Part shown: piece by piece, positions 1-64,000 of the stretch
How the letters are laid out: every line of letters starts with the position of its first letter
How positions within the stretch are numbered: position 1 is the first letter of the stretch
Assembly (NCBI RefSeq): GCF_030268965.1
Contig: NZ_BSSE01000033.1
Span: 1-64,000 of the forward strand
Direction: 5' to 3'
Length of the DNA stretch: 64,000 nucleotides
DNA from: Microtetraspora sp. NBRC 16547
GTDB taxonomy: Bacteria > Actinomycetota > Actinomycetes > Streptosporangiales > Streptosporangiaceae
The notes under the pieces: model-generated
Told to the model about the DNA's origin: nothing
Database searches by the model: none
The model's input: only the letters and a program-made list of their open reading frames with translations
Position numbers and translations under genes: made by a program

Positions 1-964
1 TCCGGGGCAAATGCAGCAACATCGTGAACCGGGTGGTGCGCTCGACCAGCGTGCCGATCGCGGAACTGCCCAAGCCGATAATGAGGTCGCCTTCCCAGTG
101 CCCGGGCACGGCCCGGTCGGCGGCCTCGGCGGGCCGCTGACTGATCATCACTTCCTCGCTGACGAACTTCTTCCCGCGGCCCCGGGTCCGGGCCCGGGGC
201 ACCCGCAGCGCACGGCCGGTGCGCAGGCAGGCCGTCAACTCGCGGCGCAGCGCCCCGCGGCCCTGGATATACAGGGCCTGGTAGATGGCCTCATGCGAGA
301 TCCGCATCGTCTCATCCTCAGGAAAATCGACCGGGAGCCGGCCCGCAATCTGCTCCGGACTCCATGACGTCGCCCAACGCCGGTCCTGACGGCGCCCGTG
401 ACGTCGCCCGATCCAGCGGACCTGCGGTCCTTCAACCTCACTGCCGTCCGGGGCGCAGACCATGCCGGCCAGCCGATCCTGCACATACTGCCGCAGCCGG
501 TCGTTGGCGGCGAGCTTGCACACCTTGGGCCGGCGCGCTTGCCGGTCGGCATGCCACTGCGCGACCGAGGCCCGGTAATCCAGACGGCCGCCACGGGTCG
601 CCGCGTTGCGCCGCAGCTCCCGCGAGATCGTCGACGGAGCCCGTCCCAGACGGCGGGCGATCTCCCGCACCCCGCACTCCTTGGCGCGCAGCACGGCGAT
701 CTCCTCGCGCTCGGTGAACGACAGATAGCGGCCCGACGGCGGATCCAGGCTGATCGGCGGCATCCCGCCACCTTCACGGAACCACCGCGACCCCAACGGC
801 GTCGACACGCCGCACGCGACAGCGGCCTCCTCGCTCGACAGCCCCTCAGCGATCAACCGCCAGAAACGCCGCCGCTCCTCGCGCCGATTGACCGGGGGCC
901 GTCCCGGTGACCGAAGCGGCGGACGACCAGCGAGGATCGCTGCACGCGCCCTTCCCTGCGCCAC
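1..964 (-). CDS. IS30-family transposase, 3' end cut by window edge
   Basis: Reading the minus strand from the GTG at 964, which has a GAGGAGG ribosome site just upstream, gives one continuous frame of about 321 codons to the window edge. It has an N-terminal helix-turn-helix (FTEREEIAVLRAKECGVREI, then GRAPSTISRELRRN), then SPEQIAGRL, HEAIYQALY, and the first DDE block (PGHWEGDLIIG) close to the edge. That order is typical of IS30 (COG2826) transposases. The C-terminal catalytic half lies outside the window. No stop or frameshift is seen in the visible part, so the copy may be intact. Most alternative frames here are shadows. Confidence 0.9.
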   Translation of the reverse strand, partial: MAQGRARAAILAGRPPLRSPGRPPVNRREERRRFWRLIAEGLSSEEAAVACGVSTPLGSRWFREGGGMPPISLDPPSGRYLSFTEREEIAVLRAKECGVREIARRLGRAPSTISRELRRNAATRGGRLDYRASVAQWHADRQARRPKVCKLAANDRLRQYVQDRLAGMVCAPDGSEVEGPQVRWIGRRHGRRQDRRWATSWSPEQIAGRLPVDFPEDETMRISHEAIYQALYIQGRGALRRELTACLRTGRALRVPRARTRGRGKKFVSEEVMISQRPAEAADRAVPGHWEGDLIIGLGSSAIGTLVERTTRFTMLLHLPR

Positions 965-986
965 AACATCCTCCTCGACGATCGAG

Positions 987-1010
987 GTGTTGCGACGACC
1001 AGTTGAATCC
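987..1010. repeat. Probable terminal end of the IS30 element
   Basis: The sequence from GTGTTGCGACGACC to TTGAATCC lies 23-46 bases upstream of the IS30 start codon. It marks the point where IS3-type coding sequence resumes on the plus strand. I infer it is the IS30 end. The matching end is outside the window, so the inverted repeat cannot be confirmed here. Confidence 0.55.
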
Positions 1011-1018
1011 ACCCAGAG

Positions 1019-1321
1019 TACACCTCGATCACCTTCGGCCAGCGGTGTGAGCAGGCCGGGATTCGCCCATCAACGGGGAGAACCGGGACGTGCTTCGACA
1101 ACGCGATCACCGAGAGCTTCTTCGCCTCGCTGGAGTGTGAGCTGATCGACCGGCGGACCTTCCGGACCAGGTCAGAGGCCGAGCGGGCCGTCTTCGGCTA
1201 CATCGAGGGCTTCTACAACCCACGCCGTCGGCATTCGGCCAACGGCCAGCTCAGCCCCGCCGAGTACGAGCGCCGCTACCACGAATTGATCAGAGGAAAT
1301 GTCCACTACGATGCCGCATAG
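1019..1321 (+). pseudogene. IS3-family transposase orfB, C-terminal fragment
   Basis: Plus-strand codons from 1019 read YTSITFGQRCEQAGI, then CFDNAITESFFASLECELID, then YIEGFYNPRRRHSA and SPAEYERRY, ending at TAG 1319-1321. This is the C-terminal part of an IS3-group integrase-like transposase, including the third DDE region (the Glu in SFFASLECE). The N-terminal two thirds are missing and the frame breaks exactly at the IS30 end at 1010, so IS30 inserted into orfB. The AT-poor tail after the stop (TGAAGTGTCTACCGAACCGG) is probably the right end of the IS3 element. Confidence 0.8.
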
Positions 1322-1396
1322 TCCCAATTCGTGAAGTGTCTACCGAACCGGGGCAACTCCACCGCCAATGGGCGTGCTCGACGTGCGTGATCTACT

Positions 1397-2257
1397 TCAG
1401 TCCCTATTACGGTCTTTGACCGTCACTCCCCAGCGTTTGCGCAGCCACTGCACCCCGCCGTAGAACAAACAGATGGTGGGCGCCGCCAACAGGGCCGACC
1501 CCCACCCCTGCTCCACTGCGACATTGTGGAAAGCCGCAATGGTCACGGCCCCTAGCGGTATCCAAGTGCGTGCCTCCGACGCCAGCACCCAGCATGCCCA
1601 CCGGCGCAGCACCTCGATCCTGCGTCGCCCCGGGGCTTGCAGCTCACGGCGCAATTGCCACACGCGGGCGAACTGGTGAAGGGCGTACAGAACCTGCATG
1701 GACGGTGTCGCTCTCGCCGCGGCCAAGTTCCACAGCTCTGCGCATAGTTCCTCCGCGTAGCGCCCCCGATGCGCTGTCGGCAGGACCCGCATCGCGACAT
1801 CAACCATTCGTCGCGCTGACGGTGCAATAGTCACATGGATGGGCGCCTCGGCCAGATCCGCTGTGGGTGCCAGCTTGCTGATACCAGCGAGGTCGCGGGC
1901 AAGATCGCGGGCAAGATTAAGTTCGTGGGCGAGTTCGCGGGCGTGGGCGTGGTTGAGCTCATGGCCGTGGACGTGATCGAGGACAAGATCGCCAGCGTGG
2001 TCGAGTTCGCGGACAAGTTCGCGGACATGGCCATCGTGGGTGTGAGCGCTGTCATGGCCGAGAGTGAGGAGGCGGGCACGAGCAAGCTCGTTGGCGAGAG
2101 CGTGGACAAGAGTGCAGGCGGTGATTCCCGGCTGGTCGGCGTGGGCATGGGCGCGTGCATGGTCATGGGCACGGGCGAGGACTAGGACAAGATCAAGGAC
2201 GCGATCGACGTCGCGGGCAAGATCAAGCTTGCTGATCATGGAGGGCGTGTCCTTCAT
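1397..2257 (-). CDS. His-rich tetrapeptide-repeat protein with C-terminal membrane domain
   Basis: The ATG at 2257 overlaps the PadR stop (ATGA), so translation is coupled; 286 residues result. Residues ~10-127 are degenerate tetrapeptides (LARD, HARE, LAHE, RDLA, NLARDLARDLA) rich in His (AHAHADQ, HTHDGH, HVHGHELNHAHA), encoded by 12-bp repeats. Residues ~145-215 (MRVLPTAHRGRYAEELCAEL, then a Trp/Leu/Arg-rich stretch) resemble the small membrane proteins often found after PadR genes in actinomycetes. Two membrane segments follow (WIPLGAVTIAAF and ALLAAPTICLFYGGV). The repeat block looks inserted at the front of a standard PadR-partner protein. It may form a long amphipathic helix or bind metal; neither is shown. 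Confidence 0.7.
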   Translation of the reverse strand: MKDTPSMISKLDLARDVDRVLDLVLVLARAHDHARAHAHADQPGITACTLVHALANELARARLLTLGHDSAHTHDGHVRELVRELDHAGDLVLDHVHGHELNHAHARELAHELNLARDLARDLAGISKLAPTADLAEAPIHVTIAPSARRMVDVAMRVLPTAHRGRYAEELCAELWNLAAARATPSMQVLYALHQFARVWQLRRELQAPGRRRIEVLRRWACWVLASEARTWIPLGAVTIAAFHNVAVEQGWGSALLAAPTICLFYGGVQWLRKRWGVTVKDRNRD

Positions 2258-2592
2258 ATGCCACCGCCGGCGAGCCTGCGCCGCAGGCCAGGCAGTAGCC
2301 CGCTCACCTTGGTGTGAGCTTGGGCCAGCGCAATACGTGCATGCTCCATGCCGTCCGGGGCGAACCGATAGTAGCGGCGGCGCGGTCGCCCCTGCTCGTG
2401 AGGATCTGCATCCTCCCATCTCGATTCCAGCCAGCCGATGCCCTCTAGGCGGGCAAGGATCGGGTGAATCGTGCCACTGGGCAAGCCCGCAGCGGCGCAG
2501 ATCTCCAGGCCGTACATTTCGCGGGCTGGATCGTCGAGCATAGCCCGCAGCACCAGTTGTGTCGGCAAGGTCATCCGGGGGGACCGGGTCAT
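2254..2592 (-). CDS. PadR-family transcriptional regulator
   Basis: The protein has 112 residues. Its N-terminal winged helix reads TLPTQLVLRAMLDDPAREMYGLEI, followed by AGLPSGTIHPILARLE, the PadR recognition helix, and the wing GRPRRRYYRFAPDG. Length and order match short PadR regulators, which usually repress a neighbouring membrane or efflux gene. It overlaps the repeat protein by 4 bp, so the pair forms an operon and the regulator probably controls it. No operator was identified upstream. Confidence 0.9.
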   Translation of the reverse strand: MTRSPRMTLPTQLVLRAMLDDPAREMYGLEICAAAGLPSGTIHPILARLEGIGWLESRWEDADPHEQGRPRRRYYRFAPDGMEHARIALAQAHTKVSGLLPGLRRRLAGGGI

Positions 2593-3216
2593 GATTTAAC
2601 TCTACCTAGCCCCTCAATGAGGGTCTATACCGATTTCGTCGTCATCGTGATGGTTGTCACCAACGACCCTTCGTTCCAGGGAGAGTGACGCTGCGGTCTA
2701 CCAGCACCGCTGCGGCATCACCCGGTCCGAGCCGCACACGAACGAACCCAAGCCTCTGGCGGGGCTTCGGCTCCGGGATGATCGCCACGGGCGAGAGCCG
2801 GAGTCCGTAGCTGGCTGAGGTGGGGAGCCTGATCGTCCCGCTCGCCACGACCCAGGCAAGCCCAGCAGACCATCTCCTACGGCTCAAGCCCGTCCGTGAC
2901 CGTTGGCGTCCGATGATCGAGGAACGGCGACCGGCTGACGTGCACGCGAAGACGGGCTTGCCCCTCCGTCGCCGGCCCGCTGCCGCTTCGCGGTGGGTCG
3001 AGGCAAACGGGAAGATCAGCCGGGAGAGACGTGCGCGGGCGCGCATTTCAAGATCCGGCACATACGCGGAACACCGCTGTTGGAAGATGATCGACGCAAC
3101 GCCGGGCCGCAGGTCAGGAGCCCACTCCCCCAACAAGATCAATTCCACTCATAATCCGACGGCCCTCCGCCGCCAGACACGCGAAGGTGTGCGTGCGAAG
3201 GCGCGCCGCTCTCCGT
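2593..3216. other. 624-bp stretch without a supportable gene
   Basis: Open frames exist on both strands, but none has a recognisable domain, a ribosome site or consistent codon use. The stretch separates the PadR operon from the next hypothetical gene and lies in a region of mobile-element remains, so it may be decayed accessory DNA. Confidence 0.5.
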
Positions 3217-3501
3217 CTACTCCGTGTACGTGCCATCCGGGCGTATGACCGCAGTCTGCGTCACGGGAGCGACGGTTGCGCGGGGCACACGATCGTTCAC
3301 CGCGATGACCAATCGGAGTGCCCGATCGGCCTCGGGAAGCACGTAAGCCAGGACCTTGTAGCCGCCCCCGTCCTTTCCGGTGACGTTCGCCCAGTCCTTA
3401 TCGCCGTTCTCCTCCATGAGCGCGAGTTCGTCATAGACAGCGACACGACGCCATCGTGACAGATACTCCTCTGCGATCTCGGCTGCCACCTGCTCGTTCA
3501 T
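3217..3501 (-). CDS. Small hypothetical protein (94 aa)
   Basis: The protein begins MNEQVAAEIAEEYLSRW and ends AVIRPDGTYTE. It is acidic, has no membrane segment, and has an alternating polar/hydrophobic pattern (YKVLAYVLPEADRALRLVIA) suggesting a small alpha/beta fold. The codon pattern and the sensible start and end support a real gene. Function is unknown; small proteins of this size in actinomycete accessory regions are sometimes immunity or anti-toxin-like, but nothing here proves that. Confidence 0.55.
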   Translation of the reverse strand: MNEQVAAEIAEEYLSRWRRVAVYDELALMEENGDKDWANVTGKDGGGYKVLAYVLPEADRALRLVIAVNDRVPRATVAPVTQTAVIRPDGTYTE

Positions 3502-3660
3502 CCCCGCAGAGCCGCCCTCCGTCGTGCCATTAGCGTGCCATTAAGGAGGGTAACGAGGGGGCAACCACGGTCACTCATGACCGGCCCTACGCCCAGGTCA
3601 GTGCCCGTACGGGCCGTGACCCATGCAATTCCCAACCTGACGGAGCGAGTTCGATTCAAG

Positions 3661-4194
3661 TCAGGCTTCAGGCTTCAGAAAGCACTGGAAGGTTGCACTC
3701 GTAGTTTTCAGCACGGCCGAATCATGCTGTGGCGCAGGCCATATCTGAAGGTAGTGGTCATCTACCGCGCAGCGCTCTTCATCCATTCCTCGGACGTGAT
3801 AACGCAAGCGGTAGGTACCGGGACCAGAAAGCAGCGGCGAAAGGTTGTGCGCCTTTTCGTCGTCCCACTCCATGAGCCATCCCACTAAGAAGACCTCGCC
3901 CGACGGGGACTCGAAACCGATCTCCACGATGTCCTCATAGCCGTCAAGGTCAGCACCCGGATCCCGGTCGGCGACAGCCACCGTGAAGGGAATCATTCCC
4001 CACTGTGTGGCGATGTCCAGGATGGCGACGCCTCTCCCCTCCACTTTGATGAGCCCAACGGAGTGAGTCGGTGAGTCATCTGGCCTGTCGGTGGCCTCGT
4101 AGTCCCCCCGATCCAGGAAATAGACCTGACCACAGTCCTCCACCTCCACATCCATCCGCTTCGTGTGCACGACAGAAGACTCGTCTCTGCTCAT
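3661..4194 (-). CDS. Hypothetical protein, immunity-like beta-rich (177 aa)
   Basis: It starts MSRDESSVVHTKRMDVEVED and ends ATFQCFLKPEA. It has short beta-strand-like segments, many Asp/Glu and a conserved-looking GTYRLRYHVRGMDEE stretch. It is cytosolic, with no signal peptide or membrane segment. Proteins with the YRLRYH-GMD pattern occur widely in actinomycetes without assigned function; the acidic beta-rich make-up resembles polymorphic-toxin immunity proteins. It lies immediately left of a tRNA 3'-half attachment remnant, so it is probably cargo of a mobile element. Confidence 0.6.
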   Translation of the reverse strand: MSRDESSVVHTKRMDVEVEDCGQVYFLDRGDYEATDRPDDSPTHSVGLIKVEGRGVAILDIATQWGMIPFTVAVADRDPGADLDGYEDIVEIGFESPSGEVFLVGWLMEWDDEKAHNLSPLLSGPGTYRLRYHVRGMDEERCAVDDHYLQIWPAPQHDSAVLKTTSATFQCFLKPEA

Positions 4195-4302
4195 GGGTGG
4201 GAAGCATAGAGTCCGTCACCGACAATTTCGGCCGGCCGGAGTGTAGCGGGATTGATCAAGGTCAGAAAACGCTGAGCCAGAGCCCGCCCAGTTGCATTTC
4301 CA

Positions 4303-4347
4303 CTTTTAATCCGTAGGTTCAGGGTTCGAATCCCTGGCGCCCCACCA
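4303..4347 (+). repeat. tRNA 3'-half remnant (attachment-site scar)
   Basis: The sequence starts CTTTTAA, a 7-base anticodon loop with TTT (Lys), continues through a T-arm (CAGGG-TTCGAAT-CCCTG) and ends GCGCCCC-A-CCA. The 5' half of a tRNA is absent: the upstream bases cannot pair with the anticodon stem or acceptor. A tRNA 3' half next to a tyrosine-integrase fragment (4410-4736) is the normal product of site-specific integration into a tRNA gene. It is not a functional tRNA. Confidence 0.75.
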
Positions 4348-4409
4348 CGCTGACCTGGGTGTTCTCCCCAACGGGAGATCACCCGATCATGGCCTGGGAC
4401 ATGGATGGG

Positions 4410-4736
4410 TCACACCTGGGTCATCCAGCCGCATCGCCCTCTGCGAACCTTCCGGGCGGTTCCGCGCGCCGCCGACAGCACCAGGCGTGCCGTCGCCCTG
4501 GCCGCCCGGTGATGCAGCTCCGGCAGCACCGAGGTGTAGGTGTCGGCGGTCAACGCGATGCTGGCGTGCCCGACCTGGTCCTGCACCACCGGTAGATCCA
4601 CGTGCGCGGCCAGCGCGATCGTGACCGCGCCATGCCGTAGATCGTGTAACCGCACCGGCGGCAGCCCGCTCCTCTGCAGCACCAGCCTATGGAACCGGTA
4701 GGTCAGGTAGTCCGGCCTCGCGGGTCCCAGGTCCAA
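4410..4736 (-). pseudogene. Tyrosine recombinase (integrase), C-terminal fragment
   Basis: The frame carries the C-terminal catalytic block: LPPVRLHDLRHGAVTIAL (HxLRH box), then VQDQVGHASIALTADTYTSV (GH box and Tyr nucleophile in DTYTSV). It ends 62 bp from the tRNA 3'-half at 4347, the usual int-att spacing. The N-terminal core-binding domain and first catalytic Arg are missing; upstream sequence becomes the regulatory region of the hibernation gene. Hence it is a broken integrase from a lost element. Confidence 0.8.
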
Positions 4737-4858
4737 TCGGGTCGCCTATGGCCCGGATCGGCCACGGATCGGCGTGCATCGGTCCAGACCAGATCCGGAT
4801 CCGCCGGGAGCGGCCGACCCGCCGACCTGCGGAAACGGCGTAAGGTCCCACGCCGGAT

Positions 4859-4870
4859 GGACAGAAGTCC
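4859..4870. promoter_or_regulatory. DevR/DosR-like palindrome GGAC-N4-GTCC
   Basis: The palindrome GGACAGAAGTCC, followed by CTGGGCC, lies 67 bp before the ATG at 4937. The mycobacterial DosR consensus is GGGACT-WW-AGTCCC, and the same GGAC-N4-GTCC core recurs at 6681 and 6788. Its position just upstream of a hibernation-factor gene fits DevR control. Matching is by eye only. Confidence 0.55.
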
Positions 4871-4936
4871 CTGGGCCGATGGCCCGCGCCCCGGGAGGCT
4901 GGAAAGTAGGACACGTCCCATAGGGGGTGGGATCCG

Positions 4937-5188
4937 ATGACGCATCACGAGTCCGGAACCGGGCCCGCGACCGGAGTGGAGATCGAAATGGACCTTCTCA
5001 AGGCTCAGGTCAGCGGCCTCGAGAAGCAGGTCCGGGCCCTGGCCGAGGCGACCCTGGCTCTCGCACACGGCATGGAGGCGGGCCCCCTGGAAGAACCCGG
5101 CCAGGCGCGCCCCGAGCACACCGCCCGGCTCGCCCACGAACTGCTGCTCGCCGCCGGCCTCGTGTTCACGGCAGGTGAGTCGGCATGA
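4937..5188 (+). CDS. Small acidic coiled-coil protein upstream of the hibernation factor
   Basis: The protein has 83 residues, starts MTHHESGTGPATG and has a likely coiled coil at residues ~17-45 (LLKAQVSGLEKQVRALAEAT). A G-rich ribosome site (TAGGGGGTGGGA) precedes the ATG. Its stop overlaps the next ATG (ATGA at 5185-5188), so the two are co-translated. No family is recognised. Coupling suggests it works with the hibernation protein, perhaps as a partner or regulator, but this is inference. Confidence 0.6.
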   Translation: MTHHESGTGPATGVEIEMDLLKAQVSGLEKQVRALAEATLALAHGMEAGPLEEPGQARPEHTARLAHELLLAAGLVFTAGESA

Positions 5189-5991
5189 ACCGCCGAGACA
5201 CGCCCATCGCGCTGGATCCGGCCGACATACAGACCGAGACGCGCGGCGCGGTGCCGACCGGCGCGATCGATGAGGCCCGCGAGACGGTTGCGGCGTCGGC
5301 CGGGGTCTCCCACGAGCCCGTGCTGTACGCCCGGGTGAAGCTCAGCACCTCCGCGAACCCGGCCGTGGCGCGCCCTTGCGCCGCGCAGGCCAACCTCGAC
5401 GTCAACGGCCGGATCATCCGCGCCCAAGCGGTCGCCGAATCCATGCACCAGGCCATCCGTCTGCTCGGTGACCGGCTCAGGACCCGGCTGCGCCGTACCT
5501 CCCGAGACTGGGAGGACCTACGCGGACGCTCGCCGCAGAACGTCGACCAGGAGTGGCGGCACGACAGCCCTCCCCGGCGCTCCCTGCCCTTCTTCCCGCG
5601 CCCCGCCGAAGAACGCCGGATCGCACGCCGCAAGACGTACGAGCTGGCCTGGGCGACGCCTGACGAGGCAGCCTTCGACATGGAGCAGCTCGACTACGAC
5701 TACCACCTCTTCACCGAGGTGGATACCGGCCAGGACAGCGTGATCTACCGCGAGGAAGCGGGCTACCGGCTGGCCCAGGTCGTGCCCCGGCCCGATCGGC
5801 TCGGCCCGGTGTCCGTACCGCTCACGATCAGCACCACACCGGCCGCCGTCCTCACCGTGGAGGAGGCGAGGGAACGGCTGGAGGCGGCCGGACTGCCCTT
5901 CGTCTTCTTCGCCGACGCGGAGACCGGCCGGGGCAACCTCCTCTACCACCGATACGACGGGCACTACGGGCTCATCACGCCCAGCCGATGA
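5185..5991 (+). CDS. Ribosome hibernation factor with two S30AE_C-like domains
   Basis: The protein has 268 residues. Residues ~45-105 resemble a degenerate HPF/S30AE N-domain (YARVKLSTSANPAV, then LDVNGRIIRAQAVAESMHQAI). Residues ~148-197 form an S30AE C-terminal dimerisation domain (MEQLDYDYHLFTEVDTG, VIYREEAGYRL). Residues ~218-266 are a second such domain (LTVEEARERLEAAGLPFVFF, LLYHRYDGHYGLI). Long HPF proteins pair 70S ribosomes into inactive dimers; related mycobacterial proteins with this domain (for example Rv0079, RafS) belong to the DosR regulon. The DevR-like box upstream and the ATGA coupling to the 83-aa gene support stress-induced expression. The doubled C-domain is unlike the usual single one. 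Confidence 0.85.
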   Translation: MNRRDTPIALDPADIQTETRGAVPTGAIDEARETVAASAGVSHEPVLYARVKLSTSANPAVARPCAAQANLDVNGRIIRAQAVAESMHQAIRLLGDRLRTRLRRTSRDWEDLRGRSPQNVDQEWRHDSPPRRSLPFFPRPAEERRIARRKTYELAWATPDEAAFDMEQLDYDYHLFTEVDTGQDSVIYREEAGYRLAQVVPRPDRLGPVSVPLTISTTPAAVLTVEEARERLEAAGLPFVFFADAETGRGNLLYHRYDGHYGLITPSR

Positions 5992-6069
5992 GTTCGGTGC
6001 CTGATTCCCCTGCGTACGGGAAGGGTGGAGGGCTCCACCTGGTTTGCCATCCCGCCCGTGCGGGGCAAG

Positions 6070-6100
6070 CGCGGCCGGCCCAGGAGATCAGCCGGCCGCG
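6070..6100. terminator. Perfect 10-bp hairpin after the hibernation gene
   Basis: CGCGGCCGGC pairs with GCCGGCCGCG across an 11-base loop, about 80 bp after the stop at 5991. There is no U-tract, as is usual in high-GC actinomycetes. It probably ends the plus-strand transcript. Confidence 0.6.
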
Positions 6101-6115
6101 ACGCCAGACGGGCGG

Positions 6116-6158
6116 TAGCGCCTGACTGCGAAGATCAAATTATGAGAATCAGGCGCTA
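6116..6158. terminator. 10-bp inverted repeat at the end of the HesB-like gene
   Basis: TAGCGCCTGA (6116-6125) pairs with TCAGGCGCTA (6149-6158), which overlaps the stop of the minus-strand gene. The AT-rich loop and convergent position suggest a terminator for that gene. Confidence 0.55.
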
Positions 6159-6440
6159 ACAACTGGGCGTCAGACGGAAGACCGGCCGACCGTGCGCATC
6201 GCTCTCGGCATCCAGAGTCTTGTCGTCCAGAAGCGTGACGGCATCCGGGTCGATGAAGACGCGCACGTCCTCCTTTTCGATCACTTGGTCTCCGGACCAT
6301 GCATCGCTCGCCAGTGAGAACTCAAGTGCACCCGCTTCGCCCGGCTTCACGGCGATCCGCAGGCCCGCCCGGTGCGGCAGGTACTCGCCCACCATCAGGT
6401 CGCGGATCGCCCTCACAGCCTTGTCGGTCATCGTCAGCAC
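6156..6440 (-). CDS. HesB/IscA-like protein lacking the usual cysteines (94 aa)
   Basis: The start chosen is the GTG at 6440, preceded by GAGGAG at 6-base spacing, giving VLTMTDKAVRAIRDLM. The fold markers match A-type Fe-S carriers and HesB-like proteins: LTMTDKAV at the N-terminus, AGLRIAVKPGE, and VFIDPDAVTLLDDKTLDAE (the V-x-hD-x-x-S-x-x-hh-G-x-x-hD region). The A-type proteins that carry clusters use a Cys after the first strands and a C-terminal CG-C motif. Here the only Cys is the last residue. It is therefore probably a structural homologue that does not carry a cluster in the standard way. It sits amid DevR-like sites. Confidence 0.75.
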   Translation of the reverse strand: MLTMTDKAVRAIRDLMVGEYLPHRAGLRIAVKPGEAGALEFSLASDAWSGDQVIEKEDVRVFIDPDAVTLLDDKTLDAESDAHGRPVFRLTPSC

Positions 6441-6680
6441 GGCAGGCTCCTCAATTCTGATGCGGCTGGCCTGTCTCCTCCGGCGCCAACCCGACCAGCG
6501 GATCTGGGCCTCTCGACCCCAGAGCAGACCACACGCCTGTGCCCCTCCCACTGCTGGCGGGCAGGGACGCCCTCCCCGTAGGCGGACGTCCGCGGTGTCA
6601 ACGGACACGCCGATCCCCTTCGCTCCCAGCCCACGTCGACCCGGCCGCTCGTTGAAGGGGCGCAGTTCCCTGTCGAGTGA

Positions 6681-6692
6681 GGACCTTCGTCC
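6681..6692. promoter_or_regulatory. DevR/DosR-like palindrome GGACCTTCGTCC
   Basis: This GGAC-N4-GTCC box lies 241 bp upstream of the HesB-like start (minus strand) and 107 bp before the second box at 6788. It could serve either direction. Consensus is judged by eye. Confidence 0.5.
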
Positions 6693-6787
6693 ATCTCTTG
6701 GTCACAGAAGCCTCGCGCGTATCACCAGTACCTTCGGTTGGCTCGTACCGAGATCTGGCCGGGCGCTCCTGTTGTCATGGGAAAGAA

Positions 6788-6799
6788 GGACTTTCGTCC
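6788..6799. promoter_or_regulatory. DevR/DosR-like palindrome GGACTTTCGTCC
   Basis: The flanks extend the match (GAAGGACTTTCGTCCCTAGCCC), the best DosR-type sequence in the window. It directly precedes the universal-stress-protein remnant. USP genes are classic DosR-regulon members, so the site probably belonged to the intact gene. Confidence 0.55.
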
Positions 6800-6805
6800 C
6801 TAGCC

Positions 6806-7015
6806 CAGCACCCCAAAGTTCCTGTCGAGACGAAGTTCGTCATTGAGACCCCACGGCGCGCCCTGGTCAAGGCCGCGGAGGACGCGGCCCTGCTCGTGGT
6901 CGGCAACCGCGGGATCGGTTCTGCACCCAAGATGCTTCTCGGACCTGTGACCCAGGCCGCGCTGTACGAGGCACCCTGCCCCGTGGCGGTGGTGCCCGCA
7001 CAACGGGCGGGGTGA
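6806..7015 (+). pseudogene. Universal stress protein (UspA), C-terminal remnant
   Basis: The readable homology is VPVETKFVIETPRRALVKAA, then ALLVVGNRGIGSAPKMLLGP and CPVAVVPAQRAG. That is the second half of a USP domain, including the ATP-binding-type G-x-x-G stretch. The N-terminal half (first beta strand and ATP-binding Asp) is missing, and the frame upstream to 6677 is not USP-like. The fragment may be a truncated gene or leftover of a deletion beside the DevR-like sites. Confidence 0.65.
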
Positions 7016-7105
7016 TCTTCGGACACCTGACCGAAGGAAAGATGTCGGTGTTGGACATATGTTTACGGCAGACTCGTCTCTGAAACAATAAAGGAGCGTC
7101 ACACA

Positions 7106-7177
7106 GTGATGGAGAAGCATAAATCCTTTCAAGAGACGGCTCTTGCCAAGGTTCGAGCTGGAAAGGTAACGACGTGA
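7106..7177 (+). CDS. Short upstream ORF coupled to the lipoprotein gene (23 aa)
   Basis: A strong AAGGAG at 7091-7096 precedes GTG-ATG at 7106/7109. The frame reads MEKHKSFQETALAKVRAGKV and stops at TGA 7175-7177, which overlaps the GTG start of the lipoprotein (GTGA). The arrangement looks like a leader peptide that delivers ribosomes to the next gene. No function is known. Confidence 0.45.
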   Translation: MMEKHKSFQETALAKVRAGKVTT

Positions 7178-7983
7178 GCACGGCCAGGACTTGGCTGGTA
7201 GCGCTTTGCTTATTGGGGCTCACCGGATGCGCGTCCGGTGAGCCTCGGCGATTTCCTGCGAACAGTTCCCTGGATGGCCAGTGCTCCGTGGCCCCCTCGG
7301 GAGCACGCCGAGTCATTTTGCGAATGCGGGACGGAGTCCGACTGGGCGCGGCGGCGCTGGGACCGACCCAGGCCACTGTCGGCGTCGTGCTTGCTCACGG
7401 AGCGAGCCAAACCCTGTGTGACTGGCTCACAGAGGCCGACCGCATCGTCTCAGGCGCCCAGGTGCGGATCCTCATTCCGGATCGCAGAGGGGTGGGATCC
7501 AGCGAAGGAACCCCCGATGCAGCGAAATACTCCGCCGACATGGTCGAAGCGGCACTGTGGCTACAGGCTCACGGCACGTCACAGATCGTGCTGATCGGAT
7601 CGTCGTACGGCGCTCCGATCGCGGTGACCGCAGGGCAGGGCACGGGTGAAGGAGTCTCTCCCAAGGACTCGGCACCGGGGCCGCTGAAGCCGCCTGCGTG
7701 CGCGGTGGTGGCCATATCTCCAGCGCGATCGATCGAAGAGGGCACTGGCTCCATCCAGCCGCTCAAAATCAGTTCGTTCGCTCCGAGATTATGGATCGCC
7801 GCAGAAGAAGGAAGGTCCGATATCGTCGGCAACGCGCGGGCGCTCTTCTCCAAACTGGGGTCGGATAAGAAAGAGCACTTCCTGCTGATTCCCGGCACCG
7901 ACCATAGCCTTGGTCTTGTGCAAAATCACCCAGACGTGAGAAACCTCATCCAGAACGCCGTCCGCGAGTGTTTTTCGAACTAG
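7174..7983 (+). CDS. Secreted lipoprotein, alpha/beta-hydrolase fold
   Basis: The protein has 269 residues. A lipoprotein signal peptide is clear (WLVALCLLGLTGC; lipobox LTGC with Cys at ~19). The mature part has the hydrolase order: a short DGVRLGAA strand, VLAHGASQTLCDW (oxyanion HG), IPDRRGVGSSEG, nucleophile elbow GSSYG, and a final LIPGTDHSL with the catalytic-type His. Closest recognisable class is the dienelactone-hydrolase/esterase family anchored outside the membrane. The start is the GTG at 7174, coupled to the upstream ORF, with a GGAAAGG ribosome site. The substrate is unknown. Confidence 0.8.
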   Translation: MSTARTWLVALCLLGLTGCASGEPRRFPANSSLDGQCSVAPSGARRVILRMRDGVRLGAAALGPTQATVGVVLAHGASQTLCDWLTEADRIVSGAQVRILIPDRRGVGSSEGTPDAAKYSADMVEAALWLQAHGTSQIVLIGSSYGAPIAVTAGQGTGEGVSPKDSAPGPLKPPACAVVAISPARSIEEGTGSIQPLKISSFAPRLWIAAEEGRSDIVGNARALFSKLGSDKKEHFLLIPGTDHSLGLVQNHPDVRNLIQNAVRECFSN

Positions 7984-8098
7984 GCCAGGATCTTCAAGGC
8001 GACCATGGGGCGTTGCGATCCCCCTTCAGCGCTCGTCAAGAGGGTTGAAAGCGTCTGATGGCAGCCTGCGGCCAACAGCAGCTGAAGGGACCCTCACC

Positions 8099-8611
8099 AT
8101 GATCACCCGCTCTTTGGCAGGCATCGCCGTCGCAACCGGAATTCTCGCCCTCACCCCGATCACCGTGTCGACCGCCGCCCAGGCGGCCACCGGCTCCACC
8201 GCCGGCGCGTCGGGCGCACAGGCCGCGGCCCCTGGCCAGTGGGGGCCCTACTACGCCTCCGGGAAGAAGGCCAAGACGCTCGGCTCGCTGACGGCGGCGC
8301 CGAAGGACGACCCCAGCCAGCCCGCCCCCTACGTCAAGGTCACCGGCAGCGTCGTCAGCCTGACTCGCCAGTCTTCGACCTGCGGGTGGGCCCTCTTCCG
8401 CGTCAGCTACTTCGACTCCGCCAACCAGCCACACCTGGCGTACCGCAACTACCGCAGCTGCTCGTACGGCACGACGCAGAAGTTCGCGTTCGACGCCAAG
8501 AACGTCGGCGAGGTCGAGCTCAAGGTCTGCGCCGAGGCGAAGGCGTCCAAGCCGTCCGTCAACTGCCTCTACGGCGGTGTCTGGAAGCCGCTGTACACCT
8601 ACTACCAGTAG
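8099..8611 (+). CDS. Small secreted protein (170 aa)
   Basis: The ATG at 8099 has GAAGGGA upstream and starts a Sec signal peptide (MITRSLAGIAVATGILALTP, cleavage near AQAA). The mature protein is about 140 residues, with four Cys (SSTCGW, YRSCSY, LKVCAE, VNCLYG) that could make two disulfides, and a C-terminal Tyr/Trp-rich tail (WKPLYTYYQ). It is similar in style to small beta-sandwich secreted proteins of actinomycetes; no enzyme motif is seen. Confidence 0.7.
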   Translation: MITRSLAGIAVATGILALTPITVSTAAQAATGSTAGASGAQAAAPGQWGPYYASGKKAKTLGSLTAAPKDDPSQPAPYVKVTGSVVSLTRQSSTCGWALFRVSYFDSANQPHLAYRNYRSCSYGTTQKFAFDAKNVGEVELKVCAEAKASKPSVNCLYGGVWKPLYTYYQ

Positions 8612-8884
8612 ATCTCTCCGCGACCTGCTGAGCCGGGCCTCTCCGCACGGCTGCGTCGATGGCCTGTTCCTTCGGTCCCGAGGCCGCCGGTTCCGGGACC
8701 GCACCGCACGCCTGGGGCAGCACCGATCAGGCAGGGTGGTCACCCCGGTGACGGCCGCCGTCACCAGGGTGATGGCCGCCGTCAGCAGCTCAACGACGAC
8801 GAGGAAAGTGGCGCCGATCGCTACGGCAACCGCTGCGACGACCACAGTCGCCGTAGCGGCCGCCTTGCTTTCGCGATCAGGTTC
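8612..8884. other. Intergenic region between convergent genes
   Basis: The 273 bp separate two converging genes. The minus strand can encode a short hydrophobic peptide (AAVAVAIGATFLVVVELLTA), but it lacks a ribosome site and a family, so it is not called. No clear hairpin stands out. Confidence 0.4.
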
Positions 8885-9616
8885 TCAGCCCTTGGACGTC
8901 GGCACGCTGTCAGAGCGTGATGCGGAGACCGCGAGTGCCGGCAGATCCCACTCATCGTTGGGGGTGCGCAGGACCCGAACGCCGAGGAATCCCATGCCCA
9001 CCGCGGTGAACCCCCAGCCGGTGAGGTCCAGCCAGGAGTAGTTGAGGATGACGGCCGTCAGATGCAGCGGTTGCGAGATCGCCAATGCGATCGACACCGG
9101 CCGTGGGGCGAGCCTGGCCCGGAAGGCGAGGATGCCGAGCAGCAGCGTGCCGACGATGTGCCCCACCACGAAGACGAGGCCCGGGACAGCGGTCAGGCCG
9201 AAGATCTCGTCGCTCAGCCGGGTCACGGTCGGCGGGTCCAGGCCGATGTCGGTCGCGGCCAACACTCCGTAGTCGTTCGCTCCGAGGACGGTCATACCGA
9301 GATAACCCGGGATGAGAAAGGCGGCGGTCCACGCGGTCAGGACGGGCCGGTGGCGGCGCCCCAGGCGCACGGCCGCGTACGCCCCGGGCAAGAGGGTGAA
9401 CAGTGCCGGAATACCGAGGAGCAGCACGAACCGCTGTGCGTCGGCGTGGGCGGCGACATCGGCTCCCACGTCGCCGGACCAACCCGGGATGACGAACCGG
9501 ATCACGGCCACGCAGGCCGGGCCGATGGGCATGAGGATCGCCGCCGTCACCCGGCCCAGCGTGCGCAGGTCACGCCGGGCGCGGGCGGGCGCGTCGGGAA
9601 GCGCCAGGTCGCTCAT
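8885..9616 (-). CDS. Multi-pass membrane protein (243 aa), partner of a 124-aa membrane protein
   Basis: The ATG at 9616 overlaps the upstream stop (ATGA). About seven hydrophobic segments are seen, for example AAILMPIGPACVAVIRFVI, FVLLLGIPALFTLLPGAYA, PGLVFVVGHIVGTLLLGILA and WGFTAVGMGFLGV. The layout resembles DUF4386-type proteins of unknown function. It is divergent from a NarL-type two-component system, which likely controls it or reads its state. Confidence 0.65.
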   Translation of the reverse strand: MSDLALPDAPARARRDLRTLGRVTAAILMPIGPACVAVIRFVIPGWSGDVGADVAAHADAQRFVLLLGIPALFTLLPGAYAAVRLGRRHRPVLTAWTAAFLIPGYLGMTVLGANDYGVLAATDIGLDPPTVTRLSDEIFGLTAVPGLVFVVGHIVGTLLLGILAFRARLAPRPVSIALAISQPLHLTAVILNYSWLDLTGWGFTAVGMGFLGVRVLRTPNDEWDLPALAVSASRSDSVPTSKG

Positions 9617-9987
9617 CGAGCCGGCCTCGGCCCGATGAGCAGAAGCACGGCCACGAGGAGGGACAGCAGGATCCCCGCCGAGACCATCATGACCGCCTGG
9701 GCGGGGATGTCGGGGATGAAGAACACCGGCAGTCCGGTCAGCGCGGAGAGCACCCGCGTCACGATCACGACGACCCGCGCCCCCAGCGCGCCGCGCCAGG
9801 CGAACGGGAGGGCCACGAGCGTGGTGAGGTCGACCGCGAGGACCACGGCCGCGAGGACGGGGCCGTCGGAGAACTGCGGCACCCACGTGATGATGCTGAG
9901 GATGGCGAGCACGACCGCGAGGACGAGGCCGATACGGGCGGGGAGGGGGGCGCGGCGTGTGGTCGCGCCGGGAAGATCGGTGGACAT
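9613..9987 (-). CDS. Small four-helix membrane protein (124 aa)
   Basis: The ATG at 9987 has AGGAGA eight bases upstream. Four hydrophobic helices fill the protein (LVLAVVLAILSIITW, VLAAVVLAVDLTTLVALPFA, VVVIVTRVLSALTGLPVFF, MVSAGILLSLLVAVLLLIG). It is the first gene of a coupled pair with the 243-aa membrane protein and is divergent from the response regulator at 10165. Function unknown. Confidence 0.65.
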   Translation of the reverse strand: MSTDLPGATTRRAPLPARIGLVLAVVLAILSIITWVPQFSDGPVLAAVVLAVDLTTLVALPFAWRGALGARVVVIVTRVLSALTGLPVFFIPDIPAQAVMMVSAGILLSLLVAVLLLIGPRPAR

Positions 9988-10164
9988 GTCGGTTCTCCTC
10001 TGCTGGCAGATGCCGCCGGTAGGGTTACCTGCCACTTTCGGAGTCCGGCGCCGGGGTCGCATGAGGCGACTGCCCTTTCCCGGCGCGCTCTCGCCGGGAG
10101 ATTTCCCGGCGAGAGTAGGGCCACGGCCCCAGCCAGACCGCCGGGCCGACACCATAATCGAGCC

Positions 10165-10833
10165 ATGCTCCCCCAGCAGACCGATGATCGTGCGCCCATC
10201 CGGGTGCTCTTGGCCGATGATCATCCAGTCGTCCGGCGCGGACTCGCCGCCCTGCTCGCGACCCTCCCCGGAATCCAGGTCGTCGCACAGGCGGGCAACG
10301 GTGAGGAGGCGTTGCGCGAGGTCGCGCTGAACCGGCCCGACATCGTCGTCATGGACCTGCGCATGCCGACCATGGACGGGGTGGAGGCGACCCGCCGAAT
10401 CGTCCGGGACTACCCCGCCACCGCCGTCCTCGTGCTCACGATGTTCCACGAAGACACCCTCGTCGCCGAGGCGCTCCGCGCCGGTGCCCGCGGCTATCTG
10501 CTGAAGGTGGCGGAGCAGGACGAGATCGAGCGCGCGATCCGTGCCGTCGCCGCGGGAGATGCGATCTTCAGCAGCGCCGTCGCGGGGCGGGTGCTCGGGC
10601 GGATCACGGTGGACCGGGCTGCCCCGGCGCTGCCTCAGCTGTCACCACGCGAGCGCCAGGTGCTCGACCTGATCGCGGCGGGAGCGACGAATACGTCGAT
10701 CGCCCATCGGCTGGGGGTCACCCAGAAAACCGTCCGCAACCACATTTCAGCGATCTTCCTCAAGCTGGGCGTGGCCAGCCGAGGTGAGGCCATCGTGATG
10801 GCCAGGGATGCCGGGCTCGGCCGCCATGCCTGA
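10165..10833 (+). CDS. NarL/FixJ-family response regulator
   Basis: The protein has 222 residues. The receiver domain has the acidic pair at 18-19 (LLADDHP), phosphoacceptor Asp64 (VVMDLRMP), Thr in VLTMF and Lys in YLLKVAE. The LuxR-type DNA-binding domain starts near residue 157 (LSPRERQVLDLIAAG, then NTSIAHRLGVTQKTVRNHIS). Its end overlaps the start of the histidine kinase, so the two form a cognate pair. Likely targets are the divergent membrane-protein genes, by analogy with self-contained Streptomyces systems. Confidence 0.92.
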   Translation: MLPQQTDDRAPIRVLLADDHPVVRRGLAALLATLPGIQVVAQAGNGEEALREVALNRPDIVVMDLRMPTMDGVEATRRIVRDYPATAVLVLTMFHEDTLVAEALRAGARGYLLKVAEQDEIERAIRAVAAGDAIFSSAVAGRVLGRITVDRAAPALPQLSPRERQVLDLIAAGATNTSIAHRLGVTQKTVRNHISAIFLKLGVASRGEAIVMARDAGLGRHA

Positions 10834-12913
10834 TCCCGCCGTACCCGATGCCGCCATGCCTGACCCCGCCGTACCTGATGCCGTCGAGCCTGATGCCGTC
10901 GAGCCCGTGCCCGGTTCGGAAGAAACCACTTCCCCCGTCCGTACCCGGGTGGGCGCAACCGCGGCAGCCGGAACCGTCCTCGCCATCTCAGCGATCGCAT
11001 TCGCCGTCACCGCCGGAGCCGAGTGGCAGATCTTCGTCGACTCCTACACCCTGACCAACCTCGTCATAGGGCTCGGCTTTCTCGCCGCCGGCACGACGAT
11101 CGCATGGTTCCGCCCGCGCAACCTCATCGGCTCCCTGTTCCTGATATGCGGACTCGGACATCTGACGACCGCGGCCACGACGATGGCCATGCTGTTCGGC
11201 CTCAACGCGGACTGGCCGACCCCGGCCACCCGGACACTGTCGACCTTGTCGACCGGGGCGTGGCAACTCGGCATCACCTGGCTGTTCAGTCTCGCCCTCT
11301 TGGTCTTCCCCGACGGGCGCCTGCCGAGCCGGCGCTGGCTGCCGGTCGGCTGGCTCGTCATGGTCAGCGGCGCCTACCAGCTGGTGACGGGTGTGCTCTC
11401 GAACGGCTCGGTGCTCGGGAGTACCACGAAGACCGTGTCGATCATCTCCGTCGGGCTGGCCGTACCCGACTCGATCAATTCCGTGGCGGGCGGCGTCAAC
11501 GCGGTGGTCGAGGTGCTGGTGGTCGCCTCCCTCGTGTTCCGCTACCGGCGCGGCGACGAACGCACCCGGCGGCAACTGCTGTGGCTGATCCTCGCCGTGC
11601 TGGCGGCGCTCCTGCTCAACTCGCAGCGCTGGCTCACAGGTGACGGGCCGATCCTGCTCCTGCTGTCGTTCGTGCTCTTCCCGATCGCGATCGGGATCGC
11701 GATCGTGCGGCATGAGTTGTTCGACATCCGGCTCGTGCTGTCCAGGGCGTTGCTGTACGGCCTGACCCTGTCTGTGATCATCGCGGCGTACGCGGGGCTG
11801 GTGGCCGGATTCTCACTGCTCGTTCCGGAGGACGCCGAGCGCGGCGTGTCGATCGTCGCGGCGATCGTCGTGGCGATCTGCTTCACGCCGTTGCGACTGC
11901 TGCTGCAATGGCTGCTCGACCGCGCCTTCTACGGCACCCGTTCCGATCCGGCACAAACGGCGTGGCGCGTCGGCGAGCGACTGCGACACGACGACGACCT
12001 GGCCGGCGTGCTTGATCGAACGCGCGTCGCGCTACGTCTTCCCTGGATCGCCCTGCGCCGGGAACCCGGCGGAACCGAACTCGCAGCGACCGGCACGCCA
12101 CAGGACTCGGCGACCATCGAGTTGCCGCTCGGCTATCGCGGCGACGTGGTCGGAACCCTCGCCGTAGGACTGCGCCGCGGCGAATCACACCTGCACGACG
12201 CCGACCGGCGCACACTCGAACTCATCGCGACCCCGCTCGCGGTCGCGTTGCACGCCACCGGGTTGAGCGAGCAGGTCCAGCAGGCGCGCACCGCGATCGT
12301 GGAAGCCGCCGCGGCGGAGCGTGTGCGATTACAGCGCGAGCTTCACGACGGTCTCGGACCCACGCTCAGCAGTATCACCTTCCTCGCCGACGCGGCCTCC
12401 AACCTGATCAGCTCTGACCACGGTGAAGCCGAACGCCTGCTCGGCGAGGTACGAGCCGATCTGCGCGCCGCGCTCGACTCCGTTCGCCGCGTCGGCGAGG
12501 CGGGCACCATCGAACTCGACGATCTGGGGCTGCTGGGGGCGCTGGCCCAGAAGGTGACGGGCCTCTCCGACGAGGCACGCGGTGGGATAACGGTGGAACT
12601 GGACATGCCCGCGCAGCTCCCCGCGCTGTCACCCGCGGTCGAGTTGGCCGCCTACCGCATCATGAACGAGGCGCTGACGAACGTCCTACGGCACTCCGAC
12701 GCCCGCCGCTGCGTGATCACCATTTCCCTCGACGGCGAGCTCCTGATCAGCGTCGGCGACGACGGCACACCACCGGCTTCCTGGCGTCCGGGAGTCGGCC
12801 TGCGTTCGATCTCGGACCGTGCCGAAGAACTCGGCGGATCCGCCACCGCCGGGCCTTCCGCTCGAGGCTGGGAGGTCCACGCCCGACTCCCGCTCCACCC
12901 CGATCGGACCTAG
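10808..12913 (+). CDS. Membrane sensor histidine kinase (HisKA_3 type)
   Basis: The protein has up to 701 residues. The first ATG (10808) and the ATG at 10826 are both possible; the latter starts the MPDPAVPDA repeat. After a Pro/Asp-rich head come about nine membrane segments (to residue ~365), a GAF-like linker with LPLGYRGDVVGTLAVG, then the HisKA_3 dimerisation box with the phospho-His (RVRLQRELHDGLGPTLSSI, ~residue 507). An HATPase domain follows (NEALTNVLRHSDA, VGDDGT, GVGLRSISDRAEELGG). It is coupled to the NarL-type regulator. The signal sensed is unknown; the many-helix input suggests a membrane cue. Confidence 0.9.
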   Translation: MPGSAAMPDPAVPDAAMPDPAVPDAVEPDAVEPVPGSEETTSPVRTRVGATAAAGTVLAISAIAFAVTAGAEWQIFVDSYTLTNLVIGLGFLAAGTTIAWFRPRNLIGSLFLICGLGHLTTAATTMAMLFGLNADWPTPATRTLSTLSTGAWQLGITWLFSLALLVFPDGRLPSRRWLPVGWLVMVSGAYQLVTGVLSNGSVLGSTTKTVSIISVGLAVPDSINSVAGGVNAVVEVLVVASLVFRYRRGDERTRRQLLWLILAVLAALLLNSQRWLTGDGPILLLLSFVLFPIAIGIAIVRHELFDIRLVLSRALLYGLTLSVIIAAYAGLVAGFSLLVPEDAERGVSIVAAIVVAICFTPLRLLLQWLLDRAFYGTRSDPAQTAWRVGERLRHDDDLAGVLDRTRVALRLPWIALRREPGGTELAATGTPQDSATIELPLGYRGDVVGTLAVGLRRGESHLHDADRRTLELIATPLAVALHATGLSEQVQQARTAIVEAAAAERVRLQRELHDGLGPTLSSITFLADAASNLISSDHGEAERLLGEVRADLRAALDSVRRVGEAGTIELDDLGLLGALAQKVTGLSDEARGGITVELDMPAQLPALSPAVELAAYRIMNEALTNVLRHSDARRCVITISLDGELLISVGDDGTPPASWRPGVGLRSISDRAEELGGSATAGPSARGWEVHARLPLHPDRT
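10822..10881 (+). repeat. Two 30-bp tandem units in the kinase N-terminus
   Basis: GCC-ATG-CCT-GAT/C-CCC-GCC-GTA-CCC/T-GAT-GCC is repeated twice, giving MPDPAVPDA twice and then EPDAVEP. Each unit contains an ATG, so the true start may lie at either copy and repeat slippage could change the N-terminus. Confidence 0.5.
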
Positions 12914-13074
12914 TGCCGTGACCGGCAAGGTTTGCCCGGAAGGAGCGGTGTCCAGGGTGGTGCATCGCAAGGCGGAGGAGGAGGTCGTAGCGGAGCCTAC
13001 GGCCGACGACGACAACGCAGCGAGGTGCCGCCCTGGGCGACGCGACGGGGCAAAGATTGACGGGAGGGGCACTA
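12911..13074. repeat. MITE-like repeat, copy 1 (164 bp)
   Basis: The ends are imperfect inverted repeats (TAGTGCC...TTTGCCC against GGGCAAA...GGGGCACTA). The core shares about 40 of 44 bases with the core of the element at 24189-24392 (around CGCAAGGCGGAG-AGGAGGTCG-AGCGGAGCCT-CGGCCGAC), and a second shared block (GACAACGC-GCGAGG-GCC) follows. No protein is encoded. It begins at the kinase stop codon and fills the gap to the convergent kinase-GH6 gene. Confidence 0.65.
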
Positions 13075-13099
13075 AGTCCGACCCACGCTCGGCGAGCGG

Positions 13100-15388
13100 T
13101 CATCGCAGAGGCGGGACGGCGTCCTTCGCGCGCTGAAGGGCGAGTTCCGGCCACCAGGCGCCGCCTTGGGGGGTGACGATCCCGTAGACGGGGTCCGTGG
13201 ATCCGGTCGTGCCGCGGGTGCACTGGTCGTCCGACATACCGACAGGCCGGAGCCACAGTAATGCGTCGGCGAGTCCACTGCCGGTCCGGGTGGTCGGTCG
13301 GACACCGGCGCCGCGTCCGGGAGGATTGCACCAGATCTGCGGGTCCCTGTACTTGCCCGACGGCGGGTTCCAGTCGCCCTTGCCGTTCCTGCTCGTGTCG
13401 ATCACGAAGTGGGGCAGTCCTGCGGTGCTGTCGGGGATGGCGTCGATCTCCTCGTCAGGGCAGTTCCGCTTGAGTCCGGAGGACATGATCTTGACGCACT
13501 TGGCGAGTCGGGTGCCGTAGGCGATCAGCCGATCGGTCGGCTGGTAGCCCGCCGCGTTGAGAAAGAAGCCGTCGGCCTTCCCGACTCCTGCCTCGATCAG
13601 CCGTGCCGCGCTGACGTCGAGGGACGGCCAGCCGTCCATGCTGCCATCGAGATAGACGGCGGTGTGCGGCAGCGCGCCCAGGCGCTCGACGGCCGAAGCG
13701 AGTGCGTCGATCCTGGCCCGCTGGTCCTTCTCGTCGCCGAGGGCGCAGTCCTCGGAGCTTGGGAGCTCGGCGAGGCTGTCGGGTTCCAGCACGAACACCG
13801 CCGTACGGTCGCCGACCGCCCGCGCGATCGCGTCGATCCAGGCGAGGTACTCCTCGGAATTCGCCGCGCCGTTCGCGTTGCACGCGCGCAAGGGGATGTT
13901 GTCCGTGACGAAGACCGGCACCGCACCCTGCTGCGTCGCAGCGTCCAGCGTCGCGCTCGTGGCGCGGGCGGCCTCAGAGGCGGTCATCTCCCCCAGCCAC
14001 GCGGCCTGGGGAATCTGGGCCAGTGTCCGCATCAGCGCCGCGTCCCCGGCTCGCCCCGACGCTTCCCAGGTGGACGCCTGACGGGTCGCGTCACTGCTGG
14101 GGCTCACGTAGAACCGTACGGCCGGACCGTGCAGCGGATTGTCATCGGGGCCGGTGTCTCCCGAGGTCTTCCCGGTGGAGCCGGGGGTTCCACCCGCTGA
14201 TGCGGCGGACGGCTCCGACGGCGAAGTGGAGGACGCCTGTCGGTGACTTCCCTCCGATGCCGTCTGGACGGCGATGACGACCCCGGCCGTGGCGACCGCG
14301 GCGGCAGCGGTGGCGACTCCCGCGAAGAGGCGGGTCCGGCGGCTTCGGGGTGCGATGCCCGGCGAGCTCACGCGGGTCAGGGCCATGCCGCCGGCCACGT
14401 CACCTCCGGCGCCCCCGGCGCCTTCGGGGGCCAGGGCCTCTTCTTCTGGGACGCCGCCGTGCGCCCTCCCGGCCGTGGGGAGGGTCAGAGCGCCCGGCCT
14501 CGCCGTACCCGACGGCGTCATGCCCGGCTGCGCCGCATCTGCCCGCGGCGCGTCTGGTATTTCACCGATCGGAGTGCGGCCGGTGAGCACGTCGAGGAGC
14601 TGCTGCGCCGTGGGACGCTGGGCGGGATCCTTCGCCAGGGCCCATGCGACGATCGCCCGCAGCCCGGGTTCGAGCTGCGAAATATCGGGATCGTCATGAA
14701 GCACGCGATAGAAGATGTTGGAGATGGATTCCCCACCGAACGGCGCCTGGCCTGATGCGGCATACGTCACCAGAGCACCCCAGGAGAAGATGTCCGACGC
14801 CGAGGTCAGGCGCTCGCCGGTCACCTGCTCAGGCGACATGAAGGACGGCGTCCCCGCGATGATGTTGCTGACATGGGCGGCGTTCTCGGTGACCTGGGCG
14901 ATGCCGAAGTCGATGACCTTGGGGCCGACAGGTGACAGCAGCACGTTCGCCGGCTTGAGATCCCGGTGGACCACCCCCGCGCTGTGGATCGCCTGCAGCG
15001 CGACGGCGACGTTCACCGCGACCGCCTCCAGGTTCGACCCGGAGAGCGGCCCCTGGGTTCGCACAGCCTCCTGCAGCGTGGGGCCGGGGACGTACTCCGT
15101 TGCCAGGTAGGCGACGTCGCCGTCCACATCGGCACCGAGTACCGCTGCGGTGCAGAAGCGGGCGACGCGCTGTGCGGCGGCCACCTCGCGTTCGAAGCGG
15201 CGCCGGAAATCCGGATCGGCCGCCCACTGCGGGTGGATCACCTTGACCGCGACCTGGCGGCCCTCCTGGTCCCGGCCGAGGAACACGGTGCCCATGCCGC
15301 CCTGACCGAGTCTGCCGAGGATGCGAAACGGCCCAACCTGTCCAGGGTCCCCGTCCCGCGGGCTGCGGCCCTCCGCACCGCTCGTCAT
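13100..15388 (-). CDS. Transmembrane Ser/Thr kinase fused to a GH6 cellulase-like ectodomain
   Basis: The protein has 762 residues. The Hanks-type kinase domain spans ~18-272: G-loop LGQGGMGTVFLG, Lys49 (VAVKVI), HRDLKPAN with Asp143, DFG at 160-162, and SPEQ as the activation-loop end. A Pro/Ala-rich juxtamembrane region, one membrane helix (~354-374) and a Ser/Thr-rich linker follow. Residues ~424-760 form a GH6 domain: FYVSPSSDATRQASTW, VFVLEPDSLA with Asp537 (general acid), YLDGSMDGWPS, WCNPPGRGAG and the Trp-rich end GGAWWPELALQ. In the first GH6 signature (V-x-Y-x-x-P-x-R-D-C) the Tyr is Asp496 and the catalytic-site Asp is Ala502 (RAC), so hydrolysis may be lost. I infer a cellulose or glucan sensor that signals by phosphorylation. 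Confidence 0.9.
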   Translation of the reverse strand: MTSGAEGRSPRDGDPGQVGPFRILGRLGQGGMGTVFLGRDQEGRQVAVKVIHPQWAADPDFRRRFEREVAAAQRVARFCTAAVLGADVDGDVAYLATEYVPGPTLQEAVRTQGPLSGSNLEAVAVNVAVALQAIHSAGVVHRDLKPANVLLSPVGPKVIDFGIAQVTENAAHVSNIIAGTPSFMSPEQVTGERLTSASDIFSWGALVTYAASGQAPFGGESISNIFYRVLHDDPDISQLEPGLRAIVAWALAKDPAQRPTAQQLLDVLTGRTPIGEIPDAPRADAAQPGMTPSGTARPGALTLPTAGRAHGGVPEEEALAPEGAGGAGGDVAGGMALTRVSSPGIAPRSRRTRLFAGVATAAAAVATAGVVIAVQTASEGSHRQASSTSPSEPSAASAGGTPGSTGKTSGDTGPDDNPLHGPAVRFYVSPSSDATRQASTWEASGRAGDAALMRTLAQIPQAAWLGEMTASEAARATSATLDAATQQGAVPVFVTDNIPLRACNANGAANSEEYLAWIDAIARAVGDRTAVFVLEPDSLAELPSSEDCALGDEKDQRARIDALASAVERLGALPHTAVYLDGSMDGWPSLDVSAARLIEAGVGKADGFFLNAAGYQPTDRLIAYGTRLAKCVKIMSSGLKRNCPDEEIDAIPDSTAGLPHFVIDTSRNGKGDWNPPSGKYRDPQIWCNPPGRGAGVRPTTRTGSGLADALLWLRPVGMSDDQCTRGTTGSTDPVYGIVTPQGGAWWPELALQRAKDAVPPLR

Positions 15389-15516
15389 GGTTCCCCCGAT
15401 CGCCGGCTTTACGGCGTGATCCTAACCGGGCGATCCCGGCACTACCAGGGGAGACGTTCGCCGCCATCGCGCGATCTCCGTCCACCGGGGTCGGCTCGAC
15501 CGTCCACCCCGGCCAG

Positions 15517-16536
15517 CTAGCTGGGGAATTCGGCTCTGACACCCAGCAGCCGCACCGGCCGCCGTTCGGCGAACCGGTCCAGGGCGGCGAGGGCGGCCTC
15601 CTCGATCGCCGACACCTCGGTGGTCGGCGTCGCCAGGGCGTAGCCATGGGTGTGAGTCAGGAAGGGTGCGTAGCGCACCTTGACCACGACGCGAGTGGCC
15701 GGTCGCCGCTCGGCGGCCACGTCGTACGCCACCCGCCGGGCCAGCCGTACGATCTCGTGCCGAACCTCGTCCCAGTCGTCGAGATCATGCTGGAAGGTGG
15801 TCTCACGGCTGCGCGAGCGCGGGACGTACGGCGTGCCGACCACCGGCGACGTGTCCTGGCCGAGGGCGAGCCGGACCAGCCACGGCCCGATCGTGGGGCC
15901 GAACCGCTCGGCGAGGGCACGCGGATCGGTGACCGCGAGCTCGGAGACGGTACCGATGCCCATCGCGGCGAGCCGCTTGGCGGTCTTGGCCCCCACGCCC
16001 CACAGCGCGTCCGTCGGCCGGTCGCCGAGCACCTCGAACCATGTCTCGTCGGTCAGCCTGAAGACACCGGCGGGCTTGCCGAAGCCGGTCGCCAGCTTGG
16101 CCTGCAGCTTGTTCCGCCCGATGCCGACGGTGCACTCGAGGTCGGTGGACTCGCGCACACGCCTTTGGATCAGGCGGGCCGTCTCCTCGGGATCGTCGTC
16201 GACCGCGAGGAACGCCTCGTCCCAGCCGACCACCTCCACCACGGCGTCGATCTCCCGCAGCGTCGCCATCACCTGGGACGACGCCGCTTCGTACGCCTCC
16301 CGGTCGACGGGCAGGAACACGGCGTCCGGACATCGCCGCGCCGCCGTGCGCAGCGGAAGGCCGGAGTGCACGCCGTACGGGCGCGCCTCGTAGGAGGCGG
16401 TGCTGACCACGCCGCGCTTCGTCGGATCCCCGTCGCCGCCGACGACCACCGGACGCCCACGCAGTTCCGGCCGGCGCAGCAGCTCGACGGCGGCGACGAA
16501 CTGGTCGAGGTCGACGTGCAGCACCCAACGGGTCAC
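15517..16536 (-). CDS. dinB: DNA polymerase IV-like Y-family polymerase
   Basis: The protein has 339 residues from the GTG at 16536. Y-family markers: metal Asp in HVDLDQFVAAVE, PVVVGG, STASYEARPYGVHSG, the second metal site in GWDEAFLAVDDD (the usual S-x-DEAYLD is altered to WDEAFLAV), the helix-hairpin-helix TDALWGVGAKTAKRLAAMGI, and a little-finger domain (RSRETTFQHDL). It copies damaged DNA with low fidelity. No beta-clamp motif is obvious at the C-terminus (RLLGVRAEFPS), as in some actinobacterial DinB paralogues. It stands alone between the kinase and the NlpC gene. Confidence 0.9.
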   Translation of the reverse strand: MTRWVLHVDLDQFVAAVELLRRPELRGRPVVVGGDGDPTKRGVVSTASYEARPYGVHSGLPLRTAARRCPDAVFLPVDREAYEAASSQVMATLREIDAVVEVVGWDEAFLAVDDDPEETARLIQRRVRESTDLECTVGIGRNKLQAKLATGFGKPAGVFRLTDETWFEVLGDRPTDALWGVGAKTAKRLAAMGIGTVSELAVTDPRALAERFGPTIGPWLVRLALGQDTSPVVGTPYVPRSRSRETTFQHDLDDWDEVRHEIVRLARRVAYDVAAERRPATRVVVKVRYAPFLTHTHGYALATPTTEVSAIEEAALAALDRFAERRPVRLLGVRAEFPS

Positions 16537-16612
16537 ATCTCATTGTGTTCCCCGTCCCACGCCGGCCGGTCGCCGACGTCGTACACCTGCGACAGGCGGT
16601 CAGCGGTTCTTG

Positions 16613-17794
16613 TCACTGGTTCCCTGGACGGGTGAAACCGACTCGGGGGGTCGAATAGTTGGCGTAGTTCTCGATGCGGACCACTGAGCGCGAGTTCGGC
16701 GCATGGATCATCGTGTGCTTCTCGGGGTCGAGCACGATTCCCACGTGATCGGGACTGCCGTCCCCGTTGTTGTCGAAGAAGATGAGGTCCCCCGCCTGCT
16801 CTGTGCCGTCGGGGATGCGAGGGCCCCGGAACCACTGGTCGGCGGCGACGCGCGGGATGCTGATCCCGGCCGCCTCGTACGCGCGCAGCGTCAGCCCGGA
16901 GCAGTCGAAGGAGTTCGGCCCGGTCGCGCCCCAGACGTAAGGATCGCCGAGCTGCTTGAGCGCGTAGTCGACGACGGCCCCGGCGCGCGGGTTGTTCGCC
17001 AGGCTGTGGGCGTTCGGCGGAACCCTGACGTCCTGCGACCGGTAGGTGACTCCCCCCGATCCGTACCCATGGGCACCCGTGGCCTGTGCGCCGGAACCGG
17101 AGCGAGAAGCAGGTGCGGCGCCCGAACCGGCGCCGGAGTCCGCACCAGGAGCCGCGCCGGTGCCGTCATAGCCCGCCAGCACGGTCCCCCCGTGCTGGAA
17201 CGCGGGGTCGGGGATCCAGCGCATCGCAGGGTTGTTGCCCGGGACGAAGTCCTGGTCGCCGGGGGCGGGGATGGACGAGAAGAAGGCGAAGTCGCCGAGA
17301 CGCTTGTTGATCTCGCCGGTCGCGTTCTTTACGGCCTCGACGGCCCGCTGTTTCGGTCCCGCGGCCGCCGCCACTCCCTTCTCCACCTGGGATCTGATGT
17401 GCGTCATCGAGATCGTGCTGCTGCTGGTGTTCCGCCGCTGCTCGTCCAGCCAGGCGCGTTTCTCGTTGTAGATCGTCTGGACCTCGCCCTTGGCGGTGCT
17501 CAGCGCCGTTTCCGCGGTTTGGAGGAGGCCGGCGCAGCCCTTCACGGCGCCGCTCATATCGGCGGCGGCCTTGGGATACCTCGCCATGTACGCGGCGAAG
17601 GCGTCGGCGGCCTCGCCGTTCCACGCGTCGTTCACCGAGTTCACCGCGCGCGTGAGGGCACCGGTGTGCGTGGTGATGTCGCCGGCGACTTTTCGCAGGT
17701 GGGCCAGGAGCGTGGTTATCCCCGACTCGTCAGCCGACAGTTCGTCGATGATGCGCTGGATGGGGTGGAGATAGGTGTCCCACATGTCCGTCAC
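16613..17794 (-). CDS. WXG100-type helical domain plus NlpC/P60 peptidoglycan hydrolase
   Basis: The GTG at 17794 overlaps the stop of the upstream gene (GTGA); an in-frame ATG lies at 17785. The protein has ~393 residues. Residues ~10-110 are helical and WXG100-like (LTRAVNSVNDAWNGEAADAFAAY). A Gly/Ala/Ser-rich linker (~215-255) leads to an NlpC/P60 domain with catalytic Cys in FDCSGLTLRAYEAAG, His in SPDHVGIV and the third polar residue in MIHAPNS. It has no Sec signal, so export by a type VII system is likely. It probably cuts stem peptides during wall growth. Confidence 0.88.
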   Translation of the reverse strand: MTDMWDTYLHPIQRIIDELSADESGITTLLAHLRKVAGDITTHTGALTRAVNSVNDAWNGEAADAFAAYMARYPKAAADMSGAVKGCAGLLQTAETALSTAKGEVQTIYNEKRAWLDEQRRNTSSSTISMTHIRSQVEKGVAAAAGPKQRAVEAVKNATGEINKRLGDFAFFSSIPAPGDQDFVPGNNPAMRWIPDPAFQHGGTVLAGYDGTGAAPGADSGAGSGAAPASRSGSGAQATGAHGYGSGGVTYRSQDVRVPPNAHSLANNPRAGAVVDYALKQLGDPYVWGATGPNSFDCSGLTLRAYEAAGISIPRVAADQWFRGPRIPDGTEQAGDLIFFDNNGDGSPDHVGIVLDPEKHTMIHAPNSRSVVRIENYANYSTPRVGFTRPGNQ

Positions 17795-18093
17795 GCCCCC
17801 GCCTCCCGCGGCTTCGGCGGGTCCGCATTGCGGAGGTTCGTGGCGACCTGGTACAGGGAAGTCTCGACCTTGGTCAGGTTCTGCTCGACGTACCGGATCT
17901 CCGAGACGATCTTCTCCTGGAGCTTGCCGATCGCGTCGGCGAGAGGGCCGGACGTACCCTCGATTTTCCCGAAGCAGTCGCGGGCGACGCTCACGGATCC
18001 CTCGTCGGCGTCGGCCTTGAACTGGTTGCCGATGCCCTTGGCCTTGCCCGCGCACTCCTCCAGCGCCTCGAAGTAGACCTCGAACCCCGCCAT
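17791..18093 (-). CDS. WXG100/EspC-like small helical protein (100 aa)
   Basis: The ATG at 18093 has GGCGGAG upstream. The protein is all-helical (FEVYFEALEECAGKAKGIGNQF, then LADAIGKLQEKIVSEIRYVE), the size and pattern of ESX-type secreted partners. It is translationally coupled to the NlpC/P60 gene, whose N-terminus is also WXG100-like, so the two probably form the helical-hairpin heterodimer needed for type VII export. Confidence 0.75.
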   Translation of the reverse strand: MAGFEVYFEALEECAGKAKGIGNQFKADADEGSVSVARDCFGKIEGTSGPLADAIGKLQEKIVSEIRYVEQNLTKVETSLYQVATNLRNADPPKPREAGA

Positions 18094-18247
18094 GAAAGCT
18101 CCGCCTCAAGCGCTCCACTGACATCAGCCGTGTCGGAAATTTTACCATTTCAGTGATCAAGCCGGAGATCCTCCCACGTCCCACGGCCCGGCCGTATTCA
18201 CGAACGGCCACAGAGGCCGGGTCCGGCGAGGTCGGTAATCTCCGTGC

Positions 18248-18802
18248 ATGAAGATCCGACAAGGCATGACAAATGACATCGAAACGGTCGCGGCGCTGCA
18301 CACCATGAGCTGGCGGACCGCCTACGCCGGGCTCATGCCGGACAGCTATCTCAACGGGCCGCTGCTGGACGAGCGCGCGAACCTGTGGCGTGGCCGCCTG
18401 ACCGCCGAACCGCGACCGGGCGGCGACACCGCCTCGTGCCTGCTGATCGCCGAGGACGGCGATGCCGTCAGCGGATTCGTCTACCTCTTCCTCCAGGACG
18501 ACGGCCGGATCCTGTTGGACAATCTCCACGTCAGCCCGGAACTGAAGCGTTCGGGCATCGGACGCCGTCTCATGCACCGCGCCTTCGGCTGGGCGTCCGC
18601 GAACCACCCCGGCCGGGACATCTACCTGGAGGTGCTCCGGGACAACGACTCGGCGCGCGCCTTCTACCTGCGCATGGGCGGCCGGCTGACCAGGGAGTTC
18701 GTGGAACGCTTTCCCGCGGGGTTCGACGTCGACGTTGTGGAGTACACCTGGGATCCGGCCGCTGTGAGCAGCGTCCTCGCTCCCGATCCGGTCACCCCGT
18801 AG
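18248..18802 (+). CDS. GNAT-family N-acetyltransferase
   Basis: The protein has 184 residues: MKIRQGMTNDIETVAALHTM, HTMSWRTAYAGLMPDSYL, then the acetyl-CoA loop LKRSGIGRRLMHRAFG (Q/R-x-x-G-x-G/A type) and LEVLRDNDSARAFYLRMGGR. This is the usual GNAT order. The substrate is unknown. It is monocistronic and divergent from the WXG100 pair. Confidence 0.85.
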   Translation: MKIRQGMTNDIETVAALHTMSWRTAYAGLMPDSYLNGPLLDERANLWRGRLTAEPRPGGDTASCLLIAEDGDAVSGFVYLFLQDDGRILLDNLHVSPELKRSGIGRRLMHRAFGWASANHPGRDIYLEVLRDNDSARAFYLRMGGRLTREFVERFPAGFDVDVVEYTWDPAAVSSVLAPDPVTP

Positions 18803-18927
18803 GCGCCCGCCGTACAGGACGGGACATCGGCGGCGGTCCTGCGGGACACAGGGGCCGACCCGGCCCGAGCGAGTAATCGAGCGGCCCGCTCATTCCGGGA
18901 CGGACCCCACCCGGGACGAGGGGGGCG

Positions 18928-19161
18928 TCACCGGTCCACCGGTCCCGCCATCCCGGCGGGCAGCAGCAGGAAGACCTTCTTCTCCAGACGATCCATCCTG
19001 CCCTGCCGCCCGAAGACGAGCCCGGCGGCGAAGTCCACGAACTGCTTGGCCTCGCTGTCGGGCAGACCCGTCAGATCCATCACCACCGGGACACCCGTAC
19101 GGAAGAAATGCCCCACGTACAGCGCCTCGCTGTAGTCACTCGGCCGCAGCGTTTTGATCAT
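18928..19161 (-). CDS. SepF-like protein (77 aa)
   Basis: Starting at the ATG at 19161 it reads MIKTLRPSDYSEALYVGHFF, then PVVMDLTGLPDSEAKQFVDF, GLVFGRQGRMDRLEKKVFLL. That is the SepF core (beta strand with V-h-x-D-h, helix, F-x-x-G-h, final strand). SepF anchors FtsZ to the membrane in actinobacteria; short paralogues without the membrane-binding N-terminus modulate it. No amphipathic anchor is seen here, so a regulatory role is likelier than anchoring. Confidence 0.75.
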   Translation of the reverse strand: MIKTLRPSDYSEALYVGHFFRTGVPVVMDLTGLPDSEAKQFVDFAAGLVFGRQGRMDRLEKKVFLLLPAGMAGPVDR

Positions 19162-19339
19162 CGGTCCAGTCTGCACCGGCTGTGGCGAACCGCCAAGGGA
19201 GCGGACGCGTGCGCGCGAGGAACGCCGCCCGCCGACCTCTCGCCGCATGTCCGGAGCGGCTGCGATCATGCGGGGGCGAGAGTGCTGATCAACCGGTCGC
19301 GTTCCCAGTGGCGAGTACTCCCGCCACGACGCGAGGTTG

Positions 19340-19740
19340 GTCATCAGGACCTGGCGGCGGGCGGCCGTCCGCTCATCAGCGCCATCGCCGCGCCGAGCCT
19401 CGCGGGTGGCAGCTCGTCGCGCACAATGCTGATGCCGAGCGGGATCACCCCGACGCCGGCCCCCCGCAGGATTCGCCAACCACCATGGGAACGAGCGAGT
19501 CGCTCAACGCGCACACCAGGGAGCCCGCGATCAGCAGCACCAGGCTGAACAGCAGCATCCGCCGCTTGCCGTACATGTCGGCGAGCCTGCTGACGACGGG
19601 AGTCGCGACCGCGCCGGCCAGCAGCGTCGAGGTGAACACCCAGGACGCGTCGGAGCGGTGGTACGCAGCAGGACGGGCAGCTCGGACACCAGCGGGAGCA
19701 CGAGGGTCTGCGTGGGAGAAAGGTCCGGATACGATCAACC
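19340..19740 (-). pseudogene. MFS drug transporter, multiply frameshifted remnant
   Basis: Pieces in different frames line up with an EmrB/QacA-type transporter. They are SPTQTLVLPLVSELPVLLRT, then DASWVFTSTLLAGAVATPVV with RLADMYGKRRMLLFSLVLL (the MFS A-loop), then AGVGVIPLGISIVRDELPPA. At least two frame changes are needed and both ends are missing. It lies between the SepF-like gene and the thioredoxin-fold gene. Confidence 0.75.
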
Positions 19741-19773
19741 GCGGAACCTCGCGCCATTCTTAGGGGCAGTCTG

Positions 19774-20457
19774 ATGGTGGGCACCTCCCGCTTCCAATCG
19801 ATCCGCACGCGCGTGGTCAAGCTGGCCGTCGCCGCCGTCGCCCTCATCGTGCTGGCCGTCCTCTCGCTGGCGCCGAGCGGGCAGCGGGAGCAGGCCGCCG
19901 TCTCCGCGTCGGACCTCGTCTCGTTCCGTCCCGACGGAACCGTCCTGATGGCGCGCCCCGGAGTGACCGCCCCCGTCCTGGAGGTGTACGAGGACTACCA
20001 GTGCCCGTACTGCCGGGATTTCGAGCGGCTCAACGGCGGCGTCGCCAGGGAATGGGCGGTGCAGGGCAAGGTCGCGTTGATCATCCACCCATTCACGGTC
20101 TTCAGCGAGAACGCCGGGGTGACGCACGACAATTCGCGCCGCGCGCTGACGGCGTCCCTGTGCGTCACCGATCCCCGCAAGTGGCTGGCCTACCACGACG
20201 AGCTGTACGCCCACCAGCCCGAAGAGACGCTGGAGGGCGGCTTCCCCGTCGAGGAACTGGTGCGGTACGCGAAGGGGATCGGCATCGCCGAGGCCGGGTT
20301 CACCGCGTGCCTGAACTCCCGGGAGACCTCCGACCGCGCTGACGCGTTGTCGAGGCTCGCCCTCGACCGCGGTGTCCAGGGCACGCCGACCATCCGTCTG
20401 GACGGGCGTGACGTCGACTGGAGTCGGCCGTGGGCCACGCCCGCACAACAGGTTTGA
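19774..20457 (+). CDS. Membrane-anchored DsbA-like thioredoxin-fold protein
   Basis: The protein has 227 residues. An N-terminal membrane helix (KLAVAAVALIVLAVLSLAP) places the rest outside. The DsbA-type domain has the active site CPYC (EVYEDYQCPYCRDFERLNG), a helical insertion, and the cis-Pro loop GTPTIRLDG. It probably oxidises or reduces disulfides in exported proteins, like mycobacterial DsbA/DsbF-type enzymes. The ATG at 19774 is the first available; a shorter start is possible. Confidence 0.85.
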   Translation: MVGTSRFQSIRTRVVKLAVAAVALIVLAVLSLAPSGQREQAAVSASDLVSFRPDGTVLMARPGVTAPVLEVYEDYQCPYCRDFERLNGGVAREWAVQGKVALIIHPFTVFSENAGVTHDNSRRALTASLCVTDPRKWLAYHDELYAHQPEETLEGGFPVEELVRYAKGIGIAEAGFTACLNSRETSDRADALSRLALDRGVQGTPTIRLDGRDVDWSRPWATPAQQV

Positions 20458-20517
20458 GCCTCAGGGGCACCCGGAGAGCGAGAGCGTCGCTCATGCCCGA
20501 AGGCCCCTGAGAGGGAT

Positions 20518-21388
20518 TCAGACGGCCTTTGTGAGGGCCTCGAACTCGTCGTCGGTCAGCTCGACGGCCGCCGCGGTGACGTTCTCCTCCAGGTGCGCGA
20601 CCCGTGACGTGCCGGGGATCGGCAGCATCACAGGAGAGCGGCGCAGCAGCCAGGCCAGCGCGAGCTGGGCCGGGGTGACGCCGTGGTCCTTCGCCGCGCT
20701 CGCCAGCGGACCGCCCGGCTTGGCCAGCTCACCGGTCACGATCGGGAACCAGGGGATGAAGCCCAGCCCCTCCCGCTCCGCGTAGTCCAGCACCGCCTCC
20801 GACTGGCGGTTCACCAGGTTGTACAGGTTCTGCACGGAGATGATCTCGGTGATCGCCCTGGCCTGCTCGATCTCCTCCACGGAGACCTCAGACAACCCGA
20901 TGTGCCGGATCTTGCCCTCGGCCTTCAGGTCGGCGAGCACGCCGAGCTGGTCGGCCAGCGGCACCTGCGGGTCGATCCGGTGCAGCTGCAGCAGGTCGAT
21001 CCGGTCGAGTCGCAGCCGACGGAGCGACATCTCGACCTCCTGGCGGAGGTACTCCGGGCGGCCGACCGGGTGCCACTCCCCAGGGCCGGTGCGGACCAGG
21101 CCCGCCTTGGTCCCGATGACCAGCGAGTCGCCGTACGGGTACAGCGCCTCGGCGATGATCTCCTCGCTGACGTAGGGGCCATAGGAGTCGGCGGTGTCGA
21201 TGAAGTTCACCCCGAGCTCCACGGCCCGACGCAGCACCGCGCGCCTCGCCCCGGTCGCGCGGCTCGCCCCAGATGCCCGGCCCGGTGAGCTGCATCGCGC
21301 CGTAACCGAGCCGAACAACCGGCAGATCTCCGCCGAGAAGGAAGGTGCCGCTCCGCTGTGCCGGAAGGTGCTCCGCCTGTCCAGCCAT
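20518..21388 (-). pseudogene. Aldo/keto reductase with one frameshift
   Basis: The ATG at 21388 has GGAGG upstream and reads [20 protein letters not shown], then [20 protein letters not shown]. Near 21245 the frame shifts by one base. The other frame continues with [20 protein letters not shown] (catalytic Asp/Tyr region), [14 protein letters not shown] (Lys), LLQLHRIDP (His), the NAD(P)H-binding [13 protein letters not shown] and the end. All catalytic residues of the AKR family are kept, so the break may be a recent mutation or a sequence error. Confidence 0.8.
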
Positions 21389-21564
21389 GTCTACCTCCAG
21401 AAGGTCGAAAGACGTTTCCCACCAGTCTCCGTGGTCCCGGAATCGAGCAAGATGGAGCCCCAGCCGAAGCGTCACTCCAGCGGACGCGTCACACACGCCG
21501 GCCGTGACTGATCAGGACGCGCCCAATCGGGGCGGAACCAGGTCATCGGGCACGAGGCACCGGA

Positions 21565-21993
21565 TCAGAACAGGTCGTCAGAGTCGTCAGAGTCGTCGGG
21601 GACGTCGGGCACGAGGAGCGGAGCGGGTCTCCCGGCCGCCGCTTCGTACGCCTCGACCATCCGGCGGGGAGCCGTGAGGCACCACGCCTCGGTGAGCAGC
21701 TCGGCCAGCTCGTCCGGCCGCACCTTGTCCAGCCGGATCTGCACCCAGCCGAAGCGGCCCGAGGTGTAGGAATTCGCGAAGACCTCCGGGTCCTGCCCGA
21801 CGAGCGCCTCCCGCTCCTCCACGGTCACCTTCACCAGGGCGAGGCCGGCGTCCTCCTGAAGGTAGGCGAAGCCCTTGCCGCGCACCTTGATCCCGATGTG
21901 CTTCGCCGGGGTGCCGACCTCGGCCTCCGGAAGCGTCCGCACGATCCGCAGGAACTCCTCGACACCGGCCGCTTGATCATGGAGATTACCCAT
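21565..21993 (-). CDS. MmcQ/YjbR-family protein
   Basis: The probable start is MGNLHDQA at 21993 (an upstream ATG at 22023 is in frame). Family markers are LRIVRTLPEAEVGTPAKHIG, GIKVRGKGFAYLQED, LALVKVTVEEREALV, GRFGWVQIRLDKV and the C-terminal helix. This is the small CyaY-like 'double-wing' DNA-binding fold of unknown role. The C-terminal Asp/Ser tail (DDSDDSDDLF) is unusual. Confidence 0.8.
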   Translation of the reverse strand: MGNLHDQAAGVEEFLRIVRTLPEAEVGTPAKHIGIKVRGKGFAYLQEDAGLALVKVTVEEREALVGQDPEVFANSYTSGRFGWVQIRLDKVRPDELAELLTEAWCLTAPRRMVEAYEAAAGRPAPLLVPDVPDDSDDSDDLF

Positions 21994-22055
21994 GCGAGCA
22001 GGTCTACCAGCCGGGACCGACATTCTCCCGGGCCCGCGGCGGCGATCGCGCGAGG

Positions 22056-23105
22056 TCAGGCGCGCTGACCCACGGCCGTGGCGAGCTCCTTGATGCGGCC
22101 CTTCACTCCGGCTTCCGTCGCCAGCGGAGGTGTGTCCATCCCTTCCCCGCCGTACAGGCCTTCGAAGAACTCCTCCAGCGCCTGCCGCCCGGTGCGGCGG
22201 GGGTGCCAGCCCAGCTCGTCATGGGCCCGGGAGACGTCCATCAGAGGGATCTTCAGCGCCATCTCCAGGAGTTCGGGCGACGCGGGCACCAGGCGCAGGT
22301 GCCAGCCGGCCGCCACCGCCGCCTTCGCGAACACGGCCGGCGTCCTCACCGTACGCGCGCCGAGGATCTCCGCCAGCACGTCCGGCGTGATGACCGGGTC
22401 GGCGGCGATGTTGAAGGCGCCGACGACGGGACGGGTCACCGCGAGCCGGTAGGCCTCCGCGGCGTCCTCGGCGTGCAGGGCCTGCAACCGCAGCCCCGGG
22501 ATGTCCGGCACGAACGGCACCAGCCCGGGACGCACCAGCCGCCTCGGCAGGAACGGGCCCGCGAATATGCGCCGCTGCTCGGTAGCGGCCTCGCGCTTGA
22601 AGATGAAGCCCGGCCGCATCCGGACGACGCGGACAGCGGGGTGATCCCGCTCGAAGATGTCCAGCAGCCGCTCGACGTAGGCCTTCTCCCGCCCGTACGC
22701 GGCCTTCGGCCAGCCGTGGGTCGGCCACGTCTCGTCGACGGCCTGGTCCCTCGGCCCGGGTGAGTACGCGCCGACCGACGAGGCGTAGACCAGCGTGGCC
22801 GCGCCCGCCTTCGCGGCCGCGTCGAACACCCGCTGGCTGCCCGTCACGTTGGTCCGCCAGGTCGTCACCGGGTCATGGGTCGGCTGGAACAGCCAGGCCA
22901 GATGGACCACGGCGTCGGCGCCCGTGAAGATCTGCGCCAGGTCCGCCGTGCTGACGTCGGCCGCCCGCCACTCCGTCTTGCCGGGCCGCCACCCGGGGAA
23001 CCGCCTCGCGACCCCCACGATCGAGGTGACGTCGGGATCCGATTCCAGCGCGGAGACCAGGCTCGTTCCGACGTTGCCGGTCGCTCCGACCACGACTACT
23101 CGCAT
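22056..23105 (-). CDS. NAD-dependent epimerase/dehydratase (extended SDR)
   Basis: The protein has 349 residues from the ATG at 23105. The Rossmann motif MRVVVVGATGNVGTSL begins the protein; ADVSTADL and VHLAWLF follow. The catalytic set is Ser in VYASSVGAYSPG and Tyr-x3-Lys in YGREK. The C-terminal half has RPGFIF and LQALHAEDAAEAYRLA. Substrate unknown, probably a nucleotide sugar or similar compound. It is divergent from a small membrane-protein gene. Confidence 0.88.
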   Translation of the reverse strand: MRVVVVGATGNVGTSLVSALESDPDVTSIVGVARRFPGWRPGKTEWRAADVSTADLAQIFTGADAVVHLAWLFQPTHDPVTTWRTNVTGSQRVFDAAAKAGAATLVYASSVGAYSPGPRDQAVDETWPTHGWPKAAYGREKAYVERLLDIFERDHPAVRVVRMRPGFIFKREAATEQRRIFAGPFLPRRLVRPGLVPFVPDIPGLRLQALHAEDAAEAYRLAVTRPVVGAFNIAADPVITPDVLAEILGARTVRTPAVFAKAAVAAGWHLRLVPASPELLEMALKIPLMDVSRAHDELGWHPRRTGRQALEEFFEGLYGGEGMDTPPLATEAGVKGRIKELATAVGQRA

Positions 23106-23219
23106 GCGGCGTCCGCTGCCCGGGTGACGACCGTCAAAACACGTCCTGCCTGCGGGTTCGCCCGTTTCGCCCGAGCCGCGGACGGGCATGAGGGGATCTC
23201 TCGGGGAAGAAGGGTGATC

Positions 23220-23666
23220 ATGTTGACGAAGCTGCTGCACGGCGCCGCCAGCGGTGCCCTCGCCACCGTGGCGCTGACCGCGGTGTCGCTGGCGGGAGAC
23301 CAGGCCGGGCTGATGCGCGACCAGCCGTCCAGACAGGTCACCCCCGGCCCTCCTCTCCGGCGCGTGAGCCGCCGAGCCCCGCGCGGGGAGGCGCTCGCCC
23401 ACTTCGGTTTCGGCGTGGCGTCCGGTGTCGTGTTCTGTGCCCTCTCGCGAGGGCGGCGGGCCCGGCTGCCACTGGGCGTCGGGTACGCCCTGGCGGCCTG
23501 GATCGCGAGCCAGAACGGCTGGGTGCCGCGCATCGGCATCCTCCCGCCGGAGACCCGGGACGACTCCTGCCGCACCGCCGTGGCGGCCGCCGGACACGTG
23601 GTCTACGGCATGGTCCTCGTGGCCACCATGAACCGCCTTCTCGGCCGGACGCCTCCCACGGTGTGA
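23220..23666 (+). CDS. Small conserved membrane protein (148 aa)
   Basis: The ATG at 23220 (GAAGAAGGG upstream) starts MLTKLLHGAASGALATVALT. Three or four hydrophobic segments are seen (ASGALATVALTAVSLA, FGFGVASGVVFCAL, LGVGYALAAWIAS, AAGHVVYGMVLVATM), separated by Arg-rich loops. The layout is like YagU/DUF1440-type proteins, but I am not sure of the family. Confidence 0.6.
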   Translation: MLTKLLHGAASGALATVALTAVSLAGDQAGLMRDQPSRQVTPGPPLRRVSRRAPRGEALAHFGFGVASGVVFCALSRGRRARLPLGVGYALAAWIASQNGWVPRIGILPPETRDDSCRTAVAAAGHVVYGMVLVATMNRLLGRTPPTV

Positions 23667-23783
23667 CCACTACCGAGCCGCACCGTCGTCCACGGGGGCC
23701 ACGGACCTGCCGGGAAGTTTGCATTCATCCCCACATAGCGGCGACACGCGCGGGAACGCCACCGACTGTCCAAGGGGGCTGCG

Positions 23784-24185
23784 ATGGTCAACGGCAAAGT
23801 CACAGCATGGGTCGGCTGGATCTGGTTCGCCGGAACCCTGATGATCATGGACGGCGTCTTCAACGCGATCACCGGCCTGGTCGCCATCTTCAACCGCAAC
23901 TTCTTCATCCGCTCGGGAAGGGACGTGGTGCTGATCCCCCTCACCGGCATGGGGTGGTTCCACCTGATCATCGGGATCACTCTGCTCGCCGTCGGCGCGG
24001 CGCTGATCGCCGGGCAGGTGTGGGCACGACTGGTGGCGGTCATCCTGGTCGCGGTGAACGCCGTCGCGCACATGATGACGCTGCCCGCCTACCCCTGGTG
24101 GTCGATCACCATGATCGCCATCGACATCTTCATCCTGTACGCGTTGGTCGTGCACGGCGAGGAGGCCCGGCGGGCCCACGGCTAG
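23784..24185 (+). CDS. DUF7144-like four-helix membrane protein
   Basis: The protein has 133 residues: MVNGKVTAWVGWIWFAGTLM, a loop with FNRNFF, GWFHLIIGITLLAVGAALIA, LVAVILVAVNAVAHMMTLPA and ITMIAIDIFILYALVVHG. The W-rich first helix, the His in GWFHL and the PAYPWW loop are typical of this actinobacterial family, often linked with universal stress genes. Function unknown. Confidence 0.75.
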   Translation: MVNGKVTAWVGWIWFAGTLMIMDGVFNAITGLVAIFNRNFFIRSGRDVVLIPLTGMGWFHLIIGITLLAVGAALIAGQVWARLVAVILVAVNAVAHMMTLPAYPWWSITMIAIDIFILYALVVHGEEARRAHG

Positions 24186-24188
24186 GGA

Positions 24189-24392
24189 GTGTTTCGTGGA
24201 TCTTTGCCGTAGCGAGGATCGGCCAGATGGATGCGTCGCAAGGCGGAGAAGGAGGTCGGAGCGGAGCCTCCGGCCGACACTCCCGGGCCCCGCGGAAAGT
24301 CCGAGCTTGCGAGGAGTTTTCGTGGGTGGGGCGACAACGCCGCGAGGCGCCATCTGGCCGACCGCAGTAGGCCAAAAAGATCCACGAAACAC
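24189..24392. repeat. MITE-like palindromic repeat, copy 2 (204 bp)
   Basis: The ends are perfect 17-bp inverted repeats (GTGTTTCGTGGATCTTT and its complement). The pairing continues inward with mismatches for about 40 bp (GGCCAGATGG against CCATCTGGCC). CTAG lies just outside both ends, a possible target duplication. The core matches the element at 12911-13074. No transposase is encoded, so it is either a non-autonomous mobile element or a transcribed long hairpin. Confidence 0.7.
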
Positions 24393-24511
24393 GACCTAGT
24401 CAGATTGCGCTCGGTCAAGGCTTACCGCGGCTCCGACGCCGCGTGAGGGCCCGAGGCGAACTCCGCGCGAAAACAAAGAGGCCGCTCCTCGGAGGGAACG
24501 GCCTCTGACAT

Positions 24512-24533
24512 TGGTGGAGCTATGGGGATTTGA
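24512..24533 (-). repeat. tRNA-Ala 3'-end copy, outermost attachment scar
   Basis: The minus strand reads TCAAATCCCCATAGCTCC-A-CCA, identical to the 3' end of tRNA-Ala at 40551-40627 (T-loop part, acceptor strand and CCA). The shared block also includes the flanking AACGGCCTCTGACAT. A hairpin (AGGCCG/CGGCCT) precedes it, as at the other two copies. Beyond 24533 the sequence diverges. Confidence 0.7.
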
Positions 24534-24557
24534 GGGCGGGAGCCGTACCACTTTCGG

Positions 24558-24755
24558 GTGAAGCGTTTCGGCCCGGCACCGATCTCCGTACGGGAGGTCC
24601 GGATCTTCCCGGAACACATCAGGCCGGACGAGCCGCTCGTGCCGCTCGTGCCGGAGTTCCGCGACCACCGGGACGCGCACGGGCCCTGGCGGCTCGGCGC
24701 CTGGCCGGATGACCTGGGCAGACACTACCCTCTGCTACCCTATGATGCTAATTGA
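24558..24755 (+). CDS. Short hypothetical ORF or gene remnant (65 aa)
   Basis: From the GTG at 24558 it reads VKRFGPAPISVREVRIFPEH, then LVPLVPEFRDHRDAHGPWRL and ends at TAA 24753-24755 (HYPLLPYDAN). The composition is protein-like but no family is known. It starts 25 bp inside the outer attachment scar and ends just before the monooxygenase, so it may be a truncated cargo gene. Confidence 0.35.
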   Translation: MKRFGPAPISVREVRIFPEHIRPDEPLVPLVPEFRDHRDAHGPWRLGAWPDDLGRHYPLLPYDAN

Positions 24756-24782
24756 TTACTCTAAGTAACAACGGGGGCTATT

Positions 24783-26051
24783 GTGAAGATCGCCTGCGTC
24801 GGCGGCGGACCAGCCAGCCTGTACTTCTCGATCCTGATGAAACGGGTGGACCCATCCCACGACATCACCGTCCACGAGCGGAACCCAGCCGGTTCGACAT
24901 ACGGCTGGGGCGTGACCTACTGGGACGAACTACTCAACTACCTCCACGGCGCCGACCCCGAATCCGCACGCACCATCGAGGAGAACTCAGTCCGCTGGAA
25001 CAGATGGGAGATGCACGTCCACGACCGCGCCACGGTGGCGACGGTGACAGGGGAAGACTGGGGCGAAGGCTTCGGCATCGGCCGGCAGCAACTGCTCGAC
25101 ATCCTCACCGAACGCGCCCGCTCCCTCGGCGTGCACATCGAGTTCGAACACGAGATCACCGACAGGGACGAACTCGCCGACGCCGACCTCGTCGTCGCCG
25201 GCGACGGCGTCAACAGCCTGCTGCGCAAACGCCACACCGATCACTTCGGCTCCGAGATCACGGTCGGACGCAACGTCTACGCCTGGCTCGGCACCACCAA
25301 GGTCTTCCGCTCCTTCACCTTCACCTTCGTGGAGACCGCGCACGGCTGGATCTGGTGCTACGGCTACGGATTCAGCAAGGACCACAGCACCTGCGTCATC
25401 GAATGCTCCCCCACCACCTGGAAAGGACTCGGACTCCACCAGGCGAACGAAGCCGACAGCCTGGCCCTCCTGGAGAAACTCTTCGCCGACACCCTGGACG
25501 GACACCCACTGATCGCCCAGGCGCGCACCGAAGACGGCACACACTGGCTGAACTTCCGCACTTTGACCAACCGGACGTGGTACCACGACAACCTCGTCCT
25601 GCTCGGAGACGCCGCGCACACCACCCACTACTCCATCGGCGCCGGCACCGCCCTCGCACTGGAAGACACCGCCTACCTGGTCAACGCACTACACGGGGAG
25701 ACACAACTCCAGACCGCCCTCGCCCGCTACGACCGGGAACGCCAAGCCGCGATCCGCCTCTCCCTGAGAGCCGCCCGCTACAGCGCCCGATGGTACGAGA
25801 ACCTCCCGCGCTACGTCGGCCTTCCACCGGAGCAACTGTTCGAACTGCTCGGCCAGCGGCGCTCCCCGCTCCTCCCGCACATCCCACCACGGCTGTACTA
25901 CCGGCTCGGCCAGGCGGCCGACCAGTTGTACTACCGGCTCGGCCAGGCGGCCGATCAGTTCAGGTCGCTACGCAACCGCGGACGCCGGCCCGACCCCGGA
26001 CCACACGAACCACACACGCCGGAACAACCGGACGAGATGATCCCGCGCTGA
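24783..26051 (+). CDS. FAD-dependent aromatic monooxygenase
   Basis: The protein has 422 residues. MKIACVGGGPASLYFSILMK is the FAD Rossmann motif (GxGxxS type). DGVNSLLRK follows DLVVAGDG (the DG motif), and GDAAHTTHYSIGAGTALALE is the second FAD motif. The N-terminus, YGWGVTYWDE, is close to salicylyl-CoA 5-hydroxylase and anthraniloyl-CoA monooxygenase rather than to phenol hydroxylases. It is the main gene of the small segment between two tRNA-Ala scars, so it is mobile cargo. The C-terminal ~60 residues are Pro/Arg-rich after a duplicated 11-residue unit. Confidence 0.82.
   Translation: MKIACVGGGPASLYFSILMKRVDPSHDITVHERNPAGSTYGWGVTYWDELLNYLHGADPESARTIEENSVRWNRWEMHVHDRATVATVTGEDWGEGFGIGRQQLLDILTERARSLGVHIEFEHEITDRDELADADLVVAGDGVNSLLRKRHTDHFGSEITVGRNVYAWLGTTKVFRSFTFTFVETAHGWIWCYGYGFSKDHSTCVIECSPTTWKGLGLHQANEADSLALLEKLFADTLDGHPLIAQARTEDGTHWLNFRTLTNRTWYHDNLVLLGDAAHTTHYSIGAGTALALEDTAYLVNALHGETQLQTALARYDRERQAAIRLSLRAARYSARWYENLPRYVGLPPEQLFELLGQRRSPLLPHIPPRLYYRLGQAADQLYYRLGQAADQFRSLRNRGRRPDPGPHEPHTPEQPDEMIPR
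25893..25958 (+). repeat. 33-bp tandem duplication in the monooxygenase
   Basis: LYYRLGQAADQ is encoded twice in a row with two base changes between units. It lies after the FAD domains, so it may not harm activity. Confidence 0.8.
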
Positions 26052-26128
26052 CCCGCCCCGGGACGAAAACGCGACCACCGGCGCCGCCGCACCACGTACG
26101 CCGAGGCGGAGGGGGGCGGTGCACGGGA

Positions 26129-26218
26129 GTGAAGGTCACGGAGACGGTGTATCGCAAGCAGCTGCGGCCGATGCTCCTGGAAGGTGCCGAAGCGATGGAC
26201 GGCATCTTCAAGCCGTAG
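26129..26218 (+). pseudogene. Tyrosine integrase, last 29 codons
   Basis: The frame VKVTETVYRKQLRPMLLEGA, then EAMDGIFKP and TAG is the extreme C-terminus of an actinomycete tyrosine recombinase. It includes the nucleophile region (TETVYRKQ). The same sequence ends the larger fragment at 27330-27623. All upstream parts are missing. It lies 55 bp from a tRNA-Ala 3' copy, the normal int-att spacing. Confidence 0.8.
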
Positions 26219-26235
26219 TCACTCAGAAGATGAAA

Positions 26236-26266
26236 GAGGCCGGTCCCGCTGGGCGGAACCGGCCTC
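26236..26266. terminator. Hairpin copied with the attachment site
   Basis: GAGGCCGGTCCCGC pairs with GCGGAACCGGCCTC around a TGG loop. The same hairpin follows the intact tRNA-Ala at 40515-40543, so this is a duplicated tRNA terminator. Confidence 0.65.
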
Positions 26267-26272
26267 TGACAT

Positions 26273-26312
26273 TGGTGGAGCTATGGGGATTTGAACCCCA
26301 GACCCCTTCGAT
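26273..26312 (-). repeat. tRNA-Ala 3'-half copy, middle attachment scar
   Basis: The 40 bases match the intact tRNA-Ala (CGC) from CCA back through the T-arm to the anticodon stem (ATCGAAGGGGTCTGGGG). Past the anticodon loop the match ends (GGGTTCGCA instead of the continuing stem), so it cannot be a tRNA. The breakpoint at the anticodon loop is typical of integrases that recombine in tRNA 3' halves. Confidence 0.8.
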
Positions 26313-26489
26313 TGCGAACCCTGGGTACCGGTGCTGGGGCAGGTCGACGTATGCCAACCAGTGCCGTCCCGTACAGGGTGGATGCCTTCCTGTGGGCCGC
26401 GTAGCCGTCCCGTGGCAGCAGGTTCGCTGACTTCTCGCTGATTCGCGCACGGATGCTTGAGGGGATTGCGCGCCGCGGCTACATCCCCG

Positions 26490-27050
26490 CTAGTCCCCGG
26501 CCATCACGGTAAAGGTGAACCCGGCGCTCGTCGGACGGCGCAGCGGAATGTCGCACTTGATCCGGCGCAGCACCTCGTTCCTGCTGAGGCCGAGCCCCTG
26601 CGCGATGAGCCGCTCCGGGCGCACCGGCACCGGATCCTCGAAGACGACCTCCACCTGGACCGGCCACGCCTCGTCGAGCCATGCCGACGGGGTGTCCAGC
26701 CGCCCGGCCCCCGTCCAGTCCAGGGTGAAGCGGTTGCGCCGGGCGAGCAGCGGATCCAACAGCCTGGACGCCACCAGCTCCGGATCGTTGACGCGGTAGC
26801 CGTCGAGCTCGGCCGGATCGAAGGATCTGACCGGCGCTCGCTCGTGCACGGTGAGCTTGCTCGTCCGATCGCAGGACACGCAGCGGACCAGCAGCCACAC
26901 GTCCAGCAGCTTGCCGTTGGCGTTGACGCGGAACCTGCCCTCGCCGGTGGTGGCCGACTCCGACCGGCAGTCCACGCACCGCAACGACAGCAGAGGCAGC
27001 CTGGTCCGACGAACGACCCAGGGCAGCACAGTATGAGGTTGTGAAGACAT
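26490..27050 (-). CDS. DUF1062 zinc-ribbon protein
   Basis: The protein has 186 residues from the ATG at 27050. Two Cys pairs (LRCVDCRSES and VRCVSCDRTS) frame a presumed zinc ribbon. The rest has the DUF1062 pattern: GKLLDVWLLVRC, SKLTVHERAPVRSFDP, RLLDPLLARRNRFTLDW, and a C-terminal LSRNEVLRRIKCDIPL helix-turn-helix-like part. Function unknown; it may bind nucleic acid. It lies just inside the large tRNA-Ala island. Confidence 0.8.
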   Translation of the reverse strand: MSSQPHTVLPWVVRRTRLPLLSLRCVDCRSESATTGEGRFRVNANGKLLDVWLLVRCVSCDRTSKLTVHERAPVRSFDPAELDGYRVNDPELVASRLLDPLLARRNRFTLDWTGAGRLDTPSAWLDEAWPVQVEVVFEDPVPVRPERLIAQGLGLSRNEVLRRIKCDIPLRRPTSAGFTFTVMAGD

Positions 27051-27053
27051 GAT

Positions 27054-27186
27054 CTCTCTAGACCTGACACGAGGCCGATTACGCGCGACCTCAAACGCTG
27101 TATGACCGGGTGCACAAGGGCAGCCCGGCAGAACCGACGGGAGGGTCGGCTACAGGTGAGCGGAAGAAGGTGTCAGGTCTAAAGAG
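27054..27186. repeat. 133-bp element with 17-bp inverted ends
   Basis: CTCTCTAGACCTGACAC (27054-27070) and GTGTCAGGTCTAAAGAG (27170-27186) are inverted copies with one mismatch. The interior (GCACAAGGGCAGCCCGGC and an internal GACGG-hairpin) has no ORF. It lies directly before the DUF1062 start codon and so holds its promoter. It is either a MITE or an operator pair. Confidence 0.5.
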
Positions 27187-27329
27187 CAGGCGGGGTCACG
27201 CGGTTTTTTCCTCTGTCCTCACTGCGACGGGGCCACAGGCAACCTACGGGAACGCGGAAGGAAGGCTCAAACGGTTTTCCGGCGGCGGTGGTCCCTGTCG
27301 CTTGAGCTCACCCCCGCAAGTCCGCAACC

Positions 27330-27623
27330 GGATGGCCCGAGCACGCCGGCGCCCGCAGGCAGGATCACGACCTCGTCTTCGCATCAACGGTCGGCACCGA
27401 GCTCGACTCCCACAACGTACGGCGAGCCTTCCGTAAGGTCCTCAAGAAGGCGGGGCTGAGCGAGAAGGAGTGGACGCCCCGTGAGATGCGGCACAGCTTC
27501 GTCTCACTGCTGTCGGACGGTGGTGTCCCCATCGAGAACATCTCGCGCCTGGTCGGCCGCAGCAACACGAAGGTGACCGAGACCGTCTACCGCAAGCAGC
27601 TCCGCCCGATGCTCCTCGAAGGT
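27330..27623 (+). pseudogene. Tyrosine integrase C-terminal part, cut at codon LLEG
   Basis: The frame reads DHDLVFASTVGTELDSHNVR, then KAGLSEKEWTPREMRHSFVS (catalytic R-H pair in EMRHSF), SRLVGRSNTKVTETVYRKQL and RPMLLEG. At 27624 it breaks into cargo DNA. The missing end (GDAEAMDEIFKEP and stop) is found at 40443-40484. The N-terminal half is also absent, so the gene was already incomplete on its left. Confidence 0.82.
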
Positions 27624-27644
27624 CGTCCTCGGCGGCGCGGTAGT

Positions 27645-28364
27645 TCACGGCCGGGGACGTGGCGCGCGCGCCAGGCCGGTCTGGTAGGCGAGCACGACGA
27701 GCTGCGCGCGGTCGCGTGCGCCAAGCTTGGTCATGGCGTGGTTGGCGTGGGTCTTGACGGTGAGCGGGCTGAGCGTGAGCTGGCGGGCGATGTCCGTGTT
27801 GGACATCCCGTCGGCGACCAGGGCTACCACCTCGCGCTCGCGGTCGGTGAGGGTGGCAAGCAACGGCGAAGGGCGGACCGGCTCTCTGTCGTGCAGCGTG
27901 AGGAACCTGGCGATGAGGCCCCGGGTGGCGGACGGCGAAAGCAGCTTGTCGCCGCGGGCGACCGTGCGGATCGCGTCGATCAGGGCGTCCGGGCGCGCGC
28001 CCTTGCCAAGAAACCCGCTGGCCCCCGACCGCAGCGCCTCGAAGACGTACTCGTCGATCTCGAACGTCGTCAGGATCAGCACCCGTACCCCAGCGAGGCT
28101 GTCGTCAGCGGCGATCCGCCGGGTAGCGGCCAGCCCGTCAAGGCCCGGCATCTGGATGTCCATCAAGACGACGTCGGCACGTGCCTCGCGGGCGACCCGG
28201 ACCGCGTCGTGGCCGGTGGCCGCTTCGCCCACCACCGTCAGCCCTGGCGCACGGTCGATCACCAGCCGCAGGCCCGCGCGGATAAGTTCCTGGTCGTCGG
28301 CGAGGACCACTCGGGTCGGCGCCGTGGCGGCGGACGCCGGCGAGGCGGGCGCGGTCCCAGTCAC
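27645..28364 (-). CDS. NarL-type response regulator of the island
   Basis: The protein has 239 residues from the GTG at 28364, which overlaps the kinase stop (GTGA). The receiver domain has VVLADDQELIRAG, phosphoacceptor Asp in VVLMDIQMPG, ILTTF and GFLGKGA. The LuxR-type domain has LTDREREVVALVADGMSNTD and SPLTVKTHANHAMTKLGARD. It ends 21 bp from the break in the integrase, so it is the first gene of the cargo. The island's ABC/ECF operon, divergent across the kinase, is a likely target. Confidence 0.9.
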   Translation of the reverse strand: MTGTAPASPASAATAPTRVVLADDQELIRAGLRLVIDRAPGLTVVGEAATGHDAVRVAREARADVVLMDIQMPGLDGLAATRRIAADDSLAGVRVLILTTFEIDEYVFEALRSGASGFLGKGARPDALIDAIRTVARGDKLLSPSATRGLIARFLTLHDREPVRPSPLLATLTDREREVVALVADGMSNTDIARQLTLSPLTVKTHANHAMTKLGARDRAQLVVLAYQTGLARAPRPRP

Positions 28365-29563
28365 GAGCCCTCGATCCCGGCCGCGCGCAGCGGAAGCTCG
28401 GCGAAGACGCGGTAGCCTCCCTCGAGCCTCGGCCCTGCCGACAGCCGTCCGCCCAGGGCGCCCACCCGCTCTCGCATGCCCACGATGCCGTGCCCTTCGG
28501 GCATGCGCCGGCCGCCCTGGGTGACCGCCTTGCCCTCGTCCTCGACTGCCAGCCTGAGCGCCCCAGGCGCGTACCCGAGCCGCACCACCGCAGTATCGCA
28601 GTCCGCGTGCTTGCGGGTGTTGGTCAGCGACTCCTGTATGACCCGGTAGGCGGTCAGCTCCACCGCCTCGGGTAACGGCCTGGCCTGGCCGGTCACCTCG
28701 CGGGTGACCCGCAGGCCCGCGCCGGCGAATGAGCAGATCAGCTCCTCGAGCTGGTCAAGTCCCTGCACCGGCTCCGCCGGCTCCAGGCCGGGCTCGCGCA
28801 GCAGCCCGACGGTCAGCCGCAGGTCCTCGAGGGCTTCTTCGCTGGCCCGCTGGATGTGCGCGACCGACTCCCTGGCCTGCGACCGGTCCTCGTCGTCGAG
28901 CAGGCAGGCCAGCGCGCCGGCCTGCACGTTGATCAGGGCGACATGATGCCCGACGGCGTCGTGCAGTTCCCGGGCGATCCGCAGCCGTTCCTCGGCAACG
29001 CGGCGCTTCGCCTCGTCCTCCCTGGCCTGCTCGGCGCGCCTGGCGCGCTCGTCGGCTTCGGCAACGTAGGCATGGTGGCTACGGGCGGCGAAGCCGGTGG
29101 TCACCGCCAGGGACGCCCACAGCAGCACGACGAAGCCCGTGATGCCGGGATGGGTGATCAGCGAGGCGGTGACCAGGACCACCTTGACGGCGACGCCGAC
29201 CGCGAGCGTCCGCACCTGACCGGAACCCAGCGCAATCGAGTACAGCGCGTAGAAGACCGCTGGCAAGGTCAGCGGGTAGGCCATACCGTCCGCCATCAGC
29301 ACAACCGACCCGATGACGGCGACCGCCACGATGGCGATCGGGAACCGCCGGCACGCCACCAAGACCGCGTAGACCACGACGGACACCGCCCAGTTGAGCG
29401 GCTGGTGAGAACTCAGCGCATGCCGGACGTCGGCGGGGATCGTCACCACCGCGAACAGCACCATCGACATGATCGCCGAAAACAGGAGCAGCTGCTGCCT
29501 GGACATCAGCCTGCTCCACACACTCGCCCACATACCAGGACTGTAAGCAATCGCCCTCGCCAT
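28361..29563 (-). CDS. Sensor histidine kinase of the island (HisKA_3 type)
   Basis: Starts at 29563 (MARAIAYSPG) or 29533 (MWASVW) are possible; neither has a strong ribosome site. About six membrane helices are followed by a coiled region (EADERARRAEQAREDEAKRR), the H-box RIARELHDAVGHHVALINVQ and an HATPase domain (VIQESLTNTRKHA, VEDEGK, GHGIVGMRERVGALGG). It pairs with the NarL-type regulator by a 4-bp overlap. It is transcribed away from the ABC/ECF operon. Confidence 0.88.
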   Translation of the reverse strand: MARAIAYSPGMWASVWSRLMSRQQLLLFSAIMSMVLFAVVTIPADVRHALSSHQPLNWAVSVVVYAVLVACRRFPIAIVAVAVIGSVVLMADGMAYPLTLPAVFYALYSIALGSGQVRTLAVGVAVKVVLVTASLITHPGITGFVVLLWASLAVTTGFAARSHHAYVAEADERARRAEQAREDEAKRRVAEERLRIARELHDAVGHHVALINVQAGALACLLDDEDRSQARESVAHIQRASEEALEDLRLTVGLLREPGLEPAEPVQGLDQLEELICSFAGAGLRVTREVTGQARPLPEAVELTAYRVIQESLTNTRKHADCDTAVVRLGYAPGALRLAVEDEGKAVTQGGRRMPEGHGIVGMRERVGALGGRLSAGPRLEGGYRVFAELPLRAAGIEGS

Positions 29564-29718
29564 CCGCGACTGAACTACTGCCGATGCAGTAGGCGAAGCC
29601 GAAGGCCGCACCGGATGGCGCGGTAACGCCCTGCGTAGTCGCTGCGGCTGGCCGACGACCAGGGCGGCTGAGACCCCGACGATGGGGAGCCGAACCGAAA
29701 GGAACGGGTGGGAGGGCA

Positions 29719-31557
29719 ATGAACGCGATCGACTCTGCGGAGGCGGGCCAGCGGTACAAGCCGTTAGCGGATGCCGATTCCGCATCGGAGCAGAGCATGG
29801 CGAAACTGCTGCGCCCTCATGTCTGGAGCTTCGCCGCGGTTGTGGTCCTGCAGGTGATCGGCGCCATCGCGGGTCTGGCGCCGCTGCTGGCGGTCGTCGA
29901 ATTGGGTCGAAGCCTGTTGTCGCCCGGCCCGATCGATCACGGCCATGTCTGGACCGTGGTCATCGCGGGTGCGGTCGGCTTATTCATCCGGCTGGTGTTC
30001 ACGGGCGCTTCGTACGGAACCGGGCATGTTCTCGACGGCCAGGTGCAGCTGACGTTCCACCGGCAACTGGCCGCGCGGCTGGGGCGCGTGCCGATCGGCT
30101 GGTTCTCCCGGCGCAGGACCGGCGAGCTGGCGAAGGTGGTCGGGGAGGACGTGAGTGCCGTGCACCCGTTCATCGCCCACGCCCCCGGCGAATTGGTCGC
30201 CGCGTTCGTGGTGCCGCTGGTGTCGCTGATCTACTTGCTCACCATCGACTGGCGGCTCACGCTGATCACGCTGATCCCGGTGGTGATGGCCATAGCGCTG
30301 GTCCCGCTGCTGATGCTCCCTGCCCGGACGCGCGAGCAGGAGGAGTTCGACGCGGCGATGGGGCGGATCGCCAGCTCCGTCGTCGAGTTCGTGCAAGGGA
30401 TCTCGGTGGTCAAGGCGTTCGGCGGAGGCGAGCGCGCCCACCGCAAATTCCTCACGGCCGTGGACGATTTCGTCAGCACCTTCTTCCGGTGGGTGCGCGG
30501 CATGTCCCTCGTTGCCGCGGGGATGCAGCTGGCGCTGTCGCCGCCGTTCGTGCTGCTGGTCGTGCTGATCGGCGGCACGGCTCTGATCACGTCCGGCAGT
30601 CTGGCCCCGGCCGACCTGCTGCCCTTCCTGCTGCTCGGTCTGGGGCTGACCGCTCCGGTGGCGGCACTCGGCCACGGCTTCGACGACATGCAGGCCGCCG
30701 GCCGCGCGGTTGGCCGGATCAAGGAAGTGCTCGAGGCACGGTCGCTGCCGGAGCCCGCGCAGCCGGTCGCGCCGCAGGGGCACCGGGTCGAGCTGCGTGA
30801 CGTTCGATTCGGTTACGAGGACGATCGCGAGGTGCTGCGGGGGATCGACCTGGTGCTCGAGCCCGGGACGGTCACCGCGGTCGTCGGGCCGTCCGGCAGC
30901 GGGAAGTCCACGCTGGTCCAGCTGCTGCCGCGCTTCTTCGATCCGACCCACGGCTCGGTTACCCTGGGCGGCGTCGATCTGCGCGAGATCGGCAGCCGGC
31001 AGCTGTACCGGCTGGTCTCCTTCGTCTTTCAGGACGTTCGCCTGCTGCGCGCGTCGGTCGCGGACAACATCGCGCTGGCGGTGCCGCACGCCGACCGCGA
31101 GGACGTGATCCGCGCCGCCCGGCTGGCGAACATTCACGACCGGATCCTCGAGCTGCCTCGCGGATACGACACGGTGATCGGCGAGGAGGCCAAACTGTCG
31201 GGCGGCGAGGCACAGCGGATCTCGCTCGCACGCGCGCTGCTCGCCGACGCGCCCGTTCTGGTGCTCGACGAGGCGACCGCCTTCGCCGACCCGCAGACCG
31301 AACAGGCGGTGCGCCATGCCTTGGCGACGCTGGCGGGCGATCGGACGATTCTGGTCATCGCCCACCGTCTGGAGACGGTCGCCGACGCCGACACCGTCGT
31401 GGTTCTGGAGGACGGCCAGATCGTCGAACGCGGCAGGCCCGCCGAGCTGCTGGCACAGGACGGAAAGTTCGCCGCGTTCTGGCAATCCCACCGATCGGCG
31501 ATCGCCGACGAGATCGAAACCCGCGGTGGCGTACTGCAAGGAGACGAGTCTCGATGA
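29719..31557 (+). CDS. Exporter-fold ABC half-transporter, first subunit
   Basis: The protein has 612 residues: six membrane helices (to ~335), then the ATPase with Walker [10 protein letters not shown] (~res 391), Q-loop FVFQDVRLL, signature LSGGEAQRISLARALL (~492), Walker B VLVLDEATAFAD and H-loop VIAHRLETV. The type is that of IrtA/IrtB and YbtP/YbtQ, which have an exporter fold yet import siderophores. There is no extra siderophore-reductase domain. It is followed by its partner with a 4-bp overlap, so the two should form a heterodimer. Confidence 0.88.
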   Translation: MNAIDSAEAGQRYKPLADADSASEQSMAKLLRPHVWSFAAVVVLQVIGAIAGLAPLLAVVELGRSLLSPGPIDHGHVWTVVIAGAVGLFIRLVFTGASYGTGHVLDGQVQLTFHRQLAARLGRVPIGWFSRRRTGELAKVVGEDVSAVHPFIAHAPGELVAAFVVPLVSLIYLLTIDWRLTLITLIPVVMAIALVPLLMLPARTREQEEFDAAMGRIASSVVEFVQGISVVKAFGGGERAHRKFLTAVDDFVSTFFRWVRGMSLVAAGMQLALSPPFVLLVVLIGGTALITSGSLAPADLLPFLLLGLGLTAPVAALGHGFDDMQAAGRAVGRIKEVLEARSLPEPAQPVAPQGHRVELRDVRFGYEDDREVLRGIDLVLEPGTVTAVVGPSGSGKSTLVQLLPRFFDPTHGSVTLGGVDLREIGSRQLYRLVSFVFQDVRLLRASVADNIALAVPHADREDVIRAARLANIHDRILELPRGYDTVIGEEAKLSGGEAQRISLARALLADAPVLVLDEATAFADPQTEQAVRHALATLAGDRTILVIAHRLETVADADTVVVLEDGQIVERGRPAELLAQDGKFAAFWQSHRSAIADEIETRGGVLQGDESR

Positions 31558-33269
31558 TCCGAATGCTGCTGCGCGTACTGGGATACGAGTACGCCCAGGC
31601 GATGCGTCGCACCGTGGCCATGATGACGGTAACCGCGATAGCCGAGGGTTTGTCCTACGCGCTGCTGGTTCCGGTGCTGCAGGCGCTGCTCGGGGGCAAG
31701 CCCGGCGATGCCGGGCCGTGGCTGATCGCGTTCGGGGCCGCGGTCGCGGTCTACGCCGTGCTGCGCTATCGCAGTGACCTGTCGGGCATGCGCGTCGGGA
31801 CCATGATGTTGCGTGGCATGTACTACCGGCTCGGCGAGCATCTGGCCCGGCTGCCCATCGGCTGGTACAACGCCGGGCGGGTCGGCGAGGTGTCCGTCAT
31901 GGCCAGCCGCGGCCTCCTGCAGGCGATGGGCGTGGCGGCGCATCTGCTGGCACCGTTCATCTCCGCCCTGGTCACCCCCCTGACGATCGTCGTCGTGATG
32001 ATCGCCTTCAACTGGCAGCTGGGGCTGGCCGCGTTGATCGCCGCGCCCATCGTGGCGGCGATCCAGGCCTGGACGGCCCGCTCGATGGCCGCCATCGATG
32101 CCGAGCGCCACGAACGCGACAAGGAGGCCACCGGGCGAGTCATCGAATTCCTCCAGGCACAGCCGGTGCTGCGCGCCGGCGGCCGGACCGGCGAGCGCTT
32201 CAAGCTGCTCGACGACTCGCTGCAGGAGGTCCAGCGCGCGTCCCGCCGTACCGTGCTGGGGACGCTGCCCGGCACCGTGGGCCTGACGCTCACGGTGCAG
32301 GCGATCTTCACCGTGCTGCTGGTCCTGGGCACCTACCTCGCGCTCGGCGGGAACATCGGCGCGGCAGAGGTCCTGACGATCCTGGTGCTGGGCGCTCGCT
32401 GCGTTGATCCGCTGCTGTCGCTGGCGGACATCGGCGGCAAGCTCCGCGGCGCACGGGCCGAGCTGGCCAGGCTCGACACGGTCCTGAGCACCGAGCCGCT
32501 GCCGGAAGCCCACGAGCCGATCCAGCCCGAACGCCATGACCTCGAATTCCAGTCGGTGACCTTCCGGCACGGCGACCGCACGGTGATCGACGACCTGTCG
32601 TTGTCCGTGCCACAGGGACAGCGGCTCGCCGTCGTCGGACCGTCGGGTGCCGGCAAGAGCACGTTGCTGCAGCTGCTCGCCCGGTTCTACGACCTGGACC
32701 AGGGCGCGGTGCGCGTGGGTGGTGTGGACGTGCGCTCGATCGGCACCGAGGAGTTGATGGCGAAGATCGCCATCGTCTTCCAGGACGTCTATCTCTTCGA
32801 CGGCACGATCGAGGAGAACGTCCGTCTCGGCCGTCCCGACGCCAGCGAAGCCGAGGTGCGGGCGGCCGCGACCGCGGCGCGGGTGGACGAGGTGATCGCG
32901 CGGCTGCCCGGCGGATGGGAGACGAACGTCGGCGAGGGCGGCGCGCTGCTGTCGGGCGGTGAGCGCCAGCGCGTCTCGATCGCGCGGGCGCTGCTGAAGA
33001 ACGCGCCCATCGTGCTGCTGGACGAGGTGACCTCCGCGCTGGACCCGGTGAACGAGGCGGCCGTCCACGAGGGCATCGAGCGCCTGATGGCAGGCCGGAT
33101 GGTGGTGATGGCGGCGCATCGGCTGCGGACCGTCCAACGCGCCGACCACATCGTGTTCATGGACGGCGGCCGGATCGTGGAGGAAGGCACCCACGACGAG
33201 CTGCTGCGCCGCGGCGGCCGCTACGCCGACTTCTGGAACATCTCCATGGCACCGGTAGCGAGTGAATGA
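31554..33269 (+). CDS. Exporter-fold ABC half-transporter, second subunit
   Basis: The protein has 571 residues and begins MIRMLLRVLGYEYAQAMRRT. Six membrane helices are followed by Walker A GPSGAGKST (~res 361), Q-loop IVFQDVYLF, signature LLSGGERQRVSIARALL, Walker B IVLLDEVTSALD and H-loop MAAHRLRTV. It overlaps the first subunit by 4 bp (ATGA). The pair resembles the IrtAB/YbtPQ and mycobacterial MptAB type. The likely role is uptake or export of a siderophore or similar small molecule. Confidence 0.88.
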   Translation: MIRMLLRVLGYEYAQAMRRTVAMMTVTAIAEGLSYALLVPVLQALLGGKPGDAGPWLIAFGAAVAVYAVLRYRSDLSGMRVGTMMLRGMYYRLGEHLARLPIGWYNAGRVGEVSVMASRGLLQAMGVAAHLLAPFISALVTPLTIVVVMIAFNWQLGLAALIAAPIVAAIQAWTARSMAAIDAERHERDKEATGRVIEFLQAQPVLRAGGRTGERFKLLDDSLQEVQRASRRTVLGTLPGTVGLTLTVQAIFTVLLVLGTYLALGGNIGAAEVLTILVLGARCVDPLLSLADIGGKLRGARAELARLDTVLSTEPLPEAHEPIQPERHDLEFQSVTFRHGDRTVIDDLSLSVPQGQRLAVVGPSGAGKSTLLQLLARFYDLDQGAVRVGGVDVRSIGTEELMAKIAIVFQDVYLFDGTIEENVRLGRPDASEAEVRAAATAARVDEVIARLPGGWETNVGEGGALLSGGERQRVSIARALLKNAPIVLLDEVTSALDPVNEAAVHEGIERLMAGRMVVMAAHRLRTVQRADHIVFMDGGRIVEEGTHDELLRRGGRYADFWNISMAPVASE

Positions 33270-33275
33270 GTCGGT

Positions 33276-34226
33276 ATGCTGACTGACGCTTTGTCGCGGG
33301 ACCGTCGAGCCGGCGCATTTCGCCGGCTCGCGCCCCGCCCCTATGCCCGAGCCCGAGTCCTGTTGTTTCCGCACGGCGGCGGCAGCGCGAGTTATTACCG
33401 GCCGTGGGCCGCGGCGGCGCCCTGGGACATCGAATTCCTCGCCGTTCAATATCCGGGCCGGGAGGATCGGTACACCGAACCGGTGCCGGCGGACATGCAA
33501 CGCCTCGCCGCTGTGCTGGCGGCCGATCTGCCGCTCGACGGGCCGCCGCTTCCGACGATCCTGTTCGGGCACAGTATGGGCGCCATCGTCAGCTATGAGA
33601 TAGCCCGCCACCTCACGGCTCTGGGCGAACCTCCGACGGGACTGGTCGTGTCCGGCCACCCCGCCCCGGCGTTGACCCGGCCGGGCCGGGTCCATCTCGG
33701 CAGCGACGCGGAGCTCATCGAGGAGTTGCGCCGCACCGACGCGACACACCGCGACCTCCTTGACAACGCCTCGTTCATCCAGGCGTTCCTGCCCGTGATC
33801 AGGAGCGACTACCGGTTGAGCGAAACCTATCGGCCCCTGCCTGGTGCGCGGCTGCGGACTCCGGTCACGGTGCTGTACGGCGATCGGGATCCTGAGATCA
33901 ACTCGTCGGAAGCCGACGGGTGGCGCGAGGTCACCGACAGCCCGTGCGAATTGCGCGTCTTCGAGGGCGGTCATTTCTATCTCGACGAGCACCGTGACTC
34001 GGTCATCGCACTCCTGACGGCTCAGGCACGCGCGGCGTCCGAAACATCGGCGACCCATGGCCGTCCACCCCGTGACCGCCCGCCGACCGGACAAGAGGGC
34101 ACCACGGCACGCGGGGCCACGCGTCGCCCGGCCGGCGGAGCAGGGCTCGCTCGGCGCCTCGGCCGCGTCTGCGGCCGGCAGCACGAAGACATTCCCGCAT
34201 CCGAGTTGAGGACAGTGATACCGTGA
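33276..34226 (+). CDS. Type II thioesterase
   Basis: The protein has 316 residues. VLLFPHGGGSASYYRPWAAA is the N-terminal block, VQYPGREDRYTEP follows, the nucleophile is Ser in FGHSMGAIVSYE, the acid lies in VLYGDRDPE and the His in EGGHFYLDEHRDS. That is the GrsT/RifR type, which edits NRPS or PKS carriers. After residue ~252 there is a long Arg/Gly-rich tail not seen in the family. No NRPS or PKS lies nearby, which is odd; it may serve a synthetase elsewhere or act on an imported ligand. Confidence 0.85.
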   Translation: MLTDALSRDRRAGAFRRLAPRPYARARVLLFPHGGGSASYYRPWAAAAPWDIEFLAVQYPGREDRYTEPVPADMQRLAAVLAADLPLDGPPLPTILFGHSMGAIVSYEIARHLTALGEPPTGLVVSGHPAPALTRPGRVHLGSDAELIEELRRTDATHRDLLDNASFIQAFLPVIRSDYRLSETYRPLPGARLRTPVTVLYGDRDPEINSSEADGWREVTDSPCELRVFEGGHFYLDEHRDSVIALLTAQARAASETSATHGRPPRDRPPTGQEGTTARGATRRPAGGAGLARRLGRVCGRQHEDIPASELRTVIP

Positions 34227-34837
34227 CCGTCGAAACCACCGAGCACCGCATCGATTTCCGGATGACCCCGAAGGATCTCATCAATATCGGAATCTTCGGC
34301 GCGCTCTACCTCGTGACCGTGGGGATATTCAACCTCCTCGAATTCATCAATCCGGTGGCGACGCTGGTCGGGGTCCTGGTCGGCATCGTCGCGGCGGGCA
34401 TTCCGTTCATGCTGTTCCTCACCCGGGTGCGGCACGCCGGCATGGTCACCGTGTTCGCCGTCATCGTGAACGGTTTCATGCTGCTCATCGGTAGCCCGCC
34501 GATCGGTCTCGTCATCGGGGTGGCGGCGGCGCTGGTCGCCGAGGTGCTGCTCTGGCTGGGCCGGTATCGATCGCGGCAGATGAGCGTGCTCGCCTATTCC
34601 GTGTTCAGCGCCTGGTTCATGGGGATGTTCTACCCGCTGTTCTATGCTCGCGCCGAATTCCTGTCCAGCCCGTACATGAAGGAGATGGGTGCGGAGTACG
34701 TCCAGCAGCTGGACACCTTGTTGTCGCCGGCCGTGCTGATCATATTCGACCTGTCCACGCTGGTGTTCGGTCTGATCGGCGGTGTGCTGGGACTTCGCCT
34801 GCTGGACAAGCACTTCCGGAAAGCCGGTTTGGTGTGA
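34223..34837 (+). CDS. ECF transporter S component, MptD/Trep_Strep type
   Basis: The GTG at 34223 overlaps the thioesterase stop. The protein has 204 residues and about six membrane helices: LINIGIFGALYLVTVGIFNL, ATLVGVLVGIVAAGIPFMLF, GMVTVFAVIVNGFMLLIGSP, SVLAYSVFSAWFMGMFYPLF and LVFGLIGGVLGLRLLDKHF. The F-G-A-L-Y start and the N-G-F-M region match the TIGR02185 family, named after mycobacterial MptD. S components bind the ligand for an ECF importer. The following genes encode EcfT and EcfA. Confidence 0.82.
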   Translation: MTVETTEHRIDFRMTPKDLINIGIFGALYLVTVGIFNLLEFINPVATLVGVLVGIVAAGIPFMLFLTRVRHAGMVTVFAVIVNGFMLLIGSPPIGLVIGVAAALVAEVLLWLGRYRSRQMSVLAYSVFSAWFMGMFYPLFYARAEFLSSPYMKEMGAEYVQQLDTLLSPAVLIIFDLSTLVFGLIGGVLGLRLLDKHFRKAGLV

Positions 34838-35604
34838 CCGGCACCACCCCGCAACTAGGCCCGGCCACACTGGCTGGGACCATGCCCGCCACACCGGAGG
34901 GGACCGCCACCCGATGGGTGCTGGACCCACGCACCGCGGTGGTGCTCCTGCTTGCCGCGAGCGTCACCATCATGGCGCCCGACGGGATATGGTTCGTGCC
35001 GGCGGCACTGGTCGCCGGTGTGCTGCTGGCGATTCTCGAACGTGCCTGGCGGCGCGCGATCGGATTGCCGCTGGCCGCAGGGGCGGCCGCCGCGCTGACC
35101 TACCTGCTGCCGATGGCCGTCCCATCGCCGGTATTCGGCCTTGTCGGGGTCCTGGCCGGGTTCGCGCTGCGGCTGGTAGCCGTGGGCGGCATTGCCGCAC
35201 ACCTGGTCCGGACCATCCCGCCGACCCGCTTGATCGCCGCGCTGCGGTCGGCGCGGGTGCCGATGGCATTCACCGTGTCCGGCGCGGTGCTGCTGCGGTT
35301 CGTGCCCACTATCGTCGCCGAGACGCGGGCAGTCTATGACGCCATGCGGCTGCGCGGGCTCGGCGGCTGGTGGGCGATGTTGCGGCATCCCGTCCGCAGT
35401 ATCGAATACTTCATGGTGCCGCTCATGGCGTCGAGTCTGCGTGCGGCAGGGGATCTGTCGGCGTCGTCGCTGCTGCGCGGGCTGGGCTCGGAAGCGCGGC
35501 CGACGTCGATGCATCCGCCGCGGTTCGGCCCCGCCGACGCGGTGGCCGCGGTTGTGGCGGTGATCCTTGCGGCGGCGACGCTGCTGTGGAGGTCCGGGCA
35601 GTGA
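34834..35604 (+). CDS. ECF transporter T component (EcfT)
   Basis: The GTG at 34834 overlaps the S-component stop. The protein has 256 residues: VLDPRTAVVLLLAASVTIMA opens it, several helices follow, then VSGAVLLRFVPTIVAETRAV and the coupling-helix region MRLRGLGGWWAMLRHPVRS. The end ASSLRAAGDLSASSLLRGLG holds the second Ala-Arg-type coupling motif. EcfT joins the S component to the two ATPases. Confidence 0.85.
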   Translation: MTGTTPQLGPATLAGTMPATPEGTATRWVLDPRTAVVLLLAASVTIMAPDGIWFVPAALVAGVLLAILERAWRRAIGLPLAAGAAAALTYLLPMAVPSPVFGLVGVLAGFALRLVAVGGIAAHLVRTIPPTRLIAALRSARVPMAFTVSGAVLLRFVPTIVAETRAVYDAMRLRGLGGWWAMLRHPVRSIEYFMVPLMASSLRAAGDLSASSLLRGLGSEARPTSMHPPRFGPADAVAAVVAVILAAATLLWRSGQ

Positions 35605-37082
35605 TCTTGCTGAAGGACATCCGGTGGGTGTATCAGGGGGCCGACACCGCCGTACTCCACGGGTTGGACCTGTACATCCGGCGTGGCGAGACGGTGGTGT
35701 TGTGCGGGCCGAGCGGATCGGGCAAGAGCACGGCGCTGCGGCTCATGAACGGCCTCATTCCCTTCTTCCATGAGGGGACCCTCGACGGGGAGGTCCGCGT
35801 CCGCGGGGAGCCGATCACCGATCTCGCACAGGTCGGGCGGGTGACGGGGACGGTGCTGCAGCATCCGCGCCGCCAGTTCTTCACCGACGCCATCGACACC
35901 GAACTGGCTTTCGCGCTCGAGAATTTCGGTACGCCGCCGCAGCGCATCCGCGACCGGGTCGGCGAGGTCATCGCCGAGCTCGGGCTGGCCGATCTCACCG
36001 GTCGGTTGCGGGAGCTGTCAGGCGGTCAGCAGCAGCGGGTGGCCTGTGCGGCGGCCATCACGCATGGGCCACCGCTGCTGCTTCTCGACGAACCCACCTC
36101 CAACCTGTCCCCGCGCGGCATCGCAGATCTCACCGCGATCCTGCGTCACCTCCGCGAGCAGGGCGTGACCCTCGTCATCGCCGAACACCGTCTGCACTAT
36201 CTGCGCGAACTCGCCGACCGGATCGTGGTGCTCCAGGACGGCCGCGTCGGCAGGGAATGGACCAGGGCCGAATTCGCCGGGCTGACCGATGAGATGCTGC
36301 GCGAGGAGGGGTTACGCGGTCTCGACGCGCCCGGAAGAGCCGGGGTGGCGCCGGCTTTCGCGTACGGACCCAGCGTCGAGCCGGGAGAAAGCCGGCCTCG
36401 GGAGACGGCGCCGGCGGGCGAGGCCGGCGAAAGGGCTGGCGTCGCGACGGCACCCGGACCGGGCGCGGGCGGTGCCGGTGTCGCTCTGAGAGGCATCCGT
36501 TGCGCATTCGGCGGACGCCCCGTGCTCGACATCGCGGAAGCACACCTGCCTGCCGGCGTCATCACCGCTGTCACCGGCCCCAATGGCGCAGGCAAGACGA
36601 CCCTGGCCCGGATCCTCGCCGGGCTGCAACGCCACGCCGGCCAGGTGCTCCTCGACGGCCGCCCGCTGTCCCGCTCGCGGCGGCAGCGCGCGTGCGCGAT
36701 CGTCATGCAGGATGTGCAACGGCAACTGTTCACAGACAGCGTCACCGCCGAACTGCGGCTCGGTACGACTCCGGATCACGCGGAACACGCCGCCGCCGTG
36801 GTCGCCGATCTCGGCCTGGACGGTCTCGGCGACCGGCACCCGCTGTCGCTGTCCGGCGGCCAGCAGCAGCGCCTGGTCGTCGCCACGGCCCGCCTGAGCG
36901 GCAGCAGCATCGTCATCTTCGACGAGCCCAGCTCCGGTGTCGATCGCCGTCACCTGCAATCGATGACGCGAACCATGCGCGACGTCGCCGCGAACGGGGC
37001 CGTGGTGGTCCTGATCAGCCATGACGCCGACCTGCTCGCCCTCGCCGCGGACCAGGAACTACGCCTGTGCCCGCTCCGGTGA
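35601..37082 (+). CDS. ECF transporter ATPase, two domains fused (EcfA1-EcfA2)
   Basis: The GTG at 35601 overlaps the EcfT stop; the protein has 493 residues. Domain 1 has GPSGSGKST (~res 34), [19 protein letters not shown] and [14 protein letters not shown] Gly/Pro/Ala-rich linker (~250-290) follows. Domain 2 has GPNGAGKTT (~325), [21 protein letters not shown] and [12 protein letters not shown]. Both domains look active. It closes a six-gene coupled operon that begins at 29719. Confidence 0.9.
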
Positions 37083-37172
37083 CCGCCCAGCCGGTGCACA
37101 GCGGAACACGGCCGGAATCCGTTCGCGGCGGTGTACGGCCCCGCGATCCTCCTCGACGGAGGGGTTACCGGG

Positions 37173-37480
37173 CTACTGGCCTCCCGCCGCCTCGTCGGGC
37201 AGCGGGGCGGAACGCAGCAATCCGTCGATGATCGCCGTCAGTCCCTCTCGATGCGTGTCACGGGCGTTGAGCTCGCCCAGCGACCGGCGACCGCCGCAAG
37301 CCAGGGGTGCGTGCCGCTCTTCGCAGCCTGGTGGAGCGCCGCGATTGAGTCGCGGTGCCGGTCCGAGGATTTTCGCGCCGCCCGAAGAGGGCGGGGTCCT
37401 GGAAACGTCTGCCCAGCTTCACGGCGCGATGGTCGGCGGTTTACGGCAAGAGCGTGCGGTGACTTTGTCCGGGGAATCAT
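37173..37480 (-). pseudogene. TetR-family regulator, C-terminal remnant
   Basis: The minus frame ending at TAG 37173-37175 reads SLGELNARDTHREGLTAIID, then GLLRSAPLPDEAAGGQ. This resembles the last helices of TetR regulators. Upstream, other frames have HRDSIAALHQAAKSG and WLAAVAG, so frameshifts are likely. No DNA-binding domain remains. The call rests on a weak pattern. Confidence 0.4.
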
Positions 37481-37731
37481 GGTCCCTTGATCCAATCGAG
37501 CACCGCATCAACACGATCAGCGTCCTGCGAATGGTCAACGCATGGGACGCCGGAGGCGCGCACCGGACGGGGCGTGGTGACGCCCGGTCGCCCACGGTCG
37601 CGCCGTATCGGCACGAACTCACCGAGGTGCTGGGGTGGACCCCTCCGCCCCGATATCGGAAGAGCCGCCCACAGTTGCGGATCTGGCTGTATGAGAAATG
37701 CACGGAAACGTAGTGGAAATGAGGTCGTGAG
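37481..37731. other. Short gap with possible coding remnant
   Basis: The plus frame ending at 37713 (LDPIEHRINTISVLRMVNAW, then RHELTEVLGWTPPPRYRKSR) looks protein-like but has no start, ribosome site or family. It may be a gene tail left by a deletion before the asnB remnant. Confidence 0.3.
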
Positions 37732-39535
37732 ATGTGCGGGATTGCTGGCTGGGTGTCGTACGACGCCGATCTGACGCACCGGGGTGACGTGCTCGAATGA
37801 CCGAGACGATGGCCTGTCGTGGGCCGGACGGCCGGGGCACGTACGTGCGCACCCATGTCGGGCTGGGGCATCGGCGCCTTGCCGTCATCGACCTGCCCGG
37901 CGGAGCGCAGCCGATGAGTGTGAGCACACCGGCCGGCGACATCGCCCTGGTGTACTCCGGGGAGGTCTACAGCTTCCAGGAACTGCGTGATCGGCTCAAG
38001 ACACTGGGGCACGCGTTCCGGACCGACAGCGACACCGAGGTTGTGCTCGGCAGTTACCTGGAGTGGGGCGAGAGCTTCGTCGACTACCTCGACGGCATGT
38101 ACGCGTTCGCGATCTGGGACGACTGAGACCAGAAGCTGCTTCTCGTGCGCGACACCGGACGGCGTGCTGTTCGGCTCCGAGCCCAAGGCGATCCTGGCGA
38201 ACCCGCTGGTACGCAAGGTGGTCGACAGGGACGGACTTCGGGAGCTGTTCGCGCAGACCAAGACCCCGGGCTGGGCGCTGTGGAAGGGCATGCACGAGTT
38301 GGTGCCCGGCACGCTGATCACCGTGGACCGCGGCGGGATGCGGCAGCGGACCTACTGGCACCTGCGCGCGATCGAGCACACCGACAGTCGTGGCGACACC
38401 GTGGCACGGGTGCGCGAACTGCTCACCGACATCGTCGACCGGCAGCTGATTCGGATGTGCCGCAGTGCGTCCTGCTCTCGGGCGGTCTGGATTCCAGCGC
38501 GATCACCTGTTTGGCCGCGGAGCGGCTGGGCCTGCGGGGCGAGCAGGTGCGCAGTTTCTCGGTGGACTTCGTCGGCCAGGAGGAGAACTTCGTCCCCGAC
38601 GAGATGCGCGAGACCCCCAACTCGCCGTTCGTGCGCGATGTCGCGGCGCACGTGCGGTCCGCGCACCGGGATGTGGTGCTCGAGCCCTCCCAGCTCTCGG
38701 ATCCTTCGGTGCGGCGCGCGACCGTCGCCGCCCGGGACATCCCGAACGGGTTCGGTGATCTCGACAGCTCGCTTTACCTGCTGTTCAAGGCTATTCGGGA
38801 ACATTCGACAGTGGCGCTGTCGGGGGAGTCGGCCGACGAGGTGTTCGGCGGATATCCCTGGTTCCACAACCCGGCGGCGCTCCGCGGCGACACCTTCCCG
38901 TGGATGATGTTCATTCCCCCGATGAGCCTCGCGTCACGGACCGATCACATCGAACCCGGCCTGCGCAAGCGGCTCGACGTGCAGACCTACACCGCCGACC
39001 AGTACGCCACGGCCCTCGCCGAGGTCGAGTACCTCGACGGGGAATCGAGCAGGACCGGCTCATGCGCATCACATGCCACATGCATCTGACGCGTTTCGTA
39101 CGCACACTGCTGGACCGCAAGGACCGGCTGTCGATGGCGGTCGGCCTTGAGGTGCGGGTGCCCTTCTGCAACCACCGGCTCGTCGAGTACGTCTACAACA
39201 CGCCATGGTCGCTGAAGACCTTCGACGGCCGGGAGAAGAGCCTGCTGCGACAGGCGGTGGCGCCTGTGCTGCCGCGGTCGGTGCTGGAACGGGTCAAGAG
39301 CCCGTACCCGTCGCCCCAGAACCCCGGGTACACGGCAAATCTGCAGCAGCAGGTGAAAGAGCTTGTCGCCGACCCGGACGCGCAGGTGTTCGCCCTGGTC
39401 GACAGGAACTGGGCGCAGCAAATCGTGGCGCAGGATCCGGCGCGCATGCCGATGGGCGTACGGGCCAGCCTCGAGCGCACGCTCGACCTGAACGTCTGGC
39501 TGGAGCTGCATTCGCCCGAACTGCAGCTGGACTGA
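37732..39535 (+). pseudogene. Glutamine-dependent asparagine synthetase (asnB-like), degraded
   Basis: It begins MCGIAGWVSYDADLTHRGDV (Cys2 nucleophile of the glutaminase domain). A frame change near 37797 leads to MACRGPDGRG and GLGHRRLAVIDLPGGAQPMS. A TGA at 38124-38126 lies in AIWDD-x-DQKLLLVRD, a short deletion and shift near 38151 precede TPDGVLFGSEPKAILANPLV, and a shift near 38452 precedes QCVLLSGGLDSSAITCLAAE (the ATP-pyrophosphatase loop SGGLDSS). Another near 39050 precedes HMHLTRFVRTLLDRKDRLSM. With five lesions it cannot give a full product. Confidence 0.85.
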
Positions 39536-39780
39536 TCAGCCCCGTTCGTACACCCGATGGCGGTCGCTGCGAGTGGCAGCGACCGCCTTTGCGAGGCCAC
39601 ACAGGGCTCCGCGCCCGTCACCGACACCGGCGACCGAGTTTCCGGCGGCGCGGCAACCGCGAGATCGTGCGGCTGATCCCCGCGATGCGCATGGGTCAGG
39701 CGGGTGGTCGCCGACTCACGGTATGTACCGCGCCGCGCAGAGGTTACGTCAGTGGGCACCCATTGTTGCGGCATGGCCCG

Positions 39781-40260
39781 TTACTCCGGTTCTGGGAGCA
39801 GGTCACGGTTGCCGTGCTCTGCCGGTGTCGCTGTTCTTATGCGTGGTACGACGGTGAAGGCGATCACGGCGGCACCGACCAGGAGCACGGCGCCGAGTGT
39901 CATGCTGAGTCCGTATCCATCGGTGAGGCCCTCGAGTGTGGTGTTCTGGCCGGTGTGCTCATGGGCGGCGGTGCCGAGGGCGGCCAGTCCGAGTGAGGCG
40001 CCGATCTGGCGCGAACTGGAGAGCAGGCCGGAGGCGGCGCCCGTCTCGTGTGGCGCGACTCCCACGGTGGCGGTGGAGACGACCGGTCCGAGGCAGAGCC
40101 CGAATCCGATGCTGGTGACGAGCGACGGGCCCAGGACGTCGGTGAGGAAGGAGCCGTCGGCGCTCATCATCCCGAACCAGGCGAACCCGGCCGCGGTCAC
40201 CAGCCCGCCGACGATCAGCAGGGTGCGGAGCGGAACACGGTGCTCAGCTTCACTAGTTCC
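39781..40260 (-). pseudogene. MFS (EmrB/QacA-type) transporter, C-terminal fragment
   Basis: The minus frame reads VPLRTLLIVGGLVTAAGFAW, then TSIGFGLCLGPVVSTATVGV, HETGAASGLLSSSRQIGASL and GLAALGTAAHEHTG. This is the last four helices of a 14-TM drug transporter, including the motif GxxSGLxxxxRQxGxxLG. The first ~10 helices are absent; homology stops near 40250. Confidence 0.75.
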
Positions 40261-40373
40261 GTACCCAGCGCTCAGTAACGACGTAGCGCAGCGCATCTGC
40301 TTCCCCACGTCCGGCATGCCCCAATGCCTGCCAGCGCAGACGTGAGACTCCTGGGTAGGCGGACCGTTCACCC

Positions 40374-40410
40374 CGCCCACATACCGGGACGGTAAACAAC
40401 CGCCTTCTGG
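40374..40410. repeat. Degenerate copy of the island kinase 5' end
   Basis: CGCCCACATACC-GGAC-GTAA-CAA-CGCC here matches 29525-29559, at the start of the island histidine kinase, at about 30 of 35 bases in the same orientation. It suggests a partial kinase copy or a duplicated cargo end near the right cargo boundary. Confidence 0.4.
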
Positions 40411-40442
40411 CTGGACCGCCGCCTGCCGCACCTGGCCATCGA

Positions 40443-40484
40443 GGCGACGCCGAGGCGATGGACGAAATCTTCAAAGAGCCGTAG
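40443..40484 (+). pseudogene. Tyrosine integrase, last 13 codons (right part of the split gene)
   Basis: GDAEAMDEIFKEP then TAG matches the end of the integrase at 26129-26218 (AEAMDGIFKP) and continues the frame that breaks at 27623. The following sequence TCACTCACTGAGTCACTCGGAAGATCAGAAAGGCC also parallels that after 26218. So this is the natural end of an integrase whose body is 12.8 kb away. Confidence 0.75.
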
Positions 40485-40514
40485 TCACTCACTGAGTCAC
40501 TCGGAAGATCAGAA

Positions 40515-40543
40515 AGGCCGGTCCCGCTGGGCGGAACCGGCCT
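40515..40543. terminator. Hairpin downstream of tRNA-Ala
   Basis: AGGCCGGTCCCGC pairs with GCGGAACCGGCCT around TGG with one wobble. It lies 8 bp past the tRNA 3' end on the minus strand and is copied near the two attachment scars. Confidence 0.7.
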
Positions 40544-40550
40544 CTGACAT

Positions 40551-40627
40551 TGGTGGAGCTATGGGGATTTGAACCCCAGACCCCTTCGATGCGAACGAAG
40601 TGCGCTACCGGACTGCGCTATAGCCCC
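40551..40627 (-). tRNA. tRNA-Ala (anticodon CGC), CCA encoded
   Basis: The minus strand folds as a full cloverleaf: acceptor GGGGCTA with TAGCTCC, D-arm GCGC-AGTCCGGTA-GCGC, anticodon arm CTTCG-TTCGCAT-CGAAG (CGC, Ala GCG codons), variable GGGTC, T-arm TGGGG-TTCAAAT-CCCCA, discriminator A and CCA. It is the intact target of the integrative elements to its left; its 3' part is repeated at 26273 and 24512. Confidence 0.95.
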
Positions 40628-40676
40628 AATGCCTCGACTAGATTAGCAAACATTCGGAGCTGTTCGCGCCATCCGA

Positions 40677-41501
40677 TCAATCTCCGACCGCCCGCCTGTC
40701 GGTGTACGGATTGGAGTACTGGTCGAAGACCTGGACCCGCTTGCGCGCCTCGAGCATGATGACCTCCGCCTCGCGGGCCATGGCCTCGAGCGCGCGCCTG
40801 CGCTCGCGCTGCTTCGCGAGCCGCTCCGCCCGTGCCTTGGCGGCCAGCTCACGCCGCTCCGCGTCCACCCGTACGGCGACGCGCAGCACGGCGAGGTACG
40901 CGACGAGCAGGACGGTCGACGGCGCGACGGCCCACCAGGGCGCGACCCTGACCGCTGCGGTGACGGTGGAGGCGATGACGAGCAGGATGCTCCAGAGCAG
41001 CCTCCGGCGGCGGCGGGCGATGATGATCGCCCTGCGCCTCCGCCCGGCACGGCGAGCCCGGGTCGCCCGGTCCGCGGGGGACGGGGAGGCTTCCCCGGTG
41101 GCCGGCGACGTGGCCGTGGCGCCGTCCGTCTCGGTGGCGTCCGTCTCGAAGGTGGCGTCCCGCTTGGCCGAGGCGCCGTCGCTCGCGACACCGTCACCCG
41201 GAGAGCCACCGCCCGACGCGCCACCCGAGATCACTTCGCTGATCGGGGCGACGATGGTGCCGGACCCCTCGGCCTCCGCGACCGGAGCCGAGAGCGGAAC
41301 AGAGGCGGAACCCGTGCCGGAGGAACCCTCGGAGGGCTCCGCGCGCGGGCTCTCGATGACCGTGTCCGCGTCGGCCGCGGGCTCGGCGGGCTCGTCCTCG
41401 TAAAGGTCGTCGATGGCGTGCTTGTCCCTGCGCAGCCACATGGGAAGCAGGACACCGAGCCACATGACGACGATGGCGAGGTAAAGGAGGACGCTACCCA
41501 T
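40677..41501 (-). CDS. glpR: SepX/GlpR-type divisome membrane protein
   Basis: The start is the ATG at 41501, with GGAGGTGG upstream, reading MGSVLLYLAIVVMWLGVLLP. An N-terminal membrane helix is followed by an acidic, Ser/Gly-rich disordered stretch (~30-150), an Arg-rich segment, two helices (LLWSILLVIASTVTAAV, WWAVAPSTVLLVAYLAVL) and a coiled C-terminus (AKARAERLAKQRERRRALEA). This is the layout of actinobacterial SepX/GlpR, the membrane receptor of the MoeA-like division protein Glp. The nearby moeA/glp gene supports it. Confidence 0.8.
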   Translation of the reverse strand: MGSVLLYLAIVVMWLGVLLPMWLRRDKHAIDDLYEDEPAEPAADADTVIESPRAEPSEGSSGTGSASVPLSAPVAEAEGSGTIVAPISEVISGGASGGGSPGDGVASDGASAKRDATFETDATETDGATATSPATGEASPSPADRATRARRAGRRRRAIIIARRRRRLLWSILLVIASTVTAAVRVAPWWAVAPSTVLLVAYLAVLRVAVRVDAERRELAAKARAERLAKQRERRRALEAMAREAEVIMLEARKRVQVFDQYSNPYTDRRAVGD

Positions 41502-41677
41502 GCGACCACCTCCAGAGATGCCGAGCACACCTGCGGACTCTGGGCGTCGGAGATGTGCTCACGTCACGCACCGTAAGACTGCGTGTCACTGATTGACGAG
41601 CATTCGATGCGGTGTGTCGCGAGATCGTCAAAGCTGTTCATGTAATTCGATCCCGGCGTGCGCTCGCCGGGAGCCGC

Positions 41678-42325
41678 TCACTGTCCCGGGGTCGTCTCCG
41701 TGCGGCCGGACGCCGCCGCTTCGCGGGCGCGCCGCCACTGGACCAGGAGGCCGCGCGGGACGTCCTCGACCGTCAGCGCGTAGCAGATGTGGTCCCGCCA
41801 GGCGCCGTCGATGTGGAGCTGGCGCCTGCGAACGCCTTCCTCCCGGAAGCCGAGTTTCTCGACCACCCTGCGGCTCGCGTGGTTCTCCGGTCGGATGTTC
41901 GCCTCCAGGCGGTGCAACCCCGTGGTGAAGAAGCAGTGGTCGATGGCCATGGCCAGGGCGGTCGGGATGATGCCGCGCCCGGCGAGCGCGCCGTCCACCC
42001 AGTATCCGACCTGGGCCGAGCGGGCGGACCCCCAGACGATGGCGCCCACGGTGAGCTGCCCGGCGAACTCCCCCTGGTAGGTGACCACCCAGGGCATGGC
42101 GAGCCCCTGCCTCGCCTCGCGCCGCAACGTACCCACCATCGAGACGTACGGCCCGAGGCCGGTCCGAAACAGCGGCGTCTCGGGATTGCTCGGCTCCCAG
42201 GGCCGCAGCCAGTCGGCGTTACGCAGCCGGGTCTCACGCCAGATCCGGACGTCACGCAGCCGCAGGGGCCGGAGGCCGACGGGCCCCTCGGTCAGGGCCG
42301 CAGGCCAGCCGCGAAGTCGATCCAC
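41678..42325 (-). CDS. rimJ: RimJ/RimL-type N-acetyltransferase
   Basis: The protein has 215 residues: VGLRPLRLRDVRIWRETRLR, WLRPWEPSNPE, WGSARSAQVGYWVDGALAGR, then GIIPTALAMAIDHCFFTTGL and HRLEANIRPENHASRRVVEK with LGFREEGV. This is the ribosomal-protein acetyltransferase type of GNAT. The neighbourhood (glpR, mog, moaC, moeA, galU) is the conserved actinobacterial order, as around Rv0995. Confidence 0.88.
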   Translation of the reverse strand: MDRLRGWPAALTEGPVGLRPLRLRDVRIWRETRLRNADWLRPWEPSNPETPLFRTGLGPYVSMVGTLRREARQGLAMPWVVTYQGEFAGQLTVGAIVWGSARSAQVGYWVDGALAGRGIIPTALAMAIDHCFFTTGLHRLEANIRPENHASRRVVEKLGFREEGVRRRQLHIDGAWRDHICYALTVEDVPRGLLVQWRRAREAAASGRTETTPGQ

Positions 42326-42378
42326 GGGTCAATCATCCCCCGAAGGCCACGGAGGCGCCACGCCGGTGCCCGAACCGG

Positions 42379-42855
42379 TCATCTGCGGTGGTCGCCACCC
42401 CTGATCTGGTCGACGGCGTGGCCCAGGATGGGGGCGAGGACCGCCATCCCGTCGCGTACGCCGCCCGAGGAGCCGGGCAGGTTGACGATCAGCGTGGACC
42501 CGGCCTGCCCGGCGAGGCCGCGGGACAGGATCGAGGTGGGCACCTTCTCCCGGTTCACGTGTCGTACGGCCTCCGCGATGCCGGGGATCTCGCGGTCGAG
42601 GACGCGGCGCGTCATCTCGGGCGTGAGATCCAGGGGCGTGAGGCCGGTGCCGCCGGTCGTCACGATGACGTCGTAGCGGTCGTCGACGCCCTGCCGGAGG
42701 GCCGTCTCGACCGGCTCGCCGTCGGGGACCACCTTCGGTCCGTCCACGGTGTCGCAGCCCGTCTCCGCGAGCAGCCTCGCCAGCAGCGGCCCCGAGGTGT
42801 CCTCGTAGACCCCGGCGGACGCGCGGTTCGACACCGTGATCACAAGTGCTCTCAC
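42379..42855 (-). CDS. mog: Molybdopterin adenylyltransferase (Mog/MoaB)
   Basis: The GTG at 42855 overlaps the moaC stop. The protein has 158 residues: MRALVITVSNRASAGVYEDT, then DVIVTTGGTGLTPLDLTPEM (the TTGGTG MPT-binding loop) and LIVNLPGSSGGVRDGMAVLA. It adenylates molybdopterin before metal insertion. The protein is complete. Confidence 0.92.
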   Translation of the reverse strand: MRALVITVSNRASAGVYEDTSGPLLARLLAETGCDTVDGPKVVPDGEPVETALRQGVDDRYDVIVTTGGTGLTPLDLTPEMTRRVLDREIPGIAEAVRHVNREKVPTSILSRGLAGQAGSTLIVNLPGSSGGVRDGMAVLAPILGHAVDQIRGGDHRR

Positions 42856-43322
42856 GGTCGCGTCCAGACACCGGTCTTGCCGCCGGTCTTCTCCTCGACG
42901 CGCACGCCAGTGATGACGGCCGCGGGGTCGACGGCCTTGACCATGTCGATCAGGGCCAGGGCCGCCACGGTGACGGCGGTCAGCGCCTCCATCTCGACGC
43001 CGGTGCGGTCGGCGGTCTTGACCCGGGCGGTGATCTCCACCCCGGTGTCGACGACGTCGAGCACGACTTCGACGCCCTGCACGGCGATCGGGTGGCAGAG
43101 CGGGATGAGGTCGGGCGTGCGCTTGGCCCCCATGATCCCGGCGATCCTGGCCACGCCGAGGGCGTCGCCCTTGGGGACGTCGCCCGCGCGGAGGGCGGCC
43201 ACGGCGGGAGCGGCGAGCAGGACGCGCCCGGTGGCGGTGGCCGTACGGACGCTGACGTCCTTCTCCGAGACGTCCACCATGCGGGCGGCGCCGGTTTCGT
43301 CGATGTGCGTCAGATCGGTCAT
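42852..43322 (-). CDS. moaC: Cyclic pyranopterin monophosphate synthase MoaC
   Basis: The protein has 156 residues: LTHIDETGAARMVDVSEKDV, ARIAGIMGAKRTPDLIPLCH, PIAVQGVEVVLDV and TGVEMEALTAVTVAALALID with MVKAVDP (catalytic Lys). All MoaC signatures are present. It acts with MoaA (not in the window) in the first step of molybdenum cofactor synthesis and is coupled to mog. Confidence 0.93.
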   Translation of the reverse strand: MTDLTHIDETGAARMVDVSEKDVSVRTATATGRVLLAAPAVAALRAGDVPKGDALGVARIAGIMGAKRTPDLIPLCHPIAVQGVEVVLDVVDTGVEITARVKTADRTGVEMEALTAVTVAALALIDMVKAVDPAAVITGVRVEEKTGGKTGVWTRP

Positions 43323-43358
43323 GTCTCTCCTCGCCTACTCGGAGTCGTGTCCGCGAAT

Positions 43359-43430
43359 CGCGCCGTGAATCGTGCTGTGCATCGCACGGTGGATCGCGCC
43401 GTGAATCGCGCGGTGCATCGCACTGTGGAT
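43359..43430. repeat. Six 12-bp tandem units between moaC and moeA
   Basis: Units CGCGCCGTGAAT, CGTGCTGTGCAT and CGCACGGTGGAT repeat in the same order (a 36-bp unit twice). No protein is assigned. It lies in the 125-bp gap, about 25 bp before the moaC start, so it may affect translation or mRNA structure of moaC-mog. Confidence 0.75.
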
Positions 43431-43447
43431 TCGCTCGCTGCGCCCGC

Positions 43448-44632
43448 TCACAGCGGGATCACCTCCACTTCGGCTCCCTCGGGGAGCTCTGTCACGTCTT
43501 CGGGCACGACGACGAGGGCGTTGGCGGACGCGAGCGCGGCGAGCTGGTGCGAGCCCTGCCCGACGACCGGCGCCACCTTCTCCCCCGACAGCACGGCGCG
43601 CAGGTAGGACCGCTTCCCCGCGGGCGACCGCAGGTAGGCCGTGGTGGTCGCCCTGATCGTCAACGGCGGGCCCTCGGGCAGGCCGCGCATCTTGCGCAGG
43701 GCCGGCTCGACGAAGAGCACGAACGACACGAAGGACGAGACGGGGTTGCCGGGCAGCGTGAAGATCGGCACGTCGTCGTCGCCGACCACGCCGAAGCCCT
43801 GGGGCATCCCCGGCTGCATGGCGACCTTCTCGAAGACGACCTTGCCGAGCGGGGCCAGCGCCTCCTTGACCGGTTCGTACGCGCCCATGGAGACGCCGCC
43901 ACTGGTGACCACGGCATCGGCCCGGACGAGCTGGGCCTCAAGCGCGTCGAGGAACCGCTGCGGGTCGTCCGTCACGGCTCCGGCGCGGAAGACCTCTCCC
44001 CCGGCCTCCTGGACGGCCGCCGCGATCATGAAGCTGTTGGACTCCCAGATCTGGCCGTGTCCCAGCGGCGTGCCCGGCTCGGCGAGCTCGGCTCCGGTGG
44101 AGATCACCACGACCCGGGGCCGGGGCCGTATCAGCACGCGGCGACGGCCGACCCCGGCCAGGATGCCGAGCTGCGCGGGCCCGATCACGCTCCCCGCACG
44201 GAGCACGATCTCGCCCGCGCGTACGTCCTCGCCGGAGCGCCGGATGGCATTGCCCGCGGGAACCGGCCGGTGGACGGTGACACGGGCCGTGCCGCCGTCG
44301 GTCCACTCCACCGGCACGACGGCGTCGGCACCGGCGGGCACGGGCGCGCCGGTCATGATGCGCGTGACCATGCCCGGCCCCATCGCGCGCAGCTCGCTGT
44401 CCCCCGCGGCCACGTCCTCGATCACCGGGAGCACGACCGGCGCGCCGGCCACGTCCGCGGCGCGTACGGCATAGCCGTCCATGGCCGAGTTGTCGAAGGG
44501 GGGAAGTGCCACAGGCGACGCGACGTCCTCCGCGAGCACGGTGCCGTGGGCCCGTTCGAGGTCGACCTCGAGGGGCGCCAGCGGCCGTACGGTCGCGAAG
44601 ATGTCGGCCAGGTGCCGATCGACCGATTTCAT
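43448..44632 (-). CDS. moeA: MoeA-type molybdotransferase / Glp division protein
   Basis: The ATG at 44632 lies 4 bp after the galU stop; 394 residues. Domains in order: DRHLADIFATVRPLAPLEVD, PPFDNSAMDGYAVRAADVAG, RIMTGAPVPAGADAVVPVEW, VISTGAELAEPGTPL (MPT-binding), VTSGGVSMGAYEPVKEALAP, FTLPGNPVSSFVSFVLFVEP and the C-terminal beta domain. In this locus the M. tuberculosis and Corynebacterium counterparts are reported to act as Glp, which binds FtsZ and GlpR. Both Mo insertion and a division role are possible; the nearby glpR favours the latter as at least an added role. Confidence 0.9.
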   Translation of the reverse strand: MKSVDRHLADIFATVRPLAPLEVDLERAHGTVLAEDVASPVALPPFDNSAMDGYAVRAADVAGAPVVLPVIEDVAAGDSELRAMGPGMVTRIMTGAPVPAGADAVVPVEWTDGGTARVTVHRPVPAGNAIRRSGEDVRAGEIVLRAGSVIGPAQLGILAGVGRRRVLIRPRPRVVVISTGAELAEPGTPLGHGQIWESNSFMIAAAVQEAGGEVFRAGAVTDDPQRFLDALEAQLVRADAVVTSGGVSMGAYEPVKEALAPLGKVVFEKVAMQPGMPQGFGVVGDDDVPIFTLPGNPVSSFVSFVLFVEPALRKMRGLPEGPPLTIRATTTAYLRSPAGKRSYLRAVLSGEKVAPVVGQGSHQLAALASANALVVVPEDVTELPEGAEVEVIPL

Positions 44633-44636
44633 GCCT

Positions 44637-45542
44637 CTAGGATCCCGCCTGGTCGAGGAACTCGCGCAGCCACGGGATGAACTCCGGCGCCAGGTCCTCG
44701 CGGTCGGCCGCGAACTGGACGACCGTGCGCAGGTAGTCGAGCTTGTTGCCCGTGTCGTAGCGGCGGCCGCGGAACAGCACGCCGTGGACCGGGCCACCCT
44801 CTTCCGTGCCGCGGGAGGCCAGCGTGCGCAGGGCATCGGTGAGCTGGATCTCGCCGCCGCGACCGGGCGGGGTGTGCTCCAGCACCTCGAACACGGCCGG
44901 GTCGATCACGTAACGGCCGATGATCGCCCAGTTGGACGGCGCCTCGTCGGCCGGCGGCTTCTCCACCAGGTCGGTCACACGGACGACGTCGTCCTGGTCG
45001 GTCACCTCGATGGCGGCCGCGCCGTACAAGGAGATCTGCTCGCGCGGCACCTCCATCAGGGCGATGACGCTGCCGCCGTAGGTGGCGCGAACCTCGATCA
45101 TGCGCTGCAGCAACGGGTCACGGGGGTCGATCAGGTCGTCACCGAGCAGACAGGCGAAAGGCTCGTCGCCGACGTGCTGCTTGGCGCACAGGACGGCGTG
45201 GCCGAGGCCCTTGGGCTCGCCCTGGCGCACGTAGTGCATGGTGGCGAGGTCGACAAGCTCCTGGACCTGCGAGAGGCGCTCCTCGTCGCCCTTGGCGCGG
45301 AGCGCGTCCTCGAGTTCGTAGGCGACGTCGAAGTGGTCCTCGATCGAGCGCTTGTGGCGGCCGGTCACCATCAGAACGTCGAGCAGACCGGCGGAAACCG
45401 CCTCCTCGACGACATACTGAATGGCCGGCTTGTCGACGATGGGCAGCATCTCCTTGGGAGTCGCCTTGGTCGCGGGCAGGAATCGGGTGCCGAGGCCCGC
45501 CGCCGGCACAACGGCTTTCGTTACGTTCTCAAAGTCAGCCAT
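44637..45542 (-). CDS. galU: UTP-glucose-1-phosphate uridylyltransferase
   Basis: The protein has 301 residues: KAVVPAAGLGTRFLPATKAT, PKEMLPIVDKPAIQYVVEEA, GHAVLCAKQHVGDEPFACLL, GDDLIDP and EKPPADEAPSNWAIIGRYVI. All GalU signatures, including the sugar-binding VEKP, are present. It supplies UDP-glucose for wall polymers and trehalose. It is first in the minus-strand run galU-moeA, divergent from the cyclo-ligase. Confidence 0.95.
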   Translation of the reverse strand: MADFENVTKAVVPAAGLGTRFLPATKATPKEMLPIVDKPAIQYVVEEAVSAGLLDVLMVTGRHKRSIEDHFDVAYELEDALRAKGDEERLSQVQELVDLATMHYVRQGEPKGLGHAVLCAKQHVGDEPFACLLGDDLIDPRDPLLQRMIEVRATYGGSVIALMEVPREQISLYGAAAIEVTDQDDVVRVTDLVEKPPADEAPSNWAIIGRYVIDPAVFEVLEHTPPGRGGEIQLTDALRTLASRGTEEGGPVHGVLFRGRRYDTGNKLDYLRTVVQFAADREDLAPEFIPWLREFLDQAGS

Positions 45543-45566
45543 GGTGGAACACTAATGGAGCAGGCT

Positions 45567-46142
45567 ATGGACAAGATGAACCTACGGCGATGGATTCTTA
45601 ACACACGGTCAGGGCTGGATGAGAAGGTCCTGCGTGAGTCGTCCGCCGCGATCAGGGAGCACCTGCTGGAGCAACCCTGGGTTCAGATGGCCGGGCTGGT
45701 CGCGTGTTACTGGTCGATCGGGTCCGAGCCGTCAACCCACGGCCTGGTCTTCGCACTGTGGAAGCACGGGGCGACGGTCATGCTGCCGGTGCTCCGGCCG
45801 GACCGCGATCTCGACTGGGCGGTGTACGACGGTCCGGACTCCCTCGCTCCCGGTCCGTACGGGATCATGGAGCCGGTGGACACGCGGCGCGGCGTGGACG
45901 CGATCAGGACAGCCGCGCTGGTCATCGTCCCCGCGCTCGCGGTGGACAGGTCGACGGGGATCCGGCTCGGGCGTGGCGGCGGGTCCTACGACCGCGCACT
46001 GGCCAGAGTGGGACCCAACGTCCCGACCGTGGCGCTGCTGCATGAAGGGGAGCTGATCGAGGGGATTCCCGCCGAATCACACGATCAGCCCGTCGCATTT
46101 GGGGCATTACCGACCGGTATTGTTCATTTGCGACAAATGTGA
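45567..46142 (+). CDS. 5-formyltetrahydrofolate cyclo-ligase
   Basis: The start is the ATG at 45567 (GGAG eight bases upstream); another in-frame ATG lies at 45555. The protein has 191 residues: VACYWSIGSEPSTHGLVFAL, VMLPVLRPDRDLDW, PYGIMEPVDTR, LVIVPALAVDRSTGIRLGRG and GGSYDRAL (the ATP-binding G-x-G-x-G-x-YDR). It recycles 5-formyl-THF. Divergent from galU, as in mycobacteria. Confidence 0.92.
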   Translation: MDKMNLRRWILNTRSGLDEKVLRESSAAIREHLLEQPWVQMAGLVACYWSIGSEPSTHGLVFALWKHGATVMLPVLRPDRDLDWAVYDGPDSLAPGPYGIMEPVDTRRGVDAIRTAALVIVPALAVDRSTGIRLGRGGGSYDRALARVGPNVPTVALLHEGELIEGIPAESHDQPVAFGALPTGIVHLRQM

Positions 46143-46172
46143 CGAGGCTGCCGTAGCTCGAAGGGGGGGCAG

Positions 46173-47681
46173 GTGGGGCTGAACGTATGGCTGCTCCTGT
46201 CCGCCATCGTCGTCATCACGGCAATCATCTCGGTCCGCATCGCCCACCGCACGGGCCTGCCCAGCCTGTTGATCTATCTCGGCCTCGGCATGCTGGTCGG
46301 GGAATCGGGATTCGCGCACATCCACTTCGAGAACGCGGCGCTCGCCCAGCAGCTCGGTCTCGTCGCACTCGCCGTCATCCTCGCGGAAGGCGGTCTGACG
46401 ACCAACTGGCAGAGCGTACGACGTGCCGTGCCCACGGCCCTGGTCCTGGCCACGGTCGGCGTCGCGGTCAGCATCGTCGCGTTCGCGGTGGCCGTACAGG
46501 GCCTCCTCGGCATGAGCTGGCGGATGTCGCTGCTGTTCGGCGCGGTGCTCGCCTCAACCGACGCGGCGGCCGTGTTCTCCGTGCTGCGGCGGCTTCCCCT
46601 GCCTCCGCGGATCGCGGGCGTGCTGGAGGCGGAGTCCGGTTTCAACGACGCGCCGACCGTGATCGTCGTGACGATGCTCAGCCTGCCCTCCGCGCCCATG
46701 CCGTCAACGTGGGACATCCTGGTCAACGCCGCGTACGAGCTGGCGGTGGGGGCCGCGGTGGGGCTGGCGATCGGCCCCCTGGCGTCGTACCTGTTGCGCC
46801 GGGTGGCGCTGCCCGCCTCCGGCCTCTACCCGATCGCCGTCATGGCCGTCGCGTTCCTCGCGTACGCGGGGGCCGTGCAGCTCCACGCGAGCGGCTTCCT
46901 CGCCGTCTACGTCGCGACGCTGATCATCGGGAACAGCCGCCTGCCGCACCGATCAGCCACCCGCGGGTTCGCGGAGGGCGCCGCGTGGCTGGCCCAGATC
47001 GGCCTCTTCGTCATGCTCGGCATGCTCGCCAGCCCTTCGGAGCTGCCGAAGACGATCGTCCCCGGCCTGCTGGCGGGTGTGGCCCTCGTGCTGCTCGCCC
47101 GCCCGCTCTCCGTCGCCGTCTGCGCGCTTCTCGTGTGGCTCGCGCGCATCGACCGGATCTCCTGGAGAGAACAGGTGTTCCTCTCCTGGGCCGGTCTGCG
47201 CGGCGCGGTGCCCATCGTCCTGGCCACGATCCCATGGGCGGACGGCATGATCGGCGCCAAAGGGCTGTTCAACGAGGTCTTCATCATCGTGGTCGTCTTC
47301 ACGCTGGTGCAGGGCCCGACCTTGCCGTTCCTGGCCCGGCGGCTCGGCATCAGCGCCGAGGGAGAGGCCCGCGACCTCGACGTGGAGGCCGCGCCGCTTG
47401 AGGAGCTGAAGGCGGATCTGCTGCAGGTGCGGATCCCTCCCGGCTCCATGATGCAGGGCGTGGAGATCTTCGAGCTGAGGCTCCCCGCGAACGCGGCGGT
47501 GACGATGATCGTGCGCGAGGGACGTTCCTTCGTCCCGTCGGAGACCACCAAGTTGCAGGCCGAGGACCAGCTCCTCGTGGTCACCACGGCCGCGCAGCGG
47601 CAGGTCGTCGAACAGCGACTGCGCGCCGTGAGCCGCAAGGGCAAACTGGCCGGCTGGTACGGCGAACGCGGCACAACGTGA
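46173..47681 (+). CDS. Cation/proton antiporter with TrkA-C domain (CPA1, NhaP2/CvrA-like)
   Basis: The GTG at 46173 follows a G-rich ribosome site; 502 residues. About 12 membrane helices, with ASTDAAAVFSVLRRLPLPPR and ESGFNDAPTVIVV (the ND pair of the ion site), and WAGLRGAVPIVLATIP. After ~res 395 a RCK_C/TrkA-C domain (LLQVRIPPGSMMQGVEIFEL, SFVPSETTKLQAEDQLLVVT) binds a regulatory ligand. The likely role is K+ or Na+/H+ exchange for pH and volume control. Confidence 0.9.
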   Translation: MGLNVWLLLSAIVVITAIISVRIAHRTGLPSLLIYLGLGMLVGESGFAHIHFENAALAQQLGLVALAVILAEGGLTTNWQSVRRAVPTALVLATVGVAVSIVAFAVAVQGLLGMSWRMSLLFGAVLASTDAAAVFSVLRRLPLPPRIAGVLEAESGFNDAPTVIVVTMLSLPSAPMPSTWDILVNAAYELAVGAAVGLAIGPLASYLLRRVALPASGLYPIAVMAVAFLAYAGAVQLHASGFLAVYVATLIIGNSRLPHRSATRGFAEGAAWLAQIGLFVMLGMLASPSELPKTIVPGLLAGVALVLLARPLSVAVCALLVWLARIDRISWREQVFLSWAGLRGAVPIVLATIPWADGMIGAKGLFNEVFIIVVVFTLVQGPTLPFLARRLGISAEGEARDLDVEAAPLEELKADLLQVRIPPGSMMQGVEIFELRLPANAAVTMIVREGRSFVPSETTKLQAEDQLLVVTTAAQRQVVEQRLRAVSRKGKLAGWYGERGTT

Positions 47682-47973
47682 ACGTTCACATGAGTGAACG
47701 GCGCCGGCCTCCGACGCGGGCGTTCCGGATGGCGCGCCGAAGGCGTGTCACGCGTCGCCGTCCCATCATGTGGACATGCGGTGTTCCGGGATGTGGTGAC
47801 ACCGTCTCCTGCGGAGTGACACCCGTGATCACATACGGATGACGTCCAGGCGTGTGAGCACAGGGCATTCGCGCCTGTGGCGCGGGCATTCCGGCAGGTC
47901 GGGCGGGCGCCTCAGTCGCGGGTACGCAATAAATGGGGCCTGAGTAGCGTTTATGCTTCTCGGCTGCGTACCA
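47682..47973. other. Intergenic region with palindromes
   Basis: A perfect 12-bp palindrome GTGAACGTTCAC (47678-47689) covers the antiporter stop. The rest is GC-rich without an ORF; an AT-rich patch (AATAAATGGGGCCTGAGTAGCGTTTATGCT) near 47927-47956 probably holds the promoter of the next gene. Confidence 0.5.
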
Positions 47974-48000
47974 TTAGCAGTCGCACCGGTTGAGTGCCAG
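47974..48000. promoter_or_regulatory. CIRCE-like HrcA operator
   Basis: TTAGCAGTC, nine bases (GCACCGGTT), GAGTGCCAG. The CIRCE consensus is TTAGCACTC-N9-GAGTGCTAA: spacing is exact and 15 of 18 arm bases match. It lies 15 bp upstream of the GTG start of the zinc-ribbon gene. Its M. tuberculosis counterpart (Rv0991c/Ruc) is in the HrcA heat-shock regulon. Confidence 0.7.
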
Positions 48001-48015
48001 TTTCAGGAGGAGCGC

Positions 48016-48330
48016 GTGCCCACCTACCAGTACGCCTGTACCGCTTGCGGTGAGCAGCTGGAGGCCGTCCAGAAGTTCTCTGACGCCCCGCTCACCGACT
48101 GTCCGCAATGCACCGGCAAGCTGCGCAAGGTGTTCTCCGCAGTCGGCATCGTGTTCAAGGGGTCCGGCTTCTACCGCACCGACAACCGGTCCTCCAGCTC
48201 GTCGAAGTCGACGACCTCGACGTCAGGCGACTCGTCCAAGACGGAGTCCACCTCTGCTCCGGCCAAGACCGAGTCCACCCCCGCTCCGGCGGCGACCTCG
48301 ACGCCCGCGTCGAGCACCTCCGCGGCGTAG
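48016..48330 (+). CDS. ruc: FmdB-type zinc-ribbon protein, Ruc-like redox-regulated chaperone
   Basis: The start is the GTG at 48016, after CAGGAGGAGC. The protein has 104 residues: VPTYQYACTACGEQLEAVQK, then TDCPQCTGKLRKVFSAVGIV gives two Cys pairs (zinc ribbon), FKGSGFYRTDN, then a Ser/Thr/Ala/Pro-rich disordered tail. Size, order and locus (beside 5-FCL, galU, moeA) match Rv0991c/Ruc, a chaperone activated by Cys oxidation that works with DnaK. The CIRCE-like box fits heat-shock control. Confidence 0.82.
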   Translation: MPTYQYACTACGEQLEAVQKFSDAPLTDCPQCTGKLRKVFSAVGIVFKGSGFYRTDNRSSSSSKSTTSTSGDSSKTESTSAPAKTESTPAPAATSTPASSTSAA

Positions 48331-48525
48331 CCTTCCCGGCCCGGCTCATCCGGGCCAGGACTTCATCCGGGCGAGAACTTCATCGGCCCTGAGGCGGGCC
48401 AACGCGGATCGGGCAATTCGCGGATCGGGCAAGTCGCGGACCGGGCTCAGGCCACCGCTTCTGGGCGAGAAAAGTTATCCACAGGGCCCGAATCCACCCC
48501 GACGCCCTTTCGCTAGGGTCTGCCC
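48331..48525. other. 195-bp gap with short GC repeats
   Basis: Contains imperfect 16-17-bp units (GCGGATCGGGCAATTC, GCGGATCGGGCAAGTC, GCGGACCGGGCTCAGG) and TTCATC-CGGGC repeats. No ORF is called. The AAAAGTTATCCACAGG near 48472 resembles a DnaA-box-like string but stands alone. Confidence 0.4.
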
Positions 48526-49332
48526 ATGGTCACTCGCGCAGACATCGGTGTCATCGGCGGTTCCGGGTTCTACTCACTGCTCGACGACGCCAAAGAGGTC
48601 CAGGTCGGCACGCCGTACGGCCCGCCCAGCGACACGATCACGCTCGGCCGCATCGGTGGTCGCTCCGTGGCGTTCCTCCCCCGGCACGGGCGTGGTCACG
48701 TGCATCCGCCCCACACCATCCCTTATCGCGCCAACATGTGGGCGCTGCGTTCGCTCGGCGTCCGCCAGGTCATCGCTCCGTGTGCCGTCGGCTCTCTCCG
48801 CGCGGAGTACGGCCCCGGCACCCTGGTGATCCCCGACCAACTCGTGGATCGGACGACCAGCAGGGAGCAGTCCTACTACGACTCCGGCTGTGCCGTTCAC
48901 GTCTCCTTCTCGGATCCCTACTGCCCCACCGGGCGCGATGTCGCGCTGAGCGCCGCCCGCGAGGGCGGGTGGTCCCCCGTCGACGGCGGCGCGCTCGTGG
49001 TGATCGAGGGGCCCCGGTTCTCCACCAGGGCGGAGTCGCAGTGGTACGCCGGAGCCGGTTGGTCGATCATCGGCATGACGGCGATGCCCGAGGCCGTGCT
49101 CGCCCGCGAGCTGGCCCTTTGCTACACGCAGATCTCCCTGGTGACCGACCACGACGCCGGGGTGATGGCGGGCGAGGGCGTCACCCACGAAGAGGTCCTG
49201 GCTGTCTTCGCCGCCAACGTCGAACGGATGCGCTCCCTCATCGGGCAGGTCGTGGCAGCCCTTCCGGAGGAGCGCTCCTGCCCTTGCGGCAGCGCTCTCG
49301 ATGGCATCCCGCTCCCGTTCGTGCTGCCTTGA
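48526..49332 (+). CDS. mtnP: S-methyl-5'-thioadenosine phosphorylase family
   Basis: The protein has 268 residues: ADIGVIGGSGFYSLLDDAKE, FLPRHGRGHVHPPHTIPYRA (phosphate and ribose site), VIAPCAVGSLRAEYGPGTLV, PRFSTRAESQWY, IIGMTAMPEAVLARELALCY. This is the MTAP/PNP family. The C-terminus (RSCPCGSALDGIPLPFVLP) has a Cys pair as in mycobacterial homologues. It recycles methylthioadenosine. Confidence 0.92.
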   Translation: MVTRADIGVIGGSGFYSLLDDAKEVQVGTPYGPPSDTITLGRIGGRSVAFLPRHGRGHVHPPHTIPYRANMWALRSLGVRQVIAPCAVGSLRAEYGPGTLVIPDQLVDRTTSREQSYYDSGCAVHVSFSDPYCPTGRDVALSAAREGGWSPVDGGALVVIEGPRFSTRAESQWYAGAGWSIIGMTAMPEAVLARELALCYTQISLVTDHDAGVMAGEGVTHEEVLAVFAANVERMRSLIGQVVAALPEERSCPCGSALDGIPLPFVLP

Positions 49333-49336
49333 CCGC

Positions 49337-49927
49337 ATGCGTGCCCTGAGCCGTCCGCTGGCCCGCCACCGCCGTCTCATCGCCGCATTGCTCGCCGCCG
49401 CCTCCGTGGCGTGCGCGCTCCTGGCCGTACGGCAGCCGCCCGGCGTCGCCGTTCTCGCCGCGGCCCGTGACCTCCCCGGGGGGCGGGTGTCCGCGCCGGA
49501 CGTCACCGTCGTGCGGCTGCCGCCGGACGCGGTTCCCGACGGCGCGTTCAACGAGAAGGCCTCCATCGTCGGCAGAGTCCTGTCGGGGCCGGTACGCCGA
49601 GGGGAACTCCTCACCGACGTCCGGCTGCTCGGGCGGGGATTCCTGTCGGCCCTGGGCTCCGGTCTGGTGGCGACCCCGGTGCGGATCGCCGACGCCGACG
49701 CGGCAACCCTGCTCTCGCCGGGGGACGTGGTCGATGTCCTCGCCGCCTTCAGGCAGGAGGCCGCTCAGGCGATCACCGTCGCTCGGGAGGTCACGGTCGT
49801 GACCAGACCGGCGACCGGATCCGTCGAGGGCGCGCTCCTGGTGCTCGCCACCACGAGCGAGCAGGCGATCGCCCTCGCCCGGGCGCAGTCCAGCAGCCGC
49901 CTCTCCGTGACCGTCCACGCCCGATAG
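49337..49927 (+). CDS. SAF-domain membrane protein (CpaB/RcpC-like)
   Basis: The ATG at 49337 lies 4 bp after mtnP. The protein has 196 residues: an N-terminal helix (RLIAALLAAASVACALLAV), then the SAF domain (AVLAAARDLPGGRVSAPDVT, ASIVGRVLSGPVRRGELLTD, LSPGDVVDVLAAF). CpaB/RcpC proteins with this layout act in Flp pilus assembly, but no tad genes lie here. The role may differ. Confidence 0.8.
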   Translation: MRALSRPLARHRRLIAALLAAASVACALLAVRQPPGVAVLAAARDLPGGRVSAPDVTVVRLPPDAVPDGAFNEKASIVGRVLSGPVRRGELLTDVRLLGRGFLSALGSGLVATPVRIADADAATLLSPGDVVDVLAAFRQEAAQAITVAREVTVVTRPATGSVEGALLVLATTSEQAIALARAQSSSRLSVTVHAR

Positions 49928-50001
49928 CGCCCCGCCGGGGCAGTGAATCATGCTGCCGGCCCGCCGGCCGGTGATGATCTGGCCGTTCGGCGGCGGCGTG
50001 A

Positions 50002-50820
50002 CTACGACGACGTCGCGGCGGCCGTGGTCGTCACTGTCATGGGCTGCCGCGCCCTCCTCGGCATGGGACGCCAGGTCGTCAGCAGGGCCATGGCGAGCAG
50101 CAGTTCCGCGATGTCCCCGCCGTAGTACATGATCTCGGCGGCGCCGTGCAGTTCCACCACCGGCACCCGTACGTCGATGAACAGCCCGGCGTACATCAGC
50201 TGGGCCAGCGTGGCGTGCGAGGTGATAGCCATGCCCAGCACGACCAGCCGCATCCGGACGGATGGGCGCCGGGGTGCCGGGTCCGGTCCCGCGACGACCC
50301 AGGCGAACAGGCAACCCGCGATCACGAAGTGGAGGTGCACAAGGTGATGCGACAGTTGACCGTCGGCCACCAGCCGATACAGCGGCGTGAAGTACAGCGC
50401 GGCCATACCGCCCACGTTGAGCACCAGCGCGAGCCACGGATTCGTGATCGCGCGCACCGCGCGGCTGTGGAGAACCCTCGCGACACGACGCCTGTGCGGC
50501 GGTGGGAGAGACCGCAACAGCAGCGTCAGCGGAGCTCCCAGCACGAGAGCGGTCGGGGCCAGCATCCCGATGAGGAGATGCTGCAGCATGTGCCCACGAA
50601 AGTCGCCCTCGGCGAAGGTGGCGACCGGCGGGAGCATCGCCACCATGAGCAGCGTTCCCCCGGCGACGACGCTCGCCGTACGCCATCGGCTCCAGCCCCT
50701 CGGCTCACGCCGTACGCGCCGGGCGAGCACGAGATAGCCGGCGACCAGGAGGGCGATGACCGCCGACTGCAGGAGCGCGGCGATCCCACCACCGTGGCCC
50801 TCATGCGCGAGGTGGGTCAT
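50002..50820 (-). CDS. CtaG-type cytochrome c oxidase assembly protein
   Basis: The protein has 272 residues and about seven helices. The family pattern is MTHLAHEGHGGGIAALLQSA, FRGHMLQHLLIGMLAPTALV (H-x-x-QH), HHLVHLHFVIAGCLFAWVVA and YYGGDIAELLLAMALLTTW. The His-rich N-terminus and lumen His residues suggest Cu delivery to a caa3-type oxidase. It overlaps the DUF2243 gene by 4 bp. Confidence 0.88.
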   Translation of the reverse strand: MTHLAHEGHGGGIAALLQSAVIALLVAGYLVLARRVRREPRGWSRWRTASVVAGGTLLMVAMLPPVATFAEGDFRGHMLQHLLIGMLAPTALVLGAPLTLLLRSLPPPHRRRVARVLHSRAVRAITNPWLALVLNVGGMAALYFTPLYRLVADGQLSHHLVHLHFVIAGCLFAWVVAGPDPAPRRPSVRMRLVVLGMAITSHATLAQLMYAGLFIDVRVPVVELHGAAEIMYYGGDIAELLLAMALLTTWRPMPRRARQPMTVTTTAAATSS

Positions 50821-51353
50821 GCGGCGGAGCCGCTCGGCTCAGCATGCAGACGGCCCGCCCCGCGCTGCAGCAGCCATCCTCCGGCGACCAGCAGCGCGCC
50901 CAGCACGAGGAACCCCACGTCCCACCACGTCTGGTACGGCCCGCGGCGCACGTGGTGGATGGCCAGGATGTGGTGGTCGATGACGCCTTCGACGAGGTTG
51001 AACAGCCCCCAGCCGACCAGAGCCCACCCCCAAAGCGCGCGCGAGGCCCAGACATTCCTCCGGCGATGGGACATCCGCGAATACAGCATCGCCAGGCCCA
51101 CCAGCACCGCCGTCCAGGTGAACACGTGGAAGAACCCGTCCCACAGGGTGTTCATCCGCAGCCCGGGGACGGTGTCGGTGGGGTAGTAACGCACCCCGAT
51201 GTTGTCGCTGTCCGTGCCGCTCAGCATGTGGTGCCACTGCAGGACCTGATGGAGCATGATGCCGTCGACGAAACCGCCGAGCCCTACACCGAGGATCACC
51301 CCCGGCAGGGCGATGTCCCGCGTCGTGCCGGACTGAGCCGCTCTGGTCGCCAT
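50817..51353 (-). CDS. DUF2243 membrane protein
   Basis: The protein has 178 residues from the ATG at 51353 (AGGAGA upstream). Four helices: LPGVILGVGLGGFVDGIMLH, GFFHVFTWTAVLVGLAML, LWGWALVGWGLFNLVEGVID and FLVLGALLVAGGWLL. The conserved His stretches (HQVLQWHHML, HHILAIHHV) are typical of DUF2243. It is coupled to ctaG, which suggests metal or respiratory-chain work. Confidence 0.85.
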   Translation of the reverse strand: MATRAAQSGTTRDIALPGVILGVGLGGFVDGIMLHQVLQWHHMLSGTDSDNIGVRYYPTDTVPGLRMNTLWDGFFHVFTWTAVLVGLAMLYSRMSHRRRNVWASRALWGWALVGWGLFNLVEGVIDHHILAIHHVRRGPYQTWWDVGFLVLGALLVAGGWLLQRGAGRLHAEPSGSAA

Positions 51354-51759
51354 CTTCAGACTCTCCTGTAGTCACACCGGTGCCCGTCTCGCGGGGTCCG
51401 ACGGGTCCCGGCCTCCATGTCCTCGCGGGCATCGGGGGTGTCGACCTGCTCATCAGGTCGAGAAACCGCGGCGGTGGCCGGACGGCCACCGGATCGGGAA
51501 GGCACCCGGACAAGATCCGATGCTAGGCCGGGAAACCGCAGATCAGAGCGCAGGAAACGCCGTCTGCCTGCGTCGCCTGTCCGTTCCGGCGCCCGCACCG
51601 CCACCAGGGCGGCGGACGGGATCGACAGAGCGGTCGAGGGTGTGGCGGGGCCTGTGGGGCGTCACGATCGGCACTGAGCCGAAGCGGGGTCGGGCGGGGT
51701 CGGCAGGGAGCCGGATCAAGGACGGGGACAGGGGAAGATGCGAGGGCCAGAGCCCCGGA
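51354..51759. other. 406-bp gap, nothing clear
   Basis: GC-rich sequence between DUF2243 and the peptidase gene. The promoter of the ctaG operon must lie near 51360-51450. No convincing ORF or strong hairpin was found. Confidence 0.4.
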
Positions 51760-52857
51760 TCAGAGGAGGGAGCCCACCGTGGGGTCGTACTCCCAGTGCC
51801 ACGGCTCGAACGGGCTGTGATAGGCCCAGTCGGGGTGGATGAAGCCGAAGCGCTTCGAGTTGGCCTCAAGCCAGTTGAACTGTGCGGACCGGAAGATCTG
51901 CACGCCACCGCAGAGATCGACGGCCATGCCCAGGCCGTGGTTGCTCTTGCCCGGCGTGGCCGCGAGACCGGGACGCTGGTAGTAGACGGCCTGCTGGTCG
52001 GCGAGGCTGCGATAGCTGTCGGAGACGCATATGGGTGTGCCGAAACGCTGCTTGTACGCGACGTTGAGATCCGCGAAAGCGATCGCCGCGTCGGCGCGCA
52101 GTTCCTCGCCCTTCTGGGGAAGCGGGCAGAGATACTCCTTGGGCAGCAGACCGTTGGGGTACTGAGCCGCGAGATCGATCCGCGTGGGGTCGCAGGCGTC
52201 TGTACCCCGATTGTTCGCGTTGACCTTGACGCCGAGCTTGACCAGCGCGCGGGTGAGCGACTTGACGAGAGTGGACGAGCGCTTACGCAAAGCGTCGATC
52301 TCGGCGTCCAACTGGGCTTCCTGCAGGAGGTTCTCAGCGCGCAGTTCCTGCGCCTCCGTAGCCAGCCGTTCGCGTTCCTGGAAGAGCTTTCCCGCGTCGG
52401 ACACGACGATGTTCTGTCCGGCGACGAGGTGGTTCACGTCGCTGAGCGCGCGGAGGGTGGGCGTGCCGTCGCCGTTCGGAAAGAACGCCATGCTGTTGGC
52501 CGTCGGGTCCTGGTAGATGAACTCGACGATCTCGGACAAGGGCTTGCGCACCTTGGCCAACTGCTGGTTGGCGACCTGGAGCTGGGTCAGCTTGGTGGCG
52601 ACCTGCTTCTGCACGGCGTCGAACTGCTTCTGCCGAGCCTTCAGCGTTCTGTTGGCGTCCTCGATGCCCTTGAACGCTTTCTGTGCTTCACGCCGCAGTT
52701 CGGTGAGATTGGCCGGGTCCTTCAGCGGAACGACGGCTGCTGCGGCGGCGCTGCGAGGGGCGCTGCCCGCGTGAGCGGCACCGGCCGTGGCCCCACCGGC
52801 GAGCGAAGTCATCGCCGTGACAACCGCGATCAGACCCGCCGATCGAGGAGATGGCAC
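51760..52857 (-). CDS. Secreted VanY-type D,D-carboxypeptidase with coiled-coil domain
   Basis: The start is the GTG at 52857: GGAGGAG lies exactly 6 bases upstream and the longer frame is not needed. It gives a signal peptide (PSPRSAGLIAVVTAMTSLAG). Residues ~45-180 are coiled coil (AFKGIEDANRTLKARQKQFD, LFQERERLATEAQELRAENL). The C-terminal M15 peptidase has DSYRSLADQQAVYYQRPG, SNHGLGMAVDLCGG (zinc His/Asp), FIHPDWAYHSPFEPWHWEYD (second His). It likely trims wall stem peptides, with the coiled coil as regulator as in NlpC/RipA-like proteins. Confidence 0.85.
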   Translation of the reverse strand: MPSPRSAGLIAVVTAMTSLAGGATAGAAHAGSAPRSAAAAAVVPLKDPANLTELRREAQKAFKGIEDANRTLKARQKQFDAVQKQVATKLTQLQVANQQLAKVRKPLSEIVEFIYQDPTANSMAFFPNGDGTPTLRALSDVNHLVAGQNIVVSDAGKLFQERERLATEAQELRAENLLQEAQLDAEIDALRKRSSTLVKSLTRALVKLGVKVNANNRGTDACDPTRIDLAAQYPNGLLPKEYLCPLPQKGEELRADAAIAFADLNVAYKQRFGTPICVSDSYRSLADQQAVYYQRPGLAATPGKSNHGLGMAVDLCGGVQIFRSAQFNWLEANSKRFGFIHPDWAYHSPFEPWHWEYDPTVGSLL

Positions 52858-52946
52858 GATCGACTCCTCCATTGCGAATTCATGACCTGGGTCAGGGACG
52901 CACGTTACTACAGCCGGATGAATGCCGGGTCCGAGGCGTCTCGCGG

Positions 52947-53393
52947 TCAGGTCGTCCGGCGCATCCGCTCCTGGCAGAGCTCCCACAGCCAGGTGTTCTG
53001 CCATTCCCGCGCGCAGGAGAACTCCTGGGCCTTGGGCTCCGCCCGTCGCGTCGGCGGCTGATGCCGGGACCTCGGTGACACCTTCCTTACCGGCTTGACC
53101 GGCCGCTCCGGAGAGAGGGGGCGATGCGGTTTCCGGATCAGCGGAGGCGGCACGATTCCCTGATACAGCGGCACGAGCGCCTGATAGAGCAGATCCGGAC
53201 GCGCCGGGTGGTCATCGTTCGACTTCGGTGGTGGCGGCGGCTGCCGTGCGGCCACGGCGAGCGAGCCACGGAGTGAGTCGCCGTATCCAGTGAGCTCGCC
53301 AACGAGCAGGCCGACGGCGAGCAACGCCGGTGCGAGCATCGCCGCGACGAACATGCGCATACCCCGAGCTCGTCCACGTCGCCGTATGGTCAC
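52947..53393 (-). CDS. Proline-rich membrane-anchored protein (148 aa)
   Basis: An N-terminal helix (RMFVAAMLAPALLAVGLLVG) anchors a Pro/Arg-rich external part (PPPPPKSNDDHPARP, PHRPLSPERPVKPVRK). Two Cys lie near the end (EFSCAREWQNTWLWELCQER), possibly a disulfide. No family is known. It is upstream of the peptidase gene on the same strand. Confidence 0.6.
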   Translation of the reverse strand: MTIRRRGRARGMRMFVAAMLAPALLAVGLLVGELTGYGDSLRGSLAVAARQPPPPPKSNDDHPARPDLLYQALVPLYQGIVPPPLIRKPHRPLSPERPVKPVRKVSPRSRHQPPTRRAEPKAQEFSCAREWQNTWLWELCQERMRRTT

Positions 53394-53549
53394 GAAGCGT
53401 GACGGTAATCGGGTAAGCTGGCGATGGGTTGTTCGCTTGCCAGGGCTTTACCGCCCATCAGGGCAGCGATGACCATGAAGTCGGACGACTTATCCGCCCC
53501 AACGGCGCGCGTGGTGCCAACCTTTCGCTAGGCTTACAGGGCATGTCTC

Positions 53550-53622
53550 GCCTCCGTAGCTCAGGGGATAGAGCACCGCTCTCCTAAAGCGGGTGCCGCA
53601 GGTTCGAATCCTGCCGGGGGCA
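53550..53622 (+). tRNA. tRNA-Arg (anticodon CCT), CCA not encoded
   Basis: Cloverleaf: acceptor GCCTCCG with CGGGGGC (one G-T), D-arm GCTC-AGGGGATA-GAGC, anticodon arm CCGCT-CTCCTAA-AGCGG (CCT, Arg AGG), variable GTGCC, T-arm GCAGG-TTCGAAT-CCTGC, discriminator A. The bases after are CAC, so CCA is added later. Lower-GC accessory DNA begins just after. Confidence 0.95.
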
Positions 53623-53862
53623 CACAGTTGACCTTGTAACTTGCCGTCTTACCTGGAGATCCTCTCCGGGTACGGCTTCCGCCCATGCAGCCGTAGGCCA
53701 TCGAGGGCAGCCCCGGATCACCGTTCACGGAATATGCACGGGATGATCTTGAGGTCGTTCGACCAGGTCGCAGCACCGCTTTCCAAGCTCGCCTTACGGC
53801 GCGGAGAGGCCGGCAAGATCTGAGCCCTTTCACCCACATGGTCTCGCGAGCAGCCATCGCGG

Positions 53863-54474
53863 CTAGCGCTGCATCAAATAAGTGAACAAAGCTATGCCGG
53901 CCAGAAATCCGAATACGAACGCATAGAAGGTTGGCTTCCAATTGACGACTATCTGTACTGGTGGTGGCGTAACTACCCCCTCAACGCGATCGGCGTGAAT
54001 TCTGATACTATCGACCGTCTCGTTCAATTGGTCTATTAGACTATCTCGACCGTACGATTGAGTTAAGCTACCGAGGGTTCCGGAGATTCTCTCAAATCCT
54101 TCTAGTGCCCGCTCCACCCTCACGGCAAATTCGCGCGCCTCACTAATTTTAGTGCCAGCATCCAGAAGCCTCCTGGCGACATCCTCGTTTATATTCTTAC
54201 CGGCGAACAAGAGGGCATTTGCAACATCCTCATTGATATTCCGGGCAGCGTATTCGAGGGCATGGACGACATCGGGCGATACCACGCCATCCCGCAGAGC
54301 TTTCCGTAGGAGTCGTGCAAGCGCCGGCGCCTCCTGAGAGAGCTTCTCAAGTATCGCTTGCGTCGTCTTGTCGATGGCGTTGATAGTGCCGTAGTTGTCG
54401 CGGCCGACGAAGGCCCCAGCGCCGTGGTTATGTTGTTCGACGCGAGATGGTTCGCCCTCTGGATGTGCGACCAT
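53863..54474 (-). CDS. Paired-motif protein B: N-terminal GRDNYG motif, helical repeats, C-terminal membrane helix
   Basis: The protein has 203 residues, starting two bases after protein A's stop. Residues 13-31 are EQHNHGAGAFVGRDNYGTI, almost the same as the C-terminal end of protein A. Then come helical repeats with two NINEDVA units (AARNINEDVANALLFAGKNI, NEDVARRLLDAG), a coiled segment (EFAVRVERALEGFERISGTL) and a C-terminal membrane helix (FYAFVFGFLAGIALFTYLMQ). Base composition is AT-richer than neighbours. I infer a membrane effector recruited through the motif; this is not a described family as far as I know. Confidence 0.7.
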   Translation of the reverse strand: MVAHPEGEPSRVEQHNHGAGAFVGRDNYGTINAIDKTTQAILEKLSQEAPALARLLRKALRDGVVSPDVVHALEYAARNINEDVANALLFAGKNINEDVARRLLDAGTKISEAREFAVRVERALEGFERISGTLGSLTQSYGRDSLIDQLNETVDSIRIHADRVEGVVTPPPVQIVVNWKPTFYAFVFGFLAGIALFTYLMQR

Positions 54475-54476
54475 CG

Positions 54477-54878
54477 TCAGGATTCCCCGGGCGTTGTTAT
54501 GCCACCGTAGTTATCCCGGCCAATAAAGGTACCCGAACCGTGATTGTGCTGCTCGCCGACGTTCATCGTCTCCGTCGCCGTGGGCGCGGACTGTGCGATG
54601 GCCTCGAGGTCGGCCCGGATCTCGGGGTGCTCGGCCAGATACGCTGCGAGGTGTACACCCCATCGAGCTCTTACGTCGGCCTCTGAAGTGGCTCGTCGAG
54701 CAAGGGCGAGCGAGTCGTCTTCTGCGGCGCGGAGTGAAGTAGATTGCTCCTCTTCGGTTCCCCCTCGGAAGATGCGCTTAATTCGGGCACGCGCAGCGTC
54801 TACCTGGCCATTGAGCATGTAGGCAACCAGGTTTCCTGCCGCGCCGGTGATGATCGCCATCGTCGCCGGGTCTAGCAT
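54477..54878 (-). CDS. Paired-motif protein A: helical domain with C-terminal GRDNYG motif
   Basis: The protein has 133 residues from the ATG at 54878 (GGAG upstream). Residues 1-95 are helical: MLDPATMAIITGAAGNLVAY, DAARARIKRIFRGG, LAAYLAEHPEIRADLEAIAQ. This head is like a common uncharacterised actinobacterial N-terminal module (MDPxxA...AAxARxxRxxGRG...HPExxxxL). Residues 109-127 are EQHNHGSGTFIGRDNYGGI. The next gene, two bases on, begins with the same motif, so the two probably interact through it. Confidence 0.68.
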   Translation of the reverse strand: MLDPATMAIITGAAGNLVAYMLNGQVDAARARIKRIFRGGTEEEQSTSLRAAEDDSLALARRATSEADVRARWGVHLAAYLAEHPEIRADLEAIAQSAPTATETMNVGEQHNHGSGTFIGRDNYGGITTPGES

Positions 54879-55360
54879 CTCATGCACACTCCGATCAGCA
54901 CTTCGGCAAGTCGCCGACCCCAATAATCGACCAGGCTTCACTATAAATGTGGGGAACGACAAAAGTGAGTGATCATCTTTCCCGTCGAGGACACTGGCAG
55001 CGTTCGCGTGCCGGGCTGCTGGCGTGTATTTGCGCCCCGGCTCAGGCTGTTCCGTCGCTGTTCCATGGGAACCCGGGAAGCAGTGGAAAGTGATGCGAGC
55101 CATCCACAGGCATAGGACCAGGTCAGGAGCCTGATCGGGGAGTCGGCCCAGGTGGGCAGATCGGGCGTCGGAGAACACCCAGTTCTACGAGGGGGAGCGC
55201 AATGAGGGCCACGAGGGTATGAGATGGACGGATCACAGGTCAGACACCCTCTGACGGTGCCAACACAGGCCTCGGCTGGCCCTTTTGCTGAAGCGCTGGT
55301 ACTCCTATGCCGTCCGGAAAGTGCAGAAAGATGTCACCGGTATCCGATTGGATGAGGCTC
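54879..55360. other. 482-bp gap, nothing clear
   Basis: No ORF with family or ribosome site. It contains the promoters for the paired-motif operon (minus) and for the next plus-strand gene, though no -35/-10 pair stands out. Confidence 0.4.
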
Positions 55361-56029
55361 ATGACTGCTCACGATGTGGCTCGTCTGCTGCCCGAGATCC
55401 CGAAACTTCGTGATCTATGCCGGTCCATGGCGGTGCTGGAGGCCATCCTGAGCCCGGAATGGTCCAGCCGCTACCACTCCTTTGACGCGAGCTGGGGCCC
55501 TGGGGAGGAGATGGCCTCAATGCGCAACGGGTCGGGAGACGAATACTCCATCGTCTTCTCCGCTGCGGGTGCGTACATCCGGGGCTTCGACCACGAGGCG
55601 GTGATGAGTCCGTACGGCAACGACGGGCCGTGGCCGGGGGTGCTCGACTCCGTCCCAGAAGTCTTCCGCACCTGTGTGCAGGAGCCGGCGTTCTGCGACG
55701 AGCACGGCATGCCGGTCGTGACCGCCTGCCTGTGGCGTGCGGCCGGTGATGACTGTTGGCGGGTGGGTGAGATCGACTACCCGGACGGCGTGGGCGACCC
55801 CGATGGGGCGGTGCACCTGTTCGCACGGCTCGTCGATTCGTCTCCGGAGGCGTTCCGGCGGTTCGCGGAGGACTATTACGAGGTGCCCGTGGGTCTCGAT
55901 GCGGTACGGCACGTCTATGCCCTCCGTCCACTGACGCAGACAGTGGTCACCACGCTGAACGCTGACCTTTCCGTGGAGGACCTCACCGACGATCTTGCGG
56001 CAGCCCGGTATCCGTCCGTTGCCGGTTGA
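55361..56029 (+). CDS. Hypothetical protein, SMI1/immunity-like (222 aa)
   Basis: The ATG at 55361 has GAGG four bases upstream. It begins MTAHDVARLLPEIPKLRDLC, then SFDASWGPGEEMASMRNGSG, DEYSIVFSAAGAYIRGFDHE, PGVLDSVPEVFRTCVQEPAF and RFAEDYYEVPVGLDAVRHVY. No signal or membrane segment. Widespread actinomycete hypothetical protein of this type; the acidic alpha/beta pattern recalls SUKH-type immunity proteins, but key motifs are not clear. Confidence 0.6.
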   Translation: MTAHDVARLLPEIPKLRDLCRSMAVLEAILSPEWSSRYHSFDASWGPGEEMASMRNGSGDEYSIVFSAAGAYIRGFDHEAVMSPYGNDGPWPGVLDSVPEVFRTCVQEPAFCDEHGMPVVTACLWRAAGDDCWRVGEIDYPDGVGDPDGAVHLFARLVDSSPEAFRRFAEDYYEVPVGLDAVRHVYALRPLTQTVVTTLNADLSVEDLTDDLAAARYPSVAG

Positions 56030-56309
56030 AAGCTGGAAGGCCAGCGCGAGCAGTGCTGAGGCGCGTTGACAGAGTGCTGTACAGCAGCGCGTACAGGTTC
56101 CCTACGGATCAGAAGGCGTGCACTCGCAAAGGCCAAAAATCTTGCTAACGCTGTCCTTGCACGCTCGTGGACAAGACTGGAAGGCGATCAAGGAACCTGA
56201 CCTCTGAGCAGGCACGAGCGATGTCTCTAGACCTTGGTGGACGATCTCCGGCCGACCTAAATCGCAGGTTGCGAGGCCCTGGCGGACTGTGAGTGGAGCC
56301 AGGCAGGCG

Positions 56310-57299
56310 TTAAGTATCGATCTCGTACCGGTACCAGCGCCGCCGGTCACCGTCTTCGTGCAGCCATAGCATCCCGTCCCGGCCGATCTTGCCACGTGCC
56401 CAGCTCTTCGGATGCCTGCTTTCCGGCAGTACCAGGGGCTCGCGACCAGTCTCTACGACGATTCCGCCTTCCCTGCGGGCCCTGCGGATCTCCCAGTAGT
56501 ACTCGTCATCCATTCGGCGCTGATCGAGGAAGGCGAGTTCGGCAGCGCAGACGGCCAGGCCGCTACATCGGGTGACAGGGTTCGGCGTGACGGTACGGAT
56601 GCCATTCGCGTCGATCTCGACCAGCGGGAAGTCGGTGTAAGGGCAGGCGTGGACCAGGTCACGGCCGACGTTCAGCGCGTAGCAGTCACACCAGACGACA
56701 CCCGGAGTGTCGGACGCCAGCCACAGCGGCGCTCCACCTTTGTCCCATCGAGCGAGGCCCAGCATGAATCGGTTGGAACAGGTGCCGTCCGGGTTGGCGG
56801 CCCAGTACTCCGACTCGTCGAAGTAGCTGGTCCAGATGTTCCCGTGAAGGTCCGTCATGAGTTGCTCGATGCCGTCGCCCGCATAGAAGGCTGCCTGGGT
56901 CCGCCCGTCGCCGTCGATCACTTGGACATTGGCGGTGAGGAGGAGCTCATCCCTGGGCACCGGCTCCAGGTAGCGCTCGCGGGGCACGCCGGGAGGAGCA
57001 CAACGGGTGGAGGCGAGCACGACGCCGTCGCCGAGGGTATCGATCCGGGTGAACCACAGGTCGAGGTCGGACAGCGGGATCTCGCGGATGTCCGCCCCGT
57101 CGCAGATGACGACGGTTGCATCGTAGCGCGGAGGCGGCCGGAGCTCGGAGAAGTGCGGGATTGGGACGAAACCCTGGGCGGGATCGGCAACCAGGGCGAC
57201 GAGCCGACCTAGATGGTCGACTGTCGAAGCTACAACCTCGAGACGGGCGTAGCGGTCGGGGAGCGTCGCGTGGAGCGCGAGCCGGCGGTTAGCAGGCAT
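56310..57299 (-). CDS. Hypothetical beta-rich protein (329 aa)
   Basis: The protein begins MPANRRLALHATLPDRYARL and has repeated beta segments (ATVVICDGADIREIPLSDLD, NGIRTVTPNPVTRCSGLAVC, KIGRDGMLWLHEDGDRRRWY), probably a beta-propeller. No signal peptide. Similar orphan proteins are common near tRNA-associated islands; function unknown. Confidence 0.6.
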   Translation of the reverse strand: MPANRRLALHATLPDRYARLEVVASTVDHLGRLVALVADPAQGFVPIPHFSELRPPPRYDATVVICDGADIREIPLSDLDLWFTRIDTLGDGVVLASTRCAPPGVPRERYLEPVPRDELLLTANVQVIDGDGRTQAAFYAGDGIEQLMTDLHGNIWTSYFDESEYWAANPDGTCSNRFMLGLARWDKGGAPLWLASDTPGVVWCDCYALNVGRDLVHACPYTDFPLVEIDANGIRTVTPNPVTRCSGLAVCAAELAFLDQRRMDDEYYWEIRRARREGGIVVETGREPLVLPESRHPKSWARGKIGRDGMLWLHEDGDRRRWYRYEIDT

Positions 57300-57314
57300 G
57301 CGCCTTTCTGGTCG

Positions 57315-57560
57315 TCATGGACTCATGATCGCACACCTGTATCGATGGTGTCGGTAGTCTGCCGCCGACATAGCCGGCGGGCGAGCCGCCCGTCTGCGAA
57401 CGATCTGGATCGACTGTGGCACCTGGCCTGGTGTCGACCACCAGGCCGACCACGGATCACGGACGTACTTCAGGCCATCGGGATCCTGCACGAGAGCGGT
57501 GAGAACGTTGGCTCGCGATGACAGCAGCAGTGCCAGCACGTCGGCCACCACGGGCATCCG
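57315..57560 (-). CDS. Possible small protein or gene remnant (~80 aa)
   Basis: The minus frame reads MPVVADVLALLLSSRANVLT, then ALVQDPDGLKYVRDPWSAWW and IQIVRRRAARPP, to the stop at 57315. The codon pattern is protein-like and no other frame is good here. There is no clear ribosome site; it may be the tail of a broken gene. Confidence 0.35.
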   Translation of the reverse strand, partial: RMPVVADVLALLLSSRANVLTALVQDPDGLKYVRDPWSAWWSTPGQVPQSIQIVRRRAARPPAMSAADYRHHRYRCAIMSP

Positions 57561-57591
57561 GCGGCAGCCGTACACCACGCTCTGACCACCC

Positions 57592-58221
57592 TCAGGCGTC
57601 AAGGGGAGCACTGATCCGCAAACGTTGGTCCACCGCGACGACGAGCTGATCGGCCAGGCCCGGAACGATGTCCTGCGCCCACTGACGCAGTGCGGCGAGG
57701 AAGCCGGCGAGGTCCTGGTGAACGCCCTGGAGAAGGTCGGGCAGGGCGTCGCATGGGATATCGATGTGCTGCTCGGATGAGCCGGGGAGTTCTCCCGGAC
57801 AAAGCTGGTCCTCGTCCTGCCAGAGACGCAGCACCGGCCCACGCTGCTCCAGCAGTACATCAGGGCTGTGGCCGAGGTAGATCATCTGTCCGCGCTGGAC
57901 ATCCAGCCAGTCGCGCCATTCGTCGAGCCCCACGCAGCATCCGGGGTCGATGACGACATCGCCAGCCGTGACGCGGAGACCGCCCGGCGCAAAAGCCTCA
58001 TCGTCGGAGGTCAGATACGCCTCGATTGCTTCGACCGCGTCCGCCACGATGATCGACGAATCGTTATCGGTGACGTTTCTCCCGATCAACGCCCACACGA
58101 TGGCTCCGACCCTCTCAGGCGTCGGCAGGCGGGGAACCGTGAGAAGGAACCCACCTTGCTCGACAGCCCAGAACGGACAGCCCCCATGCCACCGCTCAAG
58201 GACCGGCGTCATCGTGATCAC
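57592..58221 (-). CDS. Hypothetical protein (209 aa), accessory-region orphan
   Basis: It begins MITMTPVLERWHGGCPFWAV, with WAVEQGGFLLTVPRLPTPER, GGLRVTAGDVVIDPGCCVGL, DEWRDWLDVQRGQMIYLGHS and PGLADQLVVAVDQRLRISAP. A cytosolic alpha/beta protein with a CC pair. Proteins with the 'PGCCVGLDEWRDWLD' pattern recur in actinomycetes near toxin genes and may be immunity proteins. Confidence 0.6.
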   Translation of the reverse strand: MITMTPVLERWHGGCPFWAVEQGGFLLTVPRLPTPERVGAIVWALIGRNVTDNDSSIIVADAVEAIEAYLTSDDEAFAPGGLRVTAGDVVIDPGCCVGLDEWRDWLDVQRGQMIYLGHSPDVLLEQRGPVLRLWQDEDQLCPGELPGSSEQHIDIPCDALPDLLQGVHQDLAGFLAALRQWAQDIVPGLADQLVVAVDQRLRISAPLDA

Positions 58222-58303
58222 TGCTGGAGTGTAACGAGCCCGTCGCTCCCAGAAATAGTGAAGGCCGGGACAGCCCGGGGCCTGGCCGAGCAGGATCGGC
58301 AGC

Positions 58304-58440
58304 TCACTCCTCCAGCGCTTGAGAGATCTTGCTGTTAGCGCGTCCTCGCTGCCCTTCGATGCACTTGGCGTAGGCCCTCAGGAGCACATCGACGCTGTGC
58401 CCCGCTCGCTCGGCAACCTCGGTTGCCGGGACTCAGACAG
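58304..58440 (-). pseudogene. Tyrosine integrase, C-terminal remnant
   Basis: The minus frame ending at TGA 58304-58306 reads VPATEVAERAGHSVDVLLRA, YAKCIEGQRGRANSKISQAL, EE. It has the GHS box and the Tyr nucleophile (LLRAYAKCI) of actinomycete phage-type integrases. Nothing of the N-terminal parts is present. It marks the far end of the accessory block that begins at tRNA-Arg, though no second tRNA-Arg 3' copy was seen. Confidence 0.75.
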
Positions 58441-58701
58441 AGAGACACAAGAAGCGATCTTTCCTGAGCCGCCGTCTCAGGTCGATCCACAGGTCAAGCG
58501 CCCTGCGATGACTTTTGAAGCGGTACACGCTGGTGCGCTGCGTTCAGCCGCAGCGTTTCGTGTTGCGAAGGGCGACTTCATCGCGAGCCGCCACTGTGCG
58601 TGTCGCTATGTAAACCCCGGGTTTCATCTTGACTGCCGCACGCCGCCCCTACATGCTAGATCGTATTTCCTATAGGCATCCCGTGCAGACTGGGAGTCCC
58701 C

Positions 58702-61700
58702 GTGATCCGCCCCCCCACTCCACGAGCGCTCACAAGCCCTCCCGCAGCCAACCGGTCCTCGTCCCCACCGCGGTGTGCCCCGTCAGCCGGACGCGGCACC
58801 GGCACCCGGCGCGCTCTGTATCTCGGCACCATCGTCGCGATGGTGCTCAGCTTGGCAGCCATCGCGGTCGGCGCCCCGGGCTACGCTGCCGCCGAGGCGG
58901 CGCACCGTATCTACGCGGCCCCGGACGGCACAGGCACTGCGTGCACCACCGACGAGCCCTGCTCGATCCAGCAGGCGCAACTCTCCGCGCGGACCGCTGC
59001 GGCTGACATGGACTCTGACATCCACGTGCTGCTGGCTGGAGGTACCTACTACCTCGCCGAACCGCTCACCTTCACCTCGGCCGACTCCGGCCGTAACGGG
59101 TTCCGGATCGTGTGGCAGCCCGCGGGTCCGCAGCGACCCGTCCTCTCCGGCGGAATCCCGCTGAGCGGCTGGGCGCCGGCCGCGGACGCCCCCAACCGCT
59201 GGAGCGTCGACGTCCCCGATGGGATCAGCACCCGCGGGCTCTATGCCAATGACGTCCGAGTGCCGCGCTCGCGGGGCACCAGCCCCGTGACGCTGACCCG
59301 CACGACGCCGACCTCGAACTTCGCCAGCGGCGGCTACACCGCAGCCAACTCCTCGCTCGCGTCGTGGCGGAACCCCGACCAGATCGAGTTCGTCTACGAC
59401 AACCACCAGGCCTGGGGCCAGAGCCGCTGCCTCGTCGGCAGCATCGTGGGCACCGCGGTGACCATGTCGCAGCCCTGCTGGCAGAACACCCAGCGCCGCT
59501 CCTCGCCGATCGGCCAGGGCAACGACAACCCGTCCGGCGGCTTCCCAAGCTTGGCGGCGAACTCCCAGCCCACCTGGATCGAGAACGCCTTCGAGCTCAT
59601 GAAGGCGGGCGACTGGTACTACGACAAGTCCCTGCACAAGGTCTACTACTGGCCCAAGAGCGGTGAGGACCCCGCGTCCATGAGTTTCGTGCTCGCCGTC
59701 AACGAGCACGTCATCTACAGCGAGGCGAGTTGGGCCGATCCACTTGCCAACGTGACGTTCACGGGCCTCGAGTACGCGCACACCACCTGGTACCAGCCGA
59801 GCACCAACGTCGGTTTCTCCCAGATCCAGGCGAGCAATACCGTCACGCTGCCGAACGGCTACGACTTCCAGGGCCTGTGCCAGTACGTGACCAACCCACC
59901 AGTCTTCCCGCCGGCCGGCGAACTGCCCGACCAGTGCCCCACCGAGAACTACACACCGCCGACCGCGGCGGTGCAGCTGAGCGGCACGAAGAACCTCCGG
60001 TTCCTCAACAACGAGTTCCGCCACATCGGCAACGCCGGCTTGTGGCTCTACCACGGCGCCAACGGCGACCTCGTCGAGGGCAACGAGTTCACCGACATCT
60101 CCAGCAACGGCCTCGTGCTCGGTGCGATGGACGACCCGCTGCCGCTCGATGACGACCCGGACGAGATCGCGATCAACAACTCGATCCGTAACAACTACCT
60201 GCACAACGTGGCCGAGGAGTTCTCCGGCGGCGTGGGTATCTCGGTGTACTACACGAGAGGCACCGTCGTGGAGCACAACCAGCTGATGGACATGCCGTAC
60301 ACCGGCGTGAGCTTCGGCTGGGGCGGCCACCACATCGATATCAACCACTTGACTGCGGACCCGAGCATCAACCAGGACAACGTGATCCGCAACAACGTCT
60401 TCATCAACACGATGCGTGACCGCAGCGATGGTGGGCCGATGTACACCCAGGGCCACCAGTCGAACAACACCTGGGAACACGCGCTGCAGGTCACCGGAAA
60501 CGTCGCGTTCAGCAACCCCGGCCCGCGGTACTTCTTCTACCACGACGAGGGCAGCAGCTACATCCTGCTCGACGGCAACGCCGAGTACGGCAACGGGGGC
60601 GGCTTCAACGGCGGCTGCACCACGCCCGGTCCGGTTCGGGTCTCGAACAACTACCGGGTGGGCGCGATCAACAGCAACATCTGCAGCTTCAATGGCCCGA
60701 CGGCGAACTTCACGGACGAGGGCAACGTCCAGATCTCCAGCAACCCGAGCCCCGGCGTCATCCCGAACTCGCTGCTTGCCAACGCCGGCCTGCAGCCGGC
60801 CTACCAGCACCTGCTGTACCAGCAGCCGCCGCGGATCTACATCGTGAGCGACCCCAACTCCGCCGCCGGCACGCTGATCTCCGGGTCCGGCTTCAGCCCG
60901 GACTCCCAGGTGGCCATCGGCGGCTATCCCGCGAAGCTCGTGCAGTACGTCTCGCCCAACTACCTCATCGCGCACTTCGCCCCTGGCAAGACCACGGGTG
61001 ACCTCACCGTCACCAACGCGGCAGGCGTCGGGACCAAGTCTGGCCTGGTCGGCGGTAACAACGTCGCCCTCGGCAAGCCGACGTCCCAGATCTCCACGCT
61101 GACCGGCTTCGGCGACCTGAGCGCGGGCAAGGGCGTTGACGGCAACACCAGCGGCGACTACACGCAGCAGGCGATGGCTCACACCAACTCCGCTGCCAAC
61201 GCCTGGTGGCGAGTCGACCTGGGCCAGGTGTACAACCTCGACAAGATCCAGGTGTGGAACCGGACGGGCGCCCAGGCAGAGGTGGACCGCGACAAGGACT
61301 ACTGGGTACTGGTGTCCAGCACCCCGTTCACCGACGACAAGCCGGCTGCGGCATGGGCGGCGACGCCCGGGGTCTGGTCGTTCCATGACACCGGCACCAT
61401 GGACCGACCCACCACCATCGGCGGGCCGATGACCGGTCGCTACATCCAGGTACAGCTCAGCGGGTCCAACTACCTGGTCGTGGCCGAGCTGATGGCCTTC
61501 ATGGCCGAGACGGCGCCGCCCCCGCCGGTCATCACATCGCCGGCCGACGCCTCGGCGGGCGACGGCGCGGTCACGGTCACAGGCGCCGCCCAACGGTGGT
61601 CGACCATCACCGTCAGGGACGGCAGCACAACGGTCTGCACCACCGAGGCCGACCTCACCGGCAGCTGGTCGTGCACACCCGAGTCGAGTCTCGCGGCCGG

Positions 61701-62301
61701 CTCGCACAGCCTGACCGCGACCGCGACCAACGCCAACAAGCAGACCTCCGAGCCCTCCACGCCGGTCTCGTACCTGGCGCTGAACGGCACCGGCTTCACA
61801 ACCGGCGGCGGCTGGTTGACCGAGCCGAGCCTTGGCACGAAGAGCGACTTCGGGTTCACCGCGAAGTACCTGAAGAACGGCAACATCCAGGGCAACAGCC
61901 AGTACACCTACCGGAAGACCCTGACCGTCAACCAGGTCGCCAACCCTGAGGGTGGCTACCTGCCCGCAGGTGACTACGACTGGACCATCAAGAGTAACGC
62001 GATGACCGCGTTGGCACAGTCCTGCACGAACACCAAACCGAAGGTGTGCACCGCCACCTTCACCGGGAAGAGCACGATCACTGCCGTCAACCGGGCAACT
62101 GGAATCGCGTACAGCCTAGGCGGCAACAACCAGTTCCAGGTGGACGTCACCGACAACGGCGAGCCCAGCTCGGGCAACGCGACCACCAACTCGGACACCT
62201 ACGCGATCCGAGTCTGGGACACCAGCGGCACGTACTACCAGCTCGGCGCGCCCACGGCGCAGCGGCCGCTGAACGGAGGCAACATCCAGGTTCGGCCGTA
62301 A
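58702..62301 (+). CDS. Large secreted beta-helix protein with discoidin and Ig-like domains
   Basis: The GTG at 58702 has GGGAG five bases upstream; 1199 residues. A long twin-positive N-terminus leads to a signal helix (LGTIVAMVLSLAAIAVGAPG). Residues ~65-690 form a right-handed parallel beta-helix (IYAAPDGTGTACTTDEPCSI, LRFLNNEFRHIGNAGLWLYH, GDLVEGNEFTDISSNGLVLG). An IPT/TIG-like piece (~705-780), an F5/8-type C (discoidin) domain (~785-930; NVALGKPTSQISTLTGFGDL, WWRVDLGQVYNLDKIQVWNR) and an Ig-like plus beta C-terminal domain follow. It is probably a polysaccharide lyase or hydrolase acting outside the cell. Confidence 0.85.
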   Translation: MIRPPTPRALTSPPAANRSSSPPRCAPSAGRGTGTRRALYLGTIVAMVLSLAAIAVGAPGYAAAEAAHRIYAAPDGTGTACTTDEPCSIQQAQLSARTAAADMDSDIHVLLAGGTYYLAEPLTFTSADSGRNGFRIVWQPAGPQRPVLSGGIPLSGWAPAADAPNRWSVDVPDGISTRGLYANDVRVPRSRGTSPVTLTRTTPTSNFASGGYTAANSSLASWRNPDQIEFVYDNHQAWGQSRCLVGSIVGTAVTMSQPCWQNTQRRSSPIGQGNDNPSGGFPSLAANSQPTWIENAFELMKAGDWYYDKSLHKVYYWPKSGEDPASMSFVLAVNEHVIYSEASWADPLANVTFTGLEYAHTTWYQPSTNVGFSQIQASNTVTLPNGYDFQGLCQYVTNPPVFPPAGELPDQCPTENYTPPTAAVQLSGTKNLRFLNNEFRHIGNAGLWLYHGANGDLVEGNEFTDISSNGLVLGAMDDPLPLDDDPDEIAINNSIRNNYLHNVAEEFSGGVGISVYYTRGTVVEHNQLMDMPYTGVSFGWGGHHIDINHLTADPSINQDNVIRNNVFINTMRDRSDGGPMYTQGHQSNNTWEHALQVTGNVAFSNPGPRYFFYHDEGSSYILLDGNAEYGNGGGFNGGCTTPGPVRVSNNYRVGAINSNICSFNGPTANFTDEGNVQISSNPSPGVIPNSLLANAGLQPAYQHLLYQQPPRIYIVSDPNSAAGTLISGSGFSPDSQVAIGGYPAKLVQYVSPNYLIAHFAPGKTTGDLTVTNAAGVGTKSGLVGGNNVALGKPTSQISTLTGFGDLSAGKGVDGNTSGDYTQQAMAHTNSAANAWWRVDLGQVYNLDKIQVWNRTGAQAEVDRDKDYWVLVSSTPFTDDKPAAAWAATPGVWSFHDTGTMDRPTTIGGPMTGRYIQVQLSGSNYLVVAELMAFMAETAPPPPVITSPADASAGDGAVTVTGAAQRWSTITVRDGSTTVCTTEADLTGSWSCTPESSLAAGSHSLTATATNANKQTSEPSTPVSYLALNGTGFTTGGGWLTEPSLGTKSDFGFTAKYLKNGNIQGNSQYTYRKTLTVNQVANPEGGYLPAGDYDWTIKSNAMTALAQSCTNTKPKVCTATFTGKSTITAVNRATGIAYSLGGNNQFQVDVTDNGEPSSGNATTNSDTYAIRVWDTSGTYYQLGAPTAQRPLNGGNIQVRP

Positions 62302-62313
62302 CCGCAACGGGGA

Positions 62314-62343
62314 GCGGCCCGAGACCCAGCGGTCTCGGGCCGC
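62314..62343 (+). terminator. Perfect 13-bp hairpin with T-rich tail
   Basis: GCGGCCCGAGACC pairs with GGTCTCGGGCCGC around CAGC, followed by TTGCTTTT. It lies 13 bp after the beta-helix stop and is the clearest intrinsic terminator in the window. Confidence 0.9.
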
Positions 62344-62560
62344 TTGCTTTTCAACCGACGTAAAGGGTCATCGACTTTTCGTCGTCAGGTCAGTGACGAC
62401 GTACGTCCCCTTCGTGGCCCTGGGTTCCAGGCACGTGGATGGATCTAAGTGGTCGGCGCCGGAATTCCCTCGGGGGTTGACGGTTCACCGGCTGGTGTGC
62501 TGCTCGTGATCAGCTCTCGGCGTTGCTCACGTAGAGGTCGCAGACCAGGTCAAGGGCCTC
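62344..62560. other. 217-bp gap after the terminator
   Basis: No ORF of note. Sequence changes to a block of gene fragments after this. Confidence 0.4.
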
Positions 62561-62848
62561 TTGCGGGTTGCCGGTGAAGACACGATTTCGCTCGTACGGT
62601 CCAGGACGCCGGAGCACGTCAGAGACCTGGCGCATTACACGATCCGGCTCGCCGCCGCCTACCTGAACAGCGGGGAGGTTGCCGAGGCGGCAGCCATCGG
62701 CGTGGGCGCCCATCGGATGTCCTCCGGCGTCGGTTCGGCCCGGGTGCAGGAGCGCTTCACCGAGTTCATGAACCACTTGTCCACGCATGCCAAGGTGCCA
62801 CAGGTTCGCGGTCTGCTTGAGGAGGTGCGGACAGCGTCGTCCTACTGA
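62561..62848 (+). pseudogene. XRE/TPR-type regulator, C-terminal fragment
   Basis: The frame reads HYTIRLAAAYLNSGEVAEAA, IGVGAHRMSSGVGSARVQER, FTEFMNHLSTHAKVPQVRGL, LEEVRTASSY. Helical repeats of this style form the C-terminal half of actinomycete XRE regulators with a TPR domain. The N-terminal helix-turn-helix is absent. It overlaps the HAD remnant by a few bases. Confidence 0.6.
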
Positions 62849-63290
62849 GCCCCGTCTGTCACGCCGAGGATGGCGAGGATGACGGCCGGGGTGTCGGTGA
62901 GCCCGGAGAGAACGAGCTCGGCACCCGCACCGCGTAGCGTGTCGGCGTCCCAGGATCCGGTGGCAACAGCGACCACCCGTGCCCCGCCGAGGTGCCCGGC
63001 CAGGACGTCATTGGGGGTCCCCGATGAGCACAGTGTTTTCGGCGGTGAAGGCATATCCGTACTTGGCGCTCGCGCGTTGCTGCGCAAGCCGTACCAACCG
63101 GGGGCGTTCCTCATGGTCCATTCCGTACGCTCCTGCTTCGAAGTCCACGAACCGGTCGAGTCCGAACGCGGTGAGCTTGCCGATCGCGATCGGCTCCATG
63201 TTCCCGGTGAGTACGGACTGGACAACGTCCGGGCGGCCAGCCAGCGCGGAGAGCACCTCACGTGCTCCGTCCAGGACCCGGCCGTGCTGC
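62842..63290 (-). pseudogene. HAD-family hydrolase, truncated and frameshifted
   Basis: The right frame gives REVLSALAGRPDVVQSVLTG (motif II, TGN), AIGKLTAFGLDRFVDFEAGA, AENTVLIGD. Near 63010 two bases are missing, and the other frame gives NDVLAGHLGGARVVAVATGS (motif IV region) and AELVLSGLTDTPAVILAILG. The N-terminal DxDxT motif is absent. It is a phosphoglycolate-phosphatase-type remnant. Confidence 0.7.
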
Positions 63291-63832
63291 TCGCGCGGAC
63301 GATCCAGCGCGCATTCGAAAGAGAGTTGGCGATCCCCGACGCCGCACTGCGGGACCTCGCCACCGCCACCGTCACCCTGCTCAGCGACCTGATCGACGCC
63401 GATCGCGTTGCCTCCGGCCTCCCCGAGGCCTGACGACCTTGAGGTGCCGAGTCAGTGACAAACTCACTGCTCGACGCGTGCGCCACCGTCGTCACCGCCG
63501 GGCTCGGCGGGCTTGCTGGGCCTTCGGGCGCAGCGAACCCAACTTGATAGGCAAGTCGCTACTTGCCTATGGCGAGCGCATCCTCGATGAGCTGGTGGAA
63601 CGGGACGGCCAGACCCTGTTCGAGACTTGCACACGGCTGGTGACCAAGCACGCGGCGAAAATTGGGCCATGGCCGGTGACAGACGGTAGCGGGAGAATTG
63701 CCAGCTAACCAGGAAGCCCGCTCCGTTGATCAGCGGCCCCTCGTCCGATGCCACAACGCGGTCAGCGCGGCAACGCGGCGGGGCGTCAGGGCCGTTCGAC
63801 CGACCGATCGGCGTCCGGCATGATGTCCGGTC
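63291..63832. other. 542-bp stretch of gene fragments
   Basis: On the plus strand a frame ending at 63433 (LARTIQRAFERELAIPDAAL, LLSDLIDADRVASGLPEA) looks like a gene tail. Another, ending at 63708 (LIGKSLLAYGERILDELVER, LFETCTRLVTKHAAKIGPWP), also lacks a start. No family is clear for either. The region looks like rearranged accessory DNA. Confidence 0.35.
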
Positions 63833-64000
63833 ATGCCACTCCAAACAGGACGCGCGTCGATGAAGGCCTGGCGGCGGCTGGACAGGCGGACCCGGCGCGA
63901 GCTTCTGCACAGCAGGGAGGTTCACCCAGACCCACAGGTGGCGGCGATCGCCGCTGGATATGCGCGGACCATGCTGAGCTTCCGGGGATCCCTGCGGCGG
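63833..64000 (+). CDS. Start of a gene for a conserved small protein, cut by window edge
   Basis: From the ATG at 63833: MPLQTGRASMKAWRRLDRRT, RRELLHSREVHPDPQVAAIA, AGYARTMLSFRGS. The basic head followed by a region that could become a membrane helix is like DUF-type two-helix membrane proteins of actinomycetes. At least 56 codons are open to the edge; the end is not visible. Confidence 0.6.
   Translation, partial: MPLQTGRASMKAWRRLDRRTRRELLHSREVHPDPQVAAIAAGYARTMLSFRGSLRR

Follow-up and report, generated by a model that had tools for sequence, protein, structure and literature searches.

A receptor-like Ser/Thr kinase family of the Streptosporangiaceae with a GH6 pseudo-cellulase as ectodomain

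A 64,000-nucleotide stretch of the genome of the soil actinobacterium Microtetraspora sp. NBRC 16547 (positions 1 to 64,000 of contig NZ_BSSE01000033.1, hereafter the window) encodes a protein in which a Ser/Thr kinase is joined, through a predicted membrane helix, to a GH6-fold domain. Our results give good support to the view that it is a pseudo-cellulase receptor kinase, namely, a receptor made from a dead cellulase. Judging from its sequence, the ectodomain has lost catalytic residues and retained both the fold and the residues that would grip the sugar, so that it probably serves as a receptor for glucan of plant or bacterial origin. We consider it reasonably probable that, as a whole, the protein is a receptor Ser/Thr kinase whose dead GH6 ectodomain would bind a beta-1,4-glucan and which would signal by phosphorylation.

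The initial annotation had read in this region a single frame containing a complete Hanks kinase, one membrane helix and a GH6 domain, a layout with which Pfam and hydropathy analyses agreed (Table 1). The kinase motifs were intact (GQGGMG at 28, Lys49 in VAVK, HRDLKPAN at 141–148 and DFG at 160–162), as in RD kinases, and the best match of the kinase domain among solved structures was M. tuberculosis PknB (E 3e-41). The Pfam Glyco_hydro_6 profile matched residues 446–727 (E 3.4e-51) along positions 11–301 of its 305, and the protein scored 175 bits against the GH6 profile for a cut-off of 27. The motif RSRRTR precedes the helix (residues 354–374) on its N-terminal side, which fits a kinase placed inside and a GH6 domain placed outside.

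Table 1. Features of the pseudo-cellulase kinase in the window. Residue equivalences follow the numbering of T. fusca Cel6A (TfCel6A) and were verified against the printed alignment; conservation is given for 46 kinase-fused and 16 kinase-less ectodomains.
Feature	Position in window	Strand	Basis or conservation
Receptor-like Ser/Thr kinase with GH6-fold ectodomain	13100..15388	-	762 aa, stop included; single frame in 46 family members
Cytoplasmic Hanks-type kinase domain, residues 23-266	14591..15322	-	Pfam Pkinase E 7e-43 and motifs
Predicted single transmembrane helix, residues 354-374; Arg-rich cytoplasmic side	14267..14329	-	Hydropathy
Ser/Thr/Gly/Pro-rich extracellular linker, residues 375-416	14141..14266	-	Sequence, low pLDDT
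GH6-fold pseudo-cellulase ectodomain, residues 417-762	13103..14140	-	AF2 pLDDT 95; 1up0 Z 39.4; six family-conserved cysteines
Asp496, replaces Tyr73	13901..13903	-	Tyr kept in 5/46 fused, 15/16 kinase-less
Ala502, replaces Asp79 (RDC Asp)	13883..13885	-	Asp kept in 30/46 fused, 16/16 kinase-less
Asp537, general-acid position Asp117 (EPD)	13778..13780	-	Among 46 fused, kept only in the window protein
Asp581, Asp156, invariant	13646..13648	-	46/46 fused, 16/16 kinase-less
Met584, replaces His159	13637..13639	-	His in 1/46 fused, 16/16 kinase-less
Trp587, cleft tryptophan Trp162, kept	13628..13630	-	Trp in 44/46 fused, Tyr in 2/46
Trp686, cleft tryptophan Trp231, kept	13331..13333	-	46/46 fused
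Arg714, replaces Lys259	13247..13249	-	Lys in 0/46 fused, 16/16 kinase-less
Met718, replaces Glu263	13235..13237	-	Glu in 4/46 fused, 14/16 kinase-less
Asp720, Asp265, kept in the window protein	13229..13231	-	Asp in 9/46 fused, 16/16 kinase-less

The structure predicted for the ectodomain alone (AF2, pLDDT 95) matched M. tuberculosis Cel6 (1up0) with a Z-score of 39.4 and an rmsd of 1.8 over 288 residues, and all the structure matches listed for it were GH6 proteins or scaffolds derived from a GH6 protein. The fold comparison with GH6 structures proposed in the initial annotation came out in favor of the fold. The full-length AF2 model had a pTM of 0.49 and pLDDT values <50 for residues 281–412, with the membrane helix unmodelled and a domain arrangement that is not interpretable, so that the helix is a prediction from hydropathy.

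Alignment with TfCel6A confirmed the active-site changes first read from the sequence, namely, the Tyr turned into Asp496, the RDC Asp into Ala502, and the Glu into Met718. The two residues described as remaining, Asp537 of the EPD motif and an Asp around position 720, corresponded to Asp117 and Asp265, and the alignment offered no shifted alternative for the missing Tyr and Asp. It also revealed changes absent from the initial annotation: Lys259 replaced by Arg714, His159 by Met584, and a shortened Ser84-Ser85 active-site loop. Trp41 and Arg237 (Arg692) are also retained. Compared with the residue set expected of a GH6 domain working as an enzyme, the window protein keeps the acid and has lost Asp79, Tyr73, and Lys259. 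In TfCel6A, replacing the base/pKa residue Asp79 by alanine, asparagine or glutamate decreases activity by 2–3 orders of magnitude (PMC6091422).

Among 343 genomes of Streptosporangiaceae, the GTDB family to which the window belongs, 88 had a strong match to the ectodomain. We counted 70 of these 88 genomes as carrying kinase fusions, leaving out the genera g38 and g67 and the genome G177, where the loci read were kinase-less. The search for other kinase-GH6 fusions, also proposed in the initial annotation, provided 46 distinct fused proteins, which we read individually and which all came from GTDB Streptosporangiaceae; a non-exhaustive sampling of the class (395 genomes) gave eight matches outside the family, none of them with a kinase. 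The membrane helix, with an Arg-rich inner side, the six ectodomain cysteines, and the HRD and DFG motifs were present in all the 44 fused proteins scanned. When 65 sequences were placed in a tree, all 46 ectodomains fused to a kinase fell into one clade (SH-aLRT 100, quick method) apart from 16 kinase-less relatives, and the fused state needs a single change on this tree.

The window kinase grouped with a Planotetraspora copy and not with those of three congeners (G061, G097, and G119), all of which carry GH48 and CBM2 genes, both missing from the window genome; transfer or differential loss may possibly account for this placement and these absences. Pairs of pseudo-GH6 kinase genes, arranged in tandem or within ~1.6 kb of each other, occur at two places (L003 with L084, and L085 with L086). 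The active-site remnants differ between the paired genes, suggesting several ligands.

The loss of catalytic residues in the fused proteins was targeted. They retain only 1–3 of eight active-site positions, versus 7–8 in the 16 kinase-less relatives, having lost Lys259 in all 46 cases, the general acid and His159 in 45 each, Glu263 in 42, Tyr73 in 41, Asp265 in 37, and Asp79 in 16; the general acid and Asp79 occur together in none of the 46. The fused set had a mean retention of 26% at the eight active-site columns versus 83% at the remaining 63 of the 71 columns conserved in GH6 (permutation p 5e-5). Arg237 was retained in 45 of the 46 proteins and Trp41 in 28, being lost in the other 18. The ectodomain dN/dS was about 0.28–0.44 in six pairs (by the simple Nei-Gojobori method, rough at high G+C). 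Chance or pseudogene decay can be ruled out, given the single clade, the targeted loss, and the constraint on both halves of the protein. By sequence comparison, the signature of the family is the loss of the general acid (45/46) together with that of Lys259 (46/46). The initial annotation had instead stressed the change from RDC to RAC, which we discarded as a family signature since Asp79 persists in 30 of the 46 proteins. Its broader proposal of a cellulase turned into a receptor stands as far as the conversion of an enzyme into a binding domain is concerned, with targeted loss and with the fold and cleft kept. Fewest-changes counting placed a single loss of the general acid at the base of the clade and its return in the window protein, where this residue is probably a reversion. 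Codon 537 is GAC in the window and AAC (Asn) in the Planotetraspora relative, and the window codon may reflect a sequencing error at that base.

The tryptophans retained in the fused ectodomains presumably line the glucan subsites seen in GH6 structures, and binding of a glycan appears likely. Glucan is a plausible ligand considering the cleft tryptophans, the cellulase clusters neighboring the gene in two genera, and the analogy with RsgI6 of C. thermocellum, whose GH10 sensor domain has very low activity yet retains the binding of its sugars (PMC4711584). We propose that a secreted GH6 endoglucanase domain would have been fused once to a membrane kinase in the Streptosporangiaceae, and that it would then have lost catalysis while retaining its disulphide-held fold and its tryptophan-lined cleft. 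The outside domain would bind beta-1,4-linked glucan, either as a chain or as an oligosaccharide; the binding of several receptors to one chain, or a change induced by the ligand, might join the cytoplasmic kinases and allow their trans-autophosphorylation, and the activated kinase would phosphorylate cytoplasmic targets. In lineages where the kinase gene lies beside GH48/GH9 genes the signal would probably concern cellulose use, and the ligand may differ in the window organism. Cellulose would be the leading candidate for the putative ligand. More tentatively, these kinases might sense beta-1,4-glucan through the dead cellulase and, in some lineages, possibly control the adjacent GH48/GH9 genes by Ser/Thr phosphorylation.

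The gene neighborhoods contributed to this discussion, even if some of their agreement is due to common descent. Five genomes, from two genera, have a GH48 gene beside the kinase gene, and GH9 comes after GH48 in the four loci read (L099–L102). In these four genomes, representing both genera, a GH48-CBM2 gene and a GH9 gene stand just downstream of the kinase gene, in the same orientation, and the region before the kinase gene holds a second kinase gene and a LacI-type regulator; in the fifth genome (G088), GH48 likewise adjoins the kinase gene by its coordinates. This arrangement favors cellulose or cello-oligosaccharides as the ligand there. The second kinase, a membrane Ser/Thr kinase of 486–520 aa with a short ectodomain, lies beside the LacI-type regulator, so that two kinases border one cellulase locus. 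Other lineages have other neighbors: a gene for a secreted NodB-type polysaccharide deacetylase follows the kinase gene on the same strand in six Microbispora-type relatives, and an acetyltransferase gene lies within ~50 bases before it in Nonomuraea-like and Microtetraspora-type genomes. AfsR-like regulators occur near the kinase gene in three loci; BTAD/NB-ARC regulators of this kind flank it at L071 (8197-11067 and 3352-5919) and L117 (3381-5948), and might possibly be phosphorylation targets of the kinase. The window kinase gene has dinB 131 bases upstream and, downstream on the opposite strand, a two-component pair. Two genes upstream, a single frame (16616-18607, minus strand) combines WXG100 and NlpC/P60 domains. 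Since the neighbors differ by lineage, a single operon partner can be discarded.

At the scale of the family, GH48 was present in 59 of the 70 kinase genomes versus 141 of the 273 others (p 3e-7 by genome), and in 9 of the 12 genera with the kinase versus 28 of the 56 without it (p 0.2). The association is, therefore, confounded by descent, and a family-wide link between the kinase and cellulolysis is not upheld by genus. We looked for GH48, CBM2, and any other GH6 in the window genome, which has full estimated completeness, and found none of them. Simple cellulase induction does not fit this organism, where a wall or self-made glycan becomes a serious rival. The ectodomain might sense, in the manner of PASTA kinases, the cell's own envelope (peptidoglycan, a chitin-like polymer or a self-made beta-glucan) rather than environmental cellulose, a possibility that we hold as somewhat doubtful for the family. 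It would explain that the kinase gene is under constraint in a genome devoid of those three cellulolytic markers, and it agrees with the secreted deacetylase of the Microbispora-type relatives. The Streptomyces GH6 enzyme CslZ hydrolyses chitin and peptidoglycan in addition to cellulose (PMC9040799), and PknB, a PASTA kinase of Streptomyces, influences how the cellulose synthase CslA is phosphorylated (PMC13432765), both of which also point to the envelope. However, the GH48/GH9 neighbors in two genera speak for cellulose, as does the higher frequency of GH48 in kinase-carrying genomes, although only when counted by genome. These genomes also yielded no CslA-GlxA marker, in a search that was insensitive: PF09118 gave 0 matches in 14 genomes and none in any control either, and PF07250 gave weak scores even in likely Streptomyces.

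The presence of Asp537, Asp581, and Asp720 in the window protein makes slow hydrolysis still conceivable, as general acid and Asp265 are both kept, and the base mutant D175A of TrCel6A keeps 2–3% activity (PMC6091422); the ectodomain would then be a slow membrane-tethered hydrolase, regulated by the kinase or simply co-located with it. Nevertheless, the general acid is absent in 45 of the 46 family members and never accompanies Asp79, Lys259 is lost in all of them, and the general-acid mutation D120A abolishes the activity of CslZ (PMC9040799), which makes this alternative very improbable. It is also improbable, to a lesser degree, that the GH6 fold has become a protein-protein or structural domain devoid of sugar ligand: the -1 subsite has been extensively remodelled and 18 of the 46 proteins lack Trp41, but the cleft residues Trp162 and Trp231, as well as Arg237, are nearly invariant.

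The pseudo-cellulase receptor kinase shares with GH6 endoglucanases (M. tuberculosis Cel6 1up0, T. fusca Cel6A 1tml, and Streptomyces CslZ) the fold, the disulphide cysteines, the cleft tryptophans, and Asp156. It differs from them by its tethering to a kinase and by the alterations at positions 73, 79, 159, 259, and 263, to which all fused members other than the window protein add the loss of the general acid. C. thermocellum RsgI6 is likewise a transmembrane signalling protein, whose outside glycoside hydrolase fold reportedly binds sugar and has very low activity (PMC4711584), but it is a GH10 protein of Bacillota with an anti-sigma/proteolysis output, not a GH6 protein of Actinomycetota with a Ser/Thr kinase output; the N-terminal half of the window protein is the kinase, and we found no N-terminal RsgI anti-sigma domain in it. 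PASTA kinases (PknB, StkP) also combine a Hanks kinase, a single membrane helix, and an extracellular sensor, and PknB has the closest solved kinase domain; the window protein has a 346-residue GH6 fold instead of PASTA repeats. It scored 206 bits against the PASTA kinase model NF033483 (cut-off 450), through its kinase part only and with no Pfam PASTA match, and 229.9 bits against the AfsK model NF053615 (cut-off 1300), also through the kinase part only. M. tuberculosis PknD shares the kinase, the membrane helix, and a globular ectodomain, whose beta-propeller fold is unrelated.

Varied ectodomains have been described on receptor kinases, as have dead hydrolase domains on signalling proteins. 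We did not find their combination in a GH6 pseudo-enzyme kinase in the literature searched: kinase-GH6 fusions were undescribed in the open-access articles covered, including a kinase classification and a pseudokinase review, an absence that is not proof of novelty. To our knowledge, most bacterial Ser/Thr receptor kinases have no known ligand. In this family, the ectodomain descends from enzymes whose substrate is known, which provides a short list of candidate ligands. The family represents a clear case of change from enzyme to receptor, with living active relatives available for comparison, and it would add kinase signalling to the known bacterial ways of sensing insoluble polysaccharide.
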